From an uncultured Flavobacteriaceae bacterium (GTDB lineage Bacteria; Bacteroidota; Bacteroidia; Flavobacteriales; Flavobacteriaceae), in contig CANLRK010000003.1 in the NCBI GenBank assembly GCA_947493535.1, positions 1 through 64,000 of the forward strand: a stretch of DNA of 64,000 nucleotides. Reading direction: 5' to 3'. The notes under the pieces are model-generated. The model was not told the DNA's origin. It saw only the letters and a list, made by a program, of their open reading frames with translations, and did not search any database. Of this stretch, positions 1 to 64,000 are shown in pieces (the stretch's first letter is position 1; each line of letters begins with the position of its first letter). Position numbers and translations under genes: made by a program.

Positions 1-296
1 TCTATAGAAATAAACACATCTTGAGAAAACTGTCTTTTTTCTATAATTAAGTTGTATATGTTTTGACTCAATAGTGGTTTGTAGTTTGAGTCGGATATTT
101 GTATTTGAAATGTACCTTTTACTTCATTAAATAAGTTTTTTAATGAAGAATTAGCAGTGGCACTATGTCCATTCATTTCTTCTAAGTTAACCGGAGCTAA
201 CTCGTATTGCTTTTGGATATTTTTATTTTTTTGTCCGTAAGACAAGCAAGAAAATAAAACCATAAGCACTGTTAAAAGAGTAACGCTTCTTTTCAT
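1..296 (-). CDS. Secreted or lipoprotein of unknown function, 3' part cut by the window edge
   Basis: A minus-strand frame opens with ATG at 296-294 and stays open to base 1, so only the first 98 codons are in the window. It begins MKRSVTLLTVLMVLFSCLSY, an export signal. The LFSC stretch could be a lipobox, but the following SYGQ could equally be a signal peptidase I site. The mature part is polar, with several Asn and Gln residues and no motif I recognise. It reads away from sppA, with the 297-674 gap between them. Function unknown; that it is a real exported protein is inferred from the signal sequence. Confidence 0.6.
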   Translation of the reverse strand, partial: MKRSVTLLTVLMVLFSCLSYGQKNKNIQKQYELAPVNLEEMNGHSATANSSLKNLFNEVKGTFQIQISDSNYKPLLSQNIYNLIIEKRQFSQDVFISI

Positions 297-674
297 AGTA
301 TTAAGTGTTATTTTTTAAATATTATATAAGAATTTGCAAATACGCTAATAGGAACATTAGCTATGTAGGTGTAAGCTTTTTTTATCATAAAGCTTGATAA
401 AATAAAGTAAGTTCTTTTTTGTTATAGGGTGTGTTCATTTCACTAAATAAACTTTAACATTGGTTAATTTTTATGTGAAATTAAGATAATTTTAAGATAT
501 ATCAAGAAGGTTCGATTAAATACTAAAATAGTCGTCTAAAGGCTGTTTTTTGTATTTAATTCTTTTGTTTAGTGTTGTTTATGGGTTTAAAACCTTTTTT
601 GATTTTAACTAAAAAAAGGCAACTTAAATTAAGTTGCCTTTCCTATTATTGTTTCGTTTAATTAGAGTAACGTG
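297..674. other. Intergenic gap between a secreted-protein gene and sppA
   Basis: This 378-base AT-rich gap lies between two minus-strand genes. It holds the sppA terminator (615-641) and presumably the promoter of the truncated gene ending at 296, although I find no good TAnnTTTG box on the minus strand. I see no convincing ORF, RNA gene or repeat. A short GGTT/AACC stem near 584-594 followed by six T is too weak to call. Confidence 0.5.
611..641 (-). terminator. Terminator of sppA
   Basis: AAAGGCAACTT and AAGTTGCCTTT form a perfect 11-bp stem with a 5-base AAATT loop at 615-641. Read on the minus strand it is followed by a run of T (bases 617-611). It sits about 35 bases after the sppA stop codon, so it most likely ends the sppA transcript. 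Confidence 0.8.
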
Positions 675-2450
675 TTACTTGATAGTTATTTCATATGGTA
701 ATAACATTTGCGCGCCTTCCATTTTTGTAATGGTTTTCATTTTTTCTATTATGTGGTAGTTTTGTACACCAATTTCTTCTTTTAGTAACTCTTCTTTAGT
801 TTGTATAAAACCAAAGTCTTGAAACATTTTCTCAAAATCTTTTTCGTAAACAGGAAGCTCTTTTAGTTTATAGTTTTCTAGCTCAGCGGCTTCAGCTGCT
901 CTTTGAATAGCAAGGTCTAAACCACCTAATTCATCTACTAAACCTATTTTTAATGCATCGGCACCTGTCCAAACTCTACCTTGTGCTATTTCATGAACAG
1001 CTTCTTTTTGCATTCCTCTACCAGTAGCTACTCTGCTAGTAAATAACTCGTAAATATCTACAACTCCTTCTTTAATAATACTTCTTTGTTCTTCTTTCAT
1101 AGGTTCAAAAAAGCTATAGGTAATAGCGTTTTTATTGGTAGTTACTTGCTCTGCGTTTATACCTATATTATTCATAAACTCATGAGCATTAGGTAAGGTT
1201 CCAAAAACACCGATACTTCCTGTTATAGTACTAGGTTCGGCAATTATTTTATTGGCGTTACATGAAATATAATACCCTCCTGATGCAGCAAGGTTACCCA
1301 TAGAAACAATTACTGGTTTTACAGCTTTTGTTAGTTCAATTTCTCTCCAAATTAATTCACTAGCTAATGCACTTCCTCCAGGAGAGTTTACACGTAATAC
1401 AACTGCTTTTATTTTTTCATCTTCACGAGCCTTTTTTAATGCTTTATTGATGACACCTTGTCCAATTTCTTTTTCATCTCCCTCACCATACATTATTTGT
1501 CCTTGTGCGTAGATAACTGCAATTTTATCTTTTATTTTTAATTGTTTGGCTTTGTTTTTAGCTGCAGAATATTTGGCATAGTCATAAATATTAACAGACT
1601 CTAAGTCTTCATCGTTAGCTAACCCAATTTTTGTTTTGATGCTTTTTTCAAATTCATCAGCATAAACAAGTTTATCTATTAATTTTGATGAAACGGCTAA
1701 TTTTGCATTTCTAGTTAATAAATTATCGGCTATGGTATCAAGCTGAGCAGTTTGAATATTTCTGCTAGCACCTATTTCTTTTTTCATTTCTGACCAGATA
1801 GAGTTAAGAAAAACTGAAATCTGCTCTCTGTTAGCTTCACTCATTTCTTGAGCTAAATACGGTTCAACAGCGCTTTTGTATTTACCATGACGAATAACCT
1901 CCATCTTTAAACCGTATTTTTCTTGAAAGTCTTTAAAGTATAGTATTTCGGTAGCCAATCCTTTAAAGTCTAATGCACCTACTGGGTTTAAATAAATAGA
2001 ATCGGCTACGGAGTTTAAGTAATAGTCTTTTTGACCTATTATATCACCGTAGGCATAAATGAATTTACCTGATTTTTTAAACTCAATTAAAGCATCTCTT
2101 AAGGCTTTAGTTTGAGCCATTCCGGCTTGTAGTTGATTGTTTTCTATGGTAATTCCTTTAATTTTATCGTCTGTTGCAGCATATTCAATTGCATCAATGA
2201 TATTGAACAATCCGTTATATTTTTTATTTCCCTTAAACAGTTCGTTTAGTTCACCATAATCAAAATTACCTGCATAATCAGGCATCTCTTCATCAAGGTT
2301 TAAAGCCAGTACTGAGTTTTCTTTTATAGTAACAGTATCTTTACCACCACTACCTAATAATGCACCTAGTATTACTAAGAAAAAGAAACATAAGCCAATG
2401 AAAACGGCAATTCCTACAACGGTTGATAATACTCTTTTTAAAAAATTCAT
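675..2450 (-). CDS. sppA: Signal peptide peptidase SppA, 67K type
   Basis: A 591-residue membrane-bound serine protease of the long, tandem-domain SppA class (peptidase family S49), which degrades leftover signal peptides in the inner membrane. An N-terminal membrane anchor (about residues 8-33) is followed by two S49 domains. The catalytic lysine is in HGKYKSAVEP (K192) and the nucleophile serine in MGNLAASGGYY (S390), matching the Lys-Ser dyad of the E. coli enzyme. RVNSPGGS around residues 353-360 is the conserved substrate-strand region. Length is normal for the family. It has its own terminator and lies divergent from the folK fusion, so it is probably a single-gene transcript. Confidence 0.95.
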   Translation of the reverse strand: MNFLKRVLSTVVGIAVFIGLCFFFLVILGALLGSGGKDTVTIKENSVLALNLDEEMPDYAGNFDYGELNELFKGNKKYNGLFNIIDAIEYAATDDKIKGITIENNQLQAGMAQTKALRDALIEFKKSGKFIYAYGDIIGQKDYYLNSVADSIYLNPVGALDFKGLATEILYFKDFQEKYGLKMEVIRHGKYKSAVEPYLAQEMSEANREQISVFLNSIWSEMKKEIGASRNIQTAQLDTIADNLLTRNAKLAVSSKLIDKLVYADEFEKSIKTKIGLANDEDLESVNIYDYAKYSAAKNKAKQLKIKDKIAVIYAQGQIMYGEGDEKEIGQGVINKALKKAREDEKIKAVVLRVNSPGGSALASELIWREIELTKAVKPVIVSMGNLAASGGYYISCNANKIIAEPSTITGSIGVFGTLPNAHEFMNNIGINAEQVTTNKNAITYSFFEPMKEEQRSIIKEGVVDIYELFTSRVATGRGMQKEAVHEIAQGRVWTGADALKIGLVDELGGLDLAIQRAAEAAELENYKLKELPVYEKDFEKMFQDFGFIQTKEELLKEEIGVQNYHIIEKMKTITKMEGAQMLLPYEITIK

Positions 2451-2484
2451 TTGTTATTTATTTAGTTTATACTTCCCAAAAGGA

Positions 2485-2514
2485 TTGATTAAGGTTAAAA
2501 AAACTGTAGCTTTG
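2485..2514 (+). promoter_or_regulatory. Promoter of the folK-dNK fusion gene
   Basis: TTG at 2485-2487, 19 bases, then TAGCTTTG at 2507-2514 match the Bacteroidota sigma consensus (TTG/TTTG, N19, TAnnTTTG). Transcription would begin near 2520, about 35 bases before the TTG start codon at 2556. Confidence 0.6.
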
Positions 2515-2555
2515 TGGGCTATCATTTATATATTACACTGTAAGTCTGTATTTAA

Positions 2556-3683
2556 TTGAAATTGTTACAAAAAATATTTATTTCATTAGGAACCAATCAA
2601 GGCAATAGGTTGCAAAACCTACAAAATGCTATTGATTTAATTTATGAACAGATAGGTAGTGTTCTTGAAATATCATCGGTTTATGAAACAAGTTCATGGG
2701 GCTTTGAATCGGAGGACTTTTTAAATTGTTGTGTGGCAATTCACACATTGTTGACTCCTGAAGAATTACTTAACAAACTTAAAGAGGTTGAAATAAGTTT
2801 AGGAAGAAAGCAAAAAACGAAAACTACTTATGAAGCAAGAATAATTGATGCAGATATTTTATTTTATGAAAGTATAACTATTACTACTAAAAACTTAACG
2901 ATTCCTCATGTTGCAATTGCGGATAGAAAATTTGTTTTACAACCATTGGCAGATATTGCTTCGGAATATAAGCACCCTGTTTTACAGTGTACAGTGGCAG
3001 ATTTGCTGCATAATTGTAATGATGAAAGCACAATAAGCAAAGTTGCTTTAAAGCTTGGGAATCCATTTAATAGCCGTGTTTTTTCAAAGTATAATTTTGT
3101 AACTATAGAAGGTAATATTGGAAGTGGAAAAACATCTTTGGCTTCAATGTTAGCACAAGATTTTAATGCGAAATTAATTCTGGAGCGTTTTGCAGATAAT
3201 GCTTTTTTACCCAAGTTTTATAAAGATCAAGAACGATTTGCTTTCCCACTAGAAATGAGTTTTTTGGCTGATAGATATAAACAATTATCAGAAGATATTG
3301 CTCAATATGATTTGTTTAAGGAATTTGTGGTAGCCGACTATCATATTTCTAAGTCGCTTACTTTTGCGAAAGTAACTCTTCCAGAAGATGAGTTTGCATT
3401 GTATAGAAAATTTTTCAATGTTATTTATAAAGACATGCAACAACCCGAGCTGTATGTATATTTATATCAGAATACAGAACGGTTACTTAAAAATATTGCC
3501 AAGCGTGGTAGAACCTATGAGCAAGATATTCAGCCTGACTATTTAGAACAAATAAACAAAGGTTATGTAGAGTTTATAAAGTCACAGCCAAATTTAAATG
3601 TAAAAATTATTGACGTTTCTGAATTAGACTTTGTAGCTAATAGAGCAGATTTTCTAAAAATATTAAAACAAATAGTTTCGTAA
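2556..3683 (+). CDS. folK: Fusion of HPPK (FolK) and deoxynucleoside kinase
   Basis: A 375-residue two-domain protein. Residues 1-160 are 6-hydroxymethyl-7,8-dihydropterin pyrophosphokinase, a step in folate synthesis: FISLGTNQGNR at the start, the RIIDADIL metal/ATP motif near 95-102, and IPHVAIADRKFVLQPL. Residues 180-375 are a deoxynucleoside kinase of the dCK/dGK type: P-loop GNIGSGKT (186-193) and a LID-like RGRTYEQD. The start must be TTG at 2556 (or 2562), because an in-frame TAA ends at 2555 and no ATG is available. Non-TK1 kinases of this type in aquatic flavobacteria are reported, as I recall, to prefer deoxyadenosine; the specificity here is inferred. Confidence 0.92.
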   Translation: MKLLQKIFISLGTNQGNRLQNLQNAIDLIYEQIGSVLEISSVYETSSWGFESEDFLNCCVAIHTLLTPEELLNKLKEVEISLGRKQKTKTTYEARIIDADILFYESITITTKNLTIPHVAIADRKFVLQPLADIASEYKHPVLQCTVADLLHNCNDESTISKVALKLGNPFNSRVFSKYNFVTIEGNIGSGKTSLASMLAQDFNAKLILERFADNAFLPKFYKDQERFAFPLEMSFLADRYKQLSEDIAQYDLFKEFVVADYHISKSLTFAKVTLPEDEFALYRKFFNVIYKDMQQPELYVYLYQNTERLLKNIAKRGRTYEQDIQPDYLEQINKGYVEFIKSQPNLNVKIIDVSELDFVANRADFLKILKQIVS

Positions 3684-3688
3684 AATAA

Positions 3689-4045
3689 ATGACAACATTT
3701 GAAATGATATCATTATATGCAATGACATGTTTATATCTATTTACAGGAGTTTGTCATTTTTTATACCCTAAGGTGTTTATTAAAATAACACCAAGTTGGG
3801 TACCTTGCCCTAAGGCTACAAATATAATTGTGGGTTTTATTGAAATAATGTTAGGAGTTTTGTTGTTAATACCTTTGGTACGCAGTTATGCAGCTTTAGC
3901 AATTATTTGTTTGCTCATAGCAATATTTCCAGCAAATGTAAAGCACTATTTTCAAGAAAAACAAAAAAACAGGTATGTGTTGGCTACTATGCTACGGCTC
4001 CCTTTACAGTTGTTACTTATTTATTGGGCGTACACTTTTATATAG
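3689..4045 (+). CDS. DoxX-like small integral membrane protein
   Basis: A 118-residue protein with four predicted membrane helices (about 5-23, 45-63, 67-82 and 100-117). It resembles the DoxX/DoxD-like family: a Gly and His near the end of helix 1 (FTGVCHFLYP), a PSWVP segment, and IEIMLGVLLLIP in helix 2. It follows the folK fusion by five bases and probably shares its transcript. DoxX-family members are linked to quinone or thiol redox chemistry in membranes, but no catalytic residue can be assigned here, so the role is unknown. Confidence 0.7.
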   Translation: MTTFEMISLYAMTCLYLFTGVCHFLYPKVFIKITPSWVPCPKATNIIVGFIEIMLGVLLLIPLVRSYAALAIICLLIAIFPANVKHYFQEKQKNRYVLATMLRLPLQLLLIYWAYTFI

Positions 4046-4053
4046 AGCTGTTC

Positions 4054-4581
4054 TTATGATAGTTTTACTAACAAATCCCATAATACCACTCCACAGGTAA
4101 CAGAAATATTTAAGGAATGCTTTGTACCTAATTGTGGTATTTCAATGCAAGTATCAGAGGCTGAAACTACTTCTTGTTGCACTCCTTTTACTTCGTTGCC
4201 AAGAACGATAGCTAGCTTTTTATTTTCTGGAGGAGAAAATTCATTTAGCATAATAGCATTTTCAGCTTGCTCAATACTAGCTATCATTACCCCTTCTTTT
4301 TGAAGTTCTTTTAGTAATGATATTGTGTCTTTTTTATATTCCCACGCTACAGAGTCTGTGGCTCCTAGTGCAGTACGTTGGATATCTTTATTTGGTGGAG
4401 TAGCGGTGATGCCGCATAGATATACTTTATCAATTAAAAAAGCATCACTAGATCTAAAAACAGAGCCTACATTATTAGCACTTCTAATATTATCTAAAAT
4501 TACAATTAGGGGTGTTTTTTTAGCCGATTTAAATTCCTCGATAGATTTTCGGTCTAATTCTCTATTTTTTAATTTTCTCAC
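4054..4581 (-). CDS. SpoU/TrmH family RNA 2'-O-methyltransferase
   Basis: A 175-residue SPOUT-class methyltransferase that moves a methyl group from S-adenosylmethionine to a ribose 2'-OH of tRNA or rRNA. The three SpoU motifs are visible: LDNIRSANNVGSVFRSSDAF (motif 1, near 29-48), IVLGNEVKGV (motif 2) and IEIPQLGTKHSLNISVTCGV (motif 3, knot and SAM pocket). It is short and has no N-terminal RNA-binding domain, as in TrmL/TrmH-like forms. The target nucleotide cannot be told from sequence. It faces the DoxX-like gene head-on with eight bases between them. Confidence 0.85.
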   Translation of the reverse strand: MRKLKNRELDRKSIEEFKSAKKTPLIVILDNIRSANNVGSVFRSSDAFLIDKVYLCGITATPPNKDIQRTALGATDSVAWEYKKDTISLLKELQKEGVMIASIEQAENAIMLNEFSPPENKKLAIVLGNEVKGVQQEVVSASDTCIEIPQLGTKHSLNISVTCGVVLWDLLVKLS

Positions 4582-4633
4582 GTCACCTATTTTTTAATTG
4601 ATTGCAAAAGTCAATAAAATAACGGATAAAAAA

Positions 4634-4656
4634 AAGCGCTCATTAAAAGAGCGCTT
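4634..4656 (-). terminator. Terminator of the DUF1573 gene
   Basis: AAGCGCTC (4634-4641) and GAGCGCTT (4649-4656) form a perfect 8-bp GC-containing stem with a 7-base loop. On the minus strand it is followed by a T run. It lies 22 bases beyond the stop codon of the minus-strand gene at 4678. Confidence 0.8.
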
Positions 4657-4677
4657 CTATTTTGTTATAAAAAAGAT

Positions 4678-5124
4678 TTATTTGTTAGCCATCTTTTTTA
4701 AGTGTTTCTTTTTAGGGTTTGCACTAGCGTTAGGGTTTGCTAATACTTTACCTTTAATGCGAACTACCTTTGTAGGAGCATTAGTAGCATTTGATGTAAC
4801 TGTAATACTTTTTGAAAAAGGCTGTCCTCCTCTTTTAGTATCATACTTTACTTTCATTACTGCAGATTCACCAGGTAAAATAGGCTCTGTAGGTTTTGTA
4901 GGAACTGTACATCCACAAGAACCTTTAGTTTTTGTTATAATTAAAGGTGCATCTCCAGTGTTTTTAATAACAAACTCACGCTCGCCGTTAGAAGCATAAG
5001 CTACTTCTCCATAATCAATAACTTCTTGTTCAAACTCAATTTGAGCTCCTTTTTTTTCTTGAGCGTTAACTCCTGTAAATAATGTAATAGCAAATACAAA
5101 TGCGATTAATTTTTTCATGATCAT
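4678..5124 (-). CDS. DUF1573 secreted protein
   Basis: A 148-residue exported protein with a clear signal peptide ending at VNAQ. The most likely start is the second methionine (ATG at 5118), since MKKLIAFVFAITLF is a standard signal; the frame can also start at 5124 (MIMKK). The mature part carries the DUF1573 Ig-like beta sandwich: IEFEQEVIDYGEV, EFVIKNTGDAPLIIT and KGSCGCTVP, the last with its paired cysteines. A Lys-rich tail closes it. Such proteins are abundant in Bacteroidota and their function is not established. A minus-strand TACTTTTG box (5191-5184) may be its -7 element. Confidence 0.85.
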   Translation of the reverse strand: MIMKKLIAFVFAITLFTGVNAQEKKGAQIEFEQEVIDYGEVAYASNGEREFVIKNTGDAPLIITKTKGSCGCTVPTKPTEPILPGESAVMKVKYDTKRGGQPFSKSITVTSNATNAPTKVVRIKGKVLANPNASANPKKKHLKKMANK

Positions 5125-5269
5125 TAATTGTTTTTATGTGGTATTAAATTTCTCAATAATGATGCCAAAATTGGCAAGCCTTCCAAAAGTACTAAATCTT
5201 TAAAGAATTAAAAATAATATTCTGCTAATTTCATTAAATTCGCAGCATAACACCGTAAACCGAAATACA

Positions 5270-7867
5270 TTGGCATCTAAAACAAAAAAAGTTACTCCAT
5301 TAATGAAGCAATATAATAGCATTAAGGCTAAATATCCTGATGCAATGTTGTTGTTTAGAGTAGGAGATTTTTACGAAACTTTTGGAGATGATGCCGTTAA
5401 GGCTGCACAGGTGTTAGGGATTACTTTGACCTATAGAAATAACGGAGGTGATAAAACCGAGTTGGCAGGATTCCCACATCATTCGGTTAATACGTATCTG
5501 CCAAAATTGGTTAAGGCAGGTATGCGCGTAGCAATATGTGACCAGTTAGAAGATCCGAAACAGACAAAGTCTATTGTAAAAAGAGGAGTAACAGAACTTG
5601 TTACTCCAGGTGTTGCTTTAAATGATGAAGTATTGCATTCCAAAACTAACAACTTTTTATGTGCGTTACAGTTTGGTAAAAAAACAATAGGAGTTTCTTT
5701 TTTAGATGTTTCTACGGGAGAGTTTTTAGTGTCAGAAGGTAATCGGGAATATATTGATAAACTGTTGCAAAACTTTAACCCGAGTGAGGTGTTAGTATCA
5801 AAAAAGGCTAAAGCAATTTTTTTAGATTTTTTTGGAAACGATTATCATTCCTTTTTTTTAGAAGATTGGCTTTTTAAATCTGAATATGCAAATGAAACAT
5901 TAACCAATCATTTTAAAACAAATTCATTAAAAGGGTTTGGAGTTGAGCATTTAGAAGAAGGAATAATAGGAGCAGGAGCAATTTTTTATTATTTGTCTGA
6001 AACGCAACATAGCAAGCTAGAGCATATTACAGCAATTAATCGAATAGCAGAAGATGAGTATGTTTGGATGGATAGATTTACGGTTCGTAACTTAGAATTA
6101 TACGGTTCAAATTCTCTTAATGCGGTAACGTTGTTGGATGTTATAGATAAAACAATTTCACCTATGGGAGGTAGATTGTTAAAGCGCTGGTTAGCATTGC
6201 CTCTAAAGAATGTTGCTAAAATACAACAACGTCATCAGGTAGTTTCATATTTACTGGATGAAACTACAGTATTTGATAAAATACGCAACTATACTAAACA
6301 AATTGGCGATTTAGAACGGTTAATTTCTAAAATAGCTACTCAGAAAGTCAACCCAAGAGAAGTAATTCAGTTAAAAAATTCGTTAGAAGCTATTGTACCT
6401 ATAAAAGCATTAGCTGTTAACTGTAGTAATGAGGCATTAAAAGCTATAGGGGATAACTTACATGGTTGCGATTTGTTACGAGCAAAAATAAAAGAAACCT
6501 TAAATGAAGATGCTCCTGTTGCTATTGCTAAAGGAAATGCTATAGCTAGTGGGTTTTCAAATGAGCTGGATGAATACCGTTCTTTGGCTTTTTCAGGGAA
6601 GGATTACCTAGATAACATGTTGCAGCGAGAAACAGAAGCAACAGGAATAACTTCACTTAAAATAGCATCAAATAATGTTTTCGGCTATTATATAGAAGTT
6701 AGAAACACGCATAAAGATAAAGTGCCAGATACTTGGGTACGTAAACAAACACTGGTAAATGCTGAGCGCTATATTACGGAAGAGTTAAAAGAATATGAGG
6801 CAAAAATTTTAGGTGCTGAAGAGAAAATTGCTGCTTTAGAGCAACAGTTGTTTACCGACTTAGTTTTGTGGATGACCAACTATATTAAATCAGTGCAACA
6901 GAATGCAAATCTTATTGCTCAGTTAGATTGTTTATGTGCTTTCGCAGAATTAGCACAAATTAACAACTACGTACTCCCAATTATAGATGATTCATTTGAG
7001 TTAGATATTAAAAACGGACGTCATCCTGTAATAGAAAAGCAGCTGCCTTTAGGAGAAGTGTATATTGCTAATGATGTATATTTAGATGTATCTACACAAC
7101 AACTAATCATGATTACGGGGCCTAATATGTCAGGTAAGTCAGCAATACTTCGTCAAACAGCATTGATAGTGTTATTGGCTCAAATGGGAAGTTTTGTGCC
7201 TGCGGATTCTGCACGAATAGGATTGGTAGATAAGATATTTACTCGTGTAGGAGCTAGTGATAATATCAGTATGGGGGAATCTACATTTATGGTAGAAATG
7301 AATGAAACAGCTTCCATATTGAATAATTTATCAGATAGAAGTTTGGTTTTGTTAGATGAAATAGGAAGAGGTACAAGTACTTATGATGGAGTTTCGATAG
7401 CTTGGGCTATTTCAGAATACATACACGAGCATCCTTCCAAAGCAAAAACCTTATTTGCGACGCATTATCATGAATTAAATGAAATGACTGAAACATTTAA
7501 ACGAATTAAAAACTTTAATGTATCAGTTAAAGAAACAAAAGATAATGTGCTTTTTTTACGAAAACTAGAAGCAGGAGGTAGTCATCATAGTTTTGGTATT
7601 CATGTAGCAAAAATGGCAGGTATGCCTCAGCAGGTTATTCGAAAAGCAAATAAAATTTTAAAAAAATTAGAAAAATCTCATTCTTCTGAAGAATTAACGG
7701 ATACTATTCAAGCAGCACAAGATGAAATGCAATTAAGCTTTTTTAATTTAGATGATCCGTTGTTAGAAGAGTTAAAGGATGAGATATTACATACTGATAT
7801 TGATACACTTACACCTATTGAAGCCTTAATGAAATTGAATGAAATTAAGCGAATGTTAGTTAAGTAG
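5270..7867 (+). CDS. mutS: DNA mismatch repair protein MutS
   Basis: An 865-residue MutS that recognises mismatches as a dimer and recruits MutL. The mismatch-binding [11 protein letters not shown] (Phe-x-Glu) is near residue 30. The C-terminal ATPase has Walker [11 protein letters not shown] and Walker [17 protein letters not shown], with the signature [14 protein letters not shown] between them. The start is TTG at 5270: it gives the family-typical [16 protein letters not shown], whereas the next ATG would remove the conserved lead-in. No clear terminator follows; the 160 bases after it hold only AT-rich hairpins and a TATATTTG box at 7894-7901. Confidence 0.97.
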
Positions 7868-8027
7868 CTGAAAAACAACTGTTTTTTATCGAGTATATTT
7901 GTTTTTCAACGAAAAAACATCTTGTTTTTTGTTGTGAAACTGTATTTATTTGTTGTGAATCAACTTTTTATATATATTTACACTCTCCCAAGAAAACATA
8001 ACTCGTTCAATTTTAAAAAGTTATGTT

Positions 8028-8429
8028 ATGAAAATATTTTACGTATTCCTACTAAGTGTATTAGTTTTGTCTTGTGAAAAAGATGAAATAACACCACACC
8101 AAGAAGTATTGTCTAAAAATGATATGTTAGGAACTTGGAAAGTTTCTTACTTAGAACATGCAGATGTTACTGAGTTGTCAGATTATGTTTTTGATTTTAA
8201 TCCTGATAATGAATTGGTAATTACTAAAAACGAAGAAGTGACTTTAGGAACTTGGGAGATACGAAGCAATGGTAAGGAGTTAAAAATATTAATTCCAGAA
8301 AAAGAATATCCGTTACGAACTTTACATAGTGAGTGGCATGTAAACAATGCTACTGTTGAAAATATAAAATTAACAGAAACAAATAGTGATAATGGATTTT
8401 TAGAAAAATCACATTTCGCACGATTATAG
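8028..8429 (+). CDS. Small lipoprotein, possibly lipocalin-like
   Basis: A 133-residue predicted lipoprotein: signal sequence MKIFYVFLLSVLVLSC with the lipobox cysteine at position 16, followed by acidic EKDE, a common surface-export-like start in Bacteroidota. The mature part has an LGTWKVSYLE segment and a second GTWEI strand, the spacing seen in lipocalin-like or DUF4923-type beta barrels, but I cannot assign a family with certainty. A TATATTTG box at 7894-7901 could be its promoter. It ends at a shared bidirectional terminator. Function unknown. Confidence 0.75.
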   Translation: MKIFYVFLLSVLVLSCEKDEITPHQEVLSKNDMLGTWKVSYLEHADVTELSDYVFDFNPDNELVITKNEEVTLGTWEIRSNGKELKILIPEKEYPLRTLHSEWHVNNATVENIKLTETNSDNGFLEKSHFARL

Positions 8430-8456
8430 CTAATAGTAGTTTTTTTGAATAGTTAG

Positions 8457-8490
8457 AAAAACACGATAAATAATTGTTTATCGTGTTTTT
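8457..8490. terminator. Bidirectional terminator between the lipoprotein and kdtA
   Basis: A perfect 14-bp stem (AAAAACACGATAAA at 8457-8470; TTTATCGTGTTTTT at 8477-8490) with loop TAATTG. Built-in A and T tracts let it act in both directions. The right arm starts exactly on the kdtA stop codon (8480-8478 on the minus strand), so the arm includes coding bases of kdtA. Confidence 0.85.
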
Positions 8491-9713
8491 CTTATATAGT
8501 TAATTACAGTATCAGTAGCTCCCTTTTTTTTAGCAATATAAATTTTGTTCTTTTTTCCAGTTAGCTCCCTTATAGTTTTATTTGTTACTAAAGAGCTTAT
8601 AATTTGATTATACTCATTTTCTGAACTAACAGGTAGCATCCCTTTAAGATGAACTAAATCGATAGCTTCTTGAAATTTATCATACTCAGGGCCAATTATT
8701 ATCGGAATACCAAAAACCGCTGGCTCTAATGTGTTGTGTAAGCCTGTTTTAAAACCACCACCAACATAAGCTATAGAAGCATAACTATATATCTTAGTTA
8801 AAATGCCTATAGTGTCAATAATAAACACACTGTACTCAGCTAAATTTTTGTTATGCATTTCAGAGTGTAAAACTACAGGTTTTGAAATGCTGTTTTTTAG
8901 CTTTTCAATATGACTATTATTGATGTTGTGAGGAGCAATAATGTGTTTAATGGTGTTGGGGCTATTATTTAGGTGGTTTAAATAAATAGTTTCATCATCA
9001 GGCCAAGAGCTTCCATAAACAATGGTAGTTTTTTTGTCTATGAAGACTTCTATGAACGGTAGAGAATTATCGCGTTTAACAATTTCAGAAACTCTATCAA
9101 AGCGTGTATCTCCATTAACACTTACATTAGTTTTATTAATTTTTTGAAGTAATAGTTTTGAAGTTTCATTTTGAACAAAAAAATGCTCAAAACTGTTTAA
9201 AAATTTTAACATCCACTTACCATGCCATTTAAAGAATGTCTGGTTTTGTCTGAAAATTCCAGAAACTAAAAGGGTGCGAATATTTTCTTTTTTTAATTGA
9301 GTTAAATAGTTGGGCCAAAATTCATATTTAACAAAAATAGCCATGTCTGGATGTACAAGTTTTAAAAATTGTTTGGCATTTTTTTTAGTATCTAATGGGA
9401 GGTAAGTAATTACATCAGCAACCGAGCTATTTTTTTTAACCTCGTAACCGGAAGGCGAAAAAAAGCTAACTATGGTTTTATGGTTTGGATAAACTTGTTT
9501 TAGTTGTTCAATAATAGGCAAGCCTTGTTCAAACTCGCCTAATGAAGCACAATGAATCCAGATAGTTTTGTCATTACTGTTTATCTTGTTTTGTAATTGG
9601 TTAAAAACACTTTTTCTTCCTTCTACAAATAGTTTTAGTTTAGGATTGAAAAAAGCAATTATTCTGAGTATAAAACTTGTAAAATGAATAAGGATGTTAT
9701 AAATATGAATCAA
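8478..9713 (-). CDS. waaA: 3-deoxy-D-manno-octulosonic acid (KDO) transferase
   Basis: A 411-residue inner-membrane glycosyltransferase (GT30) that adds KDO to lipid A precursor, an early step of LPS core synthesis. An N-terminal membrane anchor (about 5-22) is followed by two Rossmann domains. Visible motifs are WIHCASLGEFEQG, with the catalytic glutamate at residue 60, EFWPNYL, GSSWPDDE near 234-241, and YVGGGFKTGLHNTLEPAVFG, which binds CMP-KDO. Length is normal. It lies divergent from the aminotransferase-galE pair, so the neighbourhood concerns envelope sugars. Confidence 0.93.
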   Translation of the reverse strand: MIHIYNILIHFTSFILRIIAFFNPKLKLFVEGRKSVFNQLQNKINSNDKTIWIHCASLGEFEQGLPIIEQLKQVYPNHKTIVSFFSPSGYEVKKNSSVADVITYLPLDTKKNAKQFLKLVHPDMAIFVKYEFWPNYLTQLKKENIRTLLVSGIFRQNQTFFKWHGKWMLKFLNSFEHFFVQNETSKLLLQKINKTNVSVNGDTRFDRVSEIVKRDNSLPFIEVFIDKKTTIVYGSSWPDDETIYLNHLNNSPNTIKHIIAPHNINNSHIEKLKNSISKPVVLHSEMHNKNLAEYSVFIIDTIGILTKIYSYASIAYVGGGFKTGLHNTLEPAVFGIPIIIGPEYDKFQEAIDLVHLKGMLPVSSENEYNQIISSLVTNKTIRELTGKKNKIYIAKKKGATDTVINYIRKTR

Positions 9714-9793
9714 AGCTTCCGAAGTAAATAAAATTCTATTAGCTAAAATACATTTCTTAAATCAAAATCAAGAAATAAACAGATTCCTTTTTG

Positions 9794-9801
9794 TATTTTT
9801 G
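9794..9801 (+). promoter_or_regulatory. Candidate -7 box of the aminotransferase gene
   Basis: TATTTTTG matches TAnnTTTG; no TTG is found 19 bases upstream, so this is a half-site call. It predicts transcription starting near 9806, downstream of the TTG at 9799, which supports ATG 9826 as the true start of the following gene. Confidence 0.4.
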
Positions 9802-9825
9802 AACAAATTCACGTTGGATATTGAT

Positions 9826-10947
9826 ATGAAAAAAATACAAATGGTAGACCTTAAGGGTCAGTATAAAAAAATAAAAGACCAAGTTAGTATAGCTATGAAT
9901 GAGGTATTAGATTCTGCTGCGTATATAAATGGTCCTGAAGTAATAAAATTTCAAGAAGAACTAGAATCGTTTTTAGGGGTTAAACATGTTATACCCTGTG
10001 CTAATGGTACAGATGCTTTGCAAATTGCTATGATGGGCTTAGGGTTAAAGCCAGGAGATGAAGTAATAACTGCTGACTTTACTTTTGCAGCAACTGTAGA
10101 GGTTATTGCACTTTTAGGATTAACACCTGTGTTGGTAGATGTCAATCCAGATGATTTTAATATTGATGTTTCTGCAATAGAAAACGCAATAACGGCAAAA
10201 ACAAAAGCTATAGTTCCTGTGCATTTATTCGGACAGTGTGCAAATATGGATGCAGTAATGGAGCTTGCTGAAAAATATAATTTATTTGTAATAGAAGATA
10301 ACGCTCAAGCAATCGGGGCAACATATGCCTCTAAAGATGGTGAAAAGAAAGCAGGTACGATTGGTCATGTGGCTTCAACATCATTCTTCCCATCTAAAAA
10401 CTTAGGTTGTTATGGTGATGGTGGAGCTATTTTTACTAATGATGATGAATTAGCACATGCCATAAGAGGTATTGTTAACCACGGAATGTATAAGCGCTAT
10501 CATCATGATGTAGTAGGTGTAAACTCTCGCTTAGATTCCGTTCAAGCCGCAGTGTTACGAGTGAAATTAAGAAATCTAACGCAATATAATAGCGCAAGAC
10601 AACTAGCTGCTGATAAATATGACGCTGCATTTGTAAATTGTGATAAAATAACAACTCCAGTAAGAAATGATAATCACGTCTTTCATCAGTACACACTAAA
10701 GCTAGATAAAAGTGTTAATCGTGATGCTCTTGTAGAGTATTTAAATGATAATGACATACCATGTGGAGTATATTATCCAATTCCTTTACATAAACAAAAG
10801 GCGTATGCAGATGAAAGGTATAATGAAAAAGATTTTACAGTAACAAATAATTTGGTAAAACAAGTAATTTCTTTACCAATGCATACAGAACTAGATGATG
10901 AACAAATAGAGTTTATCACAACAAAGATAATAGAGTTTATTGCTTAA
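9826..10947 (+). CDS. DegT/DnrJ/EryC1/StrS family sugar aminotransferase
   Basis: A 373-residue PLP-dependent aminotransferase of the nucleotide-sugar class, which makes amino sugars for surface polysaccharides. I start it at ATG 9826 (MKKIQMVDLKGQYKKI), the family-typical beginning. An upstream TTG at 9799 keeps the frame open but falls at or before the predicted transcription start. Cofactor residues: NGTDALQIA for the phosphate cup, VIEDNAQAIGA (D158, pyridine nitrogen) and FFPSKNLG (Schiff-base K191). The C-terminal half has the usual YHHDVVGVNSRLD and GVYYPIPLHKQ. The exact sugar substrate is unknown. A terminator separates it from galE. Confidence 0.9.
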   Translation: MKKIQMVDLKGQYKKIKDQVSIAMNEVLDSAAYINGPEVIKFQEELESFLGVKHVIPCANGTDALQIAMMGLGLKPGDEVITADFTFAATVEVIALLGLTPVLVDVNPDDFNIDVSAIENAITAKTKAIVPVHLFGQCANMDAVMELAEKYNLFVIEDNAQAIGATYASKDGEKKAGTIGHVASTSFFPSKNLGCYGDGGAIFTNDDELAHAIRGIVNHGMYKRYHHDVVGVNSRLDSVQAAVLRVKLRNLTQYNSARQLAADKYDAAFVNCDKITTPVRNDNHVFHQYTLKLDKSVNRDALVEYLNDNDIPCGVYYPIPLHKQKAYADERYNEKDFTVTNNLVKQVISLPMHTELDDEQIEFITTKIIEFIA

Positions 10948-10966
10948 TATCTAAAAAAATAAAAAC

Positions 10967-10998
10967 AAAAAAGCCTTACATTTTAAGGCTTTTTTTTG
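10967..10998 (+). terminator. Terminator after the aminotransferase gene
   Basis: AAAAAAGCCTTA (10967-10978) pairs with TAAGGCTTTTTT (10984-10995) around a five-base loop, and a T tract follows. It lies 20 bases after the aminotransferase stop codon and just before galE, so galE may depend on readthrough or its own promoter. Confidence 0.8.
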
Positions 10999-11022
10999 AG
11001 TTTCTTAATACAATTTATATAA

Positions 11023-12042
11023 ATGAAAATACTGGTAACAGGAGGATTAGGATTTATAGGGTCACATACTGTTGTAGAATTACAAAATAAGAATTATGAA
11101 GTGGTTGTGATAGATAATTTATCAAACTCTTCAGAAAATGTTTTAAAAGGTATAGAAGCAATAAGTGGAAAGGCTACTGAGTTTGTAAAGTTAGATTTGC
11201 GCAATAAAAACGATGTAGTTTCTTTTTTTAAAACGCATAAAAATATTGATGGTGTTATTCATTTTGCAGCGAGTAAAGCTGTTGGGGAAAGTGTAGAAAA
11301 TCCGTTGTTGTATTATGAAAATAACATTAACACATTAGTGTACTTACTTCAAGAACTAGAAAAGCATCAAATAGCGAATTTTATTTTTAGTAGTTCATGC
11401 ACAGTATACGGACAAGCTGACGAATTACCTATAACTGAAAATGCCCCAGTCAAAGCCGCGGAATCTCCTTACGGAAATACAAAGCAAATAGGGGAAGAAA
11501 TTTTACAAGATTTATGTAAGGTTTCAAAGCATTTAAAAGTTATAGCCTTGCGATACTTTAATCCAATAGGAGCACATCCGTCCTCAGAAATAGGAGAGTT
11601 ACCTATTGGAGTCCCGCAAAACTTAATCCCTTATATAACTCAAACAGCTGTTGGCTTACGAGAAAAATTATCAGTATATGGAAATGATTATCCAACAGTA
11701 GATGGAACTTGTATTCGCGATTATATTCATGTTGTAGATTTAGCTAAGGCTCATGTAATAGCTATGGAAAAACTAATAAGTAATACCAATACAAGTACAT
11801 ATGAAACGTATAATGTAGGTACCGGAAAAGGGAGTACTGTATTAGAAGTTATTCAGTCTTTTGAGCGAGTTTCAGGTGTGAAGTTAAATTATGTTTTTGC
11901 ACCTCGCCGATCGGGTGATGTTATAGCAGCTTATGCTGATACCAGTAAGGTTACTGAACAATTAGGTTGGAAAGCTGTATCTGATTTAGATCAGGCAATG
12001 CTTTCTGCATGGAATTGGGAAAAAAGAATAAGAAACAAATAA
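11023..12042 (+). CDS. galE: UDP-glucose 4-epimerase
   Basis: A 339-residue extended short-chain dehydrogenase that interconverts UDP-glucose and UDP-galactose with bound NAD. Seen: the nucleotide-binding TGGLGFIGSHT at 6-16, FAASKAVGES, the catalytic IFSSSCTVYG (Ser near 124) and YGNTK (Y150, K154), and LRYFNPIGAHPSSEIGE. These match E. coli GalE closely in position. It follows the sugar aminotransferase and likely feeds polysaccharide or LPS synthesis. Confidence 0.95.
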   Translation: MKILVTGGLGFIGSHTVVELQNKNYEVVVIDNLSNSSENVLKGIEAISGKATEFVKLDLRNKNDVVSFFKTHKNIDGVIHFAASKAVGESVENPLLYYENNINTLVYLLQELEKHQIANFIFSSSCTVYGQADELPITENAPVKAAESPYGNTKQIGEEILQDLCKVSKHLKVIALRYFNPIGAHPSSEIGELPIGVPQNLIPYITQTAVGLREKLSVYGNDYPTVDGTCIRDYIHVVDLAKAHVIAMEKLISNTNTSTYETYNVGTGKGSTVLEVIQSFERVSGVKLNYVFAPRRSGDVIAAYADTSKVTEQLGWKAVSDLDQAMLSAWNWEKRIRNK

Positions 12043-12085
12043 GTTTATATACTAAAAGAGTTTTTTTTGCGTTAATAAAGTACAT

Positions 12086-12565
12086 ATGCCCCAATTGATA
12101 CATCTGTTCTTAAAAAAGATATATTCCCTACTTATGTGTGTTGCTGTAGTAGTGACTTTAGTTCAATGTAAAGAAAGGCATACCTCATCAACAAACTTTT
12201 CTAAGAACAGGTGGTATCAATATAAAAACCTTGAATTAAAGTTCATATCATCAGATACTAAAATTAAGCATGTAATTAGCGTTAAGTTAAATTATGTTTA
12301 TGGCTCACAGCTAGCAAGTATTCCTTTAGAACTAACAATTATTTCTCCATCTAAAACTACAACAACTATTCCTTTTAATATTCATTTGGTTGATGCTTAT
12401 AATAATGAGTTAGGAGATTGTGTAGGTGATTTTTGTGATATAGATTATACGATAATATCCGATTATGTATTTTCCGAAAATGGAGAATATACCTTAACAG
12501 TATCACATACATTTGCTCATGAATATATACCCAATATATTTTCAGTAGGTATTTTAGTAAATTAA
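12086..12565 (+). CDS. Putative lipoprotein, weakly GldH-like
   Basis: A 159-residue exported protein. The N-terminus has a basic, hydrophobic signal (KKIYSLLMCVAVVVTLVQC) with a candidate lipid-modified cysteine after LVQ; Q at -1 is unusual. The mature part is beta-rich, with a GDCVGDFCDIDYTI segment and FSENGEYTLTVSH. The overall order (short Trp-containing start, predicted beta sandwich, closing GEYTLTVSH strand) recalls the gliding lipoprotein GldH. The usual GldH signatures are not strong enough to claim it, so function is left open. It overlaps no other gene and ends at a fabD-side terminator. Confidence 0.6.
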   Translation: MPQLIHLFLKKIYSLLMCVAVVVTLVQCKERHTSSTNFSKNRWYQYKNLELKFISSDTKIKHVISVKLNYVYGSQLASIPLELTIISPSKTTTTIPFNIHLVDAYNNELGDCVGDFCDIDYTIISDYVFSENGEYTLTVSHTFAHEYIPNIFSVGILVN

Positions 12566-12570
12566 CTATA

Positions 12571-12600
12571 AAAAAAGACCAGTTAAAATAACTGGCCTTT
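12571..12600 (-). terminator. Terminator of fabD
   Basis: Arms 12574-12585 and 12589-12600 pair across 12 bases with one imperfect position. In minus-strand RNA that position is a G-U pair, while in plus-strand RNA it is an A-C mismatch. The minus-strand hairpin is followed by a T run, so it mainly serves fabD. Confidence 0.75.
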
Positions 12601-12609
12601 AAAGTTTTT

Positions 12610-13503
12610 TTAAGCTTCAATATTTAAAGTTGCACCATCGGCAATTACATTTCTGTCAATCTTTCGCATTAGTCCTTGCAGTACTTTCCCTGGGCCTACT
12701 TCAGTAAATGAAGTTCCTCCGTCAGCAACCATTTGCTGTATAGTTTGTGTCCATTTTACAGGAGCAGTTAATTGTGAAATTAAGTTAGCTTTAATTTCTT
12801 TAGGATCAGTTACAGCGTTAGCAGTAACATTTTGATATATTGGGCAGCTAGGAGTATTGAAAGTAGTGTTTTCAATAGCAGCAGCCAATTCCTCCCTTGC
12901 AGGCTCCATTAACGGAGAGTGAAAAGCACCTCCAACAGGTAGTACTAAAGCTCTTCGGGCTCCTTCTGCTTTTAATGATTCGCAAGCGTTGTTAATAGCT
13001 TCTATTTCTCCTGAAATTACTAATTGACCAGGGCAATTGTAGTTAGCGGCAACAACAGTACCTTCTGTCATGGCGCAAATTTTTTCTACCACATCATCAT
13101 CAAGTCCTAATACAGCAGCCATGGTGCTAGGTTGTAGTTCACAGGCTTTTTGCATAGCTAAAGCACGTTGAGATACTAATTTCAAACCATCTTCAAAAGA
13201 TAAAGCGCCACTTGCAACCAAGGCAGAAAACTCTCCTAATGAGTGTCCAGCAACCATTTCTGGTTTGAAATTATCACCTAAAGTCTTAGCTAAAATTACT
13301 GAATGTAAAAAAATTGCAGGCTGAGTTACCTTGGTTTCTTTTAACTTTTCGGCAGTGCCTTCAAACATAATGTCGGTAATGCTAAACCCTAAAATAGCGT
13401 TTGCTTTTTCAAAAAGTTCTTGGGCTTCAGCAGAATTTTCGTAAAGATCTAATCCCATTCCTGAAAATTGAGCACCTTGCCCTGGAAAAATGTATGCTTT
13501 CAT
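12610..13503 (-). CDS. fabD: Malonyl CoA-acyl carrier protein transacylase
   Basis: A 297-residue cytoplasmic enzyme that loads malonyl groups onto acyl carrier protein for fatty acid synthesis. The nucleophile elbow is GHSLGEFSAL (S88), the carboxylate-binding arginine is in SQRALAMQ (R113), and the catalytic histidine is in GGAFHSPLM (H195). FPGQGAQFSGMG at 6-17 forms the oxyanion region. Length is slightly short of E. coli FabD (309). Standing alone, not with fabH or fabG, is usual in this family of organisms. Confidence 0.95.
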   Translation of the reverse strand: MKAYIFPGQGAQFSGMGLDLYENSAEAQELFEKANAILGFSITDIMFEGTAEKLKETKVTQPAIFLHSVILAKTLGDNFKPEMVAGHSLGEFSALVASGALSFEDGLKLVSQRALAMQKACELQPSTMAAVLGLDDDVVEKICAMTEGTVVAANYNCPGQLVISGEIEAINNACESLKAEGARRALVLPVGGAFHSPLMEPAREELAAAIENTTFNTPSCPIYQNVTANAVTDPKEIKANLISQLTAPVKWTQTIQQMVADGGTSFTEVGPGKVLQGLMRKIDRNVIADGATLNIEA

Positions 13504-13621
13504 GTTATATTTTTTAAAGGTTTCTATTAAGTAAAAACCGTTATTTTTTATTGTTGTTTTTGCAAAAATACTGAAATTAAAAGAATTTATGTTTTATGCT
13601 AAAGCATCTCTCTGACTAAAG

Positions 13622-14470
13622 TTATATTCTTTCATAAGTAATGAAACTATAATTGTATTTGTGAGTTTCATCTTTTAAGCAATCTTCACGAGCAATTTCA
13701 GTCCATGATTTGTTTAACTCAGGAAAATAAGTGTCGGCCTCAAAGCTATGATGAACTTTTGTTAACTCAATACGATGAGCAATAGTTAGAGCTTGCTTGT
13801 AAATTTCTCCACCACCAATAATAAATGGCTGAGAATCATCTTTAGTAAGATTTAGAGCTTCTTCTAAAGAGTGTGTTACAATTGCGTTTTCTGCTTTGTA
13901 ATTTTTATCACGGGTAATAATAATATTCGTTCTATTGGGTAAGGCTTTTGGGAAACTCTCAAAAGTTTTTCGCCCCATTATTATATGATGTCCTGAGGTA
14001 AGCCTTTTAAAGCGTTTTAAATCGTTACTCAAGTGCCAAATCAATTTATTGTCTTTACCTATTTCATTATTTTCTGCAGCAGCAGCAATAATAGTAATGC
14101 ATTGTTTGCTTTTTTGATGTGCAGTAGTTTTTTCTTGAAGTTGCTGTTCTTTTAAAATGTTTTTTTCAAGTTTTACAAACTTCTTGTCATGCTTGGCTAA
14201 AATTTTATCAGTATGCGTGCGCTCCCAGTCTTTTCCGAAAAAACGATTGGTAATAAATACGTTTACAAAATGGATGACAAATAAAAATGCCCAAATGAAG
14301 ATAGCAATGATATACCAGTCGGCAAAAAAATCATTACCGTAACCTAATATTTTATTGGCTACCGTTAAAAATATTGATCCAATTACAAATACGATAAAAT
14401 GAAAATATAAACGCTTTTTTTGTTTAGTGCGTTTTCTTGCTTTTTCGTATAATTCGTGTTGATTTTGCAT
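13622..14470 (-). CDS. folA: Membrane-anchored dihydrofolate reductase (2TM-DHFR fusion)
   Basis: A 282-residue two-part protein. Residues 1-105 form a 2TM domain: a basic start, helices at about 21-41 and 52-75, and a charged coiled-coil-like linker to about 120. Residues 123-282 are dihydrofolate reductase: TIIAAAAENNEIGKDNKLIW, catalytic aspartate in HLSNDLKRFK (D150), IMGRKTFESFP and FIIGGGEIY. It reduces dihydrofolate from ThyA, two genes upstream, to tetrahydrofolate. The domain order is read from sequence; tethering to the inner membrane is inferred. No frameshift or internal start needs to be assumed. Confidence 0.9.
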   Translation of the reverse strand: MQNQHELYEKARKRTKQKKRLYFHFIVFVIGSIFLTVANKILGYGNDFFADWYIIAIFIWAFLFVIHFVNVFITNRFFGKDWERTHTDKILAKHDKKFVKLEKNILKEQQLQEKTTAHQKSKQCITIIAAAAENNEIGKDNKLIWHLSNDLKRFKRLTSGHHIIMGRKTFESFPKALPNRTNIIITRDKNYKAENAIVTHSLEEALNLTKDDSQPFIIGGGEIYKQALTIAHRIELTKVHHSFEADTYFPELNKSWTEIAREDCLKDETHKYNYSFITYERI

Positions 14471-14497
14471 GCTTGAAGTTTTATTATTTACAAGGTA

Positions 14498-14911
14498 CTA
14501 AAACTCTTGGAAATGTATAGTCATCATTATACTAAAGGGGGTATCAATAGGAGTATTGTTTAAGTAGCCGGGCTTTTTAAATTTAGGTATTCGCTTTAAT
14601 ACTCTAATTGCTTCTGCCGCAACTTCTCTGTGATTTGCTTTAGCAGAAACCTGCTCAACTTTCCCTTTTTTATTAATGACAAACTCTACTAAAAACTTTG
14701 TTGATTGTTTATGTGGGAAAAGGTTGCTAGCTAGCTCGGTATCAAAACTTACTTTTATAAAATTAATAATTTTTTCTGTGGTACAATTTTTTAAATATTC
14801 GTAGCCTAAATTTTCTTTACAATTTCTAAAAACGGGGTAGGTTTTGTTGGTTTGCTGCGCAAACGAACAGCTAGAAATACATAATAAAATTACAATAAGG
14901 ATTCTTTTCAT
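14498..14911 (-). CDS. Small secreted protein with TonB C-terminal-like fold
   Basis: A 137-residue protein with an N-terminal export signal (MKRILIVILLCISSCSFAQQ). The cysteine in ISSC could be lipidated, or cleavage could fall at FAQ. Two cysteines (FRNCKEN and KNCTTEK) follow. The C-terminal half, FLVEFVINKKGKVEQVSAKA then AAEAIRVLKRIPKFKKPGYLN, has the strand-helix-strand pattern of the TonB C-terminal domain, but the membrane anchor and proline-rich spacer of true TonB are absent. It lies two bases after thyA and before the DHFR gene, so it is co-transcribed with both. Its role is unknown. Confidence 0.75.
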   Translation of the reverse strand: MKRILIVILLCISSCSFAQQTNKTYPVFRNCKENLGYEYLKNCTTEKIINFIKVSFDTELASNLFPHKQSTKFLVEFVINKKGKVEQVSAKANHREVAAEAIRVLKRIPKFKKPGYLNNTPIDTPFSIMMTIHFQEF

Positions 14912-14913
14912 AA

Positions 14914-15738
14914 TTATACCGCTACCGCTCCTTTAATGGTTGGATGTGGGTTGTAATTTACCAACTCAAAATCGTCAAAGGTGAAATCTTCAATATTTTT
15001 AATATTCGGGTTTATTTTCATGGTTGGTAAAGGCCTTGTATCTCTAGAAAGTTGAATGTCGAATTGTTCTTTGTGATTATTGTATATGTGAGCATCTCCA
15101 AAAGTATGTACAAATTCGCCTACCTCTAAATCACAAACCTGAGCAATCATCATAGTTAATAATGCATAGGATGCAATGTTAAAGGGTACGCCTAAAAAAA
15201 TATCGGCACTACGTTGGTATAACTGGCATGATAATTTTCCGTTAGCTACATAAAATTGAAAAAAGGCATGGCACGGTGGTAAGGCAGCTTTATTATTGGC
15301 TACATTCTCACTAAAAGAAACAGAGGTATCTGGCAATACTGACGGATTCCATGCAGCTACAAGCATGCGTCGGCTGTCTGGATTGTTTTTTATGGTAGTA
15401 ATTACCTCTTGAAGTTGATCAATGTCATCAGAATTCCAGTTGCGCCATTGGTGCCCATATACCGGGCCTAAATCACCGTTTTCATCGGCCCAATCGTTCC
15501 ATATTTTTACGCCGTTATCCTGTAGGTATTTGATATTTGTGTCTCCTTTAATAAACCATAATAGTTCATGTATTATAGATTTTAAGTGTAGTTTTTTAGT
15601 GGTAACCATAGGGAAGCCTTCACTTAAATCAAAACGCATTTGGTAACCAAAAACACTTTTGGTTCCCGTACCCGTTCTATCCTCTTTTTCATTTCCGTTT
15701 TCTAAAACGTGCTTTACTAAATCTAAATACTGTTTCAT
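14914..15738 (-). CDS. thyA: Thymidylate synthase
   Basis: A 274-residue folate-dependent enzyme converting dUMP to dTMP. The nucleophile cysteine is in [13 protein letters not shown] (C156). Dihydrofolate/dUMP contacts include [32 protein letters not shown] and [10 protein letters not shown]. It is about ten residues longer than the E. coli enzyme because of extra residues around 138-150 ([11 protein letters not shown]), just ahead of the active site; I believe this is common in flavobacteria. It starts the thyA, TonB-like, DHFR run, which pairs the dihydrofolate producer with its recycling enzyme. Confidence 0.96.
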
Positions 15739-15810
15739 ACGCCATTTCCTCTGTGGTCAAGGAGTCTCATTTTTTAAGTTATAACAAAGTGATGTTTCAA
15801 AAATACAGAA

Positions 15811-15840
15811 AAAGCATCTTTGAAATTACAAAGATGCTTT
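15811..15840 (-). terminator. Terminator between the nucleoside transporter and thyA
   Basis: AAAGCATCTTTG (15811-15822) and CAAAGATGCTTT (15829-15840) form a perfect 12-bp stem with a six-base loop. T-rich sequence follows on the minus strand. It lies 28 bases after the transporter stop codon, so thyA likely has a separate promoter. Confidence 0.75.
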
Positions 15841-15868
15841 CATTTTATTAAAAATTATTAACGGTTTT

Positions 15869-17572
15869 TTAACCAATAATCATTCCTGCAATAGTTGCAG
15901 AAATTAATGAGGCAATGGTACCACCAACAAGAGCCTTCATACCGAACTCTGATAAGGTTTTACGTTGTCCAGGTGCCAGGGAGCCAATACCTCCAATTTG
16001 GATTCCAATTGAAGCAAAGTTGGCAAAACCGCAAAGCATGTAGGTAGCCATGATAACTGATTTGTTATAGGTCAAGTGTGTAGCACTTGCTACATTTTTT
16101 AGCTCAGATAACTGAATGTAACCTACAAATTCACTAGCGGCTAGTTTTATTCCTAACAGTTGTCCCATCATCATGATATCTTCTTTGGCTACCCCAATTA
16201 ACCACATTAAAGGAGAAAAGATAGTTCCTAAAATAGCTTCTAAAGATAATTTAGCGTAGGGTGTATTAGCTGCCATAAAATTATTTATAGTGGTTACATC
16301 ACCAACCCATCCCAAAATACCATTTATCATTGCAATAAAGGCGACAAAAACTAATAGCATGGCACCAACATTAACAGCTAATTTTAAGCCTTCGGTGGTT
16401 CCGTTAGCAATAGCATCTAAGATATTAGAACCTATTTTTTCTGAAGAAACTCTAACGTCTGTATTAACTTTTTCTGTTTGTGGGTATAATATTTTTGAGA
16501 TAACAATAGCTCCTGGAGCAGCCATAACGGAAGCGGCTAACAAGTGTTTGGCAAATTTTAATCTTAATACAGGGTCGTCACCTCCTAAAAAGCCAATATA
16601 AGCAGCTAGAACCGCACCGGCTACGGTAGCCATTCCACCGATCATTACTAAAAGCATTTCAGATTTGTTCATCTTTTCTAAATAAGCTTTAATTAGTAAT
16701 GGAGCTTCGGTTTGTCCAAGAAATATGTTTCCTGCTACACTTAAGCTTTCGGCGCCAGAAATTCCTAATACTTTTGTTAAAAGCATCGCCATTAGTTTAA
16801 CTACTTTTTGAATAATTCCTAAGTAAAATAGTACAGAAGTTAATGCTGAAAAGAATAAAATGGTAGGTAATACCTGAAAAGCGAATATGAACCCAAAAGT
16901 ATCCATGTCAACTACCAATCCTTCAAATAAAAACTTACTACCAGCTCTTGTAAAATCAAGTACGCTTACAAAAAGCTGTCCAACACCTTCAAAAGCTGCT
17001 TGTATAAATGGAACCTTCAGAACTCCAATGGCTATTATTAATTGAAAAGTAAGACCTAAACCAACTGTTTTCCAATTAATATTTCTTCTGTTACTACTAA
17101 AAAGAAAGGCAATGAATATTAAAGAGATCATTCCTAAAATACCGCGCCATAAACTATCTAAAGAAAATCCTTGACTTGGGATTATTGTTGAGGTGTTTTT
17201 ATTGGTAGCTAGTTGTTTAGGAGGGCTAGCTTTTTTTATAAAAGAGTAGGTGGTATTGTTTTCAGAAAAAACTAATGTAGAGTCGTTTTGTTGAGTAATA
17301 CGATACCTTCTAATAGTGTCTTTTGGTTGTGTGTAATAAAAGATTAATAAATCATTTTGTAAAATATAGTCACCTTTGGCTTTTAGATTATTTTTTGCTT
17401 CTAGATAATATTCAAACTGGTTGTTTTCAAGTGAAAGAAAATCAGTTTTAGGGTTAATATTTATAGTGTTTTCGCTGTTTTCAATTGCATTAAATTGCCA
17501 TTTGCTTTCAATGTTTTGGCTGAAAACCAAAGAACTTATCATGACAATTAAGCAAGTAAAAAAATGTTTCAT
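15869..17572 (-). CDS. Concentrative nucleoside transporter with N-terminal periplasmic domain
   Basis: A 567-residue protein. From about residue 138 it is a CNT-family (NupC-like) symporter with multiple membrane helices. Signature stretches are FLGQTEAPLLIKAYL (GQTEA at 286-290), VAGAVLAAYIG and FANFASIGIQIGGIGSLAP near 515-534, which bind nucleoside and cation. Residues 1-18 are a cleavable-looking signal (SLVFSQ). Residues 20-120 form a beta-rich domain with a KWQFNAIEN start, resembling lipocalin-like domains, placed on the periplasmic side. Being beside thyA and a DHFR suggests nucleoside salvage alongside dTMP synthesis. The role of the extra domain is unknown. Confidence 0.9.
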   Translation of the reverse strand: MKHFFTCLIVMISSLVFSQNIESKWQFNAIENSENTININPKTDFLSLENNQFEYYLEAKNNLKAKGDYILQNDLLIFYYTQPKDTIRRYRITQQNDSTLVFSENNTTYSFIKKASPPKQLATNKNTSTIIPSQGFSLDSLWRGILGMISLIFIAFLFSSNRRNINWKTVGLGLTFQLIIAIGVLKVPFIQAAFEGVGQLFVSVLDFTRAGSKFLFEGLVVDMDTFGFIFAFQVLPTILFFSALTSVLFYLGIIQKVVKLMAMLLTKVLGISGAESLSVAGNIFLGQTEAPLLIKAYLEKMNKSEMLLVMIGGMATVAGAVLAAYIGFLGGDDPVLRLKFAKHLLAASVMAAPGAIVISKILYPQTEKVNTDVRVSSEKIGSNILDAIANGTTEGLKLAVNVGAMLLVFVAFIAMINGILGWVGDVTTINNFMAANTPYAKLSLEAILGTIFSPLMWLIGVAKEDIMMMGQLLGIKLAASEFVGYIQLSELKNVASATHLTYNKSVIMATYMLCGFANFASIGIQIGGIGSLAPGQRKTLSEFGMKALVGGTIASLISATIAGMIIG

Positions 17573-17629
17573 ATTAAGTAAGTGTTTAGGTAGTATTAAG
17601 TTACATTAAATTAAAAAACCACAATTAAT

Positions 17630-18232
17630 TTAGTGTTCTCGTTTAGATATTTCATCTCTTATTCTAGCAGCAGCTTCGTAGTCTTCATTCATAACAGCTT
17701 CTTGCAGTAAATCATTTAATTCTTGAAGTGTAAGATGAGAGAAGTTGCTTGGTTGATCTTGTTCTTCAAAAACAATATCTTCATTAAGTACATCTTCAGG
17801 ATCCTCTTCTTTTGAAGGTAAGTTTAGATATATACCGGCTTTATCAAGAATATTTTTATACGTAAAAATTGGTGAATTAAAACGAAGTGCTAGTGCAATA
17901 GCATCAGAAGTGCGTGCATCAATAATTTCTTCTATTTTGTCTCGTTCACAAATAATGCTAGAGTAAAAAACACCATCCACTAGTTTATGGATAATAACTT
18001 GCTTCACCACAATATTGTACCTGTCAGCAAAACTTTTAAATAAATCGTGGGTAAGTGGTCTAGGAGGTTTAATTTCTTTTTCTAAAGCAATTGCGATAGA
18101 TTGAGCTTCAAATGCGCCTATTACAATAGGTAGTTTTCGTTCGCCATCTACCTCATTTAATATAAGTGCATATGCGCCATTTTGTGTTTGGCTATATGAT
18201 ATTCCTTTAATATTTAGTCGTACTAAACTCAT
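17630..18232 (-). CDS. Bifunctional nuclease family protein (DUF151) with UVR motif
   Basis: A 200-residue protein. Residues 1-130 match the BFN/DUF151 domain: GISYSQTQNGAYALILNE, RKLPIVIGAFEAQSIAIALE, PPRPLTHDLF and ARTSDAIALALRF. The C-terminal 35 residues (LNDLLQEAVMNEDYEAAARI, then RDEI) are a UVR motif like that linking UvrB and UvrC. Plant members of the BFN family were reported to cut DNA and RNA. The bacterial role is not settled. It sits between etfA and the nucleoside transporter on the same strand. Confidence 0.88.
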   Translation of the reverse strand: MSLVRLNIKGISYSQTQNGAYALILNEVDGERKLPIVIGAFEAQSIAIALEKEIKPPRPLTHDLFKSFADRYNIVVKQVIIHKLVDGVFYSSIICERDKIEEIIDARTSDAIALALRFNSPIFTYKNILDKAGIYLNLPSKEEDPEDVLNEDIVFEEQDQPSNFSHLTLQELNDLLQEAVMNEDYEAAARIRDEISKREH

Positions 18233-18291
18233 TCTTTATTTATATGTCTACTTGTAAAAATACAATCTAGAATTTGTTTTAAAAGAAAAAA

Positions 18292-18332
18292 GCTATCTAA
18301 ATTTAGAACGCTATTGGTTAAATTTAGATAGC
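18292..18332 (-). terminator. Terminator of etfBA
   Basis: GCTATCTAAATTTA (18292-18305) and TAAATTTAGATAGC (18319-18332) form a perfect 14-bp stem with a 13-base loop. On the minus strand it is followed by TTTTTTCTTTT. It lies 25 bases after the etfA stop codon. Confidence 0.85.
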
Positions 18333-18357
18333 CTTATGGGGCACAATTTATAAAAAA

Positions 18358-19326
18358 TTATGAGTTTTGAGCTTTAAAAGCTTTTAATTTTTCAATTAAT
18401 GAAGGGACTACTTCAAAAGCATCACCTACAACACCGTAATCAGCTGCCTTAAAGAAAGGAGCTTCAGGGTCGGTGTTTATTACAACTTTTACTTTAGAAG
18501 CGCTAATACCTGCTAAATGCTGTATAGCTCCAGAAATACCAATAGCAATGTATAGATTAGAAGCTACAGGTTTTCCTGTTTGACCAACATGTTCACTATG
18601 TGGACGCCATCCTAAATCAGAAACTGGTTTTGAACAAGCTGTTGCTGCTCCTAGTACTTGGGCTAGTTCTTCTACCATACCCCAATTTTCTGGGCCTTTT
18701 AATCCTCTACCTGCAGAAACTACAATTTCAGCATCGGCAATAGTAACTTTTCCAGTAGCTTTATCAACTGCACTTACTGTTGTGGCTAAATGAGCGTCGT
18801 TTGTACTTGCTTCAAAATTTTCTTGAGCAGTAGCTACGTTATTCTCTTTTAAGCCAAAAGCGTTTTTAGCTAAAGCAATTACTTTATTGTCACTTGAAAT
18901 TTCAGTGATATTAAATGCTTTATTTGAGAAAGCTGTTCTTTTTACTCTAAAAGGAGTAGTGCTTTCAGGTAAAGCAATTACGTTAGATGCATAACCAGCA
19001 TTTAAGTTGCTGGCTACTAATGGAGATAAATATTTTCCGTCAGTTGTAGAAGACATTACTACTAAATTTGCATTTTCTTTAGTTGCAGCTTGAGTAATAA
19101 CATCAGCATAAGCTTTAGCGTTAAAATCGGCTAAGCTAGTATTGTTTACTGTTAGTAATTTATCTACACCATATTTAGATAACTCAGTAGTATCGCTTGC
19201 ATTAATGGCTAAAGCGGTTACAGTAGTTCCTAAAGTGTTTGCAATTTCTTTGGCGTATGAAGCAACTTCAAGTGTTGCTTTATTGAATTTTCCGTTGTTT
19301 GATTCAGCGAATATTAAAACAGACAT
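18358..19326 (-). CDS. etfA: Electron transfer flavoprotein alpha subunit
   Basis: A 322-residue subunit that holds the FAD of ETF and passes electrons from acyl-CoA dehydrogenases towards the quinone pool. The C-terminal FAD domain shows VVSAGRGLKGPENW (about 202-215), VSDLGWRPHSEHVGQTGKPV and GISGAIQHLAGI (263-274). The N-terminal part is the alpha/beta ETF fold. It follows etfB by 81 bases and is closed by a strong terminator, so the two form a dicistronic unit. Confidence 0.95.
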   Translation of the reverse strand: MSVLIFAESNNGKFNKATLEVASYAKEIANTLGTTVTALAINASDTTELSKYGVDKLLTVNNTSLADFNAKAYADVITQAATKENANLVVMSSTTDGKYLSPLVASNLNAGYASNVIALPESTTPFRVKRTAFSNKAFNITEISSDNKVIALAKNAFGLKENNVATAQENFEASTNDAHLATTVSAVDKATGKVTIADAEIVVSAGRGLKGPENWGMVEELAQVLGAATACSKPVSDLGWRPHSEHVGQTGKPVASNLYIAIGISGAIQHLAGISASKVKVVINTDPEAPFFKAADYGVVGDAFEVVPSLIEKLKAFKAQNS

Positions 19327-19407
19327 ATTTTTTGTTTTTTTAGTTGAACTTGAGTTGAAAAACTACAAGTAATTAGAAAATGTAATTATAACCAGATAAC
19401 TAGTTGA

Positions 19408-20154
19408 TTAAATTACTTTAGCTTCGTTGTGTAATAAACTTACTAACTCATCAAGGTTATCAGCTTCTACTAGTTTTACAGCAGATTTTGGTGCTGGTTT
19501 TTCAAACTTAATGGCGTTGGTTAGTACATCATTACCAACTGCTTCAACCACTTGTAATGGCTTTTTACGAGCCATCATAATTCCTCTCATGTTTGGTATG
19601 CGTAATTCACTTTCTTGAACTAATCCTTTTTGTCCTCCAACAACTAAAGGTAAGGTAGTATTTAATGTTTCAGTTCCTCCATCAATTTCTCTAATAGCTG
19701 TAGCATTGTTACCATCAACTTCTAAAGAAGTACAAGAGTTGACAAAGTTATAATTAGTAAAACCAGCTAACATACCTGGAACCATTCCTCCATTATAATC
19801 TAACGATTCTTTTCCAGCTATAACTAAATCAAAGTTTCCGTTTTTTACTACTTCAGCCAATTGTTTTGCTACAAAAAATCCATCTTTAGGCTCTGCATTA
19901 ACTCTAATCGCATTGTCTGCTCCTATAGCTAAAGCTTTACGTAAAGTAGGTTCAGCATCTGTGCCACCTACGTTAACTACAGTTACTGTAGCGTCACTCT
20001 TTTCCTTTATAAACATTGCTTTTGTTAGTCCAAATTCATCATTTGGATTGATAACAAATTGTACTCCATTTGTATCAAATTCGGTATCACCATTTGTGAA
20101 GTTGATTTTTGATGTAGTGTCTGGTACGTGACTAATACACACTAATATATTCAT
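19408..20154 (-). CDS. etfB: Electron transfer flavoprotein beta subunit
   Basis: A 248-residue partner of EtfA that binds AMP and forms the recognition surface for dehydrogenases. Family features are ICISHVPDTTSKINF at the start, INPNDEFGLTKAMFIKE, VIAGKESLDYNGGMVPGMLA, and LPLVVGGQKGLVQESELRIP followed by IMMARKKPL. It is first in the etfBA unit and divergent from pdhB. A minus-strand TATATTTG box (20201-20194) is its likely -7 element, and a perfect dyad (20222-20239) covers the place of its -33 element. Confidence 0.95.
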   Translation of the reverse strand: MNILVCISHVPDTTSKINFTNGDTEFDTNGVQFVINPNDEFGLTKAMFIKEKSDATVTVVNVGGTDAEPTLRKALAIGADNAIRVNAEPKDGFFVAKQLAEVVKNGNFDLVIAGKESLDYNGGMVPGMLAGFTNYNFVNSCTSLEVDGNNATAIREIDGGTETLNTTLPLVVGGQKGLVQESELRIPNMRGIMMARKKPLQVVEAVGNDVLTNAIKFEKPAPKSAVKLVEADNLDELVSLLHNEAKVI

Positions 20155-20193
20155 GATATTGTTGTTAATAAGTTCATTAAATTTTCAAGTTCC

Positions 20194-20201
20194 CAAATAT
20201 A
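20194..20201 (-). promoter_or_regulatory. Candidate -7 box of etfBA
   Basis: Minus-strand TATATTTG fits TAnnTTTG and lies about 40 bases ahead of the etfB start codon. No TTG/TTTG is found 19 bases further upstream; instead the TACTATGC dyad begins there, which would fit a regulator-dependent promoter. Confidence 0.45.
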
Positions 20202-20221
20202 CAGCTATTTTTAAAAAATAC

Positions 20222-20239
20222 TACTATGCACGCATAGTA
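20222..20239. promoter_or_regulatory. Perfect 8+8 dyad, candidate operator between etfBA and pdhB
   Basis: TACTATGC, AC, GCATAGTA: an 18-base perfect inverted repeat with a two-base centre. It is in the divergent intergenic space, 20 bases upstream of the etfB -7 box and about 40 upstream of a plus-strand TATTTTTG box (20280-20287) in front of pdhB. Size and symmetry suit a dimeric helix-turn-helix regulator such as a TetR or MarR family member. The regulator is not in this window. Confidence 0.5.
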
Positions 20240-20279
20240 AATTTATTAACTTTTTAACAAAATAATTTTATTAAAAGCG

Positions 20280-20287
20280 TATTTTTG
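20280..20287 (+). promoter_or_regulatory. Candidate -7 box of pdhB
   Basis: TATTTTTG matches TAnnTTTG and lies 29 bases before the pdhB ATG. There is no TTG at the right distance upstream, so confidence is limited. Confidence 0.4.
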
Positions 20288-20316
20288 TCTGTTTTTAAAA
20301 ATCAAATAGTAAATTA

Positions 20317-21294
20317 ATGAGAACAATTCAGTTTAGAGAAGCAATTTGTGAGGCGATGAGTGAGGAGATGCGCAGAGACGAATCTGTGTATTTAATGGGT
20401 GAAGAAGTTGCTGAGTATAATGGAGCTTATAAAGCATCTAAAGGAATGTTAGCCGAGTTTGGTCCGAAAAGAGTAATAGATACACCAATTGCTGAACTTG
20501 GGTTTGGAGGTATTGCAGTAGGATCAACTATGACAGGTAATAGGCCTATTGTTGAGTATATGACCTTTAATTTTTCTTTAGTAGGAATTGATCAAATAAT
20601 AAATAATGCCGCTAAAATCAGGCAAATGTCTGGAGGGCAATTTCCTTGCCCTATTGTATTTAGAGGACCAACAGCTTCAGCTGGACAATTAGCAGCAACA
20701 CACTCGCAAGCTTTTGAGAGTTGGTTTGCTAACACACCAGGATTAAAGGTAATAGTTCCTTCTAATCCATATGATGCTAAAGGGCTGTTAAAGGCAGCAA
20801 TTAGAGATAATGACCCGGTAATCTTTATGGAGTCAGAACAAATGTATGGCGATAAAGGGGAAGTTCCTGATGGAGAGTACGTATTGCCAATAGGTGTTGC
20901 TGATATAAAACGTAAAGGTTCTGATGTAACAATTGTTTCTTTTGGTAAAATTATTAAAGAAGCTTATAAAGCTGCTGACGAGCTAGAAAAACAAGGTATT
21001 TCATGTGAAATAATTGATTTAAGAACAGTTAGGCCAATGGATACAAATACCATTATAGAGTCAGTTAAGAAAACAAACCGATTGGTGATTTTAGAAGAGG
21101 CATGGCCATTTGGTAACGTGTCTACAGAAATCACATACCGTGTACAAAGTCAGGCATTTGATTATTTAGATGCGCCAATTGAAAAAATTAATACAGCAGA
21201 TACCCCTGCGCCATATTCGCCAGTACTTTTAGAAGAATGGCTTCCGAATATGAATGATGTAATTAATGCAGTTAAAAAAGTGATGTATCGTTAA
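20317..21294 (+). CDS. pdhB: Pyruvate dehydrogenase E1 component, beta subunit
   Basis: A 325-residue transketolase-like subunit that works with an E1 alpha to decarboxylate pyruvate on thiamine diphosphate. Seen: the FREAICEAMSEEMRRDESVY start, LMGEEVAEYNGAYKASKG, DTPIAELGFGGIAVGSTMTG, GPTASAGQLAATHSQAFESW and the C-terminal LEEAWPFGNVSTEI. E1 alpha and E2/E3 are not next to it; separate beta and alpha genes are frequent in this group. A branched-chain 2-oxoacid E1 beta is a less likely alternative. It sits divergent from etfBA with a shared candidate operator. Confidence 0.9.
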   Translation: MRTIQFREAICEAMSEEMRRDESVYLMGEEVAEYNGAYKASKGMLAEFGPKRVIDTPIAELGFGGIAVGSTMTGNRPIVEYMTFNFSLVGIDQIINNAAKIRQMSGGQFPCPIVFRGPTASAGQLAATHSQAFESWFANTPGLKVIVPSNPYDAKGLLKAAIRDNDPVIFMESEQMYGDKGEVPDGEYVLPIGVADIKRKGSDVTIVSFGKIIKEAYKAADELEKQGISCEIIDLRTVRPMDTNTIIESVKKTNRLVILEEAWPFGNVSTEITYRVQSQAFDYLDAPIEKINTADTPAPYSPVLLEEWLPNMNDVINAVKKVMYR

Positions 21295-21355
21295 TTATGG
21301 TTGTGTTAATTTATCATGATGATTTTTAACAAAAACTGTAATTAGATTAAAAATG

Positions 21356-21363
21356 TATATTTG
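21356..21363 (+). promoter_or_regulatory. Candidate -7 box of the DUF5686 gene
   Basis: TATATTTG fits TAnnTTTG exactly. It predicts a transcript start near 21368-21370, inside the left arm of the hairpin at 21364-21394, and so upstream of ATG 21387 and ATG 21405. Confidence 0.45.
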
Positions 21364-21394
21364 AACTTCATTTGTGTCACCCACAAATGAAGTT
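21364..21394 (+). terminator. Hairpin and T tract after pdhB, overlapping the next gene's 5' end
   Basis: AACTTCATTTGTG (21364-21376) and CACAAATGAAGTT (21382-21394) form a perfect 13-bp stem with a five-base loop, followed by TTTGTTTTC. It looks like the pdhB terminator, 70 bases past its stop codon. It contains the upstream candidate start codons of the DUF5686 frame, which argues that the gene starts after it. Confidence 0.7.
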
Positions 21395-21404
21395 TTTGTT
21401 TTCT

Positions 21405-23909
21405 ATGAAAAATGTAATAACATATCTTTTGCTTTTATTGAGCTCTGCTATATTAGCTCAAACAAAGGTTAGTGGGCTTGTAATGGATGAGTACGACTAT
21501 CCGGTTCCTTATGCAAACGTAGTATTTAAAAACTCAACAACTGGGACTATAACCGATGAAAATGGACGTTTCTATTTAGAGTCAGATGAGCGTTACCATA
21601 CATTGCAAATTTCTTTCGTAGGCTATGAAACTCAAGAAATAGATTTAGAGAAAGCGGTTACTTACAAAATGAATGTTGTCATGAAGGAAGGAAACCAGCT
21701 TAGTGCGGTAACTATATATTCAGGAAAACAATCAAAAAAAAATAACCCTGCTATTGATATACTTAAAAAAATATGGAAATACCGTCGTTCAAACGGAGTT
21801 AAAAAGTTTAAGCAATATCAGTACGACAAGTATGAAAAGATAGAGTTTGATTTTAATAATGTAGATAGTACCATGACTCAAAGTAAACTCTTTAAAGGGA
21901 TGGAGTTTATTTTTGAAGAAATGGATACCTCACGAGTTACAGGAAAAACTTATTTGCCTATTTTCTTAAATGAATCGGTTTCAAAAGTATATGGAAATAA
22001 TGAGCAAAATAAAGTAAGAGAAGATTTGGTGGGAAACAAAAACTCAGGTTTTAGTAACAACCAAACTATCATATCTTTTGTAAAAGATTTGTATTCCGAT
22101 TATGATGTATATGATAATTACCTAAAGTTTTTTGATAAAAGTTTTGTGAGTCCATTGTCAAGAACAGGGGTAAACGTGTATAATTATGTGTTGGCAGATA
22201 GTGCTTACATTGGTGATAAGTGGTGCTACAATATTGTCTATTATCCAAGGAGAAAAAACGAATTAACATTTAAAGGTGATTTTTGGGTAAATGATAGTAC
22301 TTGGGCAATAAAGGATATTAATCTACAAGTGTCTAAAAGTGCTAATATTAACTGGATAAAAGACATATATATAGAGCAAGAATTTGATGTATTAAACGAT
22401 TCCGTTTTTCTTATTACTCGAGATTATTTTATGTCAGATTTTAGCTTGTCTAAAAAAGATAAGGCTAAAGGGGTGTATGGTAAACGTACTACATTATACG
22501 ATAAATATGAGTTTGATGTAAAAAAAGACGATCAGTTTTATAAGGAAGAAACAGATCCTTATGCCTATGAAATATACAATCAATCCGACGAGTTTTGGCA
22601 GAACAATAGGTTAGAAGAACTTAATAAAGATGAAGCAGGTGTGTATAAAATGTTAGATACACTTAAAACCGTAGCTAAGTTTAAACGCATATATAATACG
22701 GCTAGTATTTTAGCATCAGGATATGTTGAAATACCAAAGTTAAAGATGGATTATGGACCAATATTTTCTACTTTCGGATATAATGATGTCGAAGGTGTGC
22801 GTCTTAGAGCAGGTGGAAGAACATACTTTGGGCCTAATGATAAATGGCGTATTCAAGGGTATGTAGCTTATGGTTTTAAAGATGATCAGTTTAAATACGG
22901 AATATCAGGTAAATGGATGCTTCATCGAAAGAATAGATGGATTTTATCTGCAGGAAACCGAAGAGATGTAGAGCAAATAGGGGTTAATTTAACTACGACG
23001 AACGATATTTTAGGAAGAAGTTTTGCTTCATCATCGTTATTTTCAACAGGAGTTAATGATAGGCTTACCTCAATAAATTTAACTTCTGTAGCACTAGAAG
23101 TAGAACCAGTTAAAAATTTCGCAATAAAACTTTCAAGTAGTTACAGAACCTTAAAGTCGGCGTCACCTACTTTTGGGTTAGATTTCTATACCGACCAATC
23201 CTTAACAGAGTCAAAATCGGAATTAAAGCAATCTGAAATTGGCTTATCATTACTCTATACACCAAAACGAAAAACAACAGGTTATGGAGTAGAGCGTATT
23301 ACAGTAAATGGCAATCATGCTACTATTTACGCAAGTCTTAGTCAAGGGTTTAAAGGTGTATTAAATAGTGATTTCGACTATGCTAAATTGCAATTATTTT
23401 ACCGTCAGCCATGGCAAATAGGTGGATTTGGAAGGTTGTTTTCAAATATTGAATTAGGAAAAACTTTCGGAGAAGTGCCTTTAGGCTTGTTAAGCGTAAT
23501 ACCAGGTAACCAAGCTTATTTTTCAATATTTAATACTTTTCCATTGTTAAATTATTATGATTTTGTAACAGACACCTATGCCTCGGTACATTTAGAACAT
23601 AATTTTAATGGAAGACTATTTTCTAGAATTCCATTATTAAAAAAGTTAAACCTGCGTGAAATTGTTGGGCTGCGAGGTGCTTGGGGAGATTTGTCTCAAG
23701 AAAACATTAATCTGGATGCCAACACGCCAAACTTTATAGCTACACAAACTTTTGGAGCGCCTAATGAACAAATTTATTGGGAGTATAGTTTAGGAGTTGG
23801 TAATATTTTTAAAGTATTCCGTATTGATTTTAACTTCAGAGGAAATTATTTTGATGTGCCGGATGCACGTAAGTTTGGAGTAACAGGTAGTTTCGGTTTT
23901 GAGTTTTAA
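21405..23909 (+). CDS. DUF5686 outer-membrane protein with carboxypeptidase-like regulatory domain
   Basis: An 834-residue protein when started at ATG 21405, which gives a clean signal peptide MKNVITYLLLLLSSAILAQ. The frame also runs back to TTG 21372 and ATG 21387, but those lie in the pdhB terminator hairpin. Residues 20-105 are a CarboxypepD_reg-like beta sandwich (KVSGLVMDEYDYPVPYANVV ending in FVGYETQEIDL). The rest is DUF5686: a long soluble part rich in Tyr and Asp, then repeated amphipathic strands up to a terminal phenylalanine (FGFEF), typical of a beta barrel. Related proteins are common in Bacteroidota; function is not known. Confidence 0.85.
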   Translation: MKNVITYLLLLLSSAILAQTKVSGLVMDEYDYPVPYANVVFKNSTTGTITDENGRFYLESDERYHTLQISFVGYETQEIDLEKAVTYKMNVVMKEGNQLSAVTIYSGKQSKKNNPAIDILKKIWKYRRSNGVKKFKQYQYDKYEKIEFDFNNVDSTMTQSKLFKGMEFIFEEMDTSRVTGKTYLPIFLNESVSKVYGNNEQNKVREDLVGNKNSGFSNNQTIISFVKDLYSDYDVYDNYLKFFDKSFVSPLSRTGVNVYNYVLADSAYIGDKWCYNIVYYPRRKNELTFKGDFWVNDSTWAIKDINLQVSKSANINWIKDIYIEQEFDVLNDSVFLITRDYFMSDFSLSKKDKAKGVYGKRTTLYDKYEFDVKKDDQFYKEETDPYAYEIYNQSDEFWQNNRLEELNKDEAGVYKMLDTLKTVAKFKRIYNTASILASGYVEIPKLKMDYGPIFSTFGYNDVEGVRLRAGGRTYFGPNDKWRIQGYVAYGFKDDQFKYGISGKWMLHRKNRWILSAGNRRDVEQIGVNLTTTNDILGRSFASSSLFSTGVNDRLTSINLTSVALEVEPVKNFAIKLSSSYRTLKSASPTFGLDFYTDQSLTESKSELKQSEIGLSLLYTPKRKTTGYGVERITVNGNHATIYASLSQGFKGVLNSDFDYAKLQLFYRQPWQIGGFGRLFSNIELGKTFGEVPLGLLSVIPGNQAYFSIFNTFPLLNYYDFVTDTYASVHLEHNFNGRLFSRIPLLKKLNLREIVGLRGAWGDLSQENINLDANTPNFIATQTFGAPNEQIYWEYSLGVGNIFKVFRIDFNFRGNYFDVPDARKFGVTGSFGFEF

Positions 23910-23948
23910 TGTAAGTTTTTTTAAGTATTTCGACTGAAGTAATTATTT

Positions 23949-25217
23949 ATGAGAAATACTATTCTTTTTTTTCTAATTATAATCATACAGGGGCTATGTT
24001 TTTCACAAGAAACATCAACTGTTACTTCTTTTAAAATAGAAGGGCTTAAAAAAATGAACCCCACTTTTTTGCAAAAGTTTGTTGCAATACAGTCAGGGCA
24101 AGAATTAGATTCCATAATAATTCAACAAGACATACTTCGATTAAAACGATTGCCAGGAATTTCTAATGCAAAATTTCAGGTCAATTTTTATCCAGAAAAT
24201 GAAGGTTTTGAAGTGGTTTATACATTGGAGGAAAATTTCACAATTATCCCAAGCGCTAATATTTGGACATCAACTAATAATCAGTTTTCGTATAGGTTAG
24301 GTTTATATGAATTTAATTTTTTGGGCCGAGCTATAGCAGTAGGAGGCTATTATCAAAATAACGGGCACAACACAGTTAGTGTGAATTTTAGAGCGCCTTA
24401 TTTGTTCTCTAACAAACTTGGGTTGGCAGTTAATCTTAAAGATTGGAAAAGTGAAGAGCCTTATTACTTTAATCAAGAAGAAGTAAGGTATTTGTATAAT
24501 AATAAATCGGCAGAAATTATTGGTTTATACGAGGTAAATTTACATCATAAGTTGCAACTTGGAGCTAGTTTTTTCAATGAAGATTTTAAACATTTATCTG
24601 GCGTTAATCCTCCAAATACACCTGCTGGTTTTAGTTCAGACAAAATCATGTTTAGCGCGGGTTATGATTATGATAGATTGAACTATAGTTATCAATATGT
24701 AAAAGGGTTTAGGAGTGTTTTTACAGCACAGTCAATATCATCAAAAAATCCTATTCAAGATGATTTTGTTATAGGTTGGAACGATTTTCTTTTTTATAAA
24801 CGTGTTGGAGTAAAAGGAAATTGGGCTAGTAGATTGCGCTTAGGTTTATCAACAAATAATAATAGTCCTTTTGCGCCTTTTGCTTTAGATAATAATTTAA
24901 ATATTAGAGGGGTTGGGAATTTGATTGACAGGGGTACTGGAGTAATCTTGTTAAATACAGAATATAGACATACACTTTATGAAAAAAAATGGTTTTCATT
25001 GCAAGGGAATACATTTATTGATAGCGGTACTTGGAGAAACCCTGGAGGGAAGTTGTCTGACTTTGTGAGTTCTGACAATGTAAAAGTTTATCCAGGTATT
25101 GGTTTACGCTTAATACATAACAAAATATATAATGCTATATTTAGAATTGATTACGGCTTTGGTATTACTAAAAACGGAAGTAGCGGTATTGTTTTTGGAA
25201 TAGGGCAGTATTTTTAA
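23949..25217 (+). CDS. Omp85/BamA-like outer-membrane protein with one POTRA-like domain
   Basis: A 422-residue exported protein (signal MRNTILFFLIIIIQGLCFSQ). After the signal, about 70 residues look like a single POTRA domain (VTSFKIEGLKKMNPTFLQKF, then LDSIIIQQDILRLKRLPGIS). A C-terminal beta barrel of alternating strands follows, with NIRGVGNLIDRGTGVILLNT and a final GIGQYF ending in phenylalanine. Architecture is that of small Omp85-superfamily (TamA/FhaC-like) members, shorter than BamA. Cargo or substrate unknown. It sits 39 bases after the DUF5686 barrel gene and seven before the serine hydrolase gene. Confidence 0.78.
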   Translation: MRNTILFFLIIIIQGLCFSQETSTVTSFKIEGLKKMNPTFLQKFVAIQSGQELDSIIIQQDILRLKRLPGISNAKFQVNFYPENEGFEVVYTLEENFTIIPSANIWTSTNNQFSYRLGLYEFNFLGRAIAVGGYYQNNGHNTVSVNFRAPYLFSNKLGLAVNLKDWKSEEPYYFNQEEVRYLYNNKSAEIIGLYEVNLHHKLQLGASFFNEDFKHLSGVNPPNTPAGFSSDKIMFSAGYDYDRLNYSYQYVKGFRSVFTAQSISSKNPIQDDFVIGWNDFLFYKRVGVKGNWASRLRLGLSTNNNSPFAPFALDNNLNIRGVGNLIDRGTGVILLNTEYRHTLYEKKWFSLQGNTFIDSGTWRNPGGKLSDFVSSDNVKVYPGIGLRLIHNKIYNAIFRIDYGFGITKNGSSGIVFGIGQYF

Positions 25218-25224
25218 ACAACAA

Positions 25225-26334
25225 ATGAAAAAAAAGTTCTTACAAGTTATAGTTTTTTTGTGTATGTTTTCATTTATAAATAATCTTTTTGGGCAAAAAA
25301 AAGTAGGTTTTACTAAGGCTGATCAAATATTGCAAAAATTAGTACGCCAGAAAAAAATTCCAGGTATAGCAGTAACCATAACAAAAAATGGGGTAACTAA
25401 ATGGTCAAAAGGTTATGGTTATGCGGATATAAAAAGAAAAATATCGGTAAATCCTAAAACTACAATTTTTAGAGTAGGAAGTGTTTCTAAACCAATAGCA
25501 GCAACAGGATTGGCTAAAATGGTTGAAAAAAATCAAATTAATTTAAATGACACTATTTATAAATATGTGCAGTACTTTCCTAAAAAGCAATATAGTTTTA
25601 CCTTAAAACAGTTAGGAGGTCATTTAGCAGGAATCCGAAATTATAAAGGCAATGAATTTATGAATAAGGAACATCTTTCAATACGCGAAGGTGTAGCATT
25701 GTTTGAAAATGATCCCTTATTGTTTGAGCCCGGTAATGATTATTTATATACAAGTTATAGCTGGAATTTACTATCCTTAGCTATGCAGGAAGCCGCTCAT
25801 AAACCTTTTGAGAAAATTATAGAAGAAGAGGTATTGCGGCCATTAAAACTAACAAACACCTTACCTGATACGACAGCTGTTTTTGATGGTAAAGCTGTTT
25901 TTTATCGTAAAAAGAGAAAAAGGAAATTTGTTGAAGTAAGCTTAGTAGATAACTTTTTTAAGTTAGCAGGGGGAGGATACTTATCAACATCTGAAGATGT
26001 TGCAAAATTAGGTAACGCCTATTTAAACGATGATTTTCTGTCAAAAGAGCTTAAAGAAAAGTTTGTTACATCACAAACGATCAATAATAAACCAACCTAT
26101 TATGGTATTGGTTGGCAAGCTAGTTTTGATCATAAAAATAGGGCGTATTTCGGTCATGTAGGTAATGGCTTAGGAGGTTACGGTATTTTTTATGTGTATC
26201 CTAAAGAGCAAGTAGTAATTACTATGCTAATGAACTGCTCTAACCCTAATCAGGATAAAAAGTTACATCAGGTAATTGATGCTTTTTTTGAAGAATTAAT
26301 GGATGACAGTACTACTGTGATGTCAGGGTCCTAA
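25225..26334 (+). CDS. Beta-lactamase-family (class C-like) serine hydrolase
   Basis: A 369-residue secreted serine hydrolase (signal up to NNLFGQ) of the S12/beta-lactamase fold, a family that includes DD-peptidases, esterases and LACTB-type proteins. The active-site SxxK is FRVGSVSKP (S86-x-x-K89). A tyrosine motif lies in YTSYSWNLLS, and the third motif is YFGHVGNGLGGYG. Insertions are few and the length fits the family. Substrate cannot be told; resistance to beta-lactams should not be assumed. Its last 23 bases overlap the end of convergent gldA. Confidence 0.85.
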   Translation: MKKKFLQVIVFLCMFSFINNLFGQKKVGFTKADQILQKLVRQKKIPGIAVTITKNGVTKWSKGYGYADIKRKISVNPKTTIFRVGSVSKPIAATGLAKMVEKNQINLNDTIYKYVQYFPKKQYSFTLKQLGGHLAGIRNYKGNEFMNKEHLSIREGVALFENDPLLFEPGNDYLYTSYSWNLLSLAMQEAAHKPFEKIIEEEVLRPLKLTNTLPDTTAVFDGKAVFYRKKRKRKFVEVSLVDNFFKLAGGGYLSTSEDVAKLGNAYLNDDFLSKELKEKFVTSQTINNKPTYYGIGWQASFDHKNRAYFGHVGNGLGGYGIFYVYPKEQVVITMLMNCSNPNQDKKLHQVIDAFFEELMDDSTTVMSGS

Positions 26335-27208
26335 ACAAACTTTCTAGATTTTCGTTTTTAGTATTGAGTTTTAAGATTCTGAGTTCATTCTCCGCTGCAA
26401 AATCGAAAATTAACGAACGCATGTCTTTTTGAGTGTCAAAAGTTATTTCCCAAGTCATATCAAAAGTGTTTTTTGCAGATTTAACGTGAGGTAATCTTTT
26501 TAATAAAGCTTCTTCAATCCTGTAGTCAAATTCAACTTCAATTTGTTGTTCTTGGTTGTTTTTTAGTTCAGCTAGAGGGCTGTCAAGTACCAATTCTCCT
26601 TTATTAATAATAATAACCCGGTCGCAAATAGCTTCAACCTCTTGCATTATATGTGTGGAGAGAAAAATGGTTTTTTCTTTCCCAACATTTTTAATTAGTT
26701 GTCGTATTTCTACTAACTGATTAGGGTCTAAGCCAGTAGTAGGCTCATCTAAAATAAGAACGTCAGGGTTATGTAAAAGAGCGTTTGCTAAGCCAACACG
26801 TTGGCGGTATCCTTTTGAGAGCTGACTTATTTTTTTATGCGCCTCTGGGGTTAAACCAGTTAGATTAACTACTTCGTCTATTCTAGATTTAGAGACTTTA
26901 TATATGTTTGCATTAAAGGCTAGGTACTCCTTTACATACATATCTAAATATAAAGGGTTGTGTTCAGGTAAATAACCAACACTTTTTTGTACTTTTTTTT
27001 GATTAGTGGCAACATCATATTCATTAACCAATGCATTACCCTCAGAGCTGTTAATGTATGTAGTTAAAATTTTCATCATAGTAGATTTCCCGGCGCCATT
27101 AGGGCCTAAAAAACCAACGATCTCTCCTTTTTGTATAGTGAAGGAAACATTATTGAGAGCCTTTTGATTGCCGTAAAATTTTGAAATATGCTGAACTGAA
27201 ATTGACAT
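26312..27208 (-). CDS. gldA: Gliding motility ABC transporter ATP-binding protein GldA
   Basis: A 298-residue ABC ATPase. Walker A is GFLGPNGAGKST, the signature is SQLSKGYRQRVGLA and Walker B is VLILDEPTTGLDP, with STHIMQE as the H-loop. GldA with GldF and GldG forms a transporter needed for gliding in Flavobacterium johnsoniae, and the N-terminus MSISVQHISKFYGNQKALNN matches that protein closely. The start is ATG 27208. An upstream in-frame extension to 27322 contains the promoter and has no homology-like content. gldF and gldG are not in this window. It ends inside the convergent serine hydrolase gene by 23 bases. Confidence 0.92.
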   Translation of the reverse strand: MSISVQHISKFYGNQKALNNVSFTIQKGEIVGFLGPNGAGKSTMMKILTTYINSSEGNALVNEYDVATNQKKVQKSVGYLPEHNPLYLDMYVKEYLAFNANIYKVSKSRIDEVVNLTGLTPEAHKKISQLSKGYRQRVGLANALLHNPDVLILDEPTTGLDPNQLVEIRQLIKNVGKEKTIFLSTHIMQEVEAICDRVIIINKGELVLDSPLAELKNNQEQQIEVEFDYRIEEALLKRLPHVKSAKNTFDMTWEITFDTQKDMRSLIFDFAAENELRILKLNTKNENLESLFRTLTSQ

Positions 27209-27243
27209 GTAAGCTGAACTTTTAGTATTTGGTTTAGTCAGAC

Positions 27244-27274
27244 CAAAGTTAGACAGTGCTAAAATTAAGACAAA
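27244..27274 (-). promoter_or_regulatory. Promoter of gldA
   Basis: On the minus strand, TTTG (27274-27271), 19 bases, then TAACTTTG (27251-27244) match the full Bacteroidota consensus. Transcription would start near 27238, about 30 bases ahead of ATG 27208. Confidence 0.75.
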
Positions 27275-27279
27275 AAAAG

Positions 27280-27309
27280 TTGCTTGCAAATAATTTTGTA
27301 ATACATTTG
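27280..27309 (+). promoter_or_regulatory. Promoter of the phe leader-pheA operon
   Basis: TTG (27280-27282), 19 bases, then TACATTTG (27302-27309) match the consensus. The start of transcription would fall near 27315, some 13 bases before the leader-peptide ATG at 27328. The -33 elements of this promoter and of gldA stand back to back. Confidence 0.7.
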
Positions 27310-27327
27310 CAGGGTAAAGCAATTACA

Positions 27328-27411
27328 ATGATAAAGCATAATACTTGGCAGAGTTTTTATTTTAACTTTTACTTTTTTAGTAAGAGCAGAGACTTTGTAG
27401 GTGTTATTTAA
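27328..27411 (+). CDS. Putative phe/tyr leader peptide (attenuator)
   Basis: A 27-codon frame, ATG 27328 to TAA 27411, beginning MIKHNTWQSFYFNFYFF. Eight consecutive codons (10-17) are Phe, Tyr, Phe, Asn, Phe, Tyr, Phe, Phe, with a Trp at position 7 and another Phe at 23. It ends 93 bases before pheA and lies directly upstream of a terminator. Composition, size and place match the PheL class of leader peptides known in enterobacteria; the sequence is unrelated to PheL. Ribosome stalling at the Phe/Tyr run when charged tRNA is scarce would control pheA. This is inferred, but the base-pairing evidence (see the attenuator entry) is strong. Confidence 0.8.
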   Translation: MIKHNTWQSFYFNFYFFSKSRDFVGVI

Positions 27412-27468
27412 AAGGTGTTAAAACAATAAAATAATTATATAAAGTCTCGAGAAATCGGGACTTTTTTT
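27338..27468 (+). promoter_or_regulatory. Transcription attenuator of the pheA operon
   Basis: Region 1 (27338-27358) pairs with region 2 (27388-27407) over 20 pairs with a single bulged base; six are G-U. The 29-base loop holds most Phe/Tyr codons. Region 2 bases 27389-27396 (GAGACTTT) also pair perfectly with region 3 (AAAGTCTC, 27441-27448), an antiterminator. Region 3 is the left arm of the terminator. If a ribosome stalls on the Phe/Tyr codons, region 1 is masked and 2:3 forms, permitting readthrough. If it reaches the stop codon, 2 is covered and the terminator forms. Confidence 0.78.
27441..27468 (+). terminator. Attenuator terminator upstream of pheA
   Basis: AAAGTCTCGA (27441-27450), loop GAAA, TCGGGACTTT (27455-27464): ten pairs with one U-G, overlapping a seven-T tract (27462-27468). 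No plus-strand gene ends upstream, apart from the leader peptide, so its natural role is attenuation and not the end of a gene. Confidence 0.85.
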
Positions 27469-27504
27469 GCTTTAAAAAGTGCCGCTTTCACGAGTTGAAA
27501 TTCT

Positions 27505-28389
27505 ATGAAAATAAAAATAGCTATACAAGGTATTGAAAGTTCTTTTCATCATGTTGCGGCAACAAAATTAATAGGTAATAAAAATATAGATTTGGTGCCC
27601 TGTGACTCTTTTGAAAAAGTTACTGCAGCAGTAAATAGTAATAAAGCAGATTATGGTGTTTTAGCAATTGAGAACACCATAGCAGGAGCAATTTTACCTA
27701 ACTACAATTTGATTGATAGTGCTAAAATGGTAATTTTAGATGAAGTTTATTTAACAATTCAAATGCATTTAATGGCTTTGAAAAGTGAGTCGATTCATGA
27801 TATAAAAGAGGTGCATTCTCATCCTGTAGCATTACTACAGTGTAAAAAATATTTAAGCAAATTTCCGCCACAATTTAAGGTGATAGAAGGTAAGGATACA
27901 GCTTTTGAAGCTCGTAAAATAAAAACAGAGCAACTAAGAGGGGTAGCGGCTATTGCAGGAAGACAAGTAGCAAGTAAGTACGGATTGAAAATATTAGATA
28001 GTAATATACAGCATGTGAAAAACAATGAAACACGTTTTGTGTTGTTAGGAAAAAAACCAAGCAAACAAGTAAGTATAGCTAATAAGGCAACACTAAAGTT
28101 TGTATTAAAACATGAGGTAGGTAGTTTGTCTAATATTTTGCAAGTATTTAGTACCTTTAATATTAATCTTACAAAAATTCAGTCGCTGCCTATACTTGAT
28201 AGTCCGTGGCAATATGCTTTTTTTGTTGATGTTGTTTTTCAAGACTATCAATTATTGATTTCCGTAATAGAAGTTTTAGAAAAAGTGGTAAAGCAGCTTA
28301 CGGTTTTAGGAGTGTATAGAGAGAATAAAAAGAATTATAATAGTGAGTTAATTACAAGTGTTTGCAACAAACATTTAACAAGTAATTAA
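27505..28389 (+). CDS. pheA: Prephenate dehydratase
   Basis: A 294-residue enzyme turning prephenate into phenylpyruvate, the committed step to phenylalanine. The catalytic domain (1-185) shows IAIQGIESSFHHVAA, GVLAIENTIAGAI and NNETRFVLLGK, the last with the Thr-Arg-Phe active-site trio. Residues 195-275 are an ACT domain (LKFVLKHEVGSLSNILQVF, then INLTKIQSLP) that would bind Phe for feedback inhibition; the usual ESRP is replaced by QSLP. No chorismate mutase is fused here; that activity is on the next gene. The gene follows the leader attenuator. Confidence 0.95.
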   Translation: MKIKIAIQGIESSFHHVAATKLIGNKNIDLVPCDSFEKVTAAVNSNKADYGVLAIENTIAGAILPNYNLIDSAKMVILDEVYLTIQMHLMALKSESIHDIKEVHSHPVALLQCKKYLSKFPPQFKVIEGKDTAFEARKIKTEQLRGVAAIAGRQVASKYGLKILDSNIQHVKNNETRFVLLGKKPSKQVSIANKATLKFVLKHEVGSLSNILQVFSTFNINLTKIQSLPILDSPWQYAFFVDVVFQDYQLLISVIEVLEKVVKQLTVLGVYRENKKNYNSELITSVCNKHLTSN

Positions 28390-28408
28390 AAAGAGAAGGA
28401 ATTAGCTA

Positions 28409-29494
28409 ATGGAAAATAAAAAGGAATTCAGAACTTGGTTAGATGATATGCAGTTAAGCCATCCCTTGGTAATTGCAGGGCCCTGTAGTGCGGAAACAGA
28501 AGCGCAAGTATTGCAAATAGCGCATCAGTTAAAGGATACTGATGCAACTGTTTTTAGAGCTGGTATATGGAAACCAAGAACAAGACCAGGTAATTTTGAA
28601 GGGGTAGGAACAGTTGGTTTGCAATGGCTACAAAAAGCAAAACAAGAAACAGGTATGCAAATAGCTACAGAAGTAGCAAATTCAAACCATGTAGAGGCAG
28701 CATTAAAACACGATGTTGATATTTTATGGTTAGGAGCTAGAACTACGGTTAGTCCGTTTATTGTTCAAGAAATAGCCGAAGCGTTAAAAGGAACCGATAA
28801 AATTGTATTAATAAAAAATCCTATTAATCCTGATTTGCCATTATGGTTAGGAGCGGTAGAGCGTTTGTATACATCAAATATATCTAAATTAGGGGTAATT
28901 CATAGAGGGTTTTCTACGTATGAAAAGTCAAAATATCGTAACAATCCAGAGTGGCAAATACCAATAGATTTGAAAAATCATTTTCCAGATTTGCCGTTGC
29001 TTTGTGACCCTTCACACATAGGCGGACGTAGAAATTTAATTTTTGATATTTGCCAAACAGCATTGGATTTAAATTTTGATGGTTTTATGGTAGAGACACA
29101 TTTTGACCCTGATAATGCTTGGTCTGATGCTAAACAACAAATAACTCCAGATGTTTTAGTACAAATGATGATTGATTTAAAGGTGCGAAAAAAACAAGCA
29201 GCTTCTGAAGATTATCTTTTTGAGCTACATAAGTTACGTGCTAATATTGATGTGTTAGATGATAAGTTGTTAGGAATGCTTGGGAAAAGAATGCAAGTAG
29301 CCGATAGCATAGGGCAGTTGAAAAAAGAGAATAATGTGTCAATATTACAAACCAATAGGTGGAATGAAATTTTAGGGAAAATGATTCTTCAAGGAGAAGA
29401 AAAAGGATTAAGTGAAGAGTTTATTTTAAAAATTTATAAAGCTATACATCAAGAATCGATTAACCATCAGAAGAAAGTAATTAATAAAAATTGA
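28409..29494 (+). CDS. Bifunctional DAHP synthase and chorismate mutase (type II)
   Basis: A 361-residue fusion. Residues 1-260 are 3-deoxy-7-phosphoheptulonate synthase of the KDO8P-synthase-like class, which opens the shikimate pathway: VIAGPCSAETEAQ, FRAGIWKPRTRPGNFEGVG, CDPSHIGGRRN and ETHFDPDNAWSDAKQQ. Residues 268-355 are an all-helical AroQ chorismate mutase (LHKLRANIDVLDDKLL, KRMQVADSIGQLKKEN). The fusion lets chorismate mutase regulate the entry enzyme in related systems. It starts 20 bases after pheA; the aminotransferase and prephenate dehydrogenase genes often found between them in relatives are absent. Confidence 0.93.
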   Translation: MENKKEFRTWLDDMQLSHPLVIAGPCSAETEAQVLQIAHQLKDTDATVFRAGIWKPRTRPGNFEGVGTVGLQWLQKAKQETGMQIATEVANSNHVEAALKHDVDILWLGARTTVSPFIVQEIAEALKGTDKIVLIKNPINPDLPLWLGAVERLYTSNISKLGVIHRGFSTYEKSKYRNNPEWQIPIDLKNHFPDLPLLCDPSHIGGRRNLIFDICQTALDLNFDGFMVETHFDPDNAWSDAKQQITPDVLVQMMIDLKVRKKQAASEDYLFELHKLRANIDVLDDKLLGMLGKRMQVADSIGQLKKENNVSILQTNRWNEILGKMILQGEEKGLSEEFILKIYKAIHQESINHQKKVINKN

Positions 29495-29520
29495 TTAGTT
29501 AAAAAAACAATGTAGTTTTG
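29491..29520 (+). promoter_or_regulatory. Promoter of rsgA, possibly leaderless
   Basis: TTG (29491-29493), 19 bases, then TAGTTTTG (29513-29520) fit the consensus. The ATG of rsgA is at 29525, at or within a base or two of the predicted transcription start, so the mRNA would have almost no leader. The -33 element overlaps the stop codon of the preceding gene. Confidence 0.55.
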
Positions 29521-29524
29521 TTGT

Positions 29525-30475
29525 ATGACAGGAATAGTTTATAAATCTACAGGGAGTTGGTATACGGTAAAAACCGCGGAAGGAGTAGTTTATAAGTGTC
29601 GTATAAAAGGGAAATTCCGTATTAAAGGTATAAAAAGTACCAATCCTATTGCTGTTGGTGATGTGGTTGATTTTACTATTGAAGAAAAAAATAACGAAGA
29701 AACTGGTGTAATACATAAAATTCATGATCGGATGAATTATGTGGTGAGAAAGTCGGTAAACCTTTCAAAAAGAATTCACATAATAGCATCAAATATTGAC
29801 CAAGTTTTTTTGTTAATCACATTAAATAATCCGCCAACTTTCACAAGTTTTATCGATCGGTTTTTAGCTACCACTGAAGCGTACAATGTGAAAACTGTAT
29901 TGCTTTTTAACAAGGTAGATTCGTATAATGAAGAGGAGGTTTTGGAGGTGAAATACTTGGCAAACTTATACAGAAATATAGGTTATGAATGTATAGGAGT
30001 GTCAGCATTACAAGGTAAAAATGTAGATAAGGTTAAAGAAATGATGCTGAATAAAACAAGTATGTTTGTTGGGCACTCTGGAGTAGGAAAATCAACTTTA
30101 GTTAATACTATTGAGCCAAGTTTAGATATTAAAACGCAACAAATTTCTAGCCAGCATAGCCAAGGGCAACATACCACAACTTTTGCAGAAATGTTCGATC
30201 TCTCCTTCGACGCTAAAATAATTGACACCCCTGGGATTAAAGGGTTTGGGATAGTAGATATGGAGAAAGAAGAGATAACCGATTATTTCCCGGAGTTTTT
30301 TGCTTTAAAACAAGATTGTAAATTTAATAATTGTTTGCATATAGAAGAGCCTCATTGCGCTGTAAAGGAAGCGCTTGATAATGATGAAATTGCTTTTTCA
30401 AGATATAAAAGTTACCTTCAAATGATTGAGGGAGATGAAGAGCATTATCGCGTAGATGAATATAAAAAAGATTAA
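29525..30475 (+). CDS. rsgA: Ribosome small-subunit GTPase RsgA
   Basis: A 316-residue circularly permuted GTPase that matures the 30S subunit. The order is OB fold (1-70), then the G domain with the G4 motif FNKVDS at 128-133 ahead of the P-loop GHSGVGKST (183-191) and DTPGI, as expected for the permutation. The C-terminal zinc site is visible in CKFNNCLHIEEPHC. It is part of a run with dtd and, further on, mazG, aroA and queA that is common in Flavobacteriaceae. Confidence 0.95.
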   Translation: MTGIVYKSTGSWYTVKTAEGVVYKCRIKGKFRIKGIKSTNPIAVGDVVDFTIEEKNNEETGVIHKIHDRMNYVVRKSVNLSKRIHIIASNIDQVFLLITLNNPPTFTSFIDRFLATTEAYNVKTVLLFNKVDSYNEEEVLEVKYLANLYRNIGYECIGVSALQGKNVDKVKEMMLNKTSMFVGHSGVGKSTLVNTIEPSLDIKTQQISSQHSQGQHTTTFAEMFDLSFDAKIIDTPGIKGFGIVDMEKEEITDYFPEFFALKQDCKFNNCLHIEEPHCAVKEALDNDEIAFSRYKSYLQMIEGDEEHYRVDEYKKD

Positions 30476-30481
30476 TTTTTT

Positions 30482-30934
30482 ATGAGAGCGGTAATACAAC
30501 GGGTGTCCGAAGCTTCAGTGACTATAGCGGGTGAAATAACTGCAAAAATAAGCAATGGACTTGTAGTGTTAATTGGTATTGAGGTTGAAGATACTATAAA
30601 TGACGTTACTTGGCTTACTTCCAAAATAGCCAAAATGCGTATTTTTTCTGATGCAAATGGTTTAATGAATAAATCTGTTATTGATGTAAAAGGAGAAGTG
30701 ATAGTAGTTAGTCAGTTTACCTTATATGCCAGTACTAAAAAAGGAAATAGACCTGGATTTACCCAATCTGCAAAGCCTGAAATAGCCATACCAATCTACC
30801 AAAAATTTATTACTTGTTTAGAGGTTGAGATTGGTAAGTCAGTTCAAACAGGAAAGTTTGGAGCTGATATGAAAGTAGCACTAATTAATGATGGGCCAGT
30901 AACGATACAAATAGACACAAAAAATAAAGAGTAA
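30482..30934 (+). CDS. dtd: D-aminoacyl-tRNA deacylase
   Basis: A 150-residue dimeric enzyme that removes D-amino acids (and glycine mischarged on tRNA-Ala) from tRNA. The two active-site motifs are visible: SQFTLYASTKKGNRPGFTQS (the SQFTL stretch) and NDGPVTIQID (the Gly-Pro pair). It starts six bases after rsgA, so the two are co-transcribed. No terminator follows it clearly. Confidence 0.95.
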   Translation: MRAVIQRVSEASVTIAGEITAKISNGLVVLIGIEVEDTINDVTWLTSKIAKMRIFSDANGLMNKSVIDVKGEVIVVSQFTLYASTKKGNRPGFTQSAKPEIAIPIYQKFITCLEVEIGKSVQTGKFGADMKVALINDGPVTIQIDTKNKE

Positions 30935-31038
30935 TATTGTATTTTAACGTTTTTTTTTAACAGTTCGTCTTAAGTATGTTTTTTAATGAGTTGGTTTTTT
31001 TATATTGTTGAAAATTAAACAAATAACTCAATTAACTT

Positions 31039-32178
31039 ATGAAAAATATATATCTAGCTGTATTACTTTCTCTATTAGTTTTTATAAGCTGTTCAAAAGA
31101 TGACGAGCAAGCTATTACTCAAGAGGTAGAAACAGGAAAAGTAGTAGGAAAAGTAGTCGCTAATAACGGAACAGCTGTAGCGAGAGCATTGGTGTTTCAT
31201 GATCAAAATGGTGAAATTTCATTTACACACACTGATATTAACGGAAGTTTCGAGTTAACAATTCCTGAAGGAATAGGTAATTTACATGTACAAACAGGAA
31301 ACGGAAAATTGTTTAGAACTGTTACTGAAATTTCCATAACAAAAGATGAGGTGTTAGACTTGACAGGGGATTCAAGTTTAAGACTAACACAACAAGCAAA
31401 CCTAGGGTATTTACCTGGTGCATTTGATACCATACAAGATATGGTAATTGAAATGGGCTATGCAATATCAGAAGTAAGTTTAGCAGATATGGCTTCTGCA
31501 GATTTATATTCGCAATATGACGCAATATTTTTAAATTGTGATTTAGCTACTTTTGATGATGCTACTAACGAAAACATGATAAATTACGTGGCACAAGGCG
31601 GAAGTTTGTATTCTTCTGACTGGGGAATAGGATATTATTTAGGAGCAGATAATGCTACTGGAGCAGATTGTGGCCCAAGACCAGGAGGGTTTATAGATGA
31701 TAGTACAATTTGTACGGAAAAAATTGGGATGAGGCCAGCCTTATATGATAGTCCTGTTTTATCAAGTGAGTATCAAGCAGTGTTAGGTAAAAACGTAATG
31801 GATATAGATTCAGGTGTATGGACAATTGTACATGATATTGATGCTAATTTCTGGGAGGTATTGGTTGAAGATACCACTGGATCTCCTTTAGTTATAAGAA
31901 CAAATAATGTTGGCGATAGTATTGATCCTGTAAATAATGCTGATGCTGATTGGGTTACGATATGTCATATTCCACCAGGAAATCCTAACAATCCAATAAC
32001 TATTACAGTAAGCGCAAATGCAGCTGCTGCTCATTTAGCACATGGGGATAGTTTAGGGAGCTGTGGCGATGCGCAATCAGGAAGTATATATTATACAACT
32101 TTTGAAAACCATCAGTCAGGACCATCTGCAATAGAAGATGTTAAAAAAATATTAGAGCACATTATATTAAGTCTGTAG
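31039..32178 (+). CDS. Lipoprotein with CarboxypepD_reg-like domain and CHIPPGN motif
   Basis: A 379-residue lipoprotein (lipobox VFISC, C18, then SKDDEQ). Residues 32-110 form a carboxypeptidase regulatory-like beta domain (GKVVGKVVANNGTAVARALV, then DINGSFELTIPEG). Residues 125-205 look like a glutamine-amidotransferase-type fold (YDAIFLNCDL, then MINYVAQGGSLYSSDWGIGY). Near residue 310 is a separate Cys/His stretch, VTICHIPPGNPNNPITITVS, closed by HLAHGDSLGSC, a motif I have seen in surface proteins of this phylum. Function unknown. It follows dtd by 104 bases and has its own terminator. Confidence 0.75.
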   Translation: MKNIYLAVLLSLLVFISCSKDDEQAITQEVETGKVVGKVVANNGTAVARALVFHDQNGEISFTHTDINGSFELTIPEGIGNLHVQTGNGKLFRTVTEISITKDEVLDLTGDSSLRLTQQANLGYLPGAFDTIQDMVIEMGYAISEVSLADMASADLYSQYDAIFLNCDLATFDDATNENMINYVAQGGSLYSSDWGIGYYLGADNATGADCGPRPGGFIDDSTICTEKIGMRPALYDSPVLSSEYQAVLGKNVMDIDSGVWTIVHDIDANFWEVLVEDTTGSPLVIRTNNVGDSIDPVNNADADWVTICHIPPGNPNNPITITVSANAAAAHLAHGDSLGSCGDAQSGSIYYTTFENHQSGPSAIEDVKKILEHIILSL

Positions 32179-32200
32179 ACTTTTAAAATTGATCGCATTA

Positions 32201-32234
32201 AAAAAGCTCAATACTTTAAGTGTTGAGCTTTTTT
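32201..32234 (+). terminator. Terminator of the CHIPPGN lipoprotein gene
   Basis: Arms 32201-32216 and 32219-32234 pair almost fully (AAAAAGCTCAATACTT with AAGTGTTGAGCTTTTT, one U-G). The T tract is part of the right arm. It lies about 25 bases after the stop codon. Confidence 0.8.
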
Positions 32235-32250
32235 GTGTTTTAAACTTAAT

Positions 32251-32258
32251 TATATTTG
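32251..32258 (+). promoter_or_regulatory. Candidate -7 box of the metal-dependent hydrolase gene
   Basis: TATATTTG fits TAnnTTTG; a TTTG lies upstream but only 15 bases away. It overlaps the TTG at 32256 that opens the frame, so the start codon is more likely ATG 32268. Confidence 0.4.
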
Positions 32259-32267
32259 TTTGTTGAT

Positions 32268-32780
32268 ATGGCTTCAGTATTCGGACATGGATTAGTAGGT
32301 TTTACTATAAGTAAGATAGGGGATAAAAGCAATAATAAAAAGTTATTGATTTTAGCGGTTATATCGACCATTTTACCAGACGCAGATGTATTAAGCTTTA
32401 GTTTTGGTATTCCGTATGAACACTGGTTGGGCCATAGAGGGTTTACGCATTCTATTTTATTTGCCTTACTTTGGGCACTTATACTAAGCCTTACTTTTGG
32501 TAAAAAGCAAAAAAAGATGTTTTTTGTACTTATATTTTTTACAACCCTTTCCCATGCAGTATTAGATGCAATGACATCGGGAGGTAAAGGAGTTGGATTT
32601 TTTATTCCTTTTGATACCACTCGATATTTTTTTGACTTCCGACCTATAAAAGTATCACCAATTGGTATAAGTAATTTTTTTTCTGAATGGGGGTATAAGG
32701 TTATTTTAAGTGAATTACTTTGGATTGGATTGCCTTGCTTTTTCCTATTGTTTTTGTGTAAAATAATACTCAAAAGATAA
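32268..32780 (+). CDS. Membrane-bound metal-dependent hydrolase (YdjM/DUF457-like)
   Basis: A 170-residue membrane protein. Conserved polar residues of the LexA-regulated, membrane-bound hydrolase family are visible: GHGLVGF near the start, STILPDADVL, WLGHRGFTHS (the His-rich motif) and LSHAVLDAMTSGG. About four membrane helices lie between them. The family is named for a predicted metal-dependent hydrolase; activity on membrane lipids has been proposed, not shown as far as I know. I start it at ATG 32268, behind the TATATTTG box; the frame also opens at TTG 32256. Confidence 0.82.
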   Translation: MASVFGHGLVGFTISKIGDKSNNKKLLILAVISTILPDADVLSFSFGIPYEHWLGHRGFTHSILFALLWALILSLTFGKKQKKMFFVLIFFTTLSHAVLDAMTSGGKGVGFFIPFDTTRYFFDFRPIKVSPIGISNFFSEWGYKVILSELLWIGLPCFFLLFLCKIILKR

Positions 32781-32802
32781 TGTTGAGGCAGTATGTTTTA
32801 GC

Positions 32803-32810
32803 TACTTTTG
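32803..32810 (+). promoter_or_regulatory. Candidate -7 box of the DUF3857 gene pair
   Basis: TACTTTTG fits TAnnTTTG; TTG at 32783-32785 is 17 bases upstream, two short of ideal. It is 25 bases before the first gene of the pair. Confidence 0.45.
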
Positions 32811-32834
32811 CAGAAAATTTAAAAGTGTTTTTTA

Positions 32835-34739
32835 ATGAAAAGAATAATAGTCTTTTTGTTTTGTTTTGTGATTACAAATAATTTATTGGGACAAGATAAA
32901 ATATCAGCACATACAATACCTCTTGATTTGCTAGAGAATGCTAATATGGTTGTTAGAAATCAAAAAATTGATGTGACTTTAAATGATTTAGACGAACTTG
33001 TTATAGTCAAAAAAAGAATAGTAACTGTATTAAATAGGTTTGGTGATAAAAATGTTGAGGCATACGAATCATATGATGACTCAAGAATGATTCAAAAATT
33101 ATCATTAACAATATTAGATGAAAACGGGAACGAAATAAAAAAAGTAAAAAAAGCAGATTTTAACGATATAAGTGCAGTTTCTGGAGGTCAGCTGTACACA
33201 GATAATAGGGTTCAATACTACGATTATAAGCCTCAAAAATATCCATATACAGCCATTTTTTACAGTAAAGTAAAGGAAAAATCATCAGCAACAATTTTAA
33301 ATTGGTATCCGATTGACGGTTATTATGTGAGTACTGAAAAATCAACATGTCTTTTTACAAATAATACAGGTGTAAAACATAAAGTAAAAAGATATAATAC
33401 TAATGGCCAAGAAATACAAGAAGATGTTGTAGATGGATCATTAAAGTTTTCAATTGAAAATATTCCTGCAGTAGAGAAAGAGTTTATGTCACCAAGCTTT
33501 AGAATGATAATGCCAAGAATTACGATTGCCTTAAATGAGTTCTTACTCAAAGGGCAGAAAGGAGTTGCAGATAATTGGAAAAACTTTGGTTTATGGCAAT
33601 ATAATGATTTATTAAAAGGTAGAGACGAGTTGAGAGAGGAGACTATAAGAAAAATGAATCACTTAGTTTCAGGAGTAAAAAACTCAGAAGAAAAAGTAAA
33701 GAGAATTTATGAGTATGTGCAAAATAATACTAGATATGTTGGCGTACAATTAGGAATAGGAGGTTGGCAACCTATAAGTGCAAATCAAGTTGATAAGGTA
33801 AAATATGGAGATTGTAAGGGCTTAACTAATTATACAAAAGCACTGTTAAAAACACAAGGGATAGAGTCTTATTATGTTATTGTAAATTCAGGAAGAGAAA
33901 AGGTAAGCATCGATAAGTCGTTTTCTTCATTACAAGGTAACCATGTTATATTAAAAGTACCAGTTAATGAAAAAGATATCTGGCTTGAGTGTACTAGTCA
34001 AACTGCACCGTTCGGGTTTTTAGGAGATTTTACTGACGATAGAGATGTATTGGTAGTTACACCTGAGGGAGGTGTAATTGAGCGCACACCTAAGTATAAT
34101 AAAGAAGATAATTTATTTGTAACTAAAGCTAAGGTTCAAATAAAACCAAATGGAAGTGCTGTAGCAGATGTGTCGTTAGAATCTTATGAAATTCAATATG
34201 ATGATAGAGTTGGTGTGACAAGATTAAATAATGAACAACAGAAGCAAGAATATATTGATGAATGGAGTTTTTTTAATGGACTAACCATACAAGAAGTAAA
34301 ATGTAAAAATGATAAAGAAAATGTTCTGCTTTTAGAAAACATAACACTAGCAATAGATAATTATTTAACTAGAGTTGGAGATAAATGGTTGTTATCTGTA
34401 AATCTACTTAATAGAGTAAATAAAACTCCTGTTCAGTATAATGATAGAAAATTACCTTTTGTGATTTCAAGATCATATAAAGATGTTGATGGGTATGAGT
34501 ATGAATTACCAAAAGGAATAACTGTTGAAGGTCTTTTTAAGAATGTTAAATACGATAATCAATTTGGAAGCTATTCATTAAATGTTAAGTTAATGGAAAA
34601 AGAAAATAAAGTGATAGTAAAAAGAGAATTTGAGTTGAATGAGGGAATTTATGCAAAAGAACTTTATAGTGAATTTAGAAATTTCATAAAAAAAATAGTA
34701 AGAAAAGATAAATTAAAAATAGCTTTAGTTGAAAAATAA
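32835..34739 (+). CDS. DUF3857 and transglutaminase-like domain protein
   Basis: A 634-residue exported protein (signal MKRIIVFLFCFVITNNLLGQ). Residues 40-210 are DUF3857, a beta-rich domain. Residues 285-400 are a transglutaminase-like cysteine protease fold: active cysteine in KYGDCKGLTNY (C327), histidine in LQGNHVILKV (H370), and the third position glutamate instead of aspartate in IWLECTS (E385). Residues 430-630 form a C-terminal beta domain. Such proteins are frequent in Bacteroidota and are thought to be periplasmic; the substrate is unknown. It is followed one base later by a paralogue that lacks the catalytic residues. Confidence 0.87.
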   Translation: MKRIIVFLFCFVITNNLLGQDKISAHTIPLDLLENANMVVRNQKIDVTLNDLDELVIVKKRIVTVLNRFGDKNVEAYESYDDSRMIQKLSLTILDENGNEIKKVKKADFNDISAVSGGQLYTDNRVQYYDYKPQKYPYTAIFYSKVKEKSSATILNWYPIDGYYVSTEKSTCLFTNNTGVKHKVKRYNTNGQEIQEDVVDGSLKFSIENIPAVEKEFMSPSFRMIMPRITIALNEFLLKGQKGVADNWKNFGLWQYNDLLKGRDELREETIRKMNHLVSGVKNSEEKVKRIYEYVQNNTRYVGVQLGIGGWQPISANQVDKVKYGDCKGLTNYTKALLKTQGIESYYVIVNSGREKVSIDKSFSSLQGNHVILKVPVNEKDIWLECTSQTAPFGFLGDFTDDRDVLVVTPEGGVIERTPKYNKEDNLFVTKAKVQIKPNGSAVADVSLESYEIQYDDRVGVTRLNNEQQKQEYIDEWSFFNGLTIQEVKCKNDKENVLLLENITLAIDNYLTRVGDKWLLSVNLLNRVNKTPVQYNDRKLPFVISRSYKDVDGYEYELPKGITVEGLFKNVKYDNQFGSYSLNVKLMEKENKVIVKREFELNEGIYAKELYSEFRNFIKKIVRKDKLKIALVEK

Positions 34740-34740
34740 T

Positions 34741-36759
34741 ATGAGAAACAGAATAATTACAATAGCTATAGCGATAGGGGTAGTATCAATAGTGAATAGC
34801 CAAAATTATAAGTTTGGTAAGGTGTCTAAAGAAGAGTTAAAGGAGGTTTTAAATCCTATGGATTCTACTGCAAATGCTACTATATTGTATTCCAATGAGA
34901 AAATTCATTATGAATATAATGTAGATGATGGGTTTTTAAAATATAAAGAGGTTCACAAAAGAATAAAGATATATAATAAAGAAGGGTTAGAGTGGGCTGT
35001 AAAAGAATTGACGTTATATAATAAGAGCAGTTCTAACAAAGAATTATTAACAGACTTAAAGGCTGTAACATATAATTTAGAGTCAGAAAAGATTGAGGAA
35101 ACAAAATTAAGAAAAAATGGTGTTTTTGAAGAAGAGGTAAATGACTATTGGAAAAAAATAAAATTTAGTTTACCTAATGTTAAAGAAGGCTCAGTTATTG
35201 AATATAGATATAAAATAACTTCTCCTTTTACATTAAGTATAGATGACGTTGAGTTACAAGAAACAATACCTATTAAGAGAATTGATTGTCGAATTGCTAT
35301 TCCTGAATACTTTAACTTTAAAGCGTATTATAACCCCAAAAGTACTTTTCTTCCAGAAATGAAAACATCATCAAAGAAGGAGTCTAAACATGTGTCATGG
35401 ACCGAACAAACATATGGTTTAGGAGGAAAAAAAACGAAGTATGAGAAAGACCTCGAATACAAAGTAGTTATAAAGGAGGTTAACGAAGTTAATGTTCCTG
35501 CTTTAAAAGATGAAGCATATGCTTCTAACTTAGAGGTATATAAGTCAAAATTTTCTTTTGAATTGTTGTCAACTAAATCATTTAACTATAATTTCACTAG
35601 TTATTCTGATGATTGGGATTCTGTTACTAAATATATTTACGATAATCAGTACTTTGGAGGTCAATTAGAAAAAGAAAGTTATTATAAAGAAGATTTAGAA
35701 ATCCTTCTTAAGCAGGTAAATACTGATCAAGAGAAAATAGCCTTTATTTTTAATTTTGTTAAAAATAAAGTGAAATGGAACGGAAATTTAGGTTATTATA
35801 CAGATAAAGGAGTAAAAAAAGCATATAAAGAAGGGGTGGGGAATGTCGCCGATATTAACCTAATACTAATTTCTATGTTAAGGTTTGTGAATATTAGTGC
35901 AAACCCAGTTTTAATTTCTACCAAATCAAACGGGATACCTTTGTATCCAACTAGAAAAGGTTTTAATTATGTTGTTTGTGGAATAGAGTTGAATAATCAG
36001 GTAATCTTGTTAGATGCGTCAGGTAAATATAACACGATTAATATTATAGATGAAGAACTTATTAATTGGCAAGGAAGAATTGTAAGAGAGCATGGTAGTT
36101 CAGCTTGGGTGAACATTAATCCTAAGAAAAACTCAATCTATACATGTATGATAGAGGTGCAGTTAAATGATGATTTAGTTTTTGAAGGGAAATTAAGAAC
36201 TCAACAAAAAGACTATTTAGCATATAATTACAGGAAGAAATACGCAGGGTTAGCAAAAGATGACTTAATTAGAGCTATAACTAGCGGTAAAGCAGAGCTG
36301 GAAGTCAGAAACCTAGAAGTTTTAAATGAAAACAATTTATCAAAACCAATAATGGTGTCTTATGATTTTGATTACCAAGGGTCAGTAGAAGAGATAGGTG
36401 ATGATTTATACTTAGCTCCACTTTTGTTTTTTACCGAAACAAAGAATATTTTTAACTCAAATGAAAGGAATTATCCAGTAGATTTTGTTTTTCCAAAAAC
36501 AAATAAAACAATCATAAATATGGATATTCCGGAAGGGTATAAAGTTAAATCGTTGCCGAACAACATAAAACTAATGATGTCGGATAATTTAGGTGTATAT
36601 AGCTTTATAGTTAAAAGTACAGGAAGAAAACTTCAGATATTCCAAGATTTTGCTATGAACACACCAATAGTTCCAGTAAATTACTATAAAGAGTTGCAAA
36701 AAATATATAGTACATTTATTGAAAAAAACGCAGAAAAAATTGTATTAGAAAAAATATAG
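34741..36759 (+). CDS. DUF3857/transglutaminase-like paralogue lacking catalytic Cys and His
   Basis: A 672-residue exported protein started at ATG 34741 (MRNRIITIAIAIGVVSIVNS); a TTG at 34729 also keeps the frame open but would add four residues before the signal. It has the same domain order as its upstream neighbour: DUF3857, a transglutaminase-like fold, and a C-terminal beta domain. Where the neighbour has GDCKG, this one has GNVADI, and GNHV is replaced by FNYV, so both the cysteine and histidine are lost while LLDAS keeps the acid. It is probably a non-enzymatic partner. Spacing of one base implies co-translation. Confidence 0.85.
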   Translation: MRNRIITIAIAIGVVSIVNSQNYKFGKVSKEELKEVLNPMDSTANATILYSNEKIHYEYNVDDGFLKYKEVHKRIKIYNKEGLEWAVKELTLYNKSSSNKELLTDLKAVTYNLESEKIEETKLRKNGVFEEEVNDYWKKIKFSLPNVKEGSVIEYRYKITSPFTLSIDDVELQETIPIKRIDCRIAIPEYFNFKAYYNPKSTFLPEMKTSSKKESKHVSWTEQTYGLGGKKTKYEKDLEYKVVIKEVNEVNVPALKDEAYASNLEVYKSKFSFELLSTKSFNYNFTSYSDDWDSVTKYIYDNQYFGGQLEKESYYKEDLEILLKQVNTDQEKIAFIFNFVKNKVKWNGNLGYYTDKGVKKAYKEGVGNVADINLILISMLRFVNISANPVLISTKSNGIPLYPTRKGFNYVVCGIELNNQVILLDASGKYNTINIIDEELINWQGRIVREHGSSAWVNINPKKNSIYTCMIEVQLNDDLVFEGKLRTQQKDYLAYNYRKKYAGLAKDDLIRAITSGKAELEVRNLEVLNENNLSKPIMVSYDFDYQGSVEEIGDDLYLAPLLFFTETKNIFNSNERNYPVDFVFPKTNKTIINMDIPEGYKVKSLPNNIKLMMSDNLGVYSFIVKSTGRKLQIFQDFAMNTPIVPVNYYKELQKIYSTFIEKNAEKIVLEKI

Positions 36760-36761
36760 GG

Positions 36762-37088
36762 ATGGACATCAAAAACGCACAGATAGCAGTAGATAATTGG
36801 ATAAAAAATCACGGGGTTCGTTATTTTAATGAGCTTACAAATATGGCGCAGCTTACTGAAGAGGTAGGTGAAGTGGCAAGAATTATTGCGCGGCGTTATG
36901 GTGAGCAAAGTGAAAAAGAAAGTGATAAGAATAAAGACCTAGGGGAGGAACTTGCTGATGTTATGTTTGTGGTGCTATGTCTAGCTAATCAGACAGGCGT
37001 AAACCTACAAGAAGCTTTTGATAAAAAGTTAGATTTAAAGACAAAACGCGACCATGATAGACATCATAATAATGAAAAACTTAAATAA
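36762..37088 (+). CDS. MazG-like nucleotide pyrophosphohydrolase
   Basis: A 108-residue all-helical enzyme of the MazG fold. The metal-binding pattern is TEEVGEVARIIARRYGE followed by LGEELADVMFVVLCLANQTG, the EExxE ... ExxD arrangement. It probably hydrolyses non-canonical nucleoside triphosphates as housekeeping. The gene begins two bases after the DUF3857 paralogue and ends in the overlap with the small membrane protein. Confidence 0.9.
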   Translation: MDIKNAQIAVDNWIKNHGVRYFNELTNMAQLTEEVGEVARIIARRYGEQSEKESDKNKDLGEELADVMFVVLCLANQTGVNLQEAFDKKLDLKTKRDHDRHHNNEKLK

Positions 37089-37321
37089 TGAATGATAAAC
37101 AAAAGAATACCTCATTAGTACATTTAGGTTTGCGCTTTTCAACAGTGTTTTTTATTGTTGCTGTAATTATAAAAGTGTTTATTAGTGCATTAACGCAAAA
37201 TTTTTCTGAATATATTAAAACGGAAGAGTTTAGGAATTACATTATTGTATTAGCAATTTTTTCGCTAGTATATGGGTTTCTTATGGCGCATTTTCAGCTT
37301 AAAAAACATAGAAAAAAATAG
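37088..37321 (+). CDS. Small two-helix membrane protein (DUF6095-like)
   Basis: A 77-residue protein with two predicted membrane helices (about 14-34 and 48-66) and a basic tail (HRKK). It begins on the last base of the mazG stop codon and its own stop overlaps the aroA start by one base, so it is translationally coupled on both sides. This arrangement, mazG then a small membrane gene then aroA, recurs in Flavobacteriaceae; I believe the family is DUF6095, but I cannot verify it. Function unknown. Confidence 0.75.
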   Translation: MNDKQKNTSLVHLGLRFSTVFFIVAVIIKVFISALTQNFSEYIKTEEFRNYIIVLAIFSLVYGFLMAHFQLKKHRKK

Positions 37322-38550
37322 TGGTATTACAGTTAAATAAATCTGTGCTTTCTTCGGGAAATACAATTCAGATTACAGGCTCTAAATCAGAATCAAATAG
37401 GGTATTGTTGCTACAATCTTTATTTGATAATATTCAAATAGAAAACTGTTCAAATGCAGATGATAGCCTCGTATTAAAAAAAGCATTGTGGCAGAATACT
37501 AAAACTGTAGATGTGCATCATGCCGGTACCGCAATGCGTTTTTTAACAGCGTTTTACGCCATTCAAAAGGAAAGAGAAACTATATTAACAGGTTCTTCAA
37601 GGATGAAAGAGCGACCTATAAAGGTTTTGGTAGAAGCTTTACAAAGTTTAGGAGCAGAAATTAATTACCTTGAAAATGCGGGATACCCTCCATTGTATAT
37701 AAAAGGGGGTGAACTTAAAGGTGCTTCAGTAAAGTTGCAAGCTAATGTGTCAAGCCAGTATATATCAGCACTACTGTTAATAGCTCCTGTATTAAAAAAT
37801 GGACTTGTCGTAAGTTTAATAGGAGAAGTTACCTCAGTACCTTATATAAAAATGACACTGAGCTTATTAAGTAAGGTAGGAGTAGTAACAAGCTTTGAAG
37901 GAAGTGTTATAACAGTAGCGCCAATAGTGAATACAAAAAAGCAATTACAAAAAATTGTTATTGAGTCTGATTGGAGTTCAGCATCGTATTATTACAGCTG
38001 CATTGCGCTTTCAAGTTTAGGTGCTACAATTAAGTTAAGCTCATATAAAAAAGATTCTTTGCAAGGGGATGCTTGTCTTTCAGAATTGTATAAACACTTA
38101 GGAGTAAGTACAAAGTTTGAAGAGCATTCAATTATTTTAACGAAAACGGCCCACGCTCAAGAAGAAGTTTCCTTTAATTTAATTAATTCACCAGATATTG
38201 CTCAAACAATTGCTGTTAGTTGTTTTGGTTTAGGGATAGCGTGTAATTTAATTGGTTTGCATACGCTAAAAATTAAAGAAACAGATAGGTTAGTAGCTTT
38301 AAAAGTTGAATTGGAAAAATTTGGAGCACAGGTGTCCATTTCTAATGATTCGTTGTTTGTAAATAAGTCCAAAATAATAAAAGAGGGGGTGGTAATAGAT
38401 ACCTATCAAGATCATAGAATGGCTATGGCTTTTGCTCCTTTAGCCTTAAAAACATCATTTTATATAAATAATCCAGAAGTAGTTACAAAGTCGTACCCTG
38501 ATTTTTGGGAAGACTTAAAAAGTGTTGGTTTTCAGACACTTAAAATATAA
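37321..38550 (+). CDS. aroA: 3-phosphoshikimate 1-carboxyvinyltransferase (EPSP synthase)
   Basis: A 409-residue shikimate pathway enzyme, joining phosphoenolpyruvate to shikimate 3-phosphate. Seen: substrate-binding TGSKSESNRVLLLQ at 19-32, AGTAMRFLTAFYA, TGSSRMKERPI and KIKETDRLVALK (Lys/Glu/Asp of the second lobe). Length is a little short for the family (about 427). The start is GTG at 37321, sharing its G with the TAG stop of the preceding gene. In the aromatic pathway it works between the DAHP synthase and chorismate mutase encoded nearby. Confidence 0.94.
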   Translation: MVLQLNKSVLSSGNTIQITGSKSESNRVLLLQSLFDNIQIENCSNADDSLVLKKALWQNTKTVDVHHAGTAMRFLTAFYAIQKERETILTGSSRMKERPIKVLVEALQSLGAEINYLENAGYPPLYIKGGELKGASVKLQANVSSQYISALLLIAPVLKNGLVVSLIGEVTSVPYIKMTLSLLSKVGVVTSFEGSVITVAPIVNTKKQLQKIVIESDWSSASYYYSCIALSSLGATIKLSSYKKDSLQGDACLSELYKHLGVSTKFEEHSIILTKTAHAQEEVSFNLINSPDIAQTIAVSCFGLGIACNLIGLHTLKIKETDRLVALKVELEKFGAQVSISNDSLFVNKSKIIKEGVVIDTYQDHRMAMAFAPLALKTSFYINNPEVVTKSYPDFWEDLKSVGFQTLKI

Positions 38551-38562
38551 TTGTTAATTTAC

Positions 38563-38594
38563 TTGACAACCCCTATCTTCAGATTGTATATTTG
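38563..38594 (+). promoter_or_regulatory. Promoter of queA
   Basis: TATATTTG (38587-38594) is a full -7 box, 20 bases before the queA ATG at 38615. TTG (38563-38565) lies 21 bases upstream of it, slightly wide. Confidence 0.5.
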
Positions 38595-38614
38595 TACCCT
38601 AATTTAGCAACTAC

Positions 38615-39664
38615 ATGAAATTATCACAATTTGATTTTAATCTTCCTGAAGGATTATTAGCTGAACATCCAGCAGAAAATAGAGATGAAGCTCGTTTAAT
38701 GGTTTTGAATAGAAAAGATCAAACTATTGAACACAAACAATTTAAAGATTTAATCAATTACTTTGATGAAGACGATGTAATGGTATTAAACAACACTAAA
38801 GTTTTTCCTGCACGTTTATTTGGTAGCAAAGAAAAAACAGGGGCAAGAATTGAAGTGTTTTTACTACGTGAGCTGAGTAAAGATCAGCGTTTATGGGATG
38901 TGTTAGTAGATCCAGCTAGAAAAATTAGAATAGGAAATAAGTTGTATTTTGGTGAAGACCAATCTTTGGTAGCCGAAGTTATAGATAATACTACTTCAAG
39001 AGGTAGAACTTTACGTTTTTTATATGATGGAAGTTATGAAGAGTTTAGAGATAAGCTTAATGAACTTGGAGTAACACCATTACCAAAATATATTAAAAGA
39101 GAGGTTGAGCCAGAGGATAAAGATAGATATCAAACAATCTATGCGAAACATGAAGGAGCTGTTGCAGCGCCAACTGCAGGATTACATTTCTCAAAACATT
39201 TATTAAAACGCTTAGAGATAAAAGGAGTTGATTTTGCTGAGGTAACATTACATATTGGTTTAGGAACCTTTAACCCGGTTGAGGTAGAGGATCTTTCTAA
39301 GCATAAAATGGACTCTGAAGAAATGATAATTGACGAGAAAGCCGTTGAAATTATTAACGAAGCCAAAGCTAAAAAAAGAAAAGTATGTGCTGTAGGTACA
39401 ACTGTTATGAGAGCTTTGGAAAGTTCAGTGTCATCTAATCAAACATTAAATCCGTTTGATGGTTGGACTAATAAATACATTCATCCGCCATATGATTTTA
39501 GTATTGCTAATTGTATGATTACTAATTTCCATACACCAAAGTCAACTTTGTTAATGATGGTGGCAGCTTTTGCGGATTATGATTTTATAATGAAGGCATA
39601 TGATGAGGCGGTTAAAGAAGGATATAATTTTTATTCATACGGTGATGCGATGCTAATCCTATAA
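38615..39664 (+). CDS. queA: S-adenosylmethionine:tRNA ribosyltransferase-isomerase
   Basis: A 349-residue enzyme that builds epoxyqueuosine on tRNA with S-adenosylmethionine as ribosyl donor. Family stretches seen are [72 protein letters not shown] and [16 protein letters not shown]. Length and order are normal. It stands alone with its own promoter and terminator; the usual flavobacterial position next to aroA is kept. Confidence 0.96.
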
Positions 39665-39686
39665 TTAAAAGATTAATGAAAATATT

Positions 39687-39717
39687 AAAGGGTTTGCATA
39701 ATGTAAACCCTTTTTTG
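39687..39717 (+). terminator. Terminator of queA
   Basis: AAAGGGTTT (39687-39695) pairs with AAACCCTTT (39705-39713) around a nine-base loop and is followed by a T run. It lies 22 bases after the queA stop codon. Confidence 0.8.
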
Positions 39718-39805
39718 GTGACAAATGTTTTGTGTAAATTAAACAATGCTTTCTTTTTATTACATTTACACAACTACTAGAAAAAATTAAATCAACACTT
39801 AAAAT

Positions 39806-41761
39806 TTGATTTCACAAACTACCATAAATAATGTATTCGAAACTGCTCGTTTAGAGGAGGTTATTGGTGATTTTGTGCAATTAAAAAAAGCAGGAAGTAA
39901 TTTTAAGGGGTTAAGTCCGTTTACTGATGAGCGTTCACCAAGTTTTATGGTATCGCCAGCAAAGCAAATTTGGAAAGATTTTTCATCGGGTAAAGGAGGT
40001 AATGTGGTTGCTTTTTTAATGGAGCATGAACACTTTACCTACCCTGAAGCTATTAAGTATTTAGCTAAAAAATATAATATAGAAATTGAAGAGACTGAAC
40101 GTACTAACGAACAAGTAGCGCAAGCTAGTGAACGCGAAAGTATGTACTTGGTTTCGGAATATGCACAAAAATATTTTGCTGAAATACTGCATGAACATGA
40201 ACAAGGAAAAGCAATAGGGCTTACATATTTTAAAGAGCGTGGTTTTAATAGCGAAACAATTCAGAAATTTAAGTTAGGATATGCACTAGATCAATGGGAG
40301 GCTTTTACCAAAGAAGCTATTAAAAATGGCTATCAGCTAGAGTTTCTTGAAAAAACAGGATTAACCATTGTAAAAGAAACGAAACAGTTTGATAGGTTTA
40401 AAGGCAGAGTGTTGTTTCCAATCCATTCTATGAGTGGTCGTGTGCTTGGGTTTGGGGGACGGATATTAGCAAATGATAAAAAAGCTGCAAAATACCTAAA
40501 CTCACCCGAAAGTATTATTTACCATAAAAGTAAAATTTTATACGGTATATATCAGGCAAAACAAAGTATTGCCAAAGAGGATAATTGTTATCTGGTTGAA
40601 GGGTATACAGATGTTATTCAGTTTCATCAAACGGGGATACAAAATGTAGTTGCCTCGTCAGGAACTGCACTAACGGCAGAACAAATCCGGCTAATCAACC
40701 GGTTAACAAAAAATATAACCATTCTTTTTGATGGTGATGCTGCAGGAATGCGAGCTTCATTACGTGGGGTAGATTTGATTTTAGAGCAAGGGATGAATGT
40801 ACGGATATGTACTTTCCCAGAGGGGGAAGACCCTGATTCGTTTGCTAAAAAAACACCTTACGAAGAATTGGTGTCGTATTTAGAAAATAACTCAAATGAC
40901 TTTATAACTTTTAAGGCAGGAGTTTTAAGTCAAGAGGCAAAAAATGATCCTGTAAAAAAAGCAGAAACCATACGGGATATAATTACCAGTATTTCTAAAA
41001 TTCCAGATACCATTAAACGAGAGCTCTATATAAAAGAGTGTGCGAGAATAATGGATATTTCAGAAGAAGTATTGTTTTCTACACTGGCTCAATTATCTAA
41101 TGCTGCAATTAGAGATGATAAAAAGAAAAGTAAACAAGCTCAAAAAAGTTTTGATGTAGTACATAAAAATACCCAACAGGTAAAAAAAGTAGATGAGCAA
41201 TATGAATTAGAGCGAAAAATAATACAAATTTTGTTGTTGTACGCTACAACAGAAACTGAGTTTGAAGAGTATTATTTAAAAGAAGATGATTCAGGTGTGT
41301 TGATATTAGATAAAGAGTTGGAGTTGAATACTGTACATCAAAAAGTGTTTTTAAGTTTACAAGAAGATGAAGTTGAGTTTACTAATGAGTTATTTCAGAT
41401 ATTATATTATGAAATAGTAAAACATTTACAACAAGATAATGAGTTGCAAATAGATACATTTATTAATGATTTGGCTCCTGAGTTAGCCAGTGAAGTAACT
41501 TCTATTTTAATGAATGAAGAGCGTTATGTGTTAAATGATTGGGAACGACAAAATATTTATCCAATAAAGAAAGAAGATAATATTGGAAGGTTGGTAAATG
41601 AAAACATTTTAAACTTACGCAGGTTTTTAGTAACAAAAAAAATAAATGAATTAGCAAAAGGAGTTTCTTTGGAAGATTCGAATGCCGAAATTATACAAGA
41701 AATAATGGATTATACGTCTTTAAAAAAAGTGCTTTCAGAAAAGTTAAATAGGGTATTGTGA
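39806..41761 (+). CDS. dnaG: DNA primase DnaG with degenerate zinc-binding domain
   Basis: A 651-residue primase. The N-terminal domain has the expected DERSPSFMVSPAKQ frame, but the four zinc ligands (Cys-His-Cys-Cys in E. coli C40, H43, C61, C64) are Ser37, Thr40, Asp58 and Ser61. The catalytic TOPRIM domain is intact: LVEGYTDVIQFHQTG, then ILFDGDAAGMRAS. The C-terminal helicase-binding region is long and polar. The start is TTG at 39806 (MISQTT). The missing ligands make a zinc-free N-terminal domain likely; I think this is a trait of the family and not damage. Confidence 0.95.
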   Translation: MISQTTINNVFETARLEEVIGDFVQLKKAGSNFKGLSPFTDERSPSFMVSPAKQIWKDFSSGKGGNVVAFLMEHEHFTYPEAIKYLAKKYNIEIEETERTNEQVAQASERESMYLVSEYAQKYFAEILHEHEQGKAIGLTYFKERGFNSETIQKFKLGYALDQWEAFTKEAIKNGYQLEFLEKTGLTIVKETKQFDRFKGRVLFPIHSMSGRVLGFGGRILANDKKAAKYLNSPESIIYHKSKILYGIYQAKQSIAKEDNCYLVEGYTDVIQFHQTGIQNVVASSGTALTAEQIRLINRLTKNITILFDGDAAGMRASLRGVDLILEQGMNVRICTFPEGEDPDSFAKKTPYEELVSYLENNSNDFITFKAGVLSQEAKNDPVKKAETIRDIITSISKIPDTIKRELYIKECARIMDISEEVLFSTLAQLSNAAIRDDKKKSKQAQKSFDVVHKNTQQVKKVDEQYELERKIIQILLLYATTETEFEEYYLKEDDSGVLILDKELELNTVHQKVFLSLQEDEVEFTNELFQILYYEIVKHLQQDNELQIDTFINDLAPELASEVTSILMNEERYVLNDWERQNIYPIKKEDNIGRLVNENILNLRRFLVTKKINELAKGVSLEDSNAEIIQEIMDYTSLKKVLSEKLNRVL

Positions 41762-41774
41762 GTTGTTAAAAAAT

Positions 41775-41802
41775 AAAAGGAGCTCAGTTTTGAGCTCCTT
41801 TT
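41775..41802. terminator. Bidirectional terminator between dnaG and nadE
   Basis: AAAAGGAGCTCA (41775-41786), loop GTTT, TGAGCTCCTTTT (41791-41802): a perfect 12-bp stem with A and T tracts on both sides. It touches the stop codon of nadE (41803). Confidence 0.85.
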
Positions 41803-42591
41803 TTATTTCAATTCTTGTGGTATAACACAAACAGGTATTGGCTCCATTTTATGTTTGTTTCTTCTATTATAGCTAGTGTAAATGTCATAAACCTCTTTGT
41901 CTCTTCCTGAAAAGTCATTGGAGGTTTTACCTTGGTTCTGCATGGTCATAGCCCACTCTAATTCATCATAATTAGCACCTATTTGGTCTTCATCACTTCT
42001 TGCATCTCCAAACAATCCGTCAGAAGGTTTAGCTACTTGAATACTTTTGCATATATCTAATTTTTTAGCAATATCATATACTTCGGACTTCATTAAATCG
42101 GCAATAGGGCTTAAATCAACACCACCATCTCCGTACTTAGTATAAAAACCAACACCAAAATCTTCAACTTTATTCCCAGTACCGGCTACTAACCTTCCTA
42201 ATAACCCTGCATAATAGTACAAAGTTGTCATACGTAAACGTGCTCTAGTATTAGCCAATGCCATATCAACCACATCTTGTTCCCCTTCAAGTAAAACTTC
42301 AGTTTTAAACTCTTCAAAAACAGGAGTTAAATCAACCCTCGTGTCGGTAACATTATCAAATCTATTTTTTAAATCTGAAATGTGCTCTTGAGCTCGTGTA
42401 ACATGACTTTGTGCTTGATGAATAGGCATTTCAATACATAAAACAGGTAGGCCAGTTTTTGCACAGAGTGTAGAGGTTACAGCAGAATCTATACCTCCAG
42501 AAATTCCAATTACAAAACCATTAACTTTTGCCTTAGTAGCATAATCTTTTAACCATTGTACAATATGGTCAATAACTTTTTCTGTTTGCAT
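41803..42591 (-). CDS. nadE: NH3-dependent NAD synthetase
   Basis: A 262-residue enzyme making NAD from deamido-NAD, ammonia and ATP. The ATP pyrophosphatase motif GISGGIDSAV is at 28-37, followed by RARLRMTTLYYYAGLLGRLV and GTGNKVEDFGVGFYTKYGDG. No glutaminase domain is present, so free ammonia must be used. nadE divergent from gldB is a conserved flavobacterial arrangement. Confidence 0.94.
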   Translation of the reverse strand: MQTEKVIDHIVQWLKDYATKAKVNGFVIGISGGIDSAVTSTLCAKTGLPVLCIEMPIHQAQSHVTRAQEHISDLKNRFDNVTDTRVDLTPVFEEFKTEVLLEGEQDVVDMALANTRARLRMTTLYYYAGLLGRLVAGTGNKVEDFGVGFYTKYGDGGVDLSPIADLMKSEVYDIAKKLDICKSIQVAKPSDGLFGDARSDEDQIGANYDELEWAMTMQNQGKTSNDFSGRDKEVYDIYTSYNRRNKHKMEPIPVCVIPQELK

Positions 42592-42670
42592 GGTGTCTTT
42601 TTTTATCTTTCCTCTTAAGAAAACAATCTATTGATTAAATTTGCCTTGCTCGAAAATAATTTTATTTATT

Positions 42671-42700
42671 AAAAGAGTGAAATATTTTTACTCTTTTTTC
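42671..42700 (+). terminator. Terminator-like hairpin in the gldB leader region
   Basis: AAAAGAGTGAAA (42671-42682) pairs with TTTTACTCTTTT (42686-42697) over 12 pairs with one G-U, leaving a three-base loop and a further T run. No plus-strand gene ends upstream (nadE is divergent). It sits between a TAAATTTG box (42636-42643) and gldB, so it would be inside the gldB leader. Confidence 0.5.
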
Positions 42701-42726
42701 GTTTTAACCGCTAAAATCATATTAGT

Positions 42727-43692
42727 ATGAAATATAAATTGTTAGTGTTTTTTATAAGTATTGGTGTTCTTTCATGTACAAAGGAGTATACAACACCAGA
42801 TGAGATAAAAAATATTCCTATAGATGTAAAGGTAAAACGATTTGATAAAGATTTTTATAATGCTAGCGAGGCTGATTTTGAATCTATCAAAGAAAAGTAT
42901 CCGTATTTTATACCAAGAAAGAATGTTGATGTAGATAGTTTATGGAGAGGTAAAAAACTTGATACCTTAGAACAAGAGTTGTTAGAGGAATCAATAAAAA
43001 TATTTCCAGACTTTAATGTGGAGACTGAAGAGTTAAAGCTGTTGTTTCAACATATAAAACATTATTTTCCTGAGTTTGAAGTGCCAGAAGTTGTAACATC
43101 TACCTCAATGGTGTCTTACCGTGATAAAGTTTTATTGCAGAATAATATTTTACTTATTGCAATTGATACTTATTTAGGGAAAGACCATAAATTTTATGAA
43201 GGTATTCCTAAATATGTGTCCGAAAACTTAACTAAAGAACAATTGGTTTCTGATGTAGCTTCGGTATATGCAAAACAGTATGTGAATAAAAACAACCAGC
43301 GCACTTTTTTAAATCAGATGATTTATTTTGGAAAACAGTTGTATTTAAAAGATTTGTTTATGCCTTTTAAAACGGAGTCTTCTCGAATCGGTTATTCAGA
43401 AGATCAGTTGGCTTGGGCAAAAGCAAATGAATCTGAAATATGGAGTTATTTTATTGAGAAAAACTTACTATTCAGTACAGATACAGCATTATCGAATAGG
43501 TTTATAGCGCCAGCACCATTTTCAAAATTCTATTTGGAGTTGGATAGTGAATCGCCAGGAATGTTAGGAAAATACATCGGTTGGCAAATAGTTAGATCAT
43601 TTATGAAAAAGAATGATGTATCTTTGCGCGAGCTTGCCGTGATGGATGGTAAGGAATTGTTTGATAAATCAAAATACAAACCAAGTAAGTAA
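42727..43692 (+). CDS. gldB: Gliding motility lipoprotein GldB
   Basis: A 321-residue lipoprotein (signal with lipobox GVLSC, C17). GldB was identified in Flavobacterium johnsoniae as needed for gliding, and the features KVKRFDKDFYNA, KEKYPYFIP, HYFPEFEVPEVVTSTS, the IAIDTYLGKDHKFY patch and the WQIVRSFM end match that family. Fold is zincin-like (a DUF2268 relative), but no HExxH motif is visible. Its stop codon overlaps the gldC start (TAATG), so the two are translated together. Confidence 0.92.
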   Translation: MKYKLLVFFISIGVLSCTKEYTTPDEIKNIPIDVKVKRFDKDFYNASEADFESIKEKYPYFIPRKNVDVDSLWRGKKLDTLEQELLEESIKIFPDFNVETEELKLLFQHIKHYFPEFEVPEVVTSTSMVSYRDKVLLQNNILLIAIDTYLGKDHKFYEGIPKYVSENLTKEQLVSDVASVYAKQYVNKNNQRTFLNQMIYFGKQLYLKDLFMPFKTESSRIGYSEDQLAWAKANESEIWSYFIEKNLLFSTDTALSNRFIAPAPFSKFYLELDSESPGMLGKYIGWQIVRSFMKKNDVSLRELAVMDGKELFDKSKYKPSK

Positions 43693-44024
43693 TGTCTAAA
43701 ATTAAGTCGGAAATTAAATTAAATATTGAACTGGATGAAAATAGAGTTCCAGAAAAATTAAGCTTTACAGCTAAAGATGGAGGAGTTGAGAACCAAGAAT
43801 CTAAAGCAATGATGCTTTCGGTTTGGGATGCAGACAAGCAAGAGTCATTACGAATTGATTTATGGACAAAAGATATGCCAGTAGATCAGATGAAAGTGTT
43901 TTTTCATCAAACCTTGGTAAGCATGTCAGACACATATCAACGTGCAACACAGGATGAAAAAATGGCTTTAACCATGAAGGATTTTTGTGATTATTTTGCT
44001 GAAAAACTAGAGTTAAAAAAATAA
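43692..44024 (+). CDS. gldC: Gliding motility protein GldC
   Basis: A 110-residue cytoplasmic-looking protein without a signal. It matches the GldC family by length, order and place: IKLNIELDENRVPEKLSFTA, DLWTKDMPVDQMKVFFHQTL and the MTMKDFCDYFAEKL ending. GldC enhances gliding in F. johnsoniae but its biochemical role is not known. Coupled to gldB by a one-base overlap and closed by a terminator. Confidence 0.9.
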   Translation: MSKIKSEIKLNIELDENRVPEKLSFTAKDGGVENQESKAMMLSVWDADKQESLRIDLWTKDMPVDQMKVFFHQTLVSMSDTYQRATQDEKMALTMKDFCDYFAEKLELKK

Positions 44025-44048
44025 GCGATACAAAATGAATAAAAAAGC

Positions 44049-44080
44049 AAGGGTGTTTATTTCAATAAACACCCTTTTTT
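44049..44080 (+). terminator. Terminator of gldBC
   Basis: AAGGGTGTTTATT (44049-44061) and AATAAACACCCTT (44064-44076) form up to 13 pairs, followed by T residues. It lies about 25 bases after the gldC stop codon, before convergent engB. Confidence 0.85.
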
Positions 44081-44097
44081 ATATAAGTAAAATGTTG

Positions 44098-44700
44098 TCA
44101 ATTCTTCATTGAAGCATTAATTGCATCAATATAACTTAGTAGCTCATCTTTACCGTGATAGTTACTTGATGAGGTAACGAAATGCTGAGGGCATTCTTCC
44201 CATGTTTCTAATAAAATTTCTTGGTATCGTTTAATGTTTCTTTTTAGCGCCTCTGGTTTTAATTTGTCGGCTTTTGTGAAAATGATATTAAAAGGCACTT
44301 GATTCATACCTAACCACTCCATAAATTCCAAATCTATTTTTTGAGGTTCGTGCCTGCAGTCTACAAGTACAAAGGCACATAGCATTTGTTCTCGTTTAGA
44401 GAAGTAATCAGTAATAAACTTTTGAAATGTTTTTTTTGACTTTTTTGAAACTCTTGCGTATCCATATCCGGGTAAGTCAACTAAAAACCATTGTTTGTTA
44501 ATAATAAAATGATTAATAAGCTGAGTTTTGCCAGGTTTTCCAGATGTTTTTGCTAAACTTTTTTGATTAGTTAGCATGTTGATTAATGATGATTTACCTA
44601 CATTGGATCTGCCAATGAATGCGTATTCAGGAATGCGCTCTTTCGGACACTTTGCTACATCAGAGTTACTTACAACAAACTCAGCGGATTTAATCTTCAT
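44098..44700 (-). CDS. engB: Ribosome biogenesis GTP-binding protein EngB (YsxC/YihA)
   Basis: A 200-residue GTPase needed for 50S subunit assembly. The P-loop is [14 protein letters not shown] at 28-41, G3 is DLPGYGYA, and the G4 motif is FTKADK. The [15 protein letters not shown] end is typical. It follows the alpha/beta hydrolase gene by five bases on the same strand. Confidence 0.95.
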
Positions 44701-44705
44701 GGTGC

Positions 44706-45470
44706 TTAAAGCTTTTGTTCAGTTAACCAATCGTCAAGTATTTTGTTGAATTTATTGGGATGTTCCATCATAGCAGCATGACCACACTTGTCAATCCAAA
44801 ATAAATCGGAATTTGGTAGTAAATCATGAAATTCCTCAGCAACATTAGGAGGGGTAACGGTGTCGTTTTTACCCCAAATAATACAGGTTGGTTGGTTCAT
44901 ATTTGGAAGGTCTTTAGCCATGTTATGACGTATAGCACTTTTGGCAATGGCTAGAGTCCTAATAAGTTTATTTCTGTCGTTTACTGTGTCGTATACTTCG
45001 TCTACAATTTCTTTAGTAGCTACTTTAGGGTCGTAAAAAACATCTTCGGCTTTTTTCTTAATAAAATCATAGTCGCCACGTTTAGGGTAACCACTTCCCA
45101 TAGCACTTTCATAAAGCCCAGAACTTCCTGTAATAACCAAGGCTTTAACATATTCAGGGTGCATTTTTGTGAAATATAAACCTATGTGGCCACCTAGTGA
45201 GTTTCCTAATAAAATAACATTAGTTAACCCTTTGAAGTCAATAAAATCTTTAAGATAACTAGCAAAACTTTTTACATTTGTTTTTAGTAAAGACATGCTA
45301 TAAATAGGTAATTCGGGTATAATGACCTGATATCCTTTTTCAGAGAAATAATTAGTTACATCATCAAAATTGCTTAAACCACCCATCAGCCCATGTAGAA
45401 CTACTATTGGTGTGCCACTTCCAACCTCAATAAAATTAAATTCTTTCTCCTTTTTAAGTTTAAACTTCAT
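44706..45470 (-). CDS. Alpha/beta hydrolase
   Basis: A 254-residue hydrolase with the usual fold. The nucleophile elbow is [11 protein letters not shown] (S91), the oxyanion region VLHGLMGG at 24-31, the acid is probably Asp in [10 protein letters not shown], and the catalytic histidine is in [11 protein letters not shown]. Substrate unknown; the conserved place before engB suggests a housekeeping esterase-like role. A minus-strand TAGCTTTG box (45538-45531) is a plausible -7 element, 60 bases upstream of the start codon. Confidence 0.85.
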
Positions 45471-45655
45471 AAAATAGTATTGTACAAATAACTGTTATTA
45501 GGTTGTAATAGTTATTGTTTTTACAATTAGCAAAGCTACACTTTTTTTTTCACATTAAAATCACTGTTTTTATTTCCTGATAATCGTTTTAAGCTTAGGT
45601 TGTTACACTTTTTAACAGTCTCGGGGTATTGTTTTTACGTGTGTTTTCGTGTATA

Positions 45656-45706
45656 GTGGTAAAACTTATTAACAAAGTGGGGTTTTGTGGTAAAATGTGG
45701 TAAAAT
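45656..45706 (+). promoter_or_regulatory. Direct-repeat array ahead of mraZ, candidate MraZ operator
   Basis: GTGG occurs at 45677, 45687 and 45697, exactly ten bases apart, within GTGGGGTTTT, GTGGTAAAAT and GTGGTAAAAT. A fourth copy, GTGGTAAAAC, starts at 45656, 21 bases before the first. In E. coli MraZ binds three TGGG-type repeats of ten-base period in its own promoter. The array lies just upstream of the TATCTTTG box and replaces a visible -33 element. Confidence 0.65.
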
Positions 45707-45712
45707 TCTTTC

Positions 45713-45720
45713 TATCTTTG
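45713..45720 (+). promoter_or_regulatory. -7 box of the mraZ/dcw operon
   Basis: TATCTTTG fits TAnnTTTG and is 27 bases before the GTG start codon of mraZ. No TTG is found 19 bases upstream; the GTGG repeats occupy that place. Confidence 0.55.
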
Positions 45721-45747
45721 AAAAAGAAAACAACCTGACTATTTTAA

Positions 45748-46221
45748 GTGATAAATTTAATTGGGACATATGAATGTAAGATTGATGCAAAAGGACGTGT
45801 GTTAGTTCCTGCTGCGTTAAAAAAGCAATTGTCTGCTGTTATAGAGAAGGGGTTTGTGTTGAAGAGAGCGGTATTTCAGCCTTGTTTAGAGCTTTATCCT
45901 ATGGAAGAGTGGGAGTTGTTGATGCAAAAGGTTAACAAATTAAATAGGTTTGACAGGAAAAACAATGACTTTATAAGAAGATTAACTGCTGGAGTGAAGT
46001 TGGTGGAGTTGGATAACTCTGGAAGATTGCTTGTAGCTAAAGATTTGATAGGTTACGCAGGCTTAGAAAAAGAAATAGTGATTTCTTCAGCTGTAGGTAT
46101 TTTGGAGATATGGGATAAAGATAAATACGAAGCTGCTATTGATAATGCTGCAGCTGACTTTGCAGATTTAGCAGAAGAAGTTATGGGGGGTAAAAACGAT
46201 GAGTTTAATGGAGTATCATAA
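45748..46221 (+). CDS. mraZ: Transcriptional regulator MraZ
   Basis: A 157-residue protein with two AbrB-like SpoVT halves; both carry the DxxGR pattern (YECKIDAKGRVLVPAALKKQ, then ELDNSGRLLVAKDL). MraZ rings bind repeats in the mraZ promoter and regulate the division cluster. The start is GTG at 45748 (no ATG near), giving MINLIGTYECK. It overlaps the following rsmH by 23 bases in a different frame. Confidence 0.93.
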   Translation: MINLIGTYECKIDAKGRVLVPAALKKQLSAVIEKGFVLKRAVFQPCLELYPMEEWELLMQKVNKLNRFDRKNNDFIRRLTAGVKLVELDNSGRLLVAKDLIGYAGLEKEIVISSAVGILEIWDKDKYEAAIDNAAADFADLAEEVMGGKNDEFNGVS

Positions 46222-47107
46222 TCCAGTATTGTTAAAAGAAACTGTTGATGGGTTAAATATTAATCCAGATGGAGTGTATGTGGATGTGACCTTTGGTGGA
46301 GGAGGTCATTCAAAAGAAATTTTATCTCGTTTAAGTAGTAAAGGTAGATTGTATGCTTTTGACCAAGATGAGGATGCGCTGAAAAATGCCATTGATGACC
46401 CTAGGTTTACGTTGATACACGAAAACTTTAGATACATAAAGCGATTTCTTCGGTTTTATGGGGTGAAAGAGGTGGATGGTATTTTGGGTGATTTTGGAGT
46501 GTCGTCACATCAGTTTGATGAGGCAGGAAGAGGGTTTTCTATTCGTTTTGATGCTGATTTAGATATGCGAATGAGTAAAAAAATAACTACTTCGGCTTAT
46601 GATGTGGTAAACGATTATACTGAGGAGGAATTGCGAAGAATGTTTTCGGTTTATGGTGAATTAACTAATGCGAAAGCAATTGCTGCGCAAATAGTGGCTT
46701 CTCGAGAAGAAAAGGTTAATACAATAGCGGATTTGAAAGAGGTGGTTGATAAGTTTTTGCCAAAACATGCAGAGCATAAAGTGTTGGCTAAAATATTTCA
46801 AGCTATTCGTATAGAAGTAAATGAAGAGTTGTTGGTGATAGAAGAGTTTTTGTTGCAAACTCCTGAAATAGTAAAAAAAGGTGGAAGGCTTAGTTTGATC
46901 TCTTATCATTCGTTAGAGGATAGGTTGGTGAAAAGGTTTATTCGTAGTGGAATGTTTGAAGGAGAGCCAGAGAAAGATTTTTACGGAAATATAACTGTTC
47001 CATTTAAAAAGAAAGGGAAGTTAATTGTCCCTTCGGCGGCAGAAATTAAAGTAAATAATAGAGCGAGAAGTGCAAAACTTAGAATAGCTGAGCGAATTGA
47101 AAACTAA
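46199..47107 (+). CDS. rsmH: 16S rRNA m4C1402 methyltransferase RsmH (MraW)
   Basis: A 302-residue SAM-dependent N4-cytosine methyltransferase acting on the decoding centre of 16S rRNA. Seen: YHNPVLLKETVDGL at 5-18, DVTFGGGGHSKEIL (SAM loop), GDFGVSSHQFDEAGRGFSIR, LLVIEEFL and ISYHSLEDRLVKRF. Two starts are possible, ATG 46199 or ATG 46208 (MEYHNPV); both overlap mraZ. Length is near normal for the family (313 in E. coli). Confidence 0.94.
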   Translation: MSLMEYHNPVLLKETVDGLNINPDGVYVDVTFGGGGHSKEILSRLSSKGRLYAFDQDEDALKNAIDDPRFTLIHENFRYIKRFLRFYGVKEVDGILGDFGVSSHQFDEAGRGFSIRFDADLDMRMSKKITTSAYDVVNDYTEEELRRMFSVYGELTNAKAIAAQIVASREEKVNTIADLKEVVDKFLPKHAEHKVLAKIFQAIRIEVNEELLVIEEFLLQTPEIVKKGGRLSLISYHSLEDRLVKRFIRSGMFEGEPEKDFYGNITVPFKKKGKLIVPSAAEIKVNNRARSAKLRIAERIEN

Positions 47108-47411
47108 AGTTTTAAACATATTAAAAGGTAGGTTTCTTGTAAGTGAAGACGCTGTTGGGAATTGGCGATTTATTGGGTTTTCAATAATTCTGTTATTGAT
47201 TATGATAGCAAGTTCGCACAATGCAGAAAAAAAAGTGTTTGCTATTGGTGATTTAGATAAGAGCGTAAAGGAGTTGCGTTCAGAGTATGTCGATTTACGC
47301 TCACAGTTAATGAAGTTGAAGATGGAGTCTGAAATAGCTGAAAAGATGAAAACAAGAGGATTGAAATCATCAGAAGTTCCTCCTCAAAAAATAAAAGTAG
47401 TAACAAGATAG
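47097..47411 (+). CDS. FtsL-like cell division protein
   Basis: A 104-residue bitopic membrane protein: one helix at about 29-42 and then a coiled-coil-like stretch (VKELRSEYVDLRSQLMKLK). Its place between rsmH and the division PBP, with size and topology, is that of FtsL, but sequence identity to FtsL is too low to be sure. The start is TTG at 47097, overlapping rsmH by 11 bases. In relatives this protein is called S-adenosyl-methyltransferase or FtsL-like; the first name has no basis in the sequence. Confidence 0.8.
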   Translation: MKTKVLNILKGRFLVSEDAVGNWRFIGFSIILLLIMIASSHNAEKKVFAIGDLDKSVKELRSEYVDLRSQLMKLKMESEIAEKMKTRGLKSSEVPPQKIKVVTR

Positions 47412-47420
47412 TTTTTAGTT

Positions 47421-49406
47421 GTGTCAGTTGCCAATAAGAACATATTGAATAGGTTGTATTTAGTGGTGTTATCATTTTTGATAATAGCTATATTGATTAT
47501 GTATAAATTATTCAGTATTCAATATGTTCATGGCAACAAATATCGTGATTTAGCGGTGCAACGTACTGTTAAAAAAGATGTTATTGAGGCTAATAGAGGA
47601 AGTATATATGCAGATGATGGGAGTTTATTAGCAACGTCAGTTCCCAAATATGATATTCGTTTTGATGCGGTTACAGTTTCAGAAGAAAACTTCAATGCAG
47701 AAGTGAATTCTCTTGCTGATTCATTAGCGGGATTGTTAGGTAAAAGTTCTGGGTATTATAAGGAAAAATTAAAAAAAGCTAGAAGAAACAAAAATCGATA
47801 TACTTTAATAGCGAGGAATTTAGGGTATTCTGATTATATCAAAATAAAGAGCTTTCCAATTTTTAAGTTAGGGGCTTATAAGGGCGGTATCATAGTTGAG
47901 CAACGCACTATTAGAGAGCATCCTATAGCGGGTATTGCTCGAAGAACTATTGGTTGGCAAAGCTCAGGGGCAGGAATAGAAGGTGCTTATGGTGAAGATT
48001 ATTTGGAGGGTGTTAATGGGGAGCGTTTAAAGCAAAAAATTGCTAAAGGACAATACAAGCCTATTAATGATGAAAATGAAGTAGAGCCTAAAAATGGGTT
48101 GGATGTTATATCAACTATCAATGTAAATATACAAGATATAGCCCATCACGCATTGTTGGAGCAGTTAGAAAAGTTTGAAGCAGAGCATGGAACGGTTGTG
48201 GTTATGGAGACTAATTCCGGAGAGGTAAAGGCTATTGCTAATTTAAAAAGAAATTCAAAAGGTAAATATACGGAGCAGTTAAATCATGCTATTGGTGAAG
48301 CTCATGAGCCAGGGTCAACATTCAAGTTAATGGTGATGGTAGCAGCATTGGAAGATAAGGCTGTTGACTCCAGTACTGTGGTAGATACTGAAAACGGAAT
48401 ACTTACTTTTTATGGTAAACATGTTCGAGATTCAAAGAGAGGTGGTTACGGGAAAATATCTGCAGCTAGAGCTTTTGAGGTTTCTTCAAATACGGGTATT
48501 GTAAAATTAGTTCAAAAAGGATTTAAAGATGATCCAGAGCGCTTTGTAAATAGGCTCTATAATATGGGGCTTAATGATAAACTGGGTGTAGCTATAAAAG
48601 GAGAGGGTAGACCTATGATTCCGCATCCGAATGATAAAATATGGAGTGGTATTTCATTGCCCTGGATGGCTTATGGGTATGGTGTTTTGCTTACTCCGTT
48701 ACAAACACTAACATTTTATAATGCCATTGCAAATAACGGAGAAATGGTGAAGCCACGTTTTGTAAAAGAGGTACGTGATTTTAAAAGCCGAAAACCTATA
48801 AAAACTTTTGAAAAAGAGGTGATTAATCCTAAAATATGTTCTGATGCTACCATAGGAAAAGTGAAAGAAATGATGCGGAATGTTGTGGTAAGAGGTACAG
48901 CAGCTAATATCTATTCGGAAGATTTTTCAATGGCTGGCAAAACAGGGACCTGTATAACAGATTACGGAAACAAAAATGCAAAAAAGCAATATGTAGCTTC
49001 TTTTTCGGGTTATTTTCCGGCAGATAATCCTAAATACTCATGTATAGTAGTTATACATAAACCAAATACATCAATTGGTTATTATGGGAATGTTGTTGCT
49101 GCCCCAGTGTTTAAAAAGATTGCTAAAAAAATATACACCGATACTCCTGTTGTAGATGAGGTAGAGATTGGAAAATCGGAATACAAAGCCCTTGAAAAAA
49201 AGTATGAGGAATACTTAGTAAAGAGTAGAAAAGAGTATAAAGGTGTTCCTGATGTAATAGGTATGAGTGGGATGGATGCTATATCTTTTTTAGAAAATTT
49301 AGGGTTGAAAGTTAAAGTTATTGGGAACGGAAAAGTAAGAAAACAGTCTTTAAATGTTGGAGAAAAAATAGATGTGTCAAAAGAAATAGTGTTAGAGTTA
49401 TCGTGA
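47421..49406 (+). CDS. ftsI: Division-specific penicillin-binding protein with PASTA domain
   Basis: A 661-residue septal peptidoglycan transpeptidase. A membrane anchor (about 13-31) is followed by the PBP dimerisation domain and a transpeptidase domain with SxxK in EPGSTFKL (S299, K302), SxN in EVSSNTG (355-357), and KTG in MAGKTGTC. The last 65 residues (VPDVIGMSGMDAISFLENLG onward) are a PASTA domain, as in SpoVD-type proteins. The start is GTG at 47421. It overlaps murE by four bases (GTGA). Confidence 0.94.
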   Translation: MSVANKNILNRLYLVVLSFLIIAILIMYKLFSIQYVHGNKYRDLAVQRTVKKDVIEANRGSIYADDGSLLATSVPKYDIRFDAVTVSEENFNAEVNSLADSLAGLLGKSSGYYKEKLKKARRNKNRYTLIARNLGYSDYIKIKSFPIFKLGAYKGGIIVEQRTIREHPIAGIARRTIGWQSSGAGIEGAYGEDYLEGVNGERLKQKIAKGQYKPINDENEVEPKNGLDVISTINVNIQDIAHHALLEQLEKFEAEHGTVVVMETNSGEVKAIANLKRNSKGKYTEQLNHAIGEAHEPGSTFKLMVMVAALEDKAVDSSTVVDTENGILTFYGKHVRDSKRGGYGKISAARAFEVSSNTGIVKLVQKGFKDDPERFVNRLYNMGLNDKLGVAIKGEGRPMIPHPNDKIWSGISLPWMAYGYGVLLTPLQTLTFYNAIANNGEMVKPRFVKEVRDFKSRKPIKTFEKEVINPKICSDATIGKVKEMMRNVVVRGTAANIYSEDFSMAGKTGTCITDYGNKNAKKQYVASFSGYFPADNPKYSCIVVIHKPNTSIGYYGNVVAAPVFKKIAKKIYTDTPVVDEVEIGKSEYKALEKKYEEYLVKSRKEYKGVPDVIGMSGMDAISFLENLGLKVKVIGNGKVRKQSLNVGEKIDVSKEIVLELS

Positions 49407-50869
49407 AAAAATTAAAAGACATATTATATAAAGTAGCCATCGATGTAATGATTGGTAAGCCAGAAGTGCTATTGTCAAAAATTGAATTTGACTCAAGAAA
49501 AGTGCAAAGAAATGATTTGTTTATTGCGCTTAAAGGAACAATAGTTAACGGGCATGAGTATATTGATAAAGCTATTGACTTAGGGGCTACGGTAATTGTT
49601 TGTGAGGTAATTCCTGAGTTACGTAGTAAAGAGGTAACGTATGTTCAAGTAGCCGATACTAATTTAGCTTTAGCTCATATGGCGGCTAATTACTATGGAA
49701 ATCCTTCAGCGGACTTGCAGTTAATTGGAGTTACGGGAACTAATGGGAAAACCACGATAGCTACACTGTTATATCAACAATTTAAAAACGCTGGCTATAA
49801 GGTAGGTTTGTTGTCTACGGTTAGGATTATGGTGGGTGAAGCAGAGTATAAAGCTACACACACTACGCCAGATTCACTAACTATAAACAAATATTTGTCA
49901 ATGATGAATAATGTTGGTGTTGAGTATTGTTTTATGGAGGTTAGCTCACACGGTATTCATCAAAAAAGAACAGCGTCACTACATTTTAGAGGAGGTATAT
50001 TTACGAATCTATCTCATGACCATTTAGATTATCATAACTCTTTTTTAGAATATAGAGATGTTAAGAAGAAGTTTTTTGATCAACTCCCGAAATCAGCATT
50101 TGCGTTAACAAATGTCGATGACAAAAACGGCGAGGTGATGTTGCAAAATACAAAAGCAAAAAAAGTAACATATGCCTTAAAAAGTTATGCAGATTATAAA
50201 GCACAAATTTTAGAGAATCAATTTTCAGGTTTATTACTTAAGGTAAACAACAATGAAGTTTGGACAAAATTAATAGGAAGTTTTAATGCATATAATTTAC
50301 TAGCAATATATGCAACAGGTGAATTACTTGGTTTAGAAACAAATGAAAATTTACGACTTATAAGTATGCTGCAGAGTGTAAGTGGAAGGTTTGAGTATAT
50401 AGTTTCTGAACAGCATAAAATTACAGCAATTGTTGATTATGCACATACTCCAGATGCGTTAAAGAATGTCTTGGATACGATTAATAATATTCGCACAGGT
50501 AATGAGCAATTATTAACAGTTGTAGGTTGTGGGGGTGATAGGGATAAAACAAAACGACCTAAAATGGCTAACATCGCTGCAACGTTAAGTAGCTCAGTAA
50601 TTTTCACAAGCGATAACCCTAGAACAGAAAATCCTGAAGCGATTATTGCAGACATGGAAGCCGGAGTGTCTCCAGAAAATTTTAAAAAAACCATTGCTAT
50701 AACAAGCAGGTTACAAGCCATTAAAACGGCATGTCAAATGGCTTCTGATAATGACATCATTTTAATAGCTGGTAAGGGGCACGAAACTTACCAAGAAGTT
50801 AATGGTGTACGTTCAGATTTTGACGATTTAAAAACAGTAAAAGAACTACTAATAAAACTCAATAAATAA
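49403..50869 (+). CDS. murE: UDP-N-acetylmuramoyl-tripeptide synthetase MurE
   Basis: A 488-residue ligase adding the third amino acid to the peptidoglycan precursor. ATP loop [28 protein letters not shown] for UMAG binding, and [14 protein letters not shown]. The Asp-Asn-Pro-Arg motif marks enzymes that add meso-diaminopimelate, so a DAP-type wall is inferred. GTG start at 49403, overlapping the PBP stop by four bases. Confidence 0.95.
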
Positions 50870-50870
50870 C

Positions 50871-52127
50871 ATGTTATACTATTTGTTTGAATATTTAGAA
50901 CAACAATATCAATTGCCAGGAGCATCAGTATTTCAGTTCATTTCTTTTAGAGCGGCTTTAGCAGTAATTATATCGCTCCTAATCTCAATGATATTTGGTA
51001 AAAATATTATAAACTTTTTACGAAAGCAGCAAATAGGCGAAACAGTAAGAGATTTAGGGTTAGAGGGGCAAAAACAAAAGCAAGGTACACCAACAATGGG
51101 AGGTGTAATAATAATAATAGCAACGCTTATTCCTGTATTATTGTTTGCAAGGTTAGATAATGTATATGTAATACTTTTGGTTGTTACCACATTATGGATG
51201 GGAACCATTGGTTTTATTGATGATTATATTAAAAAATTTAAAAACGATAAAGATGGACTGAAAGGAAAGTTTAAGGTTCTTGGTCAGGTGGGGTTAGGAT
51301 TAATTGTTGGTTCTGTGTTGTATTTTAATGATCATGTAACTATCAAGGAGCAAGTGCCGCAGCAAATACAAACTGCTATGGTAAGTGCTAATAATAGCAT
51401 GATACTAATGCATAACCCTGCAGCAAAACAGTTTTATCCAGAAACAAAATCTACAAAAACGAACATACCTTTTTTAAAGAATAATGAATTTGACTATGCA
51501 GATATATTAACCTTTTTTAATGAAGATTGGAAAGGCTATGCTTGGATTATATTTATACCTGTAGTTATTTTTATTATAACCGCAGTTTCTAATGGAGCTA
51601 ATTTAACTGATGGGATTGACGGTTTGGCAGCAGGTACATCAGCTATATCAGTAGTGGTGTTAGGTTTGTTTGCTTGGTTGTCAGGTAACATAATTTTCTC
51701 TGATTATCTTAACATAATGTATATACCTCGCATTGGTGAAATGACCATTTTTGTAGGGGCATTTGTAGGAGCGCTTATAGGGTTTTTATGGTATAATACT
51801 TTTCCTGCCCAGGTGTTTATGGGTGATACAGGAAGTTTAACTATTGGTGGTATTATAGCGGTAATAGCTATTGCAGTTAGGAAAGAGCTATTAATTCCAA
51901 TTCTGTGCGGTGTGTTTTTAGCCGAAAACTTATCTGTAGTACTTCAAGTAAGTTATTTTAAATATACCAAGAAAAAATATGGCGAAGGAAAACGAATATT
52001 TTTAATGTCGCCATTGCACCATCATTATCAGAAAAAAGGAATGCATGAAAGCAAAATTGTAAACCGATTTTGGATTGTAGCAATTATGTTAGGAGTGTTA
52101 ACAGTAGTAACATTGAAACTTCGATAA
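50871..52127 (+). CDS. mraY: Phospho-N-acetylmuramoyl-pentapeptide transferase MraY
   Basis: A 418-residue multi-helix membrane enzyme that forms lipid I on undecaprenyl phosphate. Seen: [33 protein letters not shown] (Asp pair), [32 protein letters not shown] and [12 protein letters not shown]. It is about 58 residues longer than E. coli MraY because of an insert near 160-215 ([14 protein letters not shown] onward), which I believe is usual in Bacteroidota. One base after murE. Confidence 0.95.
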
Positions 52128-53459
52128 ATGAAAAGATTGGTTGTTTTAGGAGGAGGGGAAAGCGGTGTAGGTACAGCCTTGCTAGGAAAACAAAAAGGAT
52201 ATCAGGTTTTTGTGTCTGATAAAGGAGCTATAAAAGAAAAATATAAAAATGTTCTTGTACATAACGCAATAGAATGGGAAGAGTTACAGCATACGGAAGC
52301 TAAAATTTTAAATGCCGATGTGGTAATGAAAAGCCCGGGAATACCCGATAAAGTAGCCATTGTTGAAAAATTAATAGAAAAAAGAATACCAGTAATTTCT
52401 GAAATTGAATTTGCGTCGCAGTTTACTAATGCTACCCTTGTGGGAATTACTGGAAGCAATGGTAAAACAACAACAACAATGTTAACCTATCACCTACTAA
52501 AAGATGAGTTAAACGTAAGTATGGCAGGGAATATAGGGGATAGTTTTGCGGAACAAGTGGCTCATCAAGAATATAAAAACTATGTATTGGAGTTGAGTAG
52601 TTTTCAGTTAGATGGCATTGTAGAGTTTAGACCGCATATAGCTGTAATTACCAATCTTTCGGAAGATCATTTAGATCGATATGACTATCAATATGAAAAG
52701 TATATCGCATCAAAGTTTAGGATAACAAAAAATCAAACCGCAGATGATTATTTAATATATGATGCGGATGATGTTGAAATAGAAAAGTATTTAAATGTGC
52801 ATAATGTTCAAGCTACATTAATACCATTTTCGTTGCAAAAACAATTAAAACAAGGAGTCTGTTTAGACCAAGAACATATAAAACTAACAATTAAAGAAGA
52901 GACGTTAACTATGCCAGTAAAAGACTTAGCATTAGAAGGGAAACACAATATAAAAAATGCGATGGCATCCGCTGCTGTGGCTAATTTATTAAAAATAAGA
53001 AAAGCGACCATTCGTGAGAGCTTGTCAAATTTTCAAGGGGTTGAGCATCGCTTAGAAAACGTATTGAAAATACAAAATGTACAATACATTAACGATTCAA
53101 AAGCTACTAATGTAAATGCTGTTTTTTATGCGTTGGATAGCATGCAGGCGCCAACAGTTTGGATAGTTGGTGGAGTTGATAAAGGGAACGATTATAGTGA
53201 ATTATTGTCTTTAGTTAATGAAAAGGTAAAAGCAATTATTTGTCTTGGTGCAGATAATAATAAGATTAAACATGTTTTTAATAATACAGTTGAAACTTTG
53301 GTAGAAGCTTCTTCTATGGAGGAAGCCGTGCAGTTGGCATACCGACTGGCTGAAAAAGGTGATAATGTATTGCTTTCGCCAGCATGTGCAAGTTTTGATT
53401 TATTTGAAAATTACGAAGACAGAGGAAGGCAATTTAAAGCAGCTGTAAGAAAATTGTAA
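52128..53459 (+). CDS. murD: UDP-N-acetylmuramoylalanine-D-glutamate ligase MurD
   Basis: A 443-residue cytoplasmic ligase adding D-glutamate to the precursor. Seen: VVLGGGESGVGTALLG, ATP loop GITGSNGKTTTTML, ELSSFQLDGI, TNLSEDHLDRYDYQYEKY, NDSKATNVNAVFYAL and GGVDKGNDY. The gene starts directly at the end of mraY and overlaps ftsW by one base. Confidence 0.95.
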   Translation: MKRLVVLGGGESGVGTALLGKQKGYQVFVSDKGAIKEKYKNVLVHNAIEWEELQHTEAKILNADVVMKSPGIPDKVAIVEKLIEKRIPVISEIEFASQFTNATLVGITGSNGKTTTTMLTYHLLKDELNVSMAGNIGDSFAEQVAHQEYKNYVLELSSFQLDGIVEFRPHIAVITNLSEDHLDRYDYQYEKYIASKFRITKNQTADDYLIYDADDVEIEKYLNVHNVQATLIPFSLQKQLKQGVCLDQEHIKLTIKEETLTMPVKDLALEGKHNIKNAMASAAVANLLKIRKATIRESLSNFQGVEHRLENVLKIQNVQYINDSKATNVNAVFYALDSMQAPTVWIVGGVDKGNDYSELLSLVNEKVKAIICLGADNNKIKHVFNNTVETLVEASSMEEAVQLAYRLAEKGDNVLLSPACASFDLFENYEDRGRQFKAAVRKL

Positions 53460-54634
53460 TGGGTAATCTGCTTAAAAATATTGGAGGAGATAAAAGCTTG
53501 TGGGCAATACTAGCTCTGCTGGCATTATTTTCTTTTTTACCTGTGTATAGTGCAAGTAGTAACTTAGCAAATTTGTATGGTAGAAGTACTTTTACATTGC
53601 TAATGAAGCATGCAGTACACTTAGTAATGGGTTTCAGTATAATTTATGCAGTACATAAAATTGATTACAATAAGTTTAAAGCACTTTCATGGATAACATT
53701 ACCGATAGTAATATTTTTATTAATTGTTACTCTAGCACAAGGAACTACAATAGGAGGAGCAAATGCTAGTAGGTGGATTAGGGTGCCTTTTGTAGGTTTT
53801 TCTTTTCAAACATCAACACTAGCATCTGTAGTACTTATGGTGTATGTTGCTAGATATTTAGCTAAAATTAAAGATAAGGCTATTACTTTTAAAGAAAGTT
53901 TTATTGAAATGTGGCTTCCTGTCGGGGTGGTATTGATACTTATTTTTCCAGCTAACCTGTCAACAGCAGCAATCATTTTCTCAATGGTACTGATGTTGGT
54001 TTTTTTAGGAGGGTATCCTATAAAATATACGTTAACTATAGTGGGAGCTGGCGCCTTGTTTGTAGTGTTGTTTTTTTTGACAGCTAAAGCGTTTCCTAAT
54101 GCTTTTCCGAATAGGGTTGATACATGGATATCAAGAATCGAAAATTTTTCTAATAAAGAGGATACAGAAGAGGACTATCAAATAGAGCGTGCAAAAACGG
54201 CAATAGCCTCAGGAGAACTTTTTGGCTTAGGTCCAGGTAAGAGTGTACAAAAAAACTTCCTACCGCAATCTTCATCAGATTTTATTTACGCTATAATAGT
54301 TGAAGAGTGGGGCTTAGTTGTGGGGATAAGTATAATTTTATTTTACCTATTAATTTTATTTAGATTAATAATTATTTTGAATAAATCTGAAACGGTTTTT
54401 GGTAAGTTATTGGTTGCAGGAGTAGGATTGCCAATTATTTTTCAAGCATTAATAAATATGGCAGTAGCGGTGGAATTGTTCCCTGTTACAGGTCAAACTT
54501 TACCGTTAATTAGTTCTGGAGGAACCTCTATTTGGATGACTTGTTTGGCATTTGGAATAATTTTAAGCGTGAGTAAGGCACAAAAAAGGAATACTGAAAA
54601 ATTAAGTAAAAATAATACTGAAATGGTTGTGTGA
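53459..54634 (+). CDS. ftsW: Cell division protein FtsW (SEDS glycosyltransferase)
   Basis: A 391-residue SEDS protein with about ten membrane helices. It polymerises glycan strands at the septum with the PBP encoded above. Signature residues: [20 protein letters not shown] followed by [10 protein letters not shown], and the terminal [17 protein letters not shown]. The TAATG overlap with murD makes translation coupled. The C-terminal tail is Asn-rich (KNNTEMVV). Confidence 0.93.
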
Positions 54635-54636
54635 AT

Positions 54637-55731
54637 ATGAAATCGTTAAGAGTAATAATATCAGGAGGAGGAACAGGAGGGCATATATACCCTGCTATTG
54701 CTATTGCAAATGAGATTAAAATGAGATACCCGGAGACTGAATTCTTATTTGTTGGGGCGAAAGATAGAATGGAAATGGAAAAAGTTCCAGGGGCTGGTTA
54801 TGCTATAAAAGGATTGTGGATTTCAGGTATTGAACGTAAATTATTGTCTAAAAATAACATGCTATTTCCTTTTAAGCTGATTAGTAGTGTATGGAATGCT
54901 AAAAAAATAATAAAGCAGTTTAAGCCTACCATTGCTATTGGTACAGGTGGTTTTGCAAGCGGTCCTTTGTTATATGTAGCTAACAGTAAAGAAGTGCCAA
55001 CACTAGTGCAAGAACAAAATTCTTTTCCGGGTATTACTAATAAATTACTCTCTAAAAAAGCGAGAAAGATATGTGTAGCTTACGATGGATTAGAACGGTT
55101 TTTTCCAAAAGATAAAATAGTAAAAACCGGTAATCCGGTGCGTCAAGATCTACTAGATATAGACTCTAAAAGGGAAGAAGCTTTGCGTTTCTTTAATTTA
55201 AATGCCAATAAAAAAACGGTGTTAGTGTTAGGGGGTAGTTTAGGAGCAAGAAGAATTAATAGATTAATAAAAGAGAAACTTTCTTTTTTTAAGGAAAATC
55301 AAATTCAACTTATTTGGCAAGTAGGTAAACTATATATAGATGAGTATCAACAATACAGTTCAGGGAATGAGGTGCAAACCCATGCTTTTTTGAACAAAAT
55401 GGATATGGCTTATGCAGCTGCAGATATAATAATTTCACGGGCAGGAGCTAGTTCTGTTTCTGAATTATGTATAGTGGGTAAGCCAACAGTATTTATACCT
55501 AGTCCGAATGTTTCTGAAGATCATCAAACAAAAAACGCTCAGGCTATAACAACAAAAAATGCAGCAATATTGATAAAAGAATCAGAGTTAGAAACAGATT
55601 TTGAGTTAAAGCTTAAAGAGTTGTTTGCTAATGAGATGTTGCAAATAAGCTTGTCAAAAGAAATAAAGAAATTAGCTTTAGTAAATGCTACTAGGGATAT
55701 TGTGAATGAAGTTGAAAAATTGATTAAATAA
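54637..55731 (+). CDS. murG: UDP-N-acetylglucosamine-lipid I transferase MurG
   Basis: A 364-residue membrane-associated GT28 enzyme that turns lipid I into lipid II. Seen: [64 protein letters not shown] and [14 protein letters not shown]. The start chosen is ATG 54637, three bases after the ftsW stop. GTG 54631 would give two more residues and a four-base overlap, which is also plausible given the neighbours. Confidence 0.94.
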
Positions 55732-55734
55732 TAG

Positions 55735-57078
55735 GTGGATTTAAATAAAATACATAGTGTTTATTTTGTAGGAATCGGCGGCATAGGCATGAGTGCCTTA
55801 GCGCGTTATTTTAAAGCTATAGGAAAACTTGTTGCGGGTTATGATAAAACAGCAACTAAAATCACGAGAGATTTAGAACAGCTAGGTATAGCAATACACT
55901 ATGAAGATAATGTTAATGCAATAGCATCTAACTTTAAAGATATTGAGCAAACATTGGTAGTATATACACCTGCAATTAAAACAACTCATCAAGAGTTAAC
56001 TTTTTTTATAAATAATAAGTTTATTGTTAAAAAAAGAGCTGAAGTTTTAGGGATTATCACTCAAAATACATTTTGTTTTGCTGTTGCAGGAACACATGGT
56101 AAAACTACCACGTCGAGTATTTTAGGTCATTTACTTAAAGTATGTAATGCTAATATGACTGCTTTTTTAGGTGGGATAACGGAAAATTATCATTCCAATT
56201 TAATCATAAACGGATCAAAAATATCAGTAGTAGAAGCAGACGAGTTTGATCGTTCCTTTTTGCAGTTGTCTCCCAATGTTGCTTGTATCACTTCTATGGA
56301 TGCTGATCATTTAGATATATACGGACAAGCAGAGGAGTTAGAAAAAAGTTTTAAAGAATTTGCAGATAAATTACCTAGGGCGGATAAGCTTTTTGTGAAA
56401 GAAGGTTTGCCTATTAAAGGGCTTACTTACGGAGTAAGTACTTCAGCTGATTATAGTGTGCAAAACATACGTGTTGAAAATGGTATGTATAAATTTAATA
56501 TTCACACTCCTAAAGGTGTTTTTAATGATGTATTGTTTGCTTTGCCTGGGCAGCATAATTTAACTAATGCGCTAGTAGCTTTTGCAATGGCTTATGACTA
56601 TGGGTTTGATGCAGAAAAATTAATAGCAGCATTAGCTTCGTTTAAAGGAGTGGAGCGTAGATTTACGTATCAAATAAAACGAAAAGATTTGGTTTTTATT
56701 GATGATTATGCACATCATCCTACAGAAATAAATGCGGTGCATCAAGCGGTTTGTGAAATGTATCCTGATGAAAAAGTATTAGTAGTTTTTCAGCCTCACT
56801 TGTATAGTAGAACTCAAGATTTTGCTGATGAGTTTGCGGCAGGCTTAAGTAAGTTTGATGAGGTTAGATTATTGAATATTTATCCTGCAAGAGAGCTTCC
56901 TATACCTGGGGTAACTTCCGATTGGTTGTTAAGTAAACTTACTTGTGAGAGCAAAAAAGTGATAACTAAAAATGAAATAGTTTCTGAAATCAAACAGTCC
57001 TCAGCAAAAATAATATTAACAATTGGTGCTGGAGATATAGGAGCTGAAATAGAGCGAATTAAAAATGAAATTTCTTAA
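55735..57078 (+). CDS. murC: UDP-N-acetylmuramate-alanine ligase MurC
   Basis: A 447-residue ligase adding L-alanine to UDP-MurNAc. Seen: VYFVGIGGIGMSALARYF at 9-26, ATP loop VAGTHGKTTTSSIL, VVEADEFDRSFLQL, ITSMDADHLDIYG, FIDDYAHHPTEI, VFQPHLYSRTQDF. GTG start at 55735, three bases after murG. It lies between murG and ftsQ as in most dcw clusters; no murB is in this cluster. Confidence 0.95.
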   Translation: MDLNKIHSVYFVGIGGIGMSALARYFKAIGKLVAGYDKTATKITRDLEQLGIAIHYEDNVNAIASNFKDIEQTLVVYTPAIKTTHQELTFFINNKFIVKKRAEVLGIITQNTFCFAVAGTHGKTTTSSILGHLLKVCNANMTAFLGGITENYHSNLIINGSKISVVEADEFDRSFLQLSPNVACITSMDADHLDIYGQAEELEKSFKEFADKLPRADKLFVKEGLPIKGLTYGVSTSADYSVQNIRVENGMYKFNIHTPKGVFNDVLFALPGQHNLTNALVAFAMAYDYGFDAEKLIAALASFKGVERRFTYQIKRKDLVFIDDYAHHPTEINAVHQAVCEMYPDEKVLVVFQPHLYSRTQDFADEFAAGLSKFDEVRLLNIYPARELPIPGVTSDWLLSKLTCESKKVITKNEIVSEIKQSSAKIILTIGAGDIGAEIERIKNEIS

Positions 57079-57087
57079 CCGTTGAAA

Positions 57088-57834
57088 ATGAGTGAGAAAG
57101 AAAAAAATAGGTGGCTAACTAAAAACAGACTGTTGAGTGCAAAACTTATAGTAGTGCTGTTGGTGGCAGTGGTGCTATTTTCTTTTGCTTCAGTACGTAA
57201 CGAAAAAAGATTGCTAATATCTAGTGTTGTAAAATTTGAAAATCCAGAGCACCCGTTAATTTCTGAAGAAACGGTTAATAAGTTGTTAATACAAAATAAA
57301 GGCAGTGTTAAAAACATAAGGAAACTTGCCTTAGATTTGAATAAATTAGAAACAGAGCTAGATTCGAATCCGTATGTCAGAAACGCGAATTTGTATGTGT
57401 CTGTAAATGGGGAAGTTGGGGTTAGTGTTTTGCAAAAAAAGCCACTAGCAAGAGTACAAACAAATAAGACTTTTTATATTGACGAAGAGGGTGATTTAAT
57501 GCCTGTTTCGCCAAATTTTTCTGTGCGAGTGCCTTTGGTAACAGGAAATGTGGATAAAAAGAACTTGAAAGAAGTGTACACCGTGGTGAAAAATATTAAT
57601 CAAGATTCTTTTTTTAAAAAAGAAATAGAAGGAGTTATTGTAAAGAACAACACTTTTACGCTTTTAACTAGAGAATTTGATTTTGTAATCGATTTAGGCT
57701 CCTCAGAAAATATAAAAATGAAGTTGAAAAATTTTAAAGCTTTTTATGAAAAGGCATTAAAAGACAGGACGCTAAAAAAATATAAACGAGTTAATTTACA
57801 AATTGCAACACAAGTAATTTGCACCAAAAAATAA
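57088..57834 (+). CDS. ftsQ: Cell division protein FtsQ
   Basis: A 248-residue bitopic membrane protein. Helix at about 16-34, then an FtsQ/POTRA-like region and the FtsQ beta domain (LPLVTG-like VPLVTGNVDKKNLK in the middle, FDFVIDLGSSENIKMKLKNF towards the end). In E. coli FtsQ links early and late divisome. The start chosen is ATG 57088 (MSEKEKNRW); TTG 57082 adds two residues. Identity is supported mainly by position between murC and ftsA. Confidence 0.88.
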   Translation: MSEKEKNRWLTKNRLLSAKLIVVLLVAVVLFSFASVRNEKRLLISSVVKFENPEHPLISEETVNKLLIQNKGSVKNIRKLALDLNKLETELDSNPYVRNANLYVSVNGEVGVSVLQKKPLARVQTNKTFYIDEEGDLMPVSPNFSVRVPLVTGNVDKKNLKEVYTVVKNINQDSFFKKEIEGVIVKNNTFTLLTREFDFVIDLGSSENIKMKLKNFKAFYEKALKDRTLKKYKRVNLQIATQVICTKK

Positions 57835-57837
57835 ACT

Positions 57838-59193
57838 ATGGAAGACAATAAAATTGCGGTTGGTTTAGACATAGGTACTACAAAAATAGTGGCCATGGTT
57901 GGTCGTGAAAATGAGTACGGAAAATTGGAAATTCTTGGTATAGGTAAAACGAAGAGTTTGGGAGTGCATAGAGGTGTTGTAAATAATATTACTCAAACTA
58001 TCCAATCTATTCAACAAGCCGTACAAGAAGCAGAAATGTCTTCTGAATTAAAAATTGAAGATGTTGTAGTGGGTATTGCTGGGCAACATATTAGAAGTAT
58101 TCAGCATAGTGATTATATCACAAGAGCTAATTCTGATGAGGTAATTGATGATAGAGATATAGAGGCGTTAATTAACCAAGTCCATAAACTGGTAATGTTG
58201 CCAGGAGAAGAGATTATTCACGTATTGCCACAAGAATATAAAATTGATGGACAAGGTGAAATTAAAGAGCCTAGAGGAATGTATGGAGGGCGTTTGGAAG
58301 CGAATTTTCATGTAGTTGTAGGGCAAATAGCATCAATTAGAAATATAGGAAGGTGTGTTAAAAACGCTGGCTTAGGATTGGCGGCTATTACTTTAGAGCC
58401 ATTGTCTTCTGCTAATGCTGTGTTGAGTCAAGAAGAAAAAGAAGCAGGGGTGGCATTGATTGATATAGGAGGGGGAACCACAGATTTAGCAATTTTTAAA
58501 GACGGAATTATTCGTCATACCGCTGTAATACCTTTTGGAGGTAATGTAATTACAGAAGATATTAAAGAAGGTTGTTCAATCATAGAAAAACAGGCCGAAT
58601 TATTAAAAGTGAAATTTGGTTCAGCATGGCCAGGAGAAAATAAGGATAATGAAATTGTTTCAATACCAGGACTACGAGGGAGAGAACCTAAAGAGATTTC
58701 ATTAAAAAACTTATCTAAAATTATACATGCGAGAGTGGTAGAAATTATAGAGCAAGTTTTTGCTGAAATTAAAAATTATGGTCACGAAGAGCAAAAGAAA
58801 AAGTTGATTGCTGGTATAGTATTAACAGGAGGAGGCTCGCAATTAAAGCATATAAAGCAGCTAACGGAATATATAACTGGTATGGATACACGAATTGGTT
58901 ATCCTAATGAGCATTTAGCAGGTGCTTCTAATGAGCAAACCACTAGTCCGTTATTTGCAACAGCTGTAGGGCTAGTAATGAACGCTGTTGAGGTACAGAC
59001 TAGAGTACAGCATGAAGAAGTAATAGAAGAAAAAATTGATGATACACCCCAAAATGTTGATCCAATTGTTTCTGAAACTATTGTAGAAGATATAATAGAA
59101 GAAGAAACAATAACTGAAGAACCTAAAGTAACTAAAAATTACTTACAACGTTTTTCAGATAAATTAAAAGATTTTTTAGATAGCGCAGAGTAA
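57838..59193 (+). CDS. ftsA: Cell division protein FtsA
   Basis: A 451-residue actin-like ATPase tethering FtsZ to the membrane. Seen: VGLDIGTTKIVAMVG, VVNNITQTIQSIQQAV, ALIDIGGGTTDLAIF, VIPFGGNVITEDI and GIVLTGGGSQLKHI. The tail (about 385-451) is rich in Glu and Ile and ends in an amphipathic helix, YLQRFSDKLKDFLDSAE, suited to membrane targeting. Followed after 51 bases by ftsZ. Confidence 0.95.
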   Translation: MEDNKIAVGLDIGTTKIVAMVGRENEYGKLEILGIGKTKSLGVHRGVVNNITQTIQSIQQAVQEAEMSSELKIEDVVVGIAGQHIRSIQHSDYITRANSDEVIDDRDIEALINQVHKLVMLPGEEIIHVLPQEYKIDGQGEIKEPRGMYGGRLEANFHVVVGQIASIRNIGRCVKNAGLGLAAITLEPLSSANAVLSQEEKEAGVALIDIGGGTTDLAIFKDGIIRHTAVIPFGGNVITEDIKEGCSIIEKQAELLKVKFGSAWPGENKDNEIVSIPGLRGREPKEISLKNLSKIIHARVVEIIEQVFAEIKNYGHEEQKKKLIAGIVLTGGGSQLKHIKQLTEYITGMDTRIGYPNEHLAGASNEQTTSPLFATAVGLVMNAVEVQTRVQHEEVIEEKIDDTPQNVDPIVSETIVEDIIEEETITEEPKVTKNYLQRFSDKLKDFLDSAE

Positions 59194-59244
59194 TAAGATA
59201 GTTATTCTCAAAAGTAGTAGACAAAAAAAGCACAAAAAAGAATT

Positions 59245-61203
59245 ATGAGTAGCAACGCAGAATTCGGAGGGATTTCATTTGATTTACCAAAAAATCAATC
59301 AAACGTTATTAAAGTTATTGGAGTAGGAGGAGGAGGTAGTAATGCCATTAACCACATGTTTCAGTCAGGAATTAAAGGGGTAGACTTTGTAATCTGTAAT
59401 ACAGATTCGCAGGCATTAGAAAACAGCCCTATTCCAAACAAAATTCAATTAGGGGTGTCATTAACAGAGGGGTTAGGAGCAGGAGCCAATCCAGATGTTG
59501 GTGAACAAGCAGCTATTGAAAGTTTTGAAGATATCAAATCTATGCTAGATACCAACACCAAAATGGTATTTATTACCGCTGGTATGGGTGGAGGTACAGG
59601 CACTGGTGCTGCGCCAATTATTGCTAAAATGGCTAAAGATTTGGATGTGCTTACAGTAGGTATTGTAACCGTTCCTTTTCAGTTTGAAGGGAAAATGCGT
59701 AATGAACAAGCACAAATAGGTGTTGAAAAATTGCGTAAAGAAGTAGATTCTCTTATTGTAATTAACAACAATAAATTACGAGAAGTATATGGTAATTTAG
59801 GGTTTAAAGCAGGGTTTGCTAAAGCAGATGAAGTATTAGCAACTGCCGCTAAAGGTATTGCTGAGGTTATTACACATCACTACATGCAAAATATTGACCT
59901 TCGTGATGCAAGAACGGTGCTATCTAACAGTGGAAGCGCAATTATGGGGTCTGCTAATGCTTCTGGAGCTAACCGTGCCAATGAAGCAATTATAAAAGCG
60001 TTAGACTCTCCGTTATTAAACGATAATAAAATTACAGGGGCCAAAAATGTATTGTTGCTTATCATTTCTGGAGCTGAAGAAATTACTATTGATGAAATTG
60101 GTGAAATTAACGAGCATATCCAAAGTGAAGCCGGTAATGGAGCTAATATTATCATGGGGGTTGGTGAAGATGAAAGCTTAGGTGGTGATATTTCGGTAAC
60201 CATTATTGCAACAGGATTTGATGCTGATCAACAAGATGACATCGTTAATACAGAGGCAAAAAAAATTATACATACTTTAGAGCCTAACCAAACGGTTACT
60301 CAGGAGTTGTCAACAAAAAATGTGGTGTCTAAGGTTGAATTGCCTAAAGCGGTAATTGAACCTAAAAAAGAAGAACCTGTAATTCGTCATACTCTTTTTG
60401 ATGATGAGGTGTTGGAAGAAATTACTACTAATGAAGCTGCTACGGACTTAATACCAACTACAGAGTTGTTACGAAACATGGAAGTTGTTGGAGCAGAGGT
60501 GTTGACACCTAGTGTGGAGTTGGAAAATGAATTTATTATTTCTGATGTTAATGAAATTGAAGTAGTTGCTCCAGAAATTGTAACTCCAGAAGTAGAGGAA
60601 GAACAAGTAATGTTTTCTTTTGAAGCACCAACAGAAACAGCCGATGAGTTATTCGAGCCTGTGACTCAAAAGGAAGAGAAAATTGTGTTTCAGTTAACAG
60701 AAGAAATTAAAGATATTGAGGTGAATAATCCAGTTTCAGTAGTGCCAGTTGATGAACAAAATGCGGATGGTATTACTCGTTATAGTTTGGATTGCTCAGA
60801 GTTAGAAGATGAAAATATTCAGGAGAAATCAGTGCTAAATACTTCAGCTCCTATAATAGAAAATGAGCCTGAAATAGTAGCAAAAGCTATAGCTGAACCT
60901 TCAGGAGAAGTTAAGGAGGAAAATACCGTAGAAATTGACCCGTTTAATACATCAATAGAAGAGAGTATAAAACTACGGGCAGATGCTAGAAGAAAAAAAT
61001 TAAAAGAGTTTAATTATAAATTTCGCCATAATAATAATGTAGATGAAATTGAAAAAGAACCTGCATATAAGCGTATGGGAATAGATTTGGTAGAGAAAAC
61101 TTCAGCCGAAAATAATATGTCTCGAACAACTATTGGTACAGATAGTAATGACGATATTCAACTGCGTTCTAACAACTCGTTTTTGCATGATAATGTAGAT
61201 TAG
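59245..61203 (+). CDS. ftsZ: Cell division protein FtsZ with long C-terminal tail
   Basis: A 652-residue tubulin homologue that forms the division ring. Residues 1-330 hold the GTPase: [32 protein letters not shown] and [11 protein letters not shown]. The remaining 320 residues are an acidic, low-complexity linker, ending in a short peptide ([10 protein letters not shown]) that is probably the contact for FtsA and other partners. E. coli FtsZ has 383 residues. I take long tails as common in this phylum. A terminator follows. Confidence 0.96.
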
Positions 61204-61224
61204 TGAAAATATCTTTAACATTAA

Positions 61225-61263
61225 AAAATCCGAAATAGTCAAGTGCTTTTTCGGATTTTATTT
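61225..61263 (+). terminator. Terminator of the dcw cluster after ftsZ
   Basis: AAAATCCGAAA (61225-61235) pairs with TTTCGGATTTT (61249-61259) over 11 bases around a 13-base loop, followed by T-rich sequence. It lies 22 bases past the ftsZ stop codon. Confidence 0.8.
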
Positions 61264-61308
61264 TTATATCTTTACCATCATTTTATAATAAATAACAACA
61301 AGAATAGC

Positions 61309-61758
61309 ATGGGCTTACAAGCAAAAGTAATGGCAAAATTAAAAGAGGCAATGAAAGCTAAAGATGAAGTGGCTTTAACATCGTTACGAGCAGTAAAAGC
61401 TGAATTGCTTTTGGCGCAAACGGCCTCTGGTGCAAAAACCGAATTAACAGAAGTTGAGGAGATTAAGCTTATACAAAAATTGGTAAAGCAACGTAAAGAT
61501 AGTGCCGCTATTTTTACGGAACAAGGAAGAACTGATTTGGCAGAGCCTGAATTAGCTCAAGCTGAGGTAATAGAACAGTTTTTACCAGAACAGTTAGCGG
61601 AAGATGAAATTGAAAAGATTGTAAGTAAAGTGATTAGTGAGCTTGGGGCATCTGGAATGAAGGATATGGGAGCTGTTATGGCTCAAGTAAATAAAGAAGT
61701 GGCAGGGCAAGCCGACGGCAAAACTATTTCGACTATTGTTAAAAAGAGTTTAACTTGA
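61309..61758 (+). CDS. GatB/YqeY domain protein
   Basis: A 149-residue helical protein of the YqeY family, related to the tRNA-binding tail of GatB. It matches LQAKVMAKLKEAMKAKDEVA, LTSLRAVKAELLL, QRKDSAAIFTEQGRTDLAE and VAGQADGKTI. I start it at ATG 61309. The frame is open back to 61243, but that part includes the ftsZ terminator and a non-homologous stretch. It may share its transcript with the tRNA gene 13 bases downstream. Confidence 0.92.
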   Translation: MGLQAKVMAKLKEAMKAKDEVALTSLRAVKAELLLAQTASGAKTELTEVEEIKLIQKLVKQRKDSAAIFTEQGRTDLAEPELAQAEVIEQFLPEQLAEDEIEKIVSKVISELGASGMKDMGAVMAQVNKEVAGQADGKTISTIVKKSLT

Positions 61759-61771
61759 TAGAAAAATAATA

Positions 61772-61845
61772 GGCTGCGTAGTTCAACTGGATAGAATATC
61801 AGATTTCGGCTCTGAGGGTTGGGGGTTCGAATCCCTTCGCGGTCA
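61772..61845 (+). tRNA. tRNA-Arg (anticodon UCG)
   Basis: A 74-base cloverleaf: acceptor GGCTGCG with CGCGGTC, D stem GTTC/GAAT, anticodon stem TCAGA/TCTGA around loop TTTCGGC, T stem GGGGG/CCCTT with loop TTCGAAT and discriminator A. The anticodon TCG reads CGA and probably other CGN Arg codons. The 3' CCA is not encoded. Some stem pairs are G-U. No promoter box lies directly in front, so it may be cut from the yqeY transcript. Confidence 0.93.
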
Positions 61846-61847
61846 CA

Positions 61848-61881
61848 AAAAAAGCTAAGCATTTTTATGCTTAGCTTTTTT
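61848..61881. terminator. Bidirectional terminator after tRNA-Arg
   Basis: AAAAAAGCTAAGCAT (61848-61862) and ATGCTTAGCTTTTTT (61867-61881) form 15 perfect pairs with a TTTT loop and T/A tracts on both sides. It closes the tRNA transcript and the convergent gene at 61903. Confidence 0.85.
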
Positions 61882-61902
61882 GTTATGTAGTTTTTAAAGG
61901 GT

Positions 61903-62355
61903 TTATTCCAGTTTGTTAGATGGGAAAAGCATATTAATATGTTTAGCTGTAATCCATTTCATTTGTGATGTAACGCCTTCAGGATTGGTAATTAAGGTTT
62001 CTATACTGTTAGATTTTCTTTTAAACGTAATAGTATTACCTTCCAGTGTAATGGTTTTTGAATTGGTTTTACTAGTAATCATGTCTAACATAATATCCCT
62101 ATATTGTTTTACGGTCTCTTTATTTCCTATGGCAAATGTTTTAATATCATTAGGATCGGTGTTTTTAAAGTCTTTATAAGAAACAGTATAAAAATCTTTG
62201 CCAGTTTGTTTGTTTAATTGTCCGATAAGTTTTCCTAGTAATTCAATTTTTGATAGTTGTTCAAATGCCTTAGTTTCTTTTTTTACTTCTTTTATTTGAG
62301 CATTTACTGCAAAACAAGTAATAAAAGCAATTATGTGTAAAATTGTTTTTTTCAT
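61903..62355 (-). CDS. Small secreted protein of unknown function
   Basis: A 150-residue protein with a clear signal peptide (MKKTILHIIAFITCFAVNAQ). The mature part is basic and polar, with no cysteines and no motif I can name. A KTNSKTITLEGNTITFKR stretch looks like paired beta strands. It converges on the tRNA-Arg gene and shares its terminator. Function unknown; presence in the periplasm or outside is inferred from the signal. Confidence 0.75.
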   Translation of the reverse strand: MKKTILHIIAFITCFAVNAQIKEVKKETKAFEQLSKIELLGKLIGQLNKQTGKDFYTVSYKDFKNTDPNDIKTFAIGNKETVKQYRDIMLDMITSKTNSKTITLEGNTITFKRKSNSIETLITNPEGVTSQMKWITAKHINMLFPSNKLE

Positions 62356-62480
62356 GGTGTTATTTGTGTTTGAGGTTATTATCAGTGTGCCCTAAAATAC
62401 TAAAATATATTAAGTTTATAAAATTGAATTATTGCATGGCCTGATTTAAAAATGTTATCTTGCTCAGCAAACATTTATTA

Positions 62481-63314
62481 ATGAGTAAAGAAGAGTTCAG
62501 TTTTGGATATTTGTTAGCAGGAGCAATTGCAATATCACTGTTATTGTTGATTTTATTTTTATTTGTAAAAATGCTTGATACGGTATATTTGAGTTGGTTT
62601 AAGCGTCCTGCATGGGTGCATTTTTATTTGGTTAAAAAGAAGTTGCCACAACACCAAAAAGCCTTGTTGCGTAAAAACAGTAAGTTTTACCGTAATCTTT
62701 CTGCAACAGATAAAAAACGATTTGAACACAGGGTGTATAGGTTTATTAATACAAAAGATTTTATAAGTAGGGATGGCTTTTTATTGAATGATGAAAAAAA
62801 GCTTCAAATTGCTGCTACAGCAATAATGCTAACTTTTGGTATGCGAAAATATTTATTACCTATTTTAGAGAAAATAATTATTTATCCTGAGGCTTTTTAT
62901 TCAACAGTTGATGAGCGTTTTCATAAAGGAGAGTTTAATCCAAAGTTAAAGGCCTTAGTGCTATCATGGAAAGACTTTGAGGAAGGATATAGTATAGAAA
63001 ACGATAATTTAAACTTAGGAATACATGAATTTACGCATGCGATACATTTAAATAGTATTAGAAGAAATGATACGGCTTCAGTAGTGTTTACCGATGGGTT
63101 TAGAGAATTACTTTCGCTGTTAAAAAATGAACAAGTTGCAATGAGTATTAAAAACTCAGATTTTATACGAGATTATGCTTTTACCAACGAGTTTGAATTT
63201 TTAGCTGTAGTTGTAGAAAACTTTATTGAATCTCCTAAAGAGTTTCAAAGACAATTTCCGGTACTGTATAAAAAAATCCAGCAAATGTTTAATTTCCGAT
63301 TTGCTGGATATTAG
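62481..63314 (+). CDS. Zinc-dependent peptidase, MtfA family
   Basis: A 277-residue protein of the MtfA (M90) family. A membrane helix at about 10-32 is followed by the peptidase: catalytic LGIHEFTHAIHL (HExxH at 182-186) and, further on, NEFEFLAVVVENFIESPKEF with the second glutamate, then FQRQFPVLY. E. coli MtfA is cytoplasmic and inactivates Mlc. This one carries a membrane helix, so the role may differ. Start is ATG 62481; the frame extends to TTG 62460. Confidence 0.88.
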   Translation: MSKEEFSFGYLLAGAIAISLLLLILFLFVKMLDTVYLSWFKRPAWVHFYLVKKKLPQHQKALLRKNSKFYRNLSATDKKRFEHRVYRFINTKDFISRDGFLLNDEKKLQIAATAIMLTFGMRKYLLPILEKIIIYPEAFYSTVDERFHKGEFNPKLKALVLSWKDFEEGYSIENDNLNLGIHEFTHAIHLNSIRRNDTASVVFTDGFRELLSLLKNEQVAMSIKNSDFIRDYAFTNEFEFLAVVVENFIESPKEFQRQFPVLYKKIQQMFNFRFAGY

Positions 63315-63337
63315 TGTATGTTGATTTTTCTTGTAAA

Positions 63338-64000
63338 CTATGAATTTGCCAATTGTTTTAAATTAGCAATAGATTGCAATTGATTTTCTGATTTAAAAAC
63401 AAAACTACCTGCTACCAGTACATCAGCCCCAGCTGCAATTAATTTTTTCGCATTTTTATCAGTAACACCACCGTCAATTTCTATAAGGGTGTCTAAGGCT
63501 TGTTCGTTAATCATTTGTTTTAGTTTGGTAATTCTTTTGTAGGTAATTTCTTCAAATTTCTGACCTCCAAAACCAGGGTTAATTGACATTAGTAAAACCA
63601 TATAGCATTCAGGTAAAATATCTTCCAAAACAGAAACAGGAGTTGTTAAATTAAGTACAATACCAGCTTTACAACCTGCGGCTTTAATTTGTCTAAGTGT
63701 TCTGTGCAAGTGTACAGTAGATTCATAATGTACTGTAATGATATCTGCGCCAACTTTAGCAAACTCTTCAATGTAGCGTTCAGGTTTTTCTATCATTAAA
63801 TGTACATCTAATGGCTTAGTAGCGTGTTTTTTTATTGCTTGAATTACGGGCATTCCATAAGAAATGTTGGGTACAAAATGACCATCCATGACATCTATAT
63901 GAAACCAATCGGCATCACTAGCATTAACCATTTCGGTGTCACGTTGCAGATTGCCAAAATCTGCTGCAAGCATTGAAGGGGCAATTAATTTTGAATTCAT
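63338..64000 (-). CDS. rpe: Ribulose-phosphate 3-epimerase
   Basis: A 220-residue TIM-barrel enzyme interconverting ribulose 5-phosphate and xylulose 5-phosphate in the pentose phosphate pathway. Seen: IAPSMLAADFGNLQRD, DWFHIDVMDGHFVPNISYG (metal-binding His/Asp), LDVHLMIEKPE, LMSINPGFGGQKFEE and DGGVTDKNAKKL. The ATG is at 64000-63998, the last three bases of the window, so the gene is complete. It meets the MtfA gene head-on across 23 bases without a visible terminator. Confidence 0.96.
   Translation of the reverse strand: MNSKLIAPSMLAADFGNLQRDTEMVNASDADWFHIDVMDGHFVPNISYGMPVIQAIKKHATKPLDVHLMIEKPERYIEEFAKVGADIITVHYESTVHLHRTLRQIKAAGCKAGIVLNLTTPVSVLEDILPECYMVLLMSINPGFGGQKFEEITYKRITKLKQMINEQALDTLIEIDGGVTDKNAKKLIAAGADVLVAGSFVFKSENQLQSIANLKQLANS

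Follow-up and report, generated by a model that had tools for sequence, protein, structure and literature searches.

The window, a 64,000-nt stretch of DNA from an uncultured Flavobacteriaceae bacterium, carries a short reading frame rich in Phe and Tyr codons and an intrinsic terminator just ahead of a gene for Phe synthesis. Leader-peptide attenuation is textbook knowledge, of a kind known since E. coli. Do these parts form such an attenuator, in which translation of the short frame decides whether the gene is transcribed, and which amino acids would it sense?

Leader, helices and operon in the window

The region reads as follows.

27280..27309 (+): putative Bacteroidota-type promoter, with TTG at 27280-27282, a 19 nt spacer and the -7 box TACATTTG at 27302-27309
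27328..27411 (+): leader peptide reading frame of 27 codons, MIKHNTWQSFYFNFYFFSKSRDFVGVI, from ATG (27328-27330) to the stop codon TAA (27409-27411)
27355..27378 (+): putative sensing codons 10-17 (F Y F N F Y F F)
27338..27358 (+): region 1, the partner of region 2 when the leader is untranslated
27388..27407 (+): region 2, whose part 27389-27399 also partners region 3 (antiterminator)
27438..27450 (+): region 3, pairing with region 2 through 27438-27448 and with region 4 through 27441-27450
27455..27468 (+): region 4 (27455-27464) and seven T (27462-27468), completing the intrinsic terminator 3:4
27505..28389 (+): prephenate dehydratase gene (pheA-type, without a chorismate mutase domain), the regulated gene
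28409..29494 (+): DAHP synthase / chorismate mutase gene, second in the operon after a 19 nt gap
29525..30934 (+): rsgA (29525-30475) and the D-aminoacyl-tRNA deacylase gene dtd (30482-30934), co-directional

When the sequence was re-read, the leader frame and the Phe/Tyr core at codons 10-17 proved to be exactly as given in a first-pass annotation of this DNA; nine of the 27 residues are F or Y. The consensus promoter placed there at 27280-27309 stands as a promoter, but judged from its sequence it is of the Bacteroidota type, not the sigma-70 type. Of 135 loci, 115 have a -7 box of the form TAnnTT[TA]G ahead of the leader's start codon, compared with 18 of 667 background windows (2.7%), and the distance from the box (TAnnTTTG) to the start codon is mostly 16-22 nt. 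With the usual start-site distance from the box, the untranslated 5′ part would be only about a dozen bases long. The window leader has no Shine-Dalgarno-like motif, and such tetramers occur in only 2 of 134 leaders. It has A at -3, as do 72% of the leaders of relatives, consistent with a Kozak-like signal reported in F. johnsoniae (PMC6847099). In Bacteroidota ribosomes the anti-Shine-Dalgarno sequence is sequestered (PMC10931766).

The minimum-energy fold contains hairpin 1:2 (27338-27358 with 27388-27407) as had been proposed, and the fold of 27316-27475 has a z of -4.7 against 200 shuffles, none of which is equally stable. The competing 2:3 pairing, first described as 8 bp (27389-27396 with 27441-27448), is exact and in fact reaches 11 bp (27389-27399 with 27438-27448); the terminator ending in seven T is likewise found, at 27441-27450/27455-27464. 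As isolated helices, 1:2, 2:3 and 3:4 have energies of -18.7, -14.3 and -12.0, respectively. Because region 3 is the common arm, antiterminator and terminator are mutually exclusive, as in attenuators of the trp, his and phe type, which also share the protector hairpin 1:2 of an untranslated leader. When the joint pattern was defined as a Phe/Tyr-rich frame of 12-40 codons with a perfect terminator within 80 nt, it occurred a single time in the window, both strands counted, and in none of 3000 dinucleotide shuffles of the region. In a hunt for further attenuators in the genome, a short Phe/Tyr codon pattern was as frequent as its reversed control.

The product of 27505..28389 matches NCBIfam PRK11898 at 7e-61, slightly below the cut-off, and PF00800 above its cut-off, being the sole such gene in the genome. 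The order of prephenate dehydratase and DAHP synthase/chorismate mutase is kept in Kordia and Aequorivita loci. The downstream order with rsgA and dtd is also shared with relatives, and these two genes may belong to the pheA transcript and so come under its attenuator. On the other side of the leader, the divergent neighbour is gldA (26312-27208, minus strand), for a gliding-motility ABC transporter ATPase.

Conservation and pairing among relatives

As checks on its reading, the first-pass annotation had proposed looking across Flavobacteriaceae for the short frame and for compensatory changes in the three helices. A Phe/Tyr-rich short frame precedes the prephenate dehydratase gene, with a terminator behind it, in 88 of 90 Flavobacteriaceae loci, these being the best 90 of 226 matches by prephenate dehydratase and no random draw. 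Relatives with a leader include Kordia, Aequorivita, Ulvibacter, Dokdonia, Formosa, Olleya, Aquimarina and Flavobacterium rakeshii (L112); a few leaders (e.g. L025) were called from a GTG or TTG start. One of the two loci in the family without the element, L033, has its gene behind a repetitive reading frame, in an altered upstream context. The element is present in several further families of the class, on a Bacteroidales contig (L119), and in two families listed outside the class, with a single genome from each (L152 and L159). It was not found in 25 more distant loci, 23 of them outside the class and two from another family of the order, nor in two loci within the class (L140 and L145) or in Lysobacter. 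No phage relative was found.

Since the frames were picked by their Phe/Tyr content, that content proves little beyond recurrence, and pairing serves as the independent test. The mean energy of 2:3 over 135 loci is -12.2 kcal/mol; it weakens to -8.5 when arms are swapped among loci and to -5.6 when region 2 is shuffled. Compared with synonymous recodings that preserve the peptide, 2:3, the leader fold and 1:2 are stronger in 93, 96 and 90% of 134 loci, with mean z of -1.85, -2.05 and -1.6, respectively, and in 91, 95 and 86% of the 98 non-redundant loci.

Covariation was counted on an alignment of 36 sequences. Helix 3:4 has 98.8% of its cells paired, with six pairs altered on both sides (39 two-sided cells); helix 2:3 has 81% paired, with four such pairs (17 cells), and helix 1:2 has 76% paired, with nine (31 cells). 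Sliding the partners lowers the paired cells in all three helices. The two-sided cell counts were never reached in 500 shuffles, although these shuffle counts are not probabilities, as related sequences are not independent and kinship somewhat inflates the counts. RNAalifold recovered 3:4 alone from the same alignment because 1:2 and 2:3 are mutually exclusive and low-scoring, and for this reason the three helices were counted separately. Two-sided changes are thus found in 1:2, 2:3 and 3:4 alike.

These results bear on whether the short frame could instead encode a small functional peptide, with the terminator ending its own transcript and any regulation of pheA incidental. In favour of such a peptide, its F/Y core is indeed conserved. 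Outside that core, however, peptide sequence and length vary freely, while the nucleotides pair better than their synonymous versions and the three helices covary. Moreover, the element tracks the gene, and L033, which lacks the element, is a locus with changed upstream context. We regard a functional peptide as very improbable.

Ribosome position and the predicted switch

Whether a ribosome on the leader could decide the fold was examined by masking the A-site plus 12 nt during folding, with footprint distances taken from E. coli. Over codons 9-17, every mask position tried gives 11 bp of 2:3 as long as arm 4 is still unmade. With the mask at codon 20, at codon 23 or on the stop codon, 2:3 does not form and the terminator remains. 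Folding order matters, since with the mask at codon 11 and the whole terminator present another structure is preferred. Assuming the E. coli footprint, all 134 loci have two or more Phe/Tyr codons at which region 2 stays uncovered, and in 97% of these loci region 2 lies inside the footprint of a ribosome at the stop codon. The distance from stop codon to terminator has a median of 24 nt. With that footprint, the placement of stall site and stop codon lets the ribosome decide the fold, as in known attenuators.

From the parts, their conservation, pairing and covariation, we infer stalling, switch and signal as follows. A ribosome would initiate on the leader frame shortly downstream of the transcript's 5′ end. 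When charged Phe-tRNA (or Tyr-tRNA) is scarce, it would stall in codons 10-17, covering region 1 and leaving region 2 free, so that region 2 could pair with nascent region 3 and block the terminator. The genes for prephenate dehydratase and DAHP synthase/chorismate mutase would then be transcribed. When Phe and Tyr are ample, on the other hand, the ribosome would reach the stop codon and cover region 2, allowing 3:4 to form and transcription to end near 27468. If the leader is not translated at all, 1:2 would form, and this too should lead to termination. It fits this course that the product of the regulated gene makes Phe, one of the amino acids that would be sensed.

The same geometry would also serve a leader that senses a general slow-down of translation rather than Phe or Tyr, because any stall within codons 10-17 would free region 2. 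Against such a sensor stands the mean of 8.5 Phe/Tyr codons per leader of about 24 residues in 134 loci, before a gene that makes Phe, and we consider it highly unlikely. Equally hard to credit is a protein or metabolite (an RNA-binding protein or a riboswitch ligand) that flips the hairpins while the leader frame is secondary: two alternative folds are a trait of many attenuators controlled in this way, but the element has no conserved unpaired stretch as an aptamer needs, the Rfam scan returned no riboswitch, and the invariant trait is a stretch of Phe/Tyr codons whose spacing to regions 2 and 3 is constant.

We therefore hold with high confidence that the element is a ribosome-mediated transcription attenuator with charged Phe/Tyr tRNA as its probable signal. 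The ribosome-mediated attenuation read from this DNA at first pass is supported by the conserved frame and the three covarying helices, with sensing itself as a predicted step.

Amino acid supply, known systems and meaning

The host genome is 2.3 Mb in size and 99.6% complete. No Tyr pathway gene was found in it, neither prephenate dehydrogenase above the cut-off nor an aromatic amino acid hydroxylase, so its Tyr codons would report no Tyr product of its own. The search of this genome did not find hisG or ilvD either. With no recognisable copies of these genes, the host probably has to take up Tyr, His and branched-chain amino acids, being a probable auxotroph for Tyr, His and Ile/Val by gene content, while the genes for Phe synthesis and the attenuator are kept.

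Prephenate dehydrogenase above the cut-off is missing in 19 of 80 searched genomes, including the host (G000), G060, G063 and G090. A biopterin-dependent aromatic amino acid hydroxylase is found in 18 of the 19, the exception being the host, and those 18 probably make Tyr from Phe. Where Tyr is obtainable from Phe in this way, sensing both amino acids is sensible for a Phe gene. The group lacking prephenate dehydrogenase centres on Kordia, Aequorivita and Ulvibacter, and in the loci read from this group the pheA operons have no aminotransferase gene.

The idea that Tyr codons follow a genome's own Tyr synthesis was set aside: leaders carry 2.4 Tyr codons in the genomes without prephenate dehydrogenase and 3.2 in the others, an unfair comparison as the former nearly all belong to one clade. 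Trp is present in 61% of the 98 non-redundant leaders, mostly within the Phe/Tyr core. As TGG also contributes a paired G to region 1, the Trp codons may reflect either Trp sensing or a structural need for GG.

An Rfam scan of the element at gathering and relaxed thresholds found no family member. The best match, to RF01859 (Phe_leader), spans the whole model; it scores 22.9 bits, where the gathering score is 55, and in 20 relatives its top score is 39.9 bits, again below gathering. By the Rfam test, the element is not a member of RF01859. It resembles enterobacterial pheL-pheA, which that family represents, in having a short Phe-rich leader, mutually exclusive 1:2, 2:3 and 3:4 helices, and a terminator before a prephenate dehydratase gene. 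Unlike pheL-pheA, however, Tyr codons are mixed with Phe codons, there is no Shine-Dalgarno motif, the start lies near the 5′ end, and the gene lacks a chorismate mutase domain. We find no evidence of common descent.

Leader-peptide attenuators of amino-acid operons were reportedly predicted by genome comparison by Vitreschak and co-workers in 2004, some of them, like the one here, in this phylum (Bacteroidetes/Chlorobi). The literature on attenuation in Bacteroidota that we found holds little beyond two papers. One, on B. thetaiotaomicron, mentions in general terms short frames that resemble leader peptides (PMC7366714). The other, a 2021 transcriptome of F. psychrophilum, describes an expressed and structured 5′ element before pheA that has no Rfam match and is stated to be conserved across further genera of Flavobacteriaceae; it also reports “strong clues” that operons for amino acids are preceded by leader-peptide attenuators (PMC9723704). 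Gene, family, position and conservation agree with the window element, and Flavobacterium rakeshii has the leader; going by that description, both are presumably one and the same element. The first-pass remark that it knew of no described phe attenuator in Bacteroidota is thus only partly right, since the pheA 5′ element had been reported; for pheA, the main text of that report lists neither a peptide nor helices nor covariation (PMC9723704). What is added here is breadth, covariation at the level of single helices and the initiation context; the mechanism itself is known.

More broadly, we lean toward a family of Phe/Tyr (perhaps Trp) attenuator RNAs that is unrecognised by Rfam and old in Bacteroidia, with leaders that lack a Shine-Dalgarno motif and begin about a dozen bases into the transcript. 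Because the element is widespread, alignable within groups and unrecognised by Rfam, a curated model would allow pheA regulation and the unannotated leader peptide to be annotated in many genomes. If it works as modelled, these promoters would tie translation tightly to transcription in a phylum whose initiation does without Shine-Dalgarno pairing. The element offers a ready natural system in which to test the coupling of the two processes in Bacteroidota.
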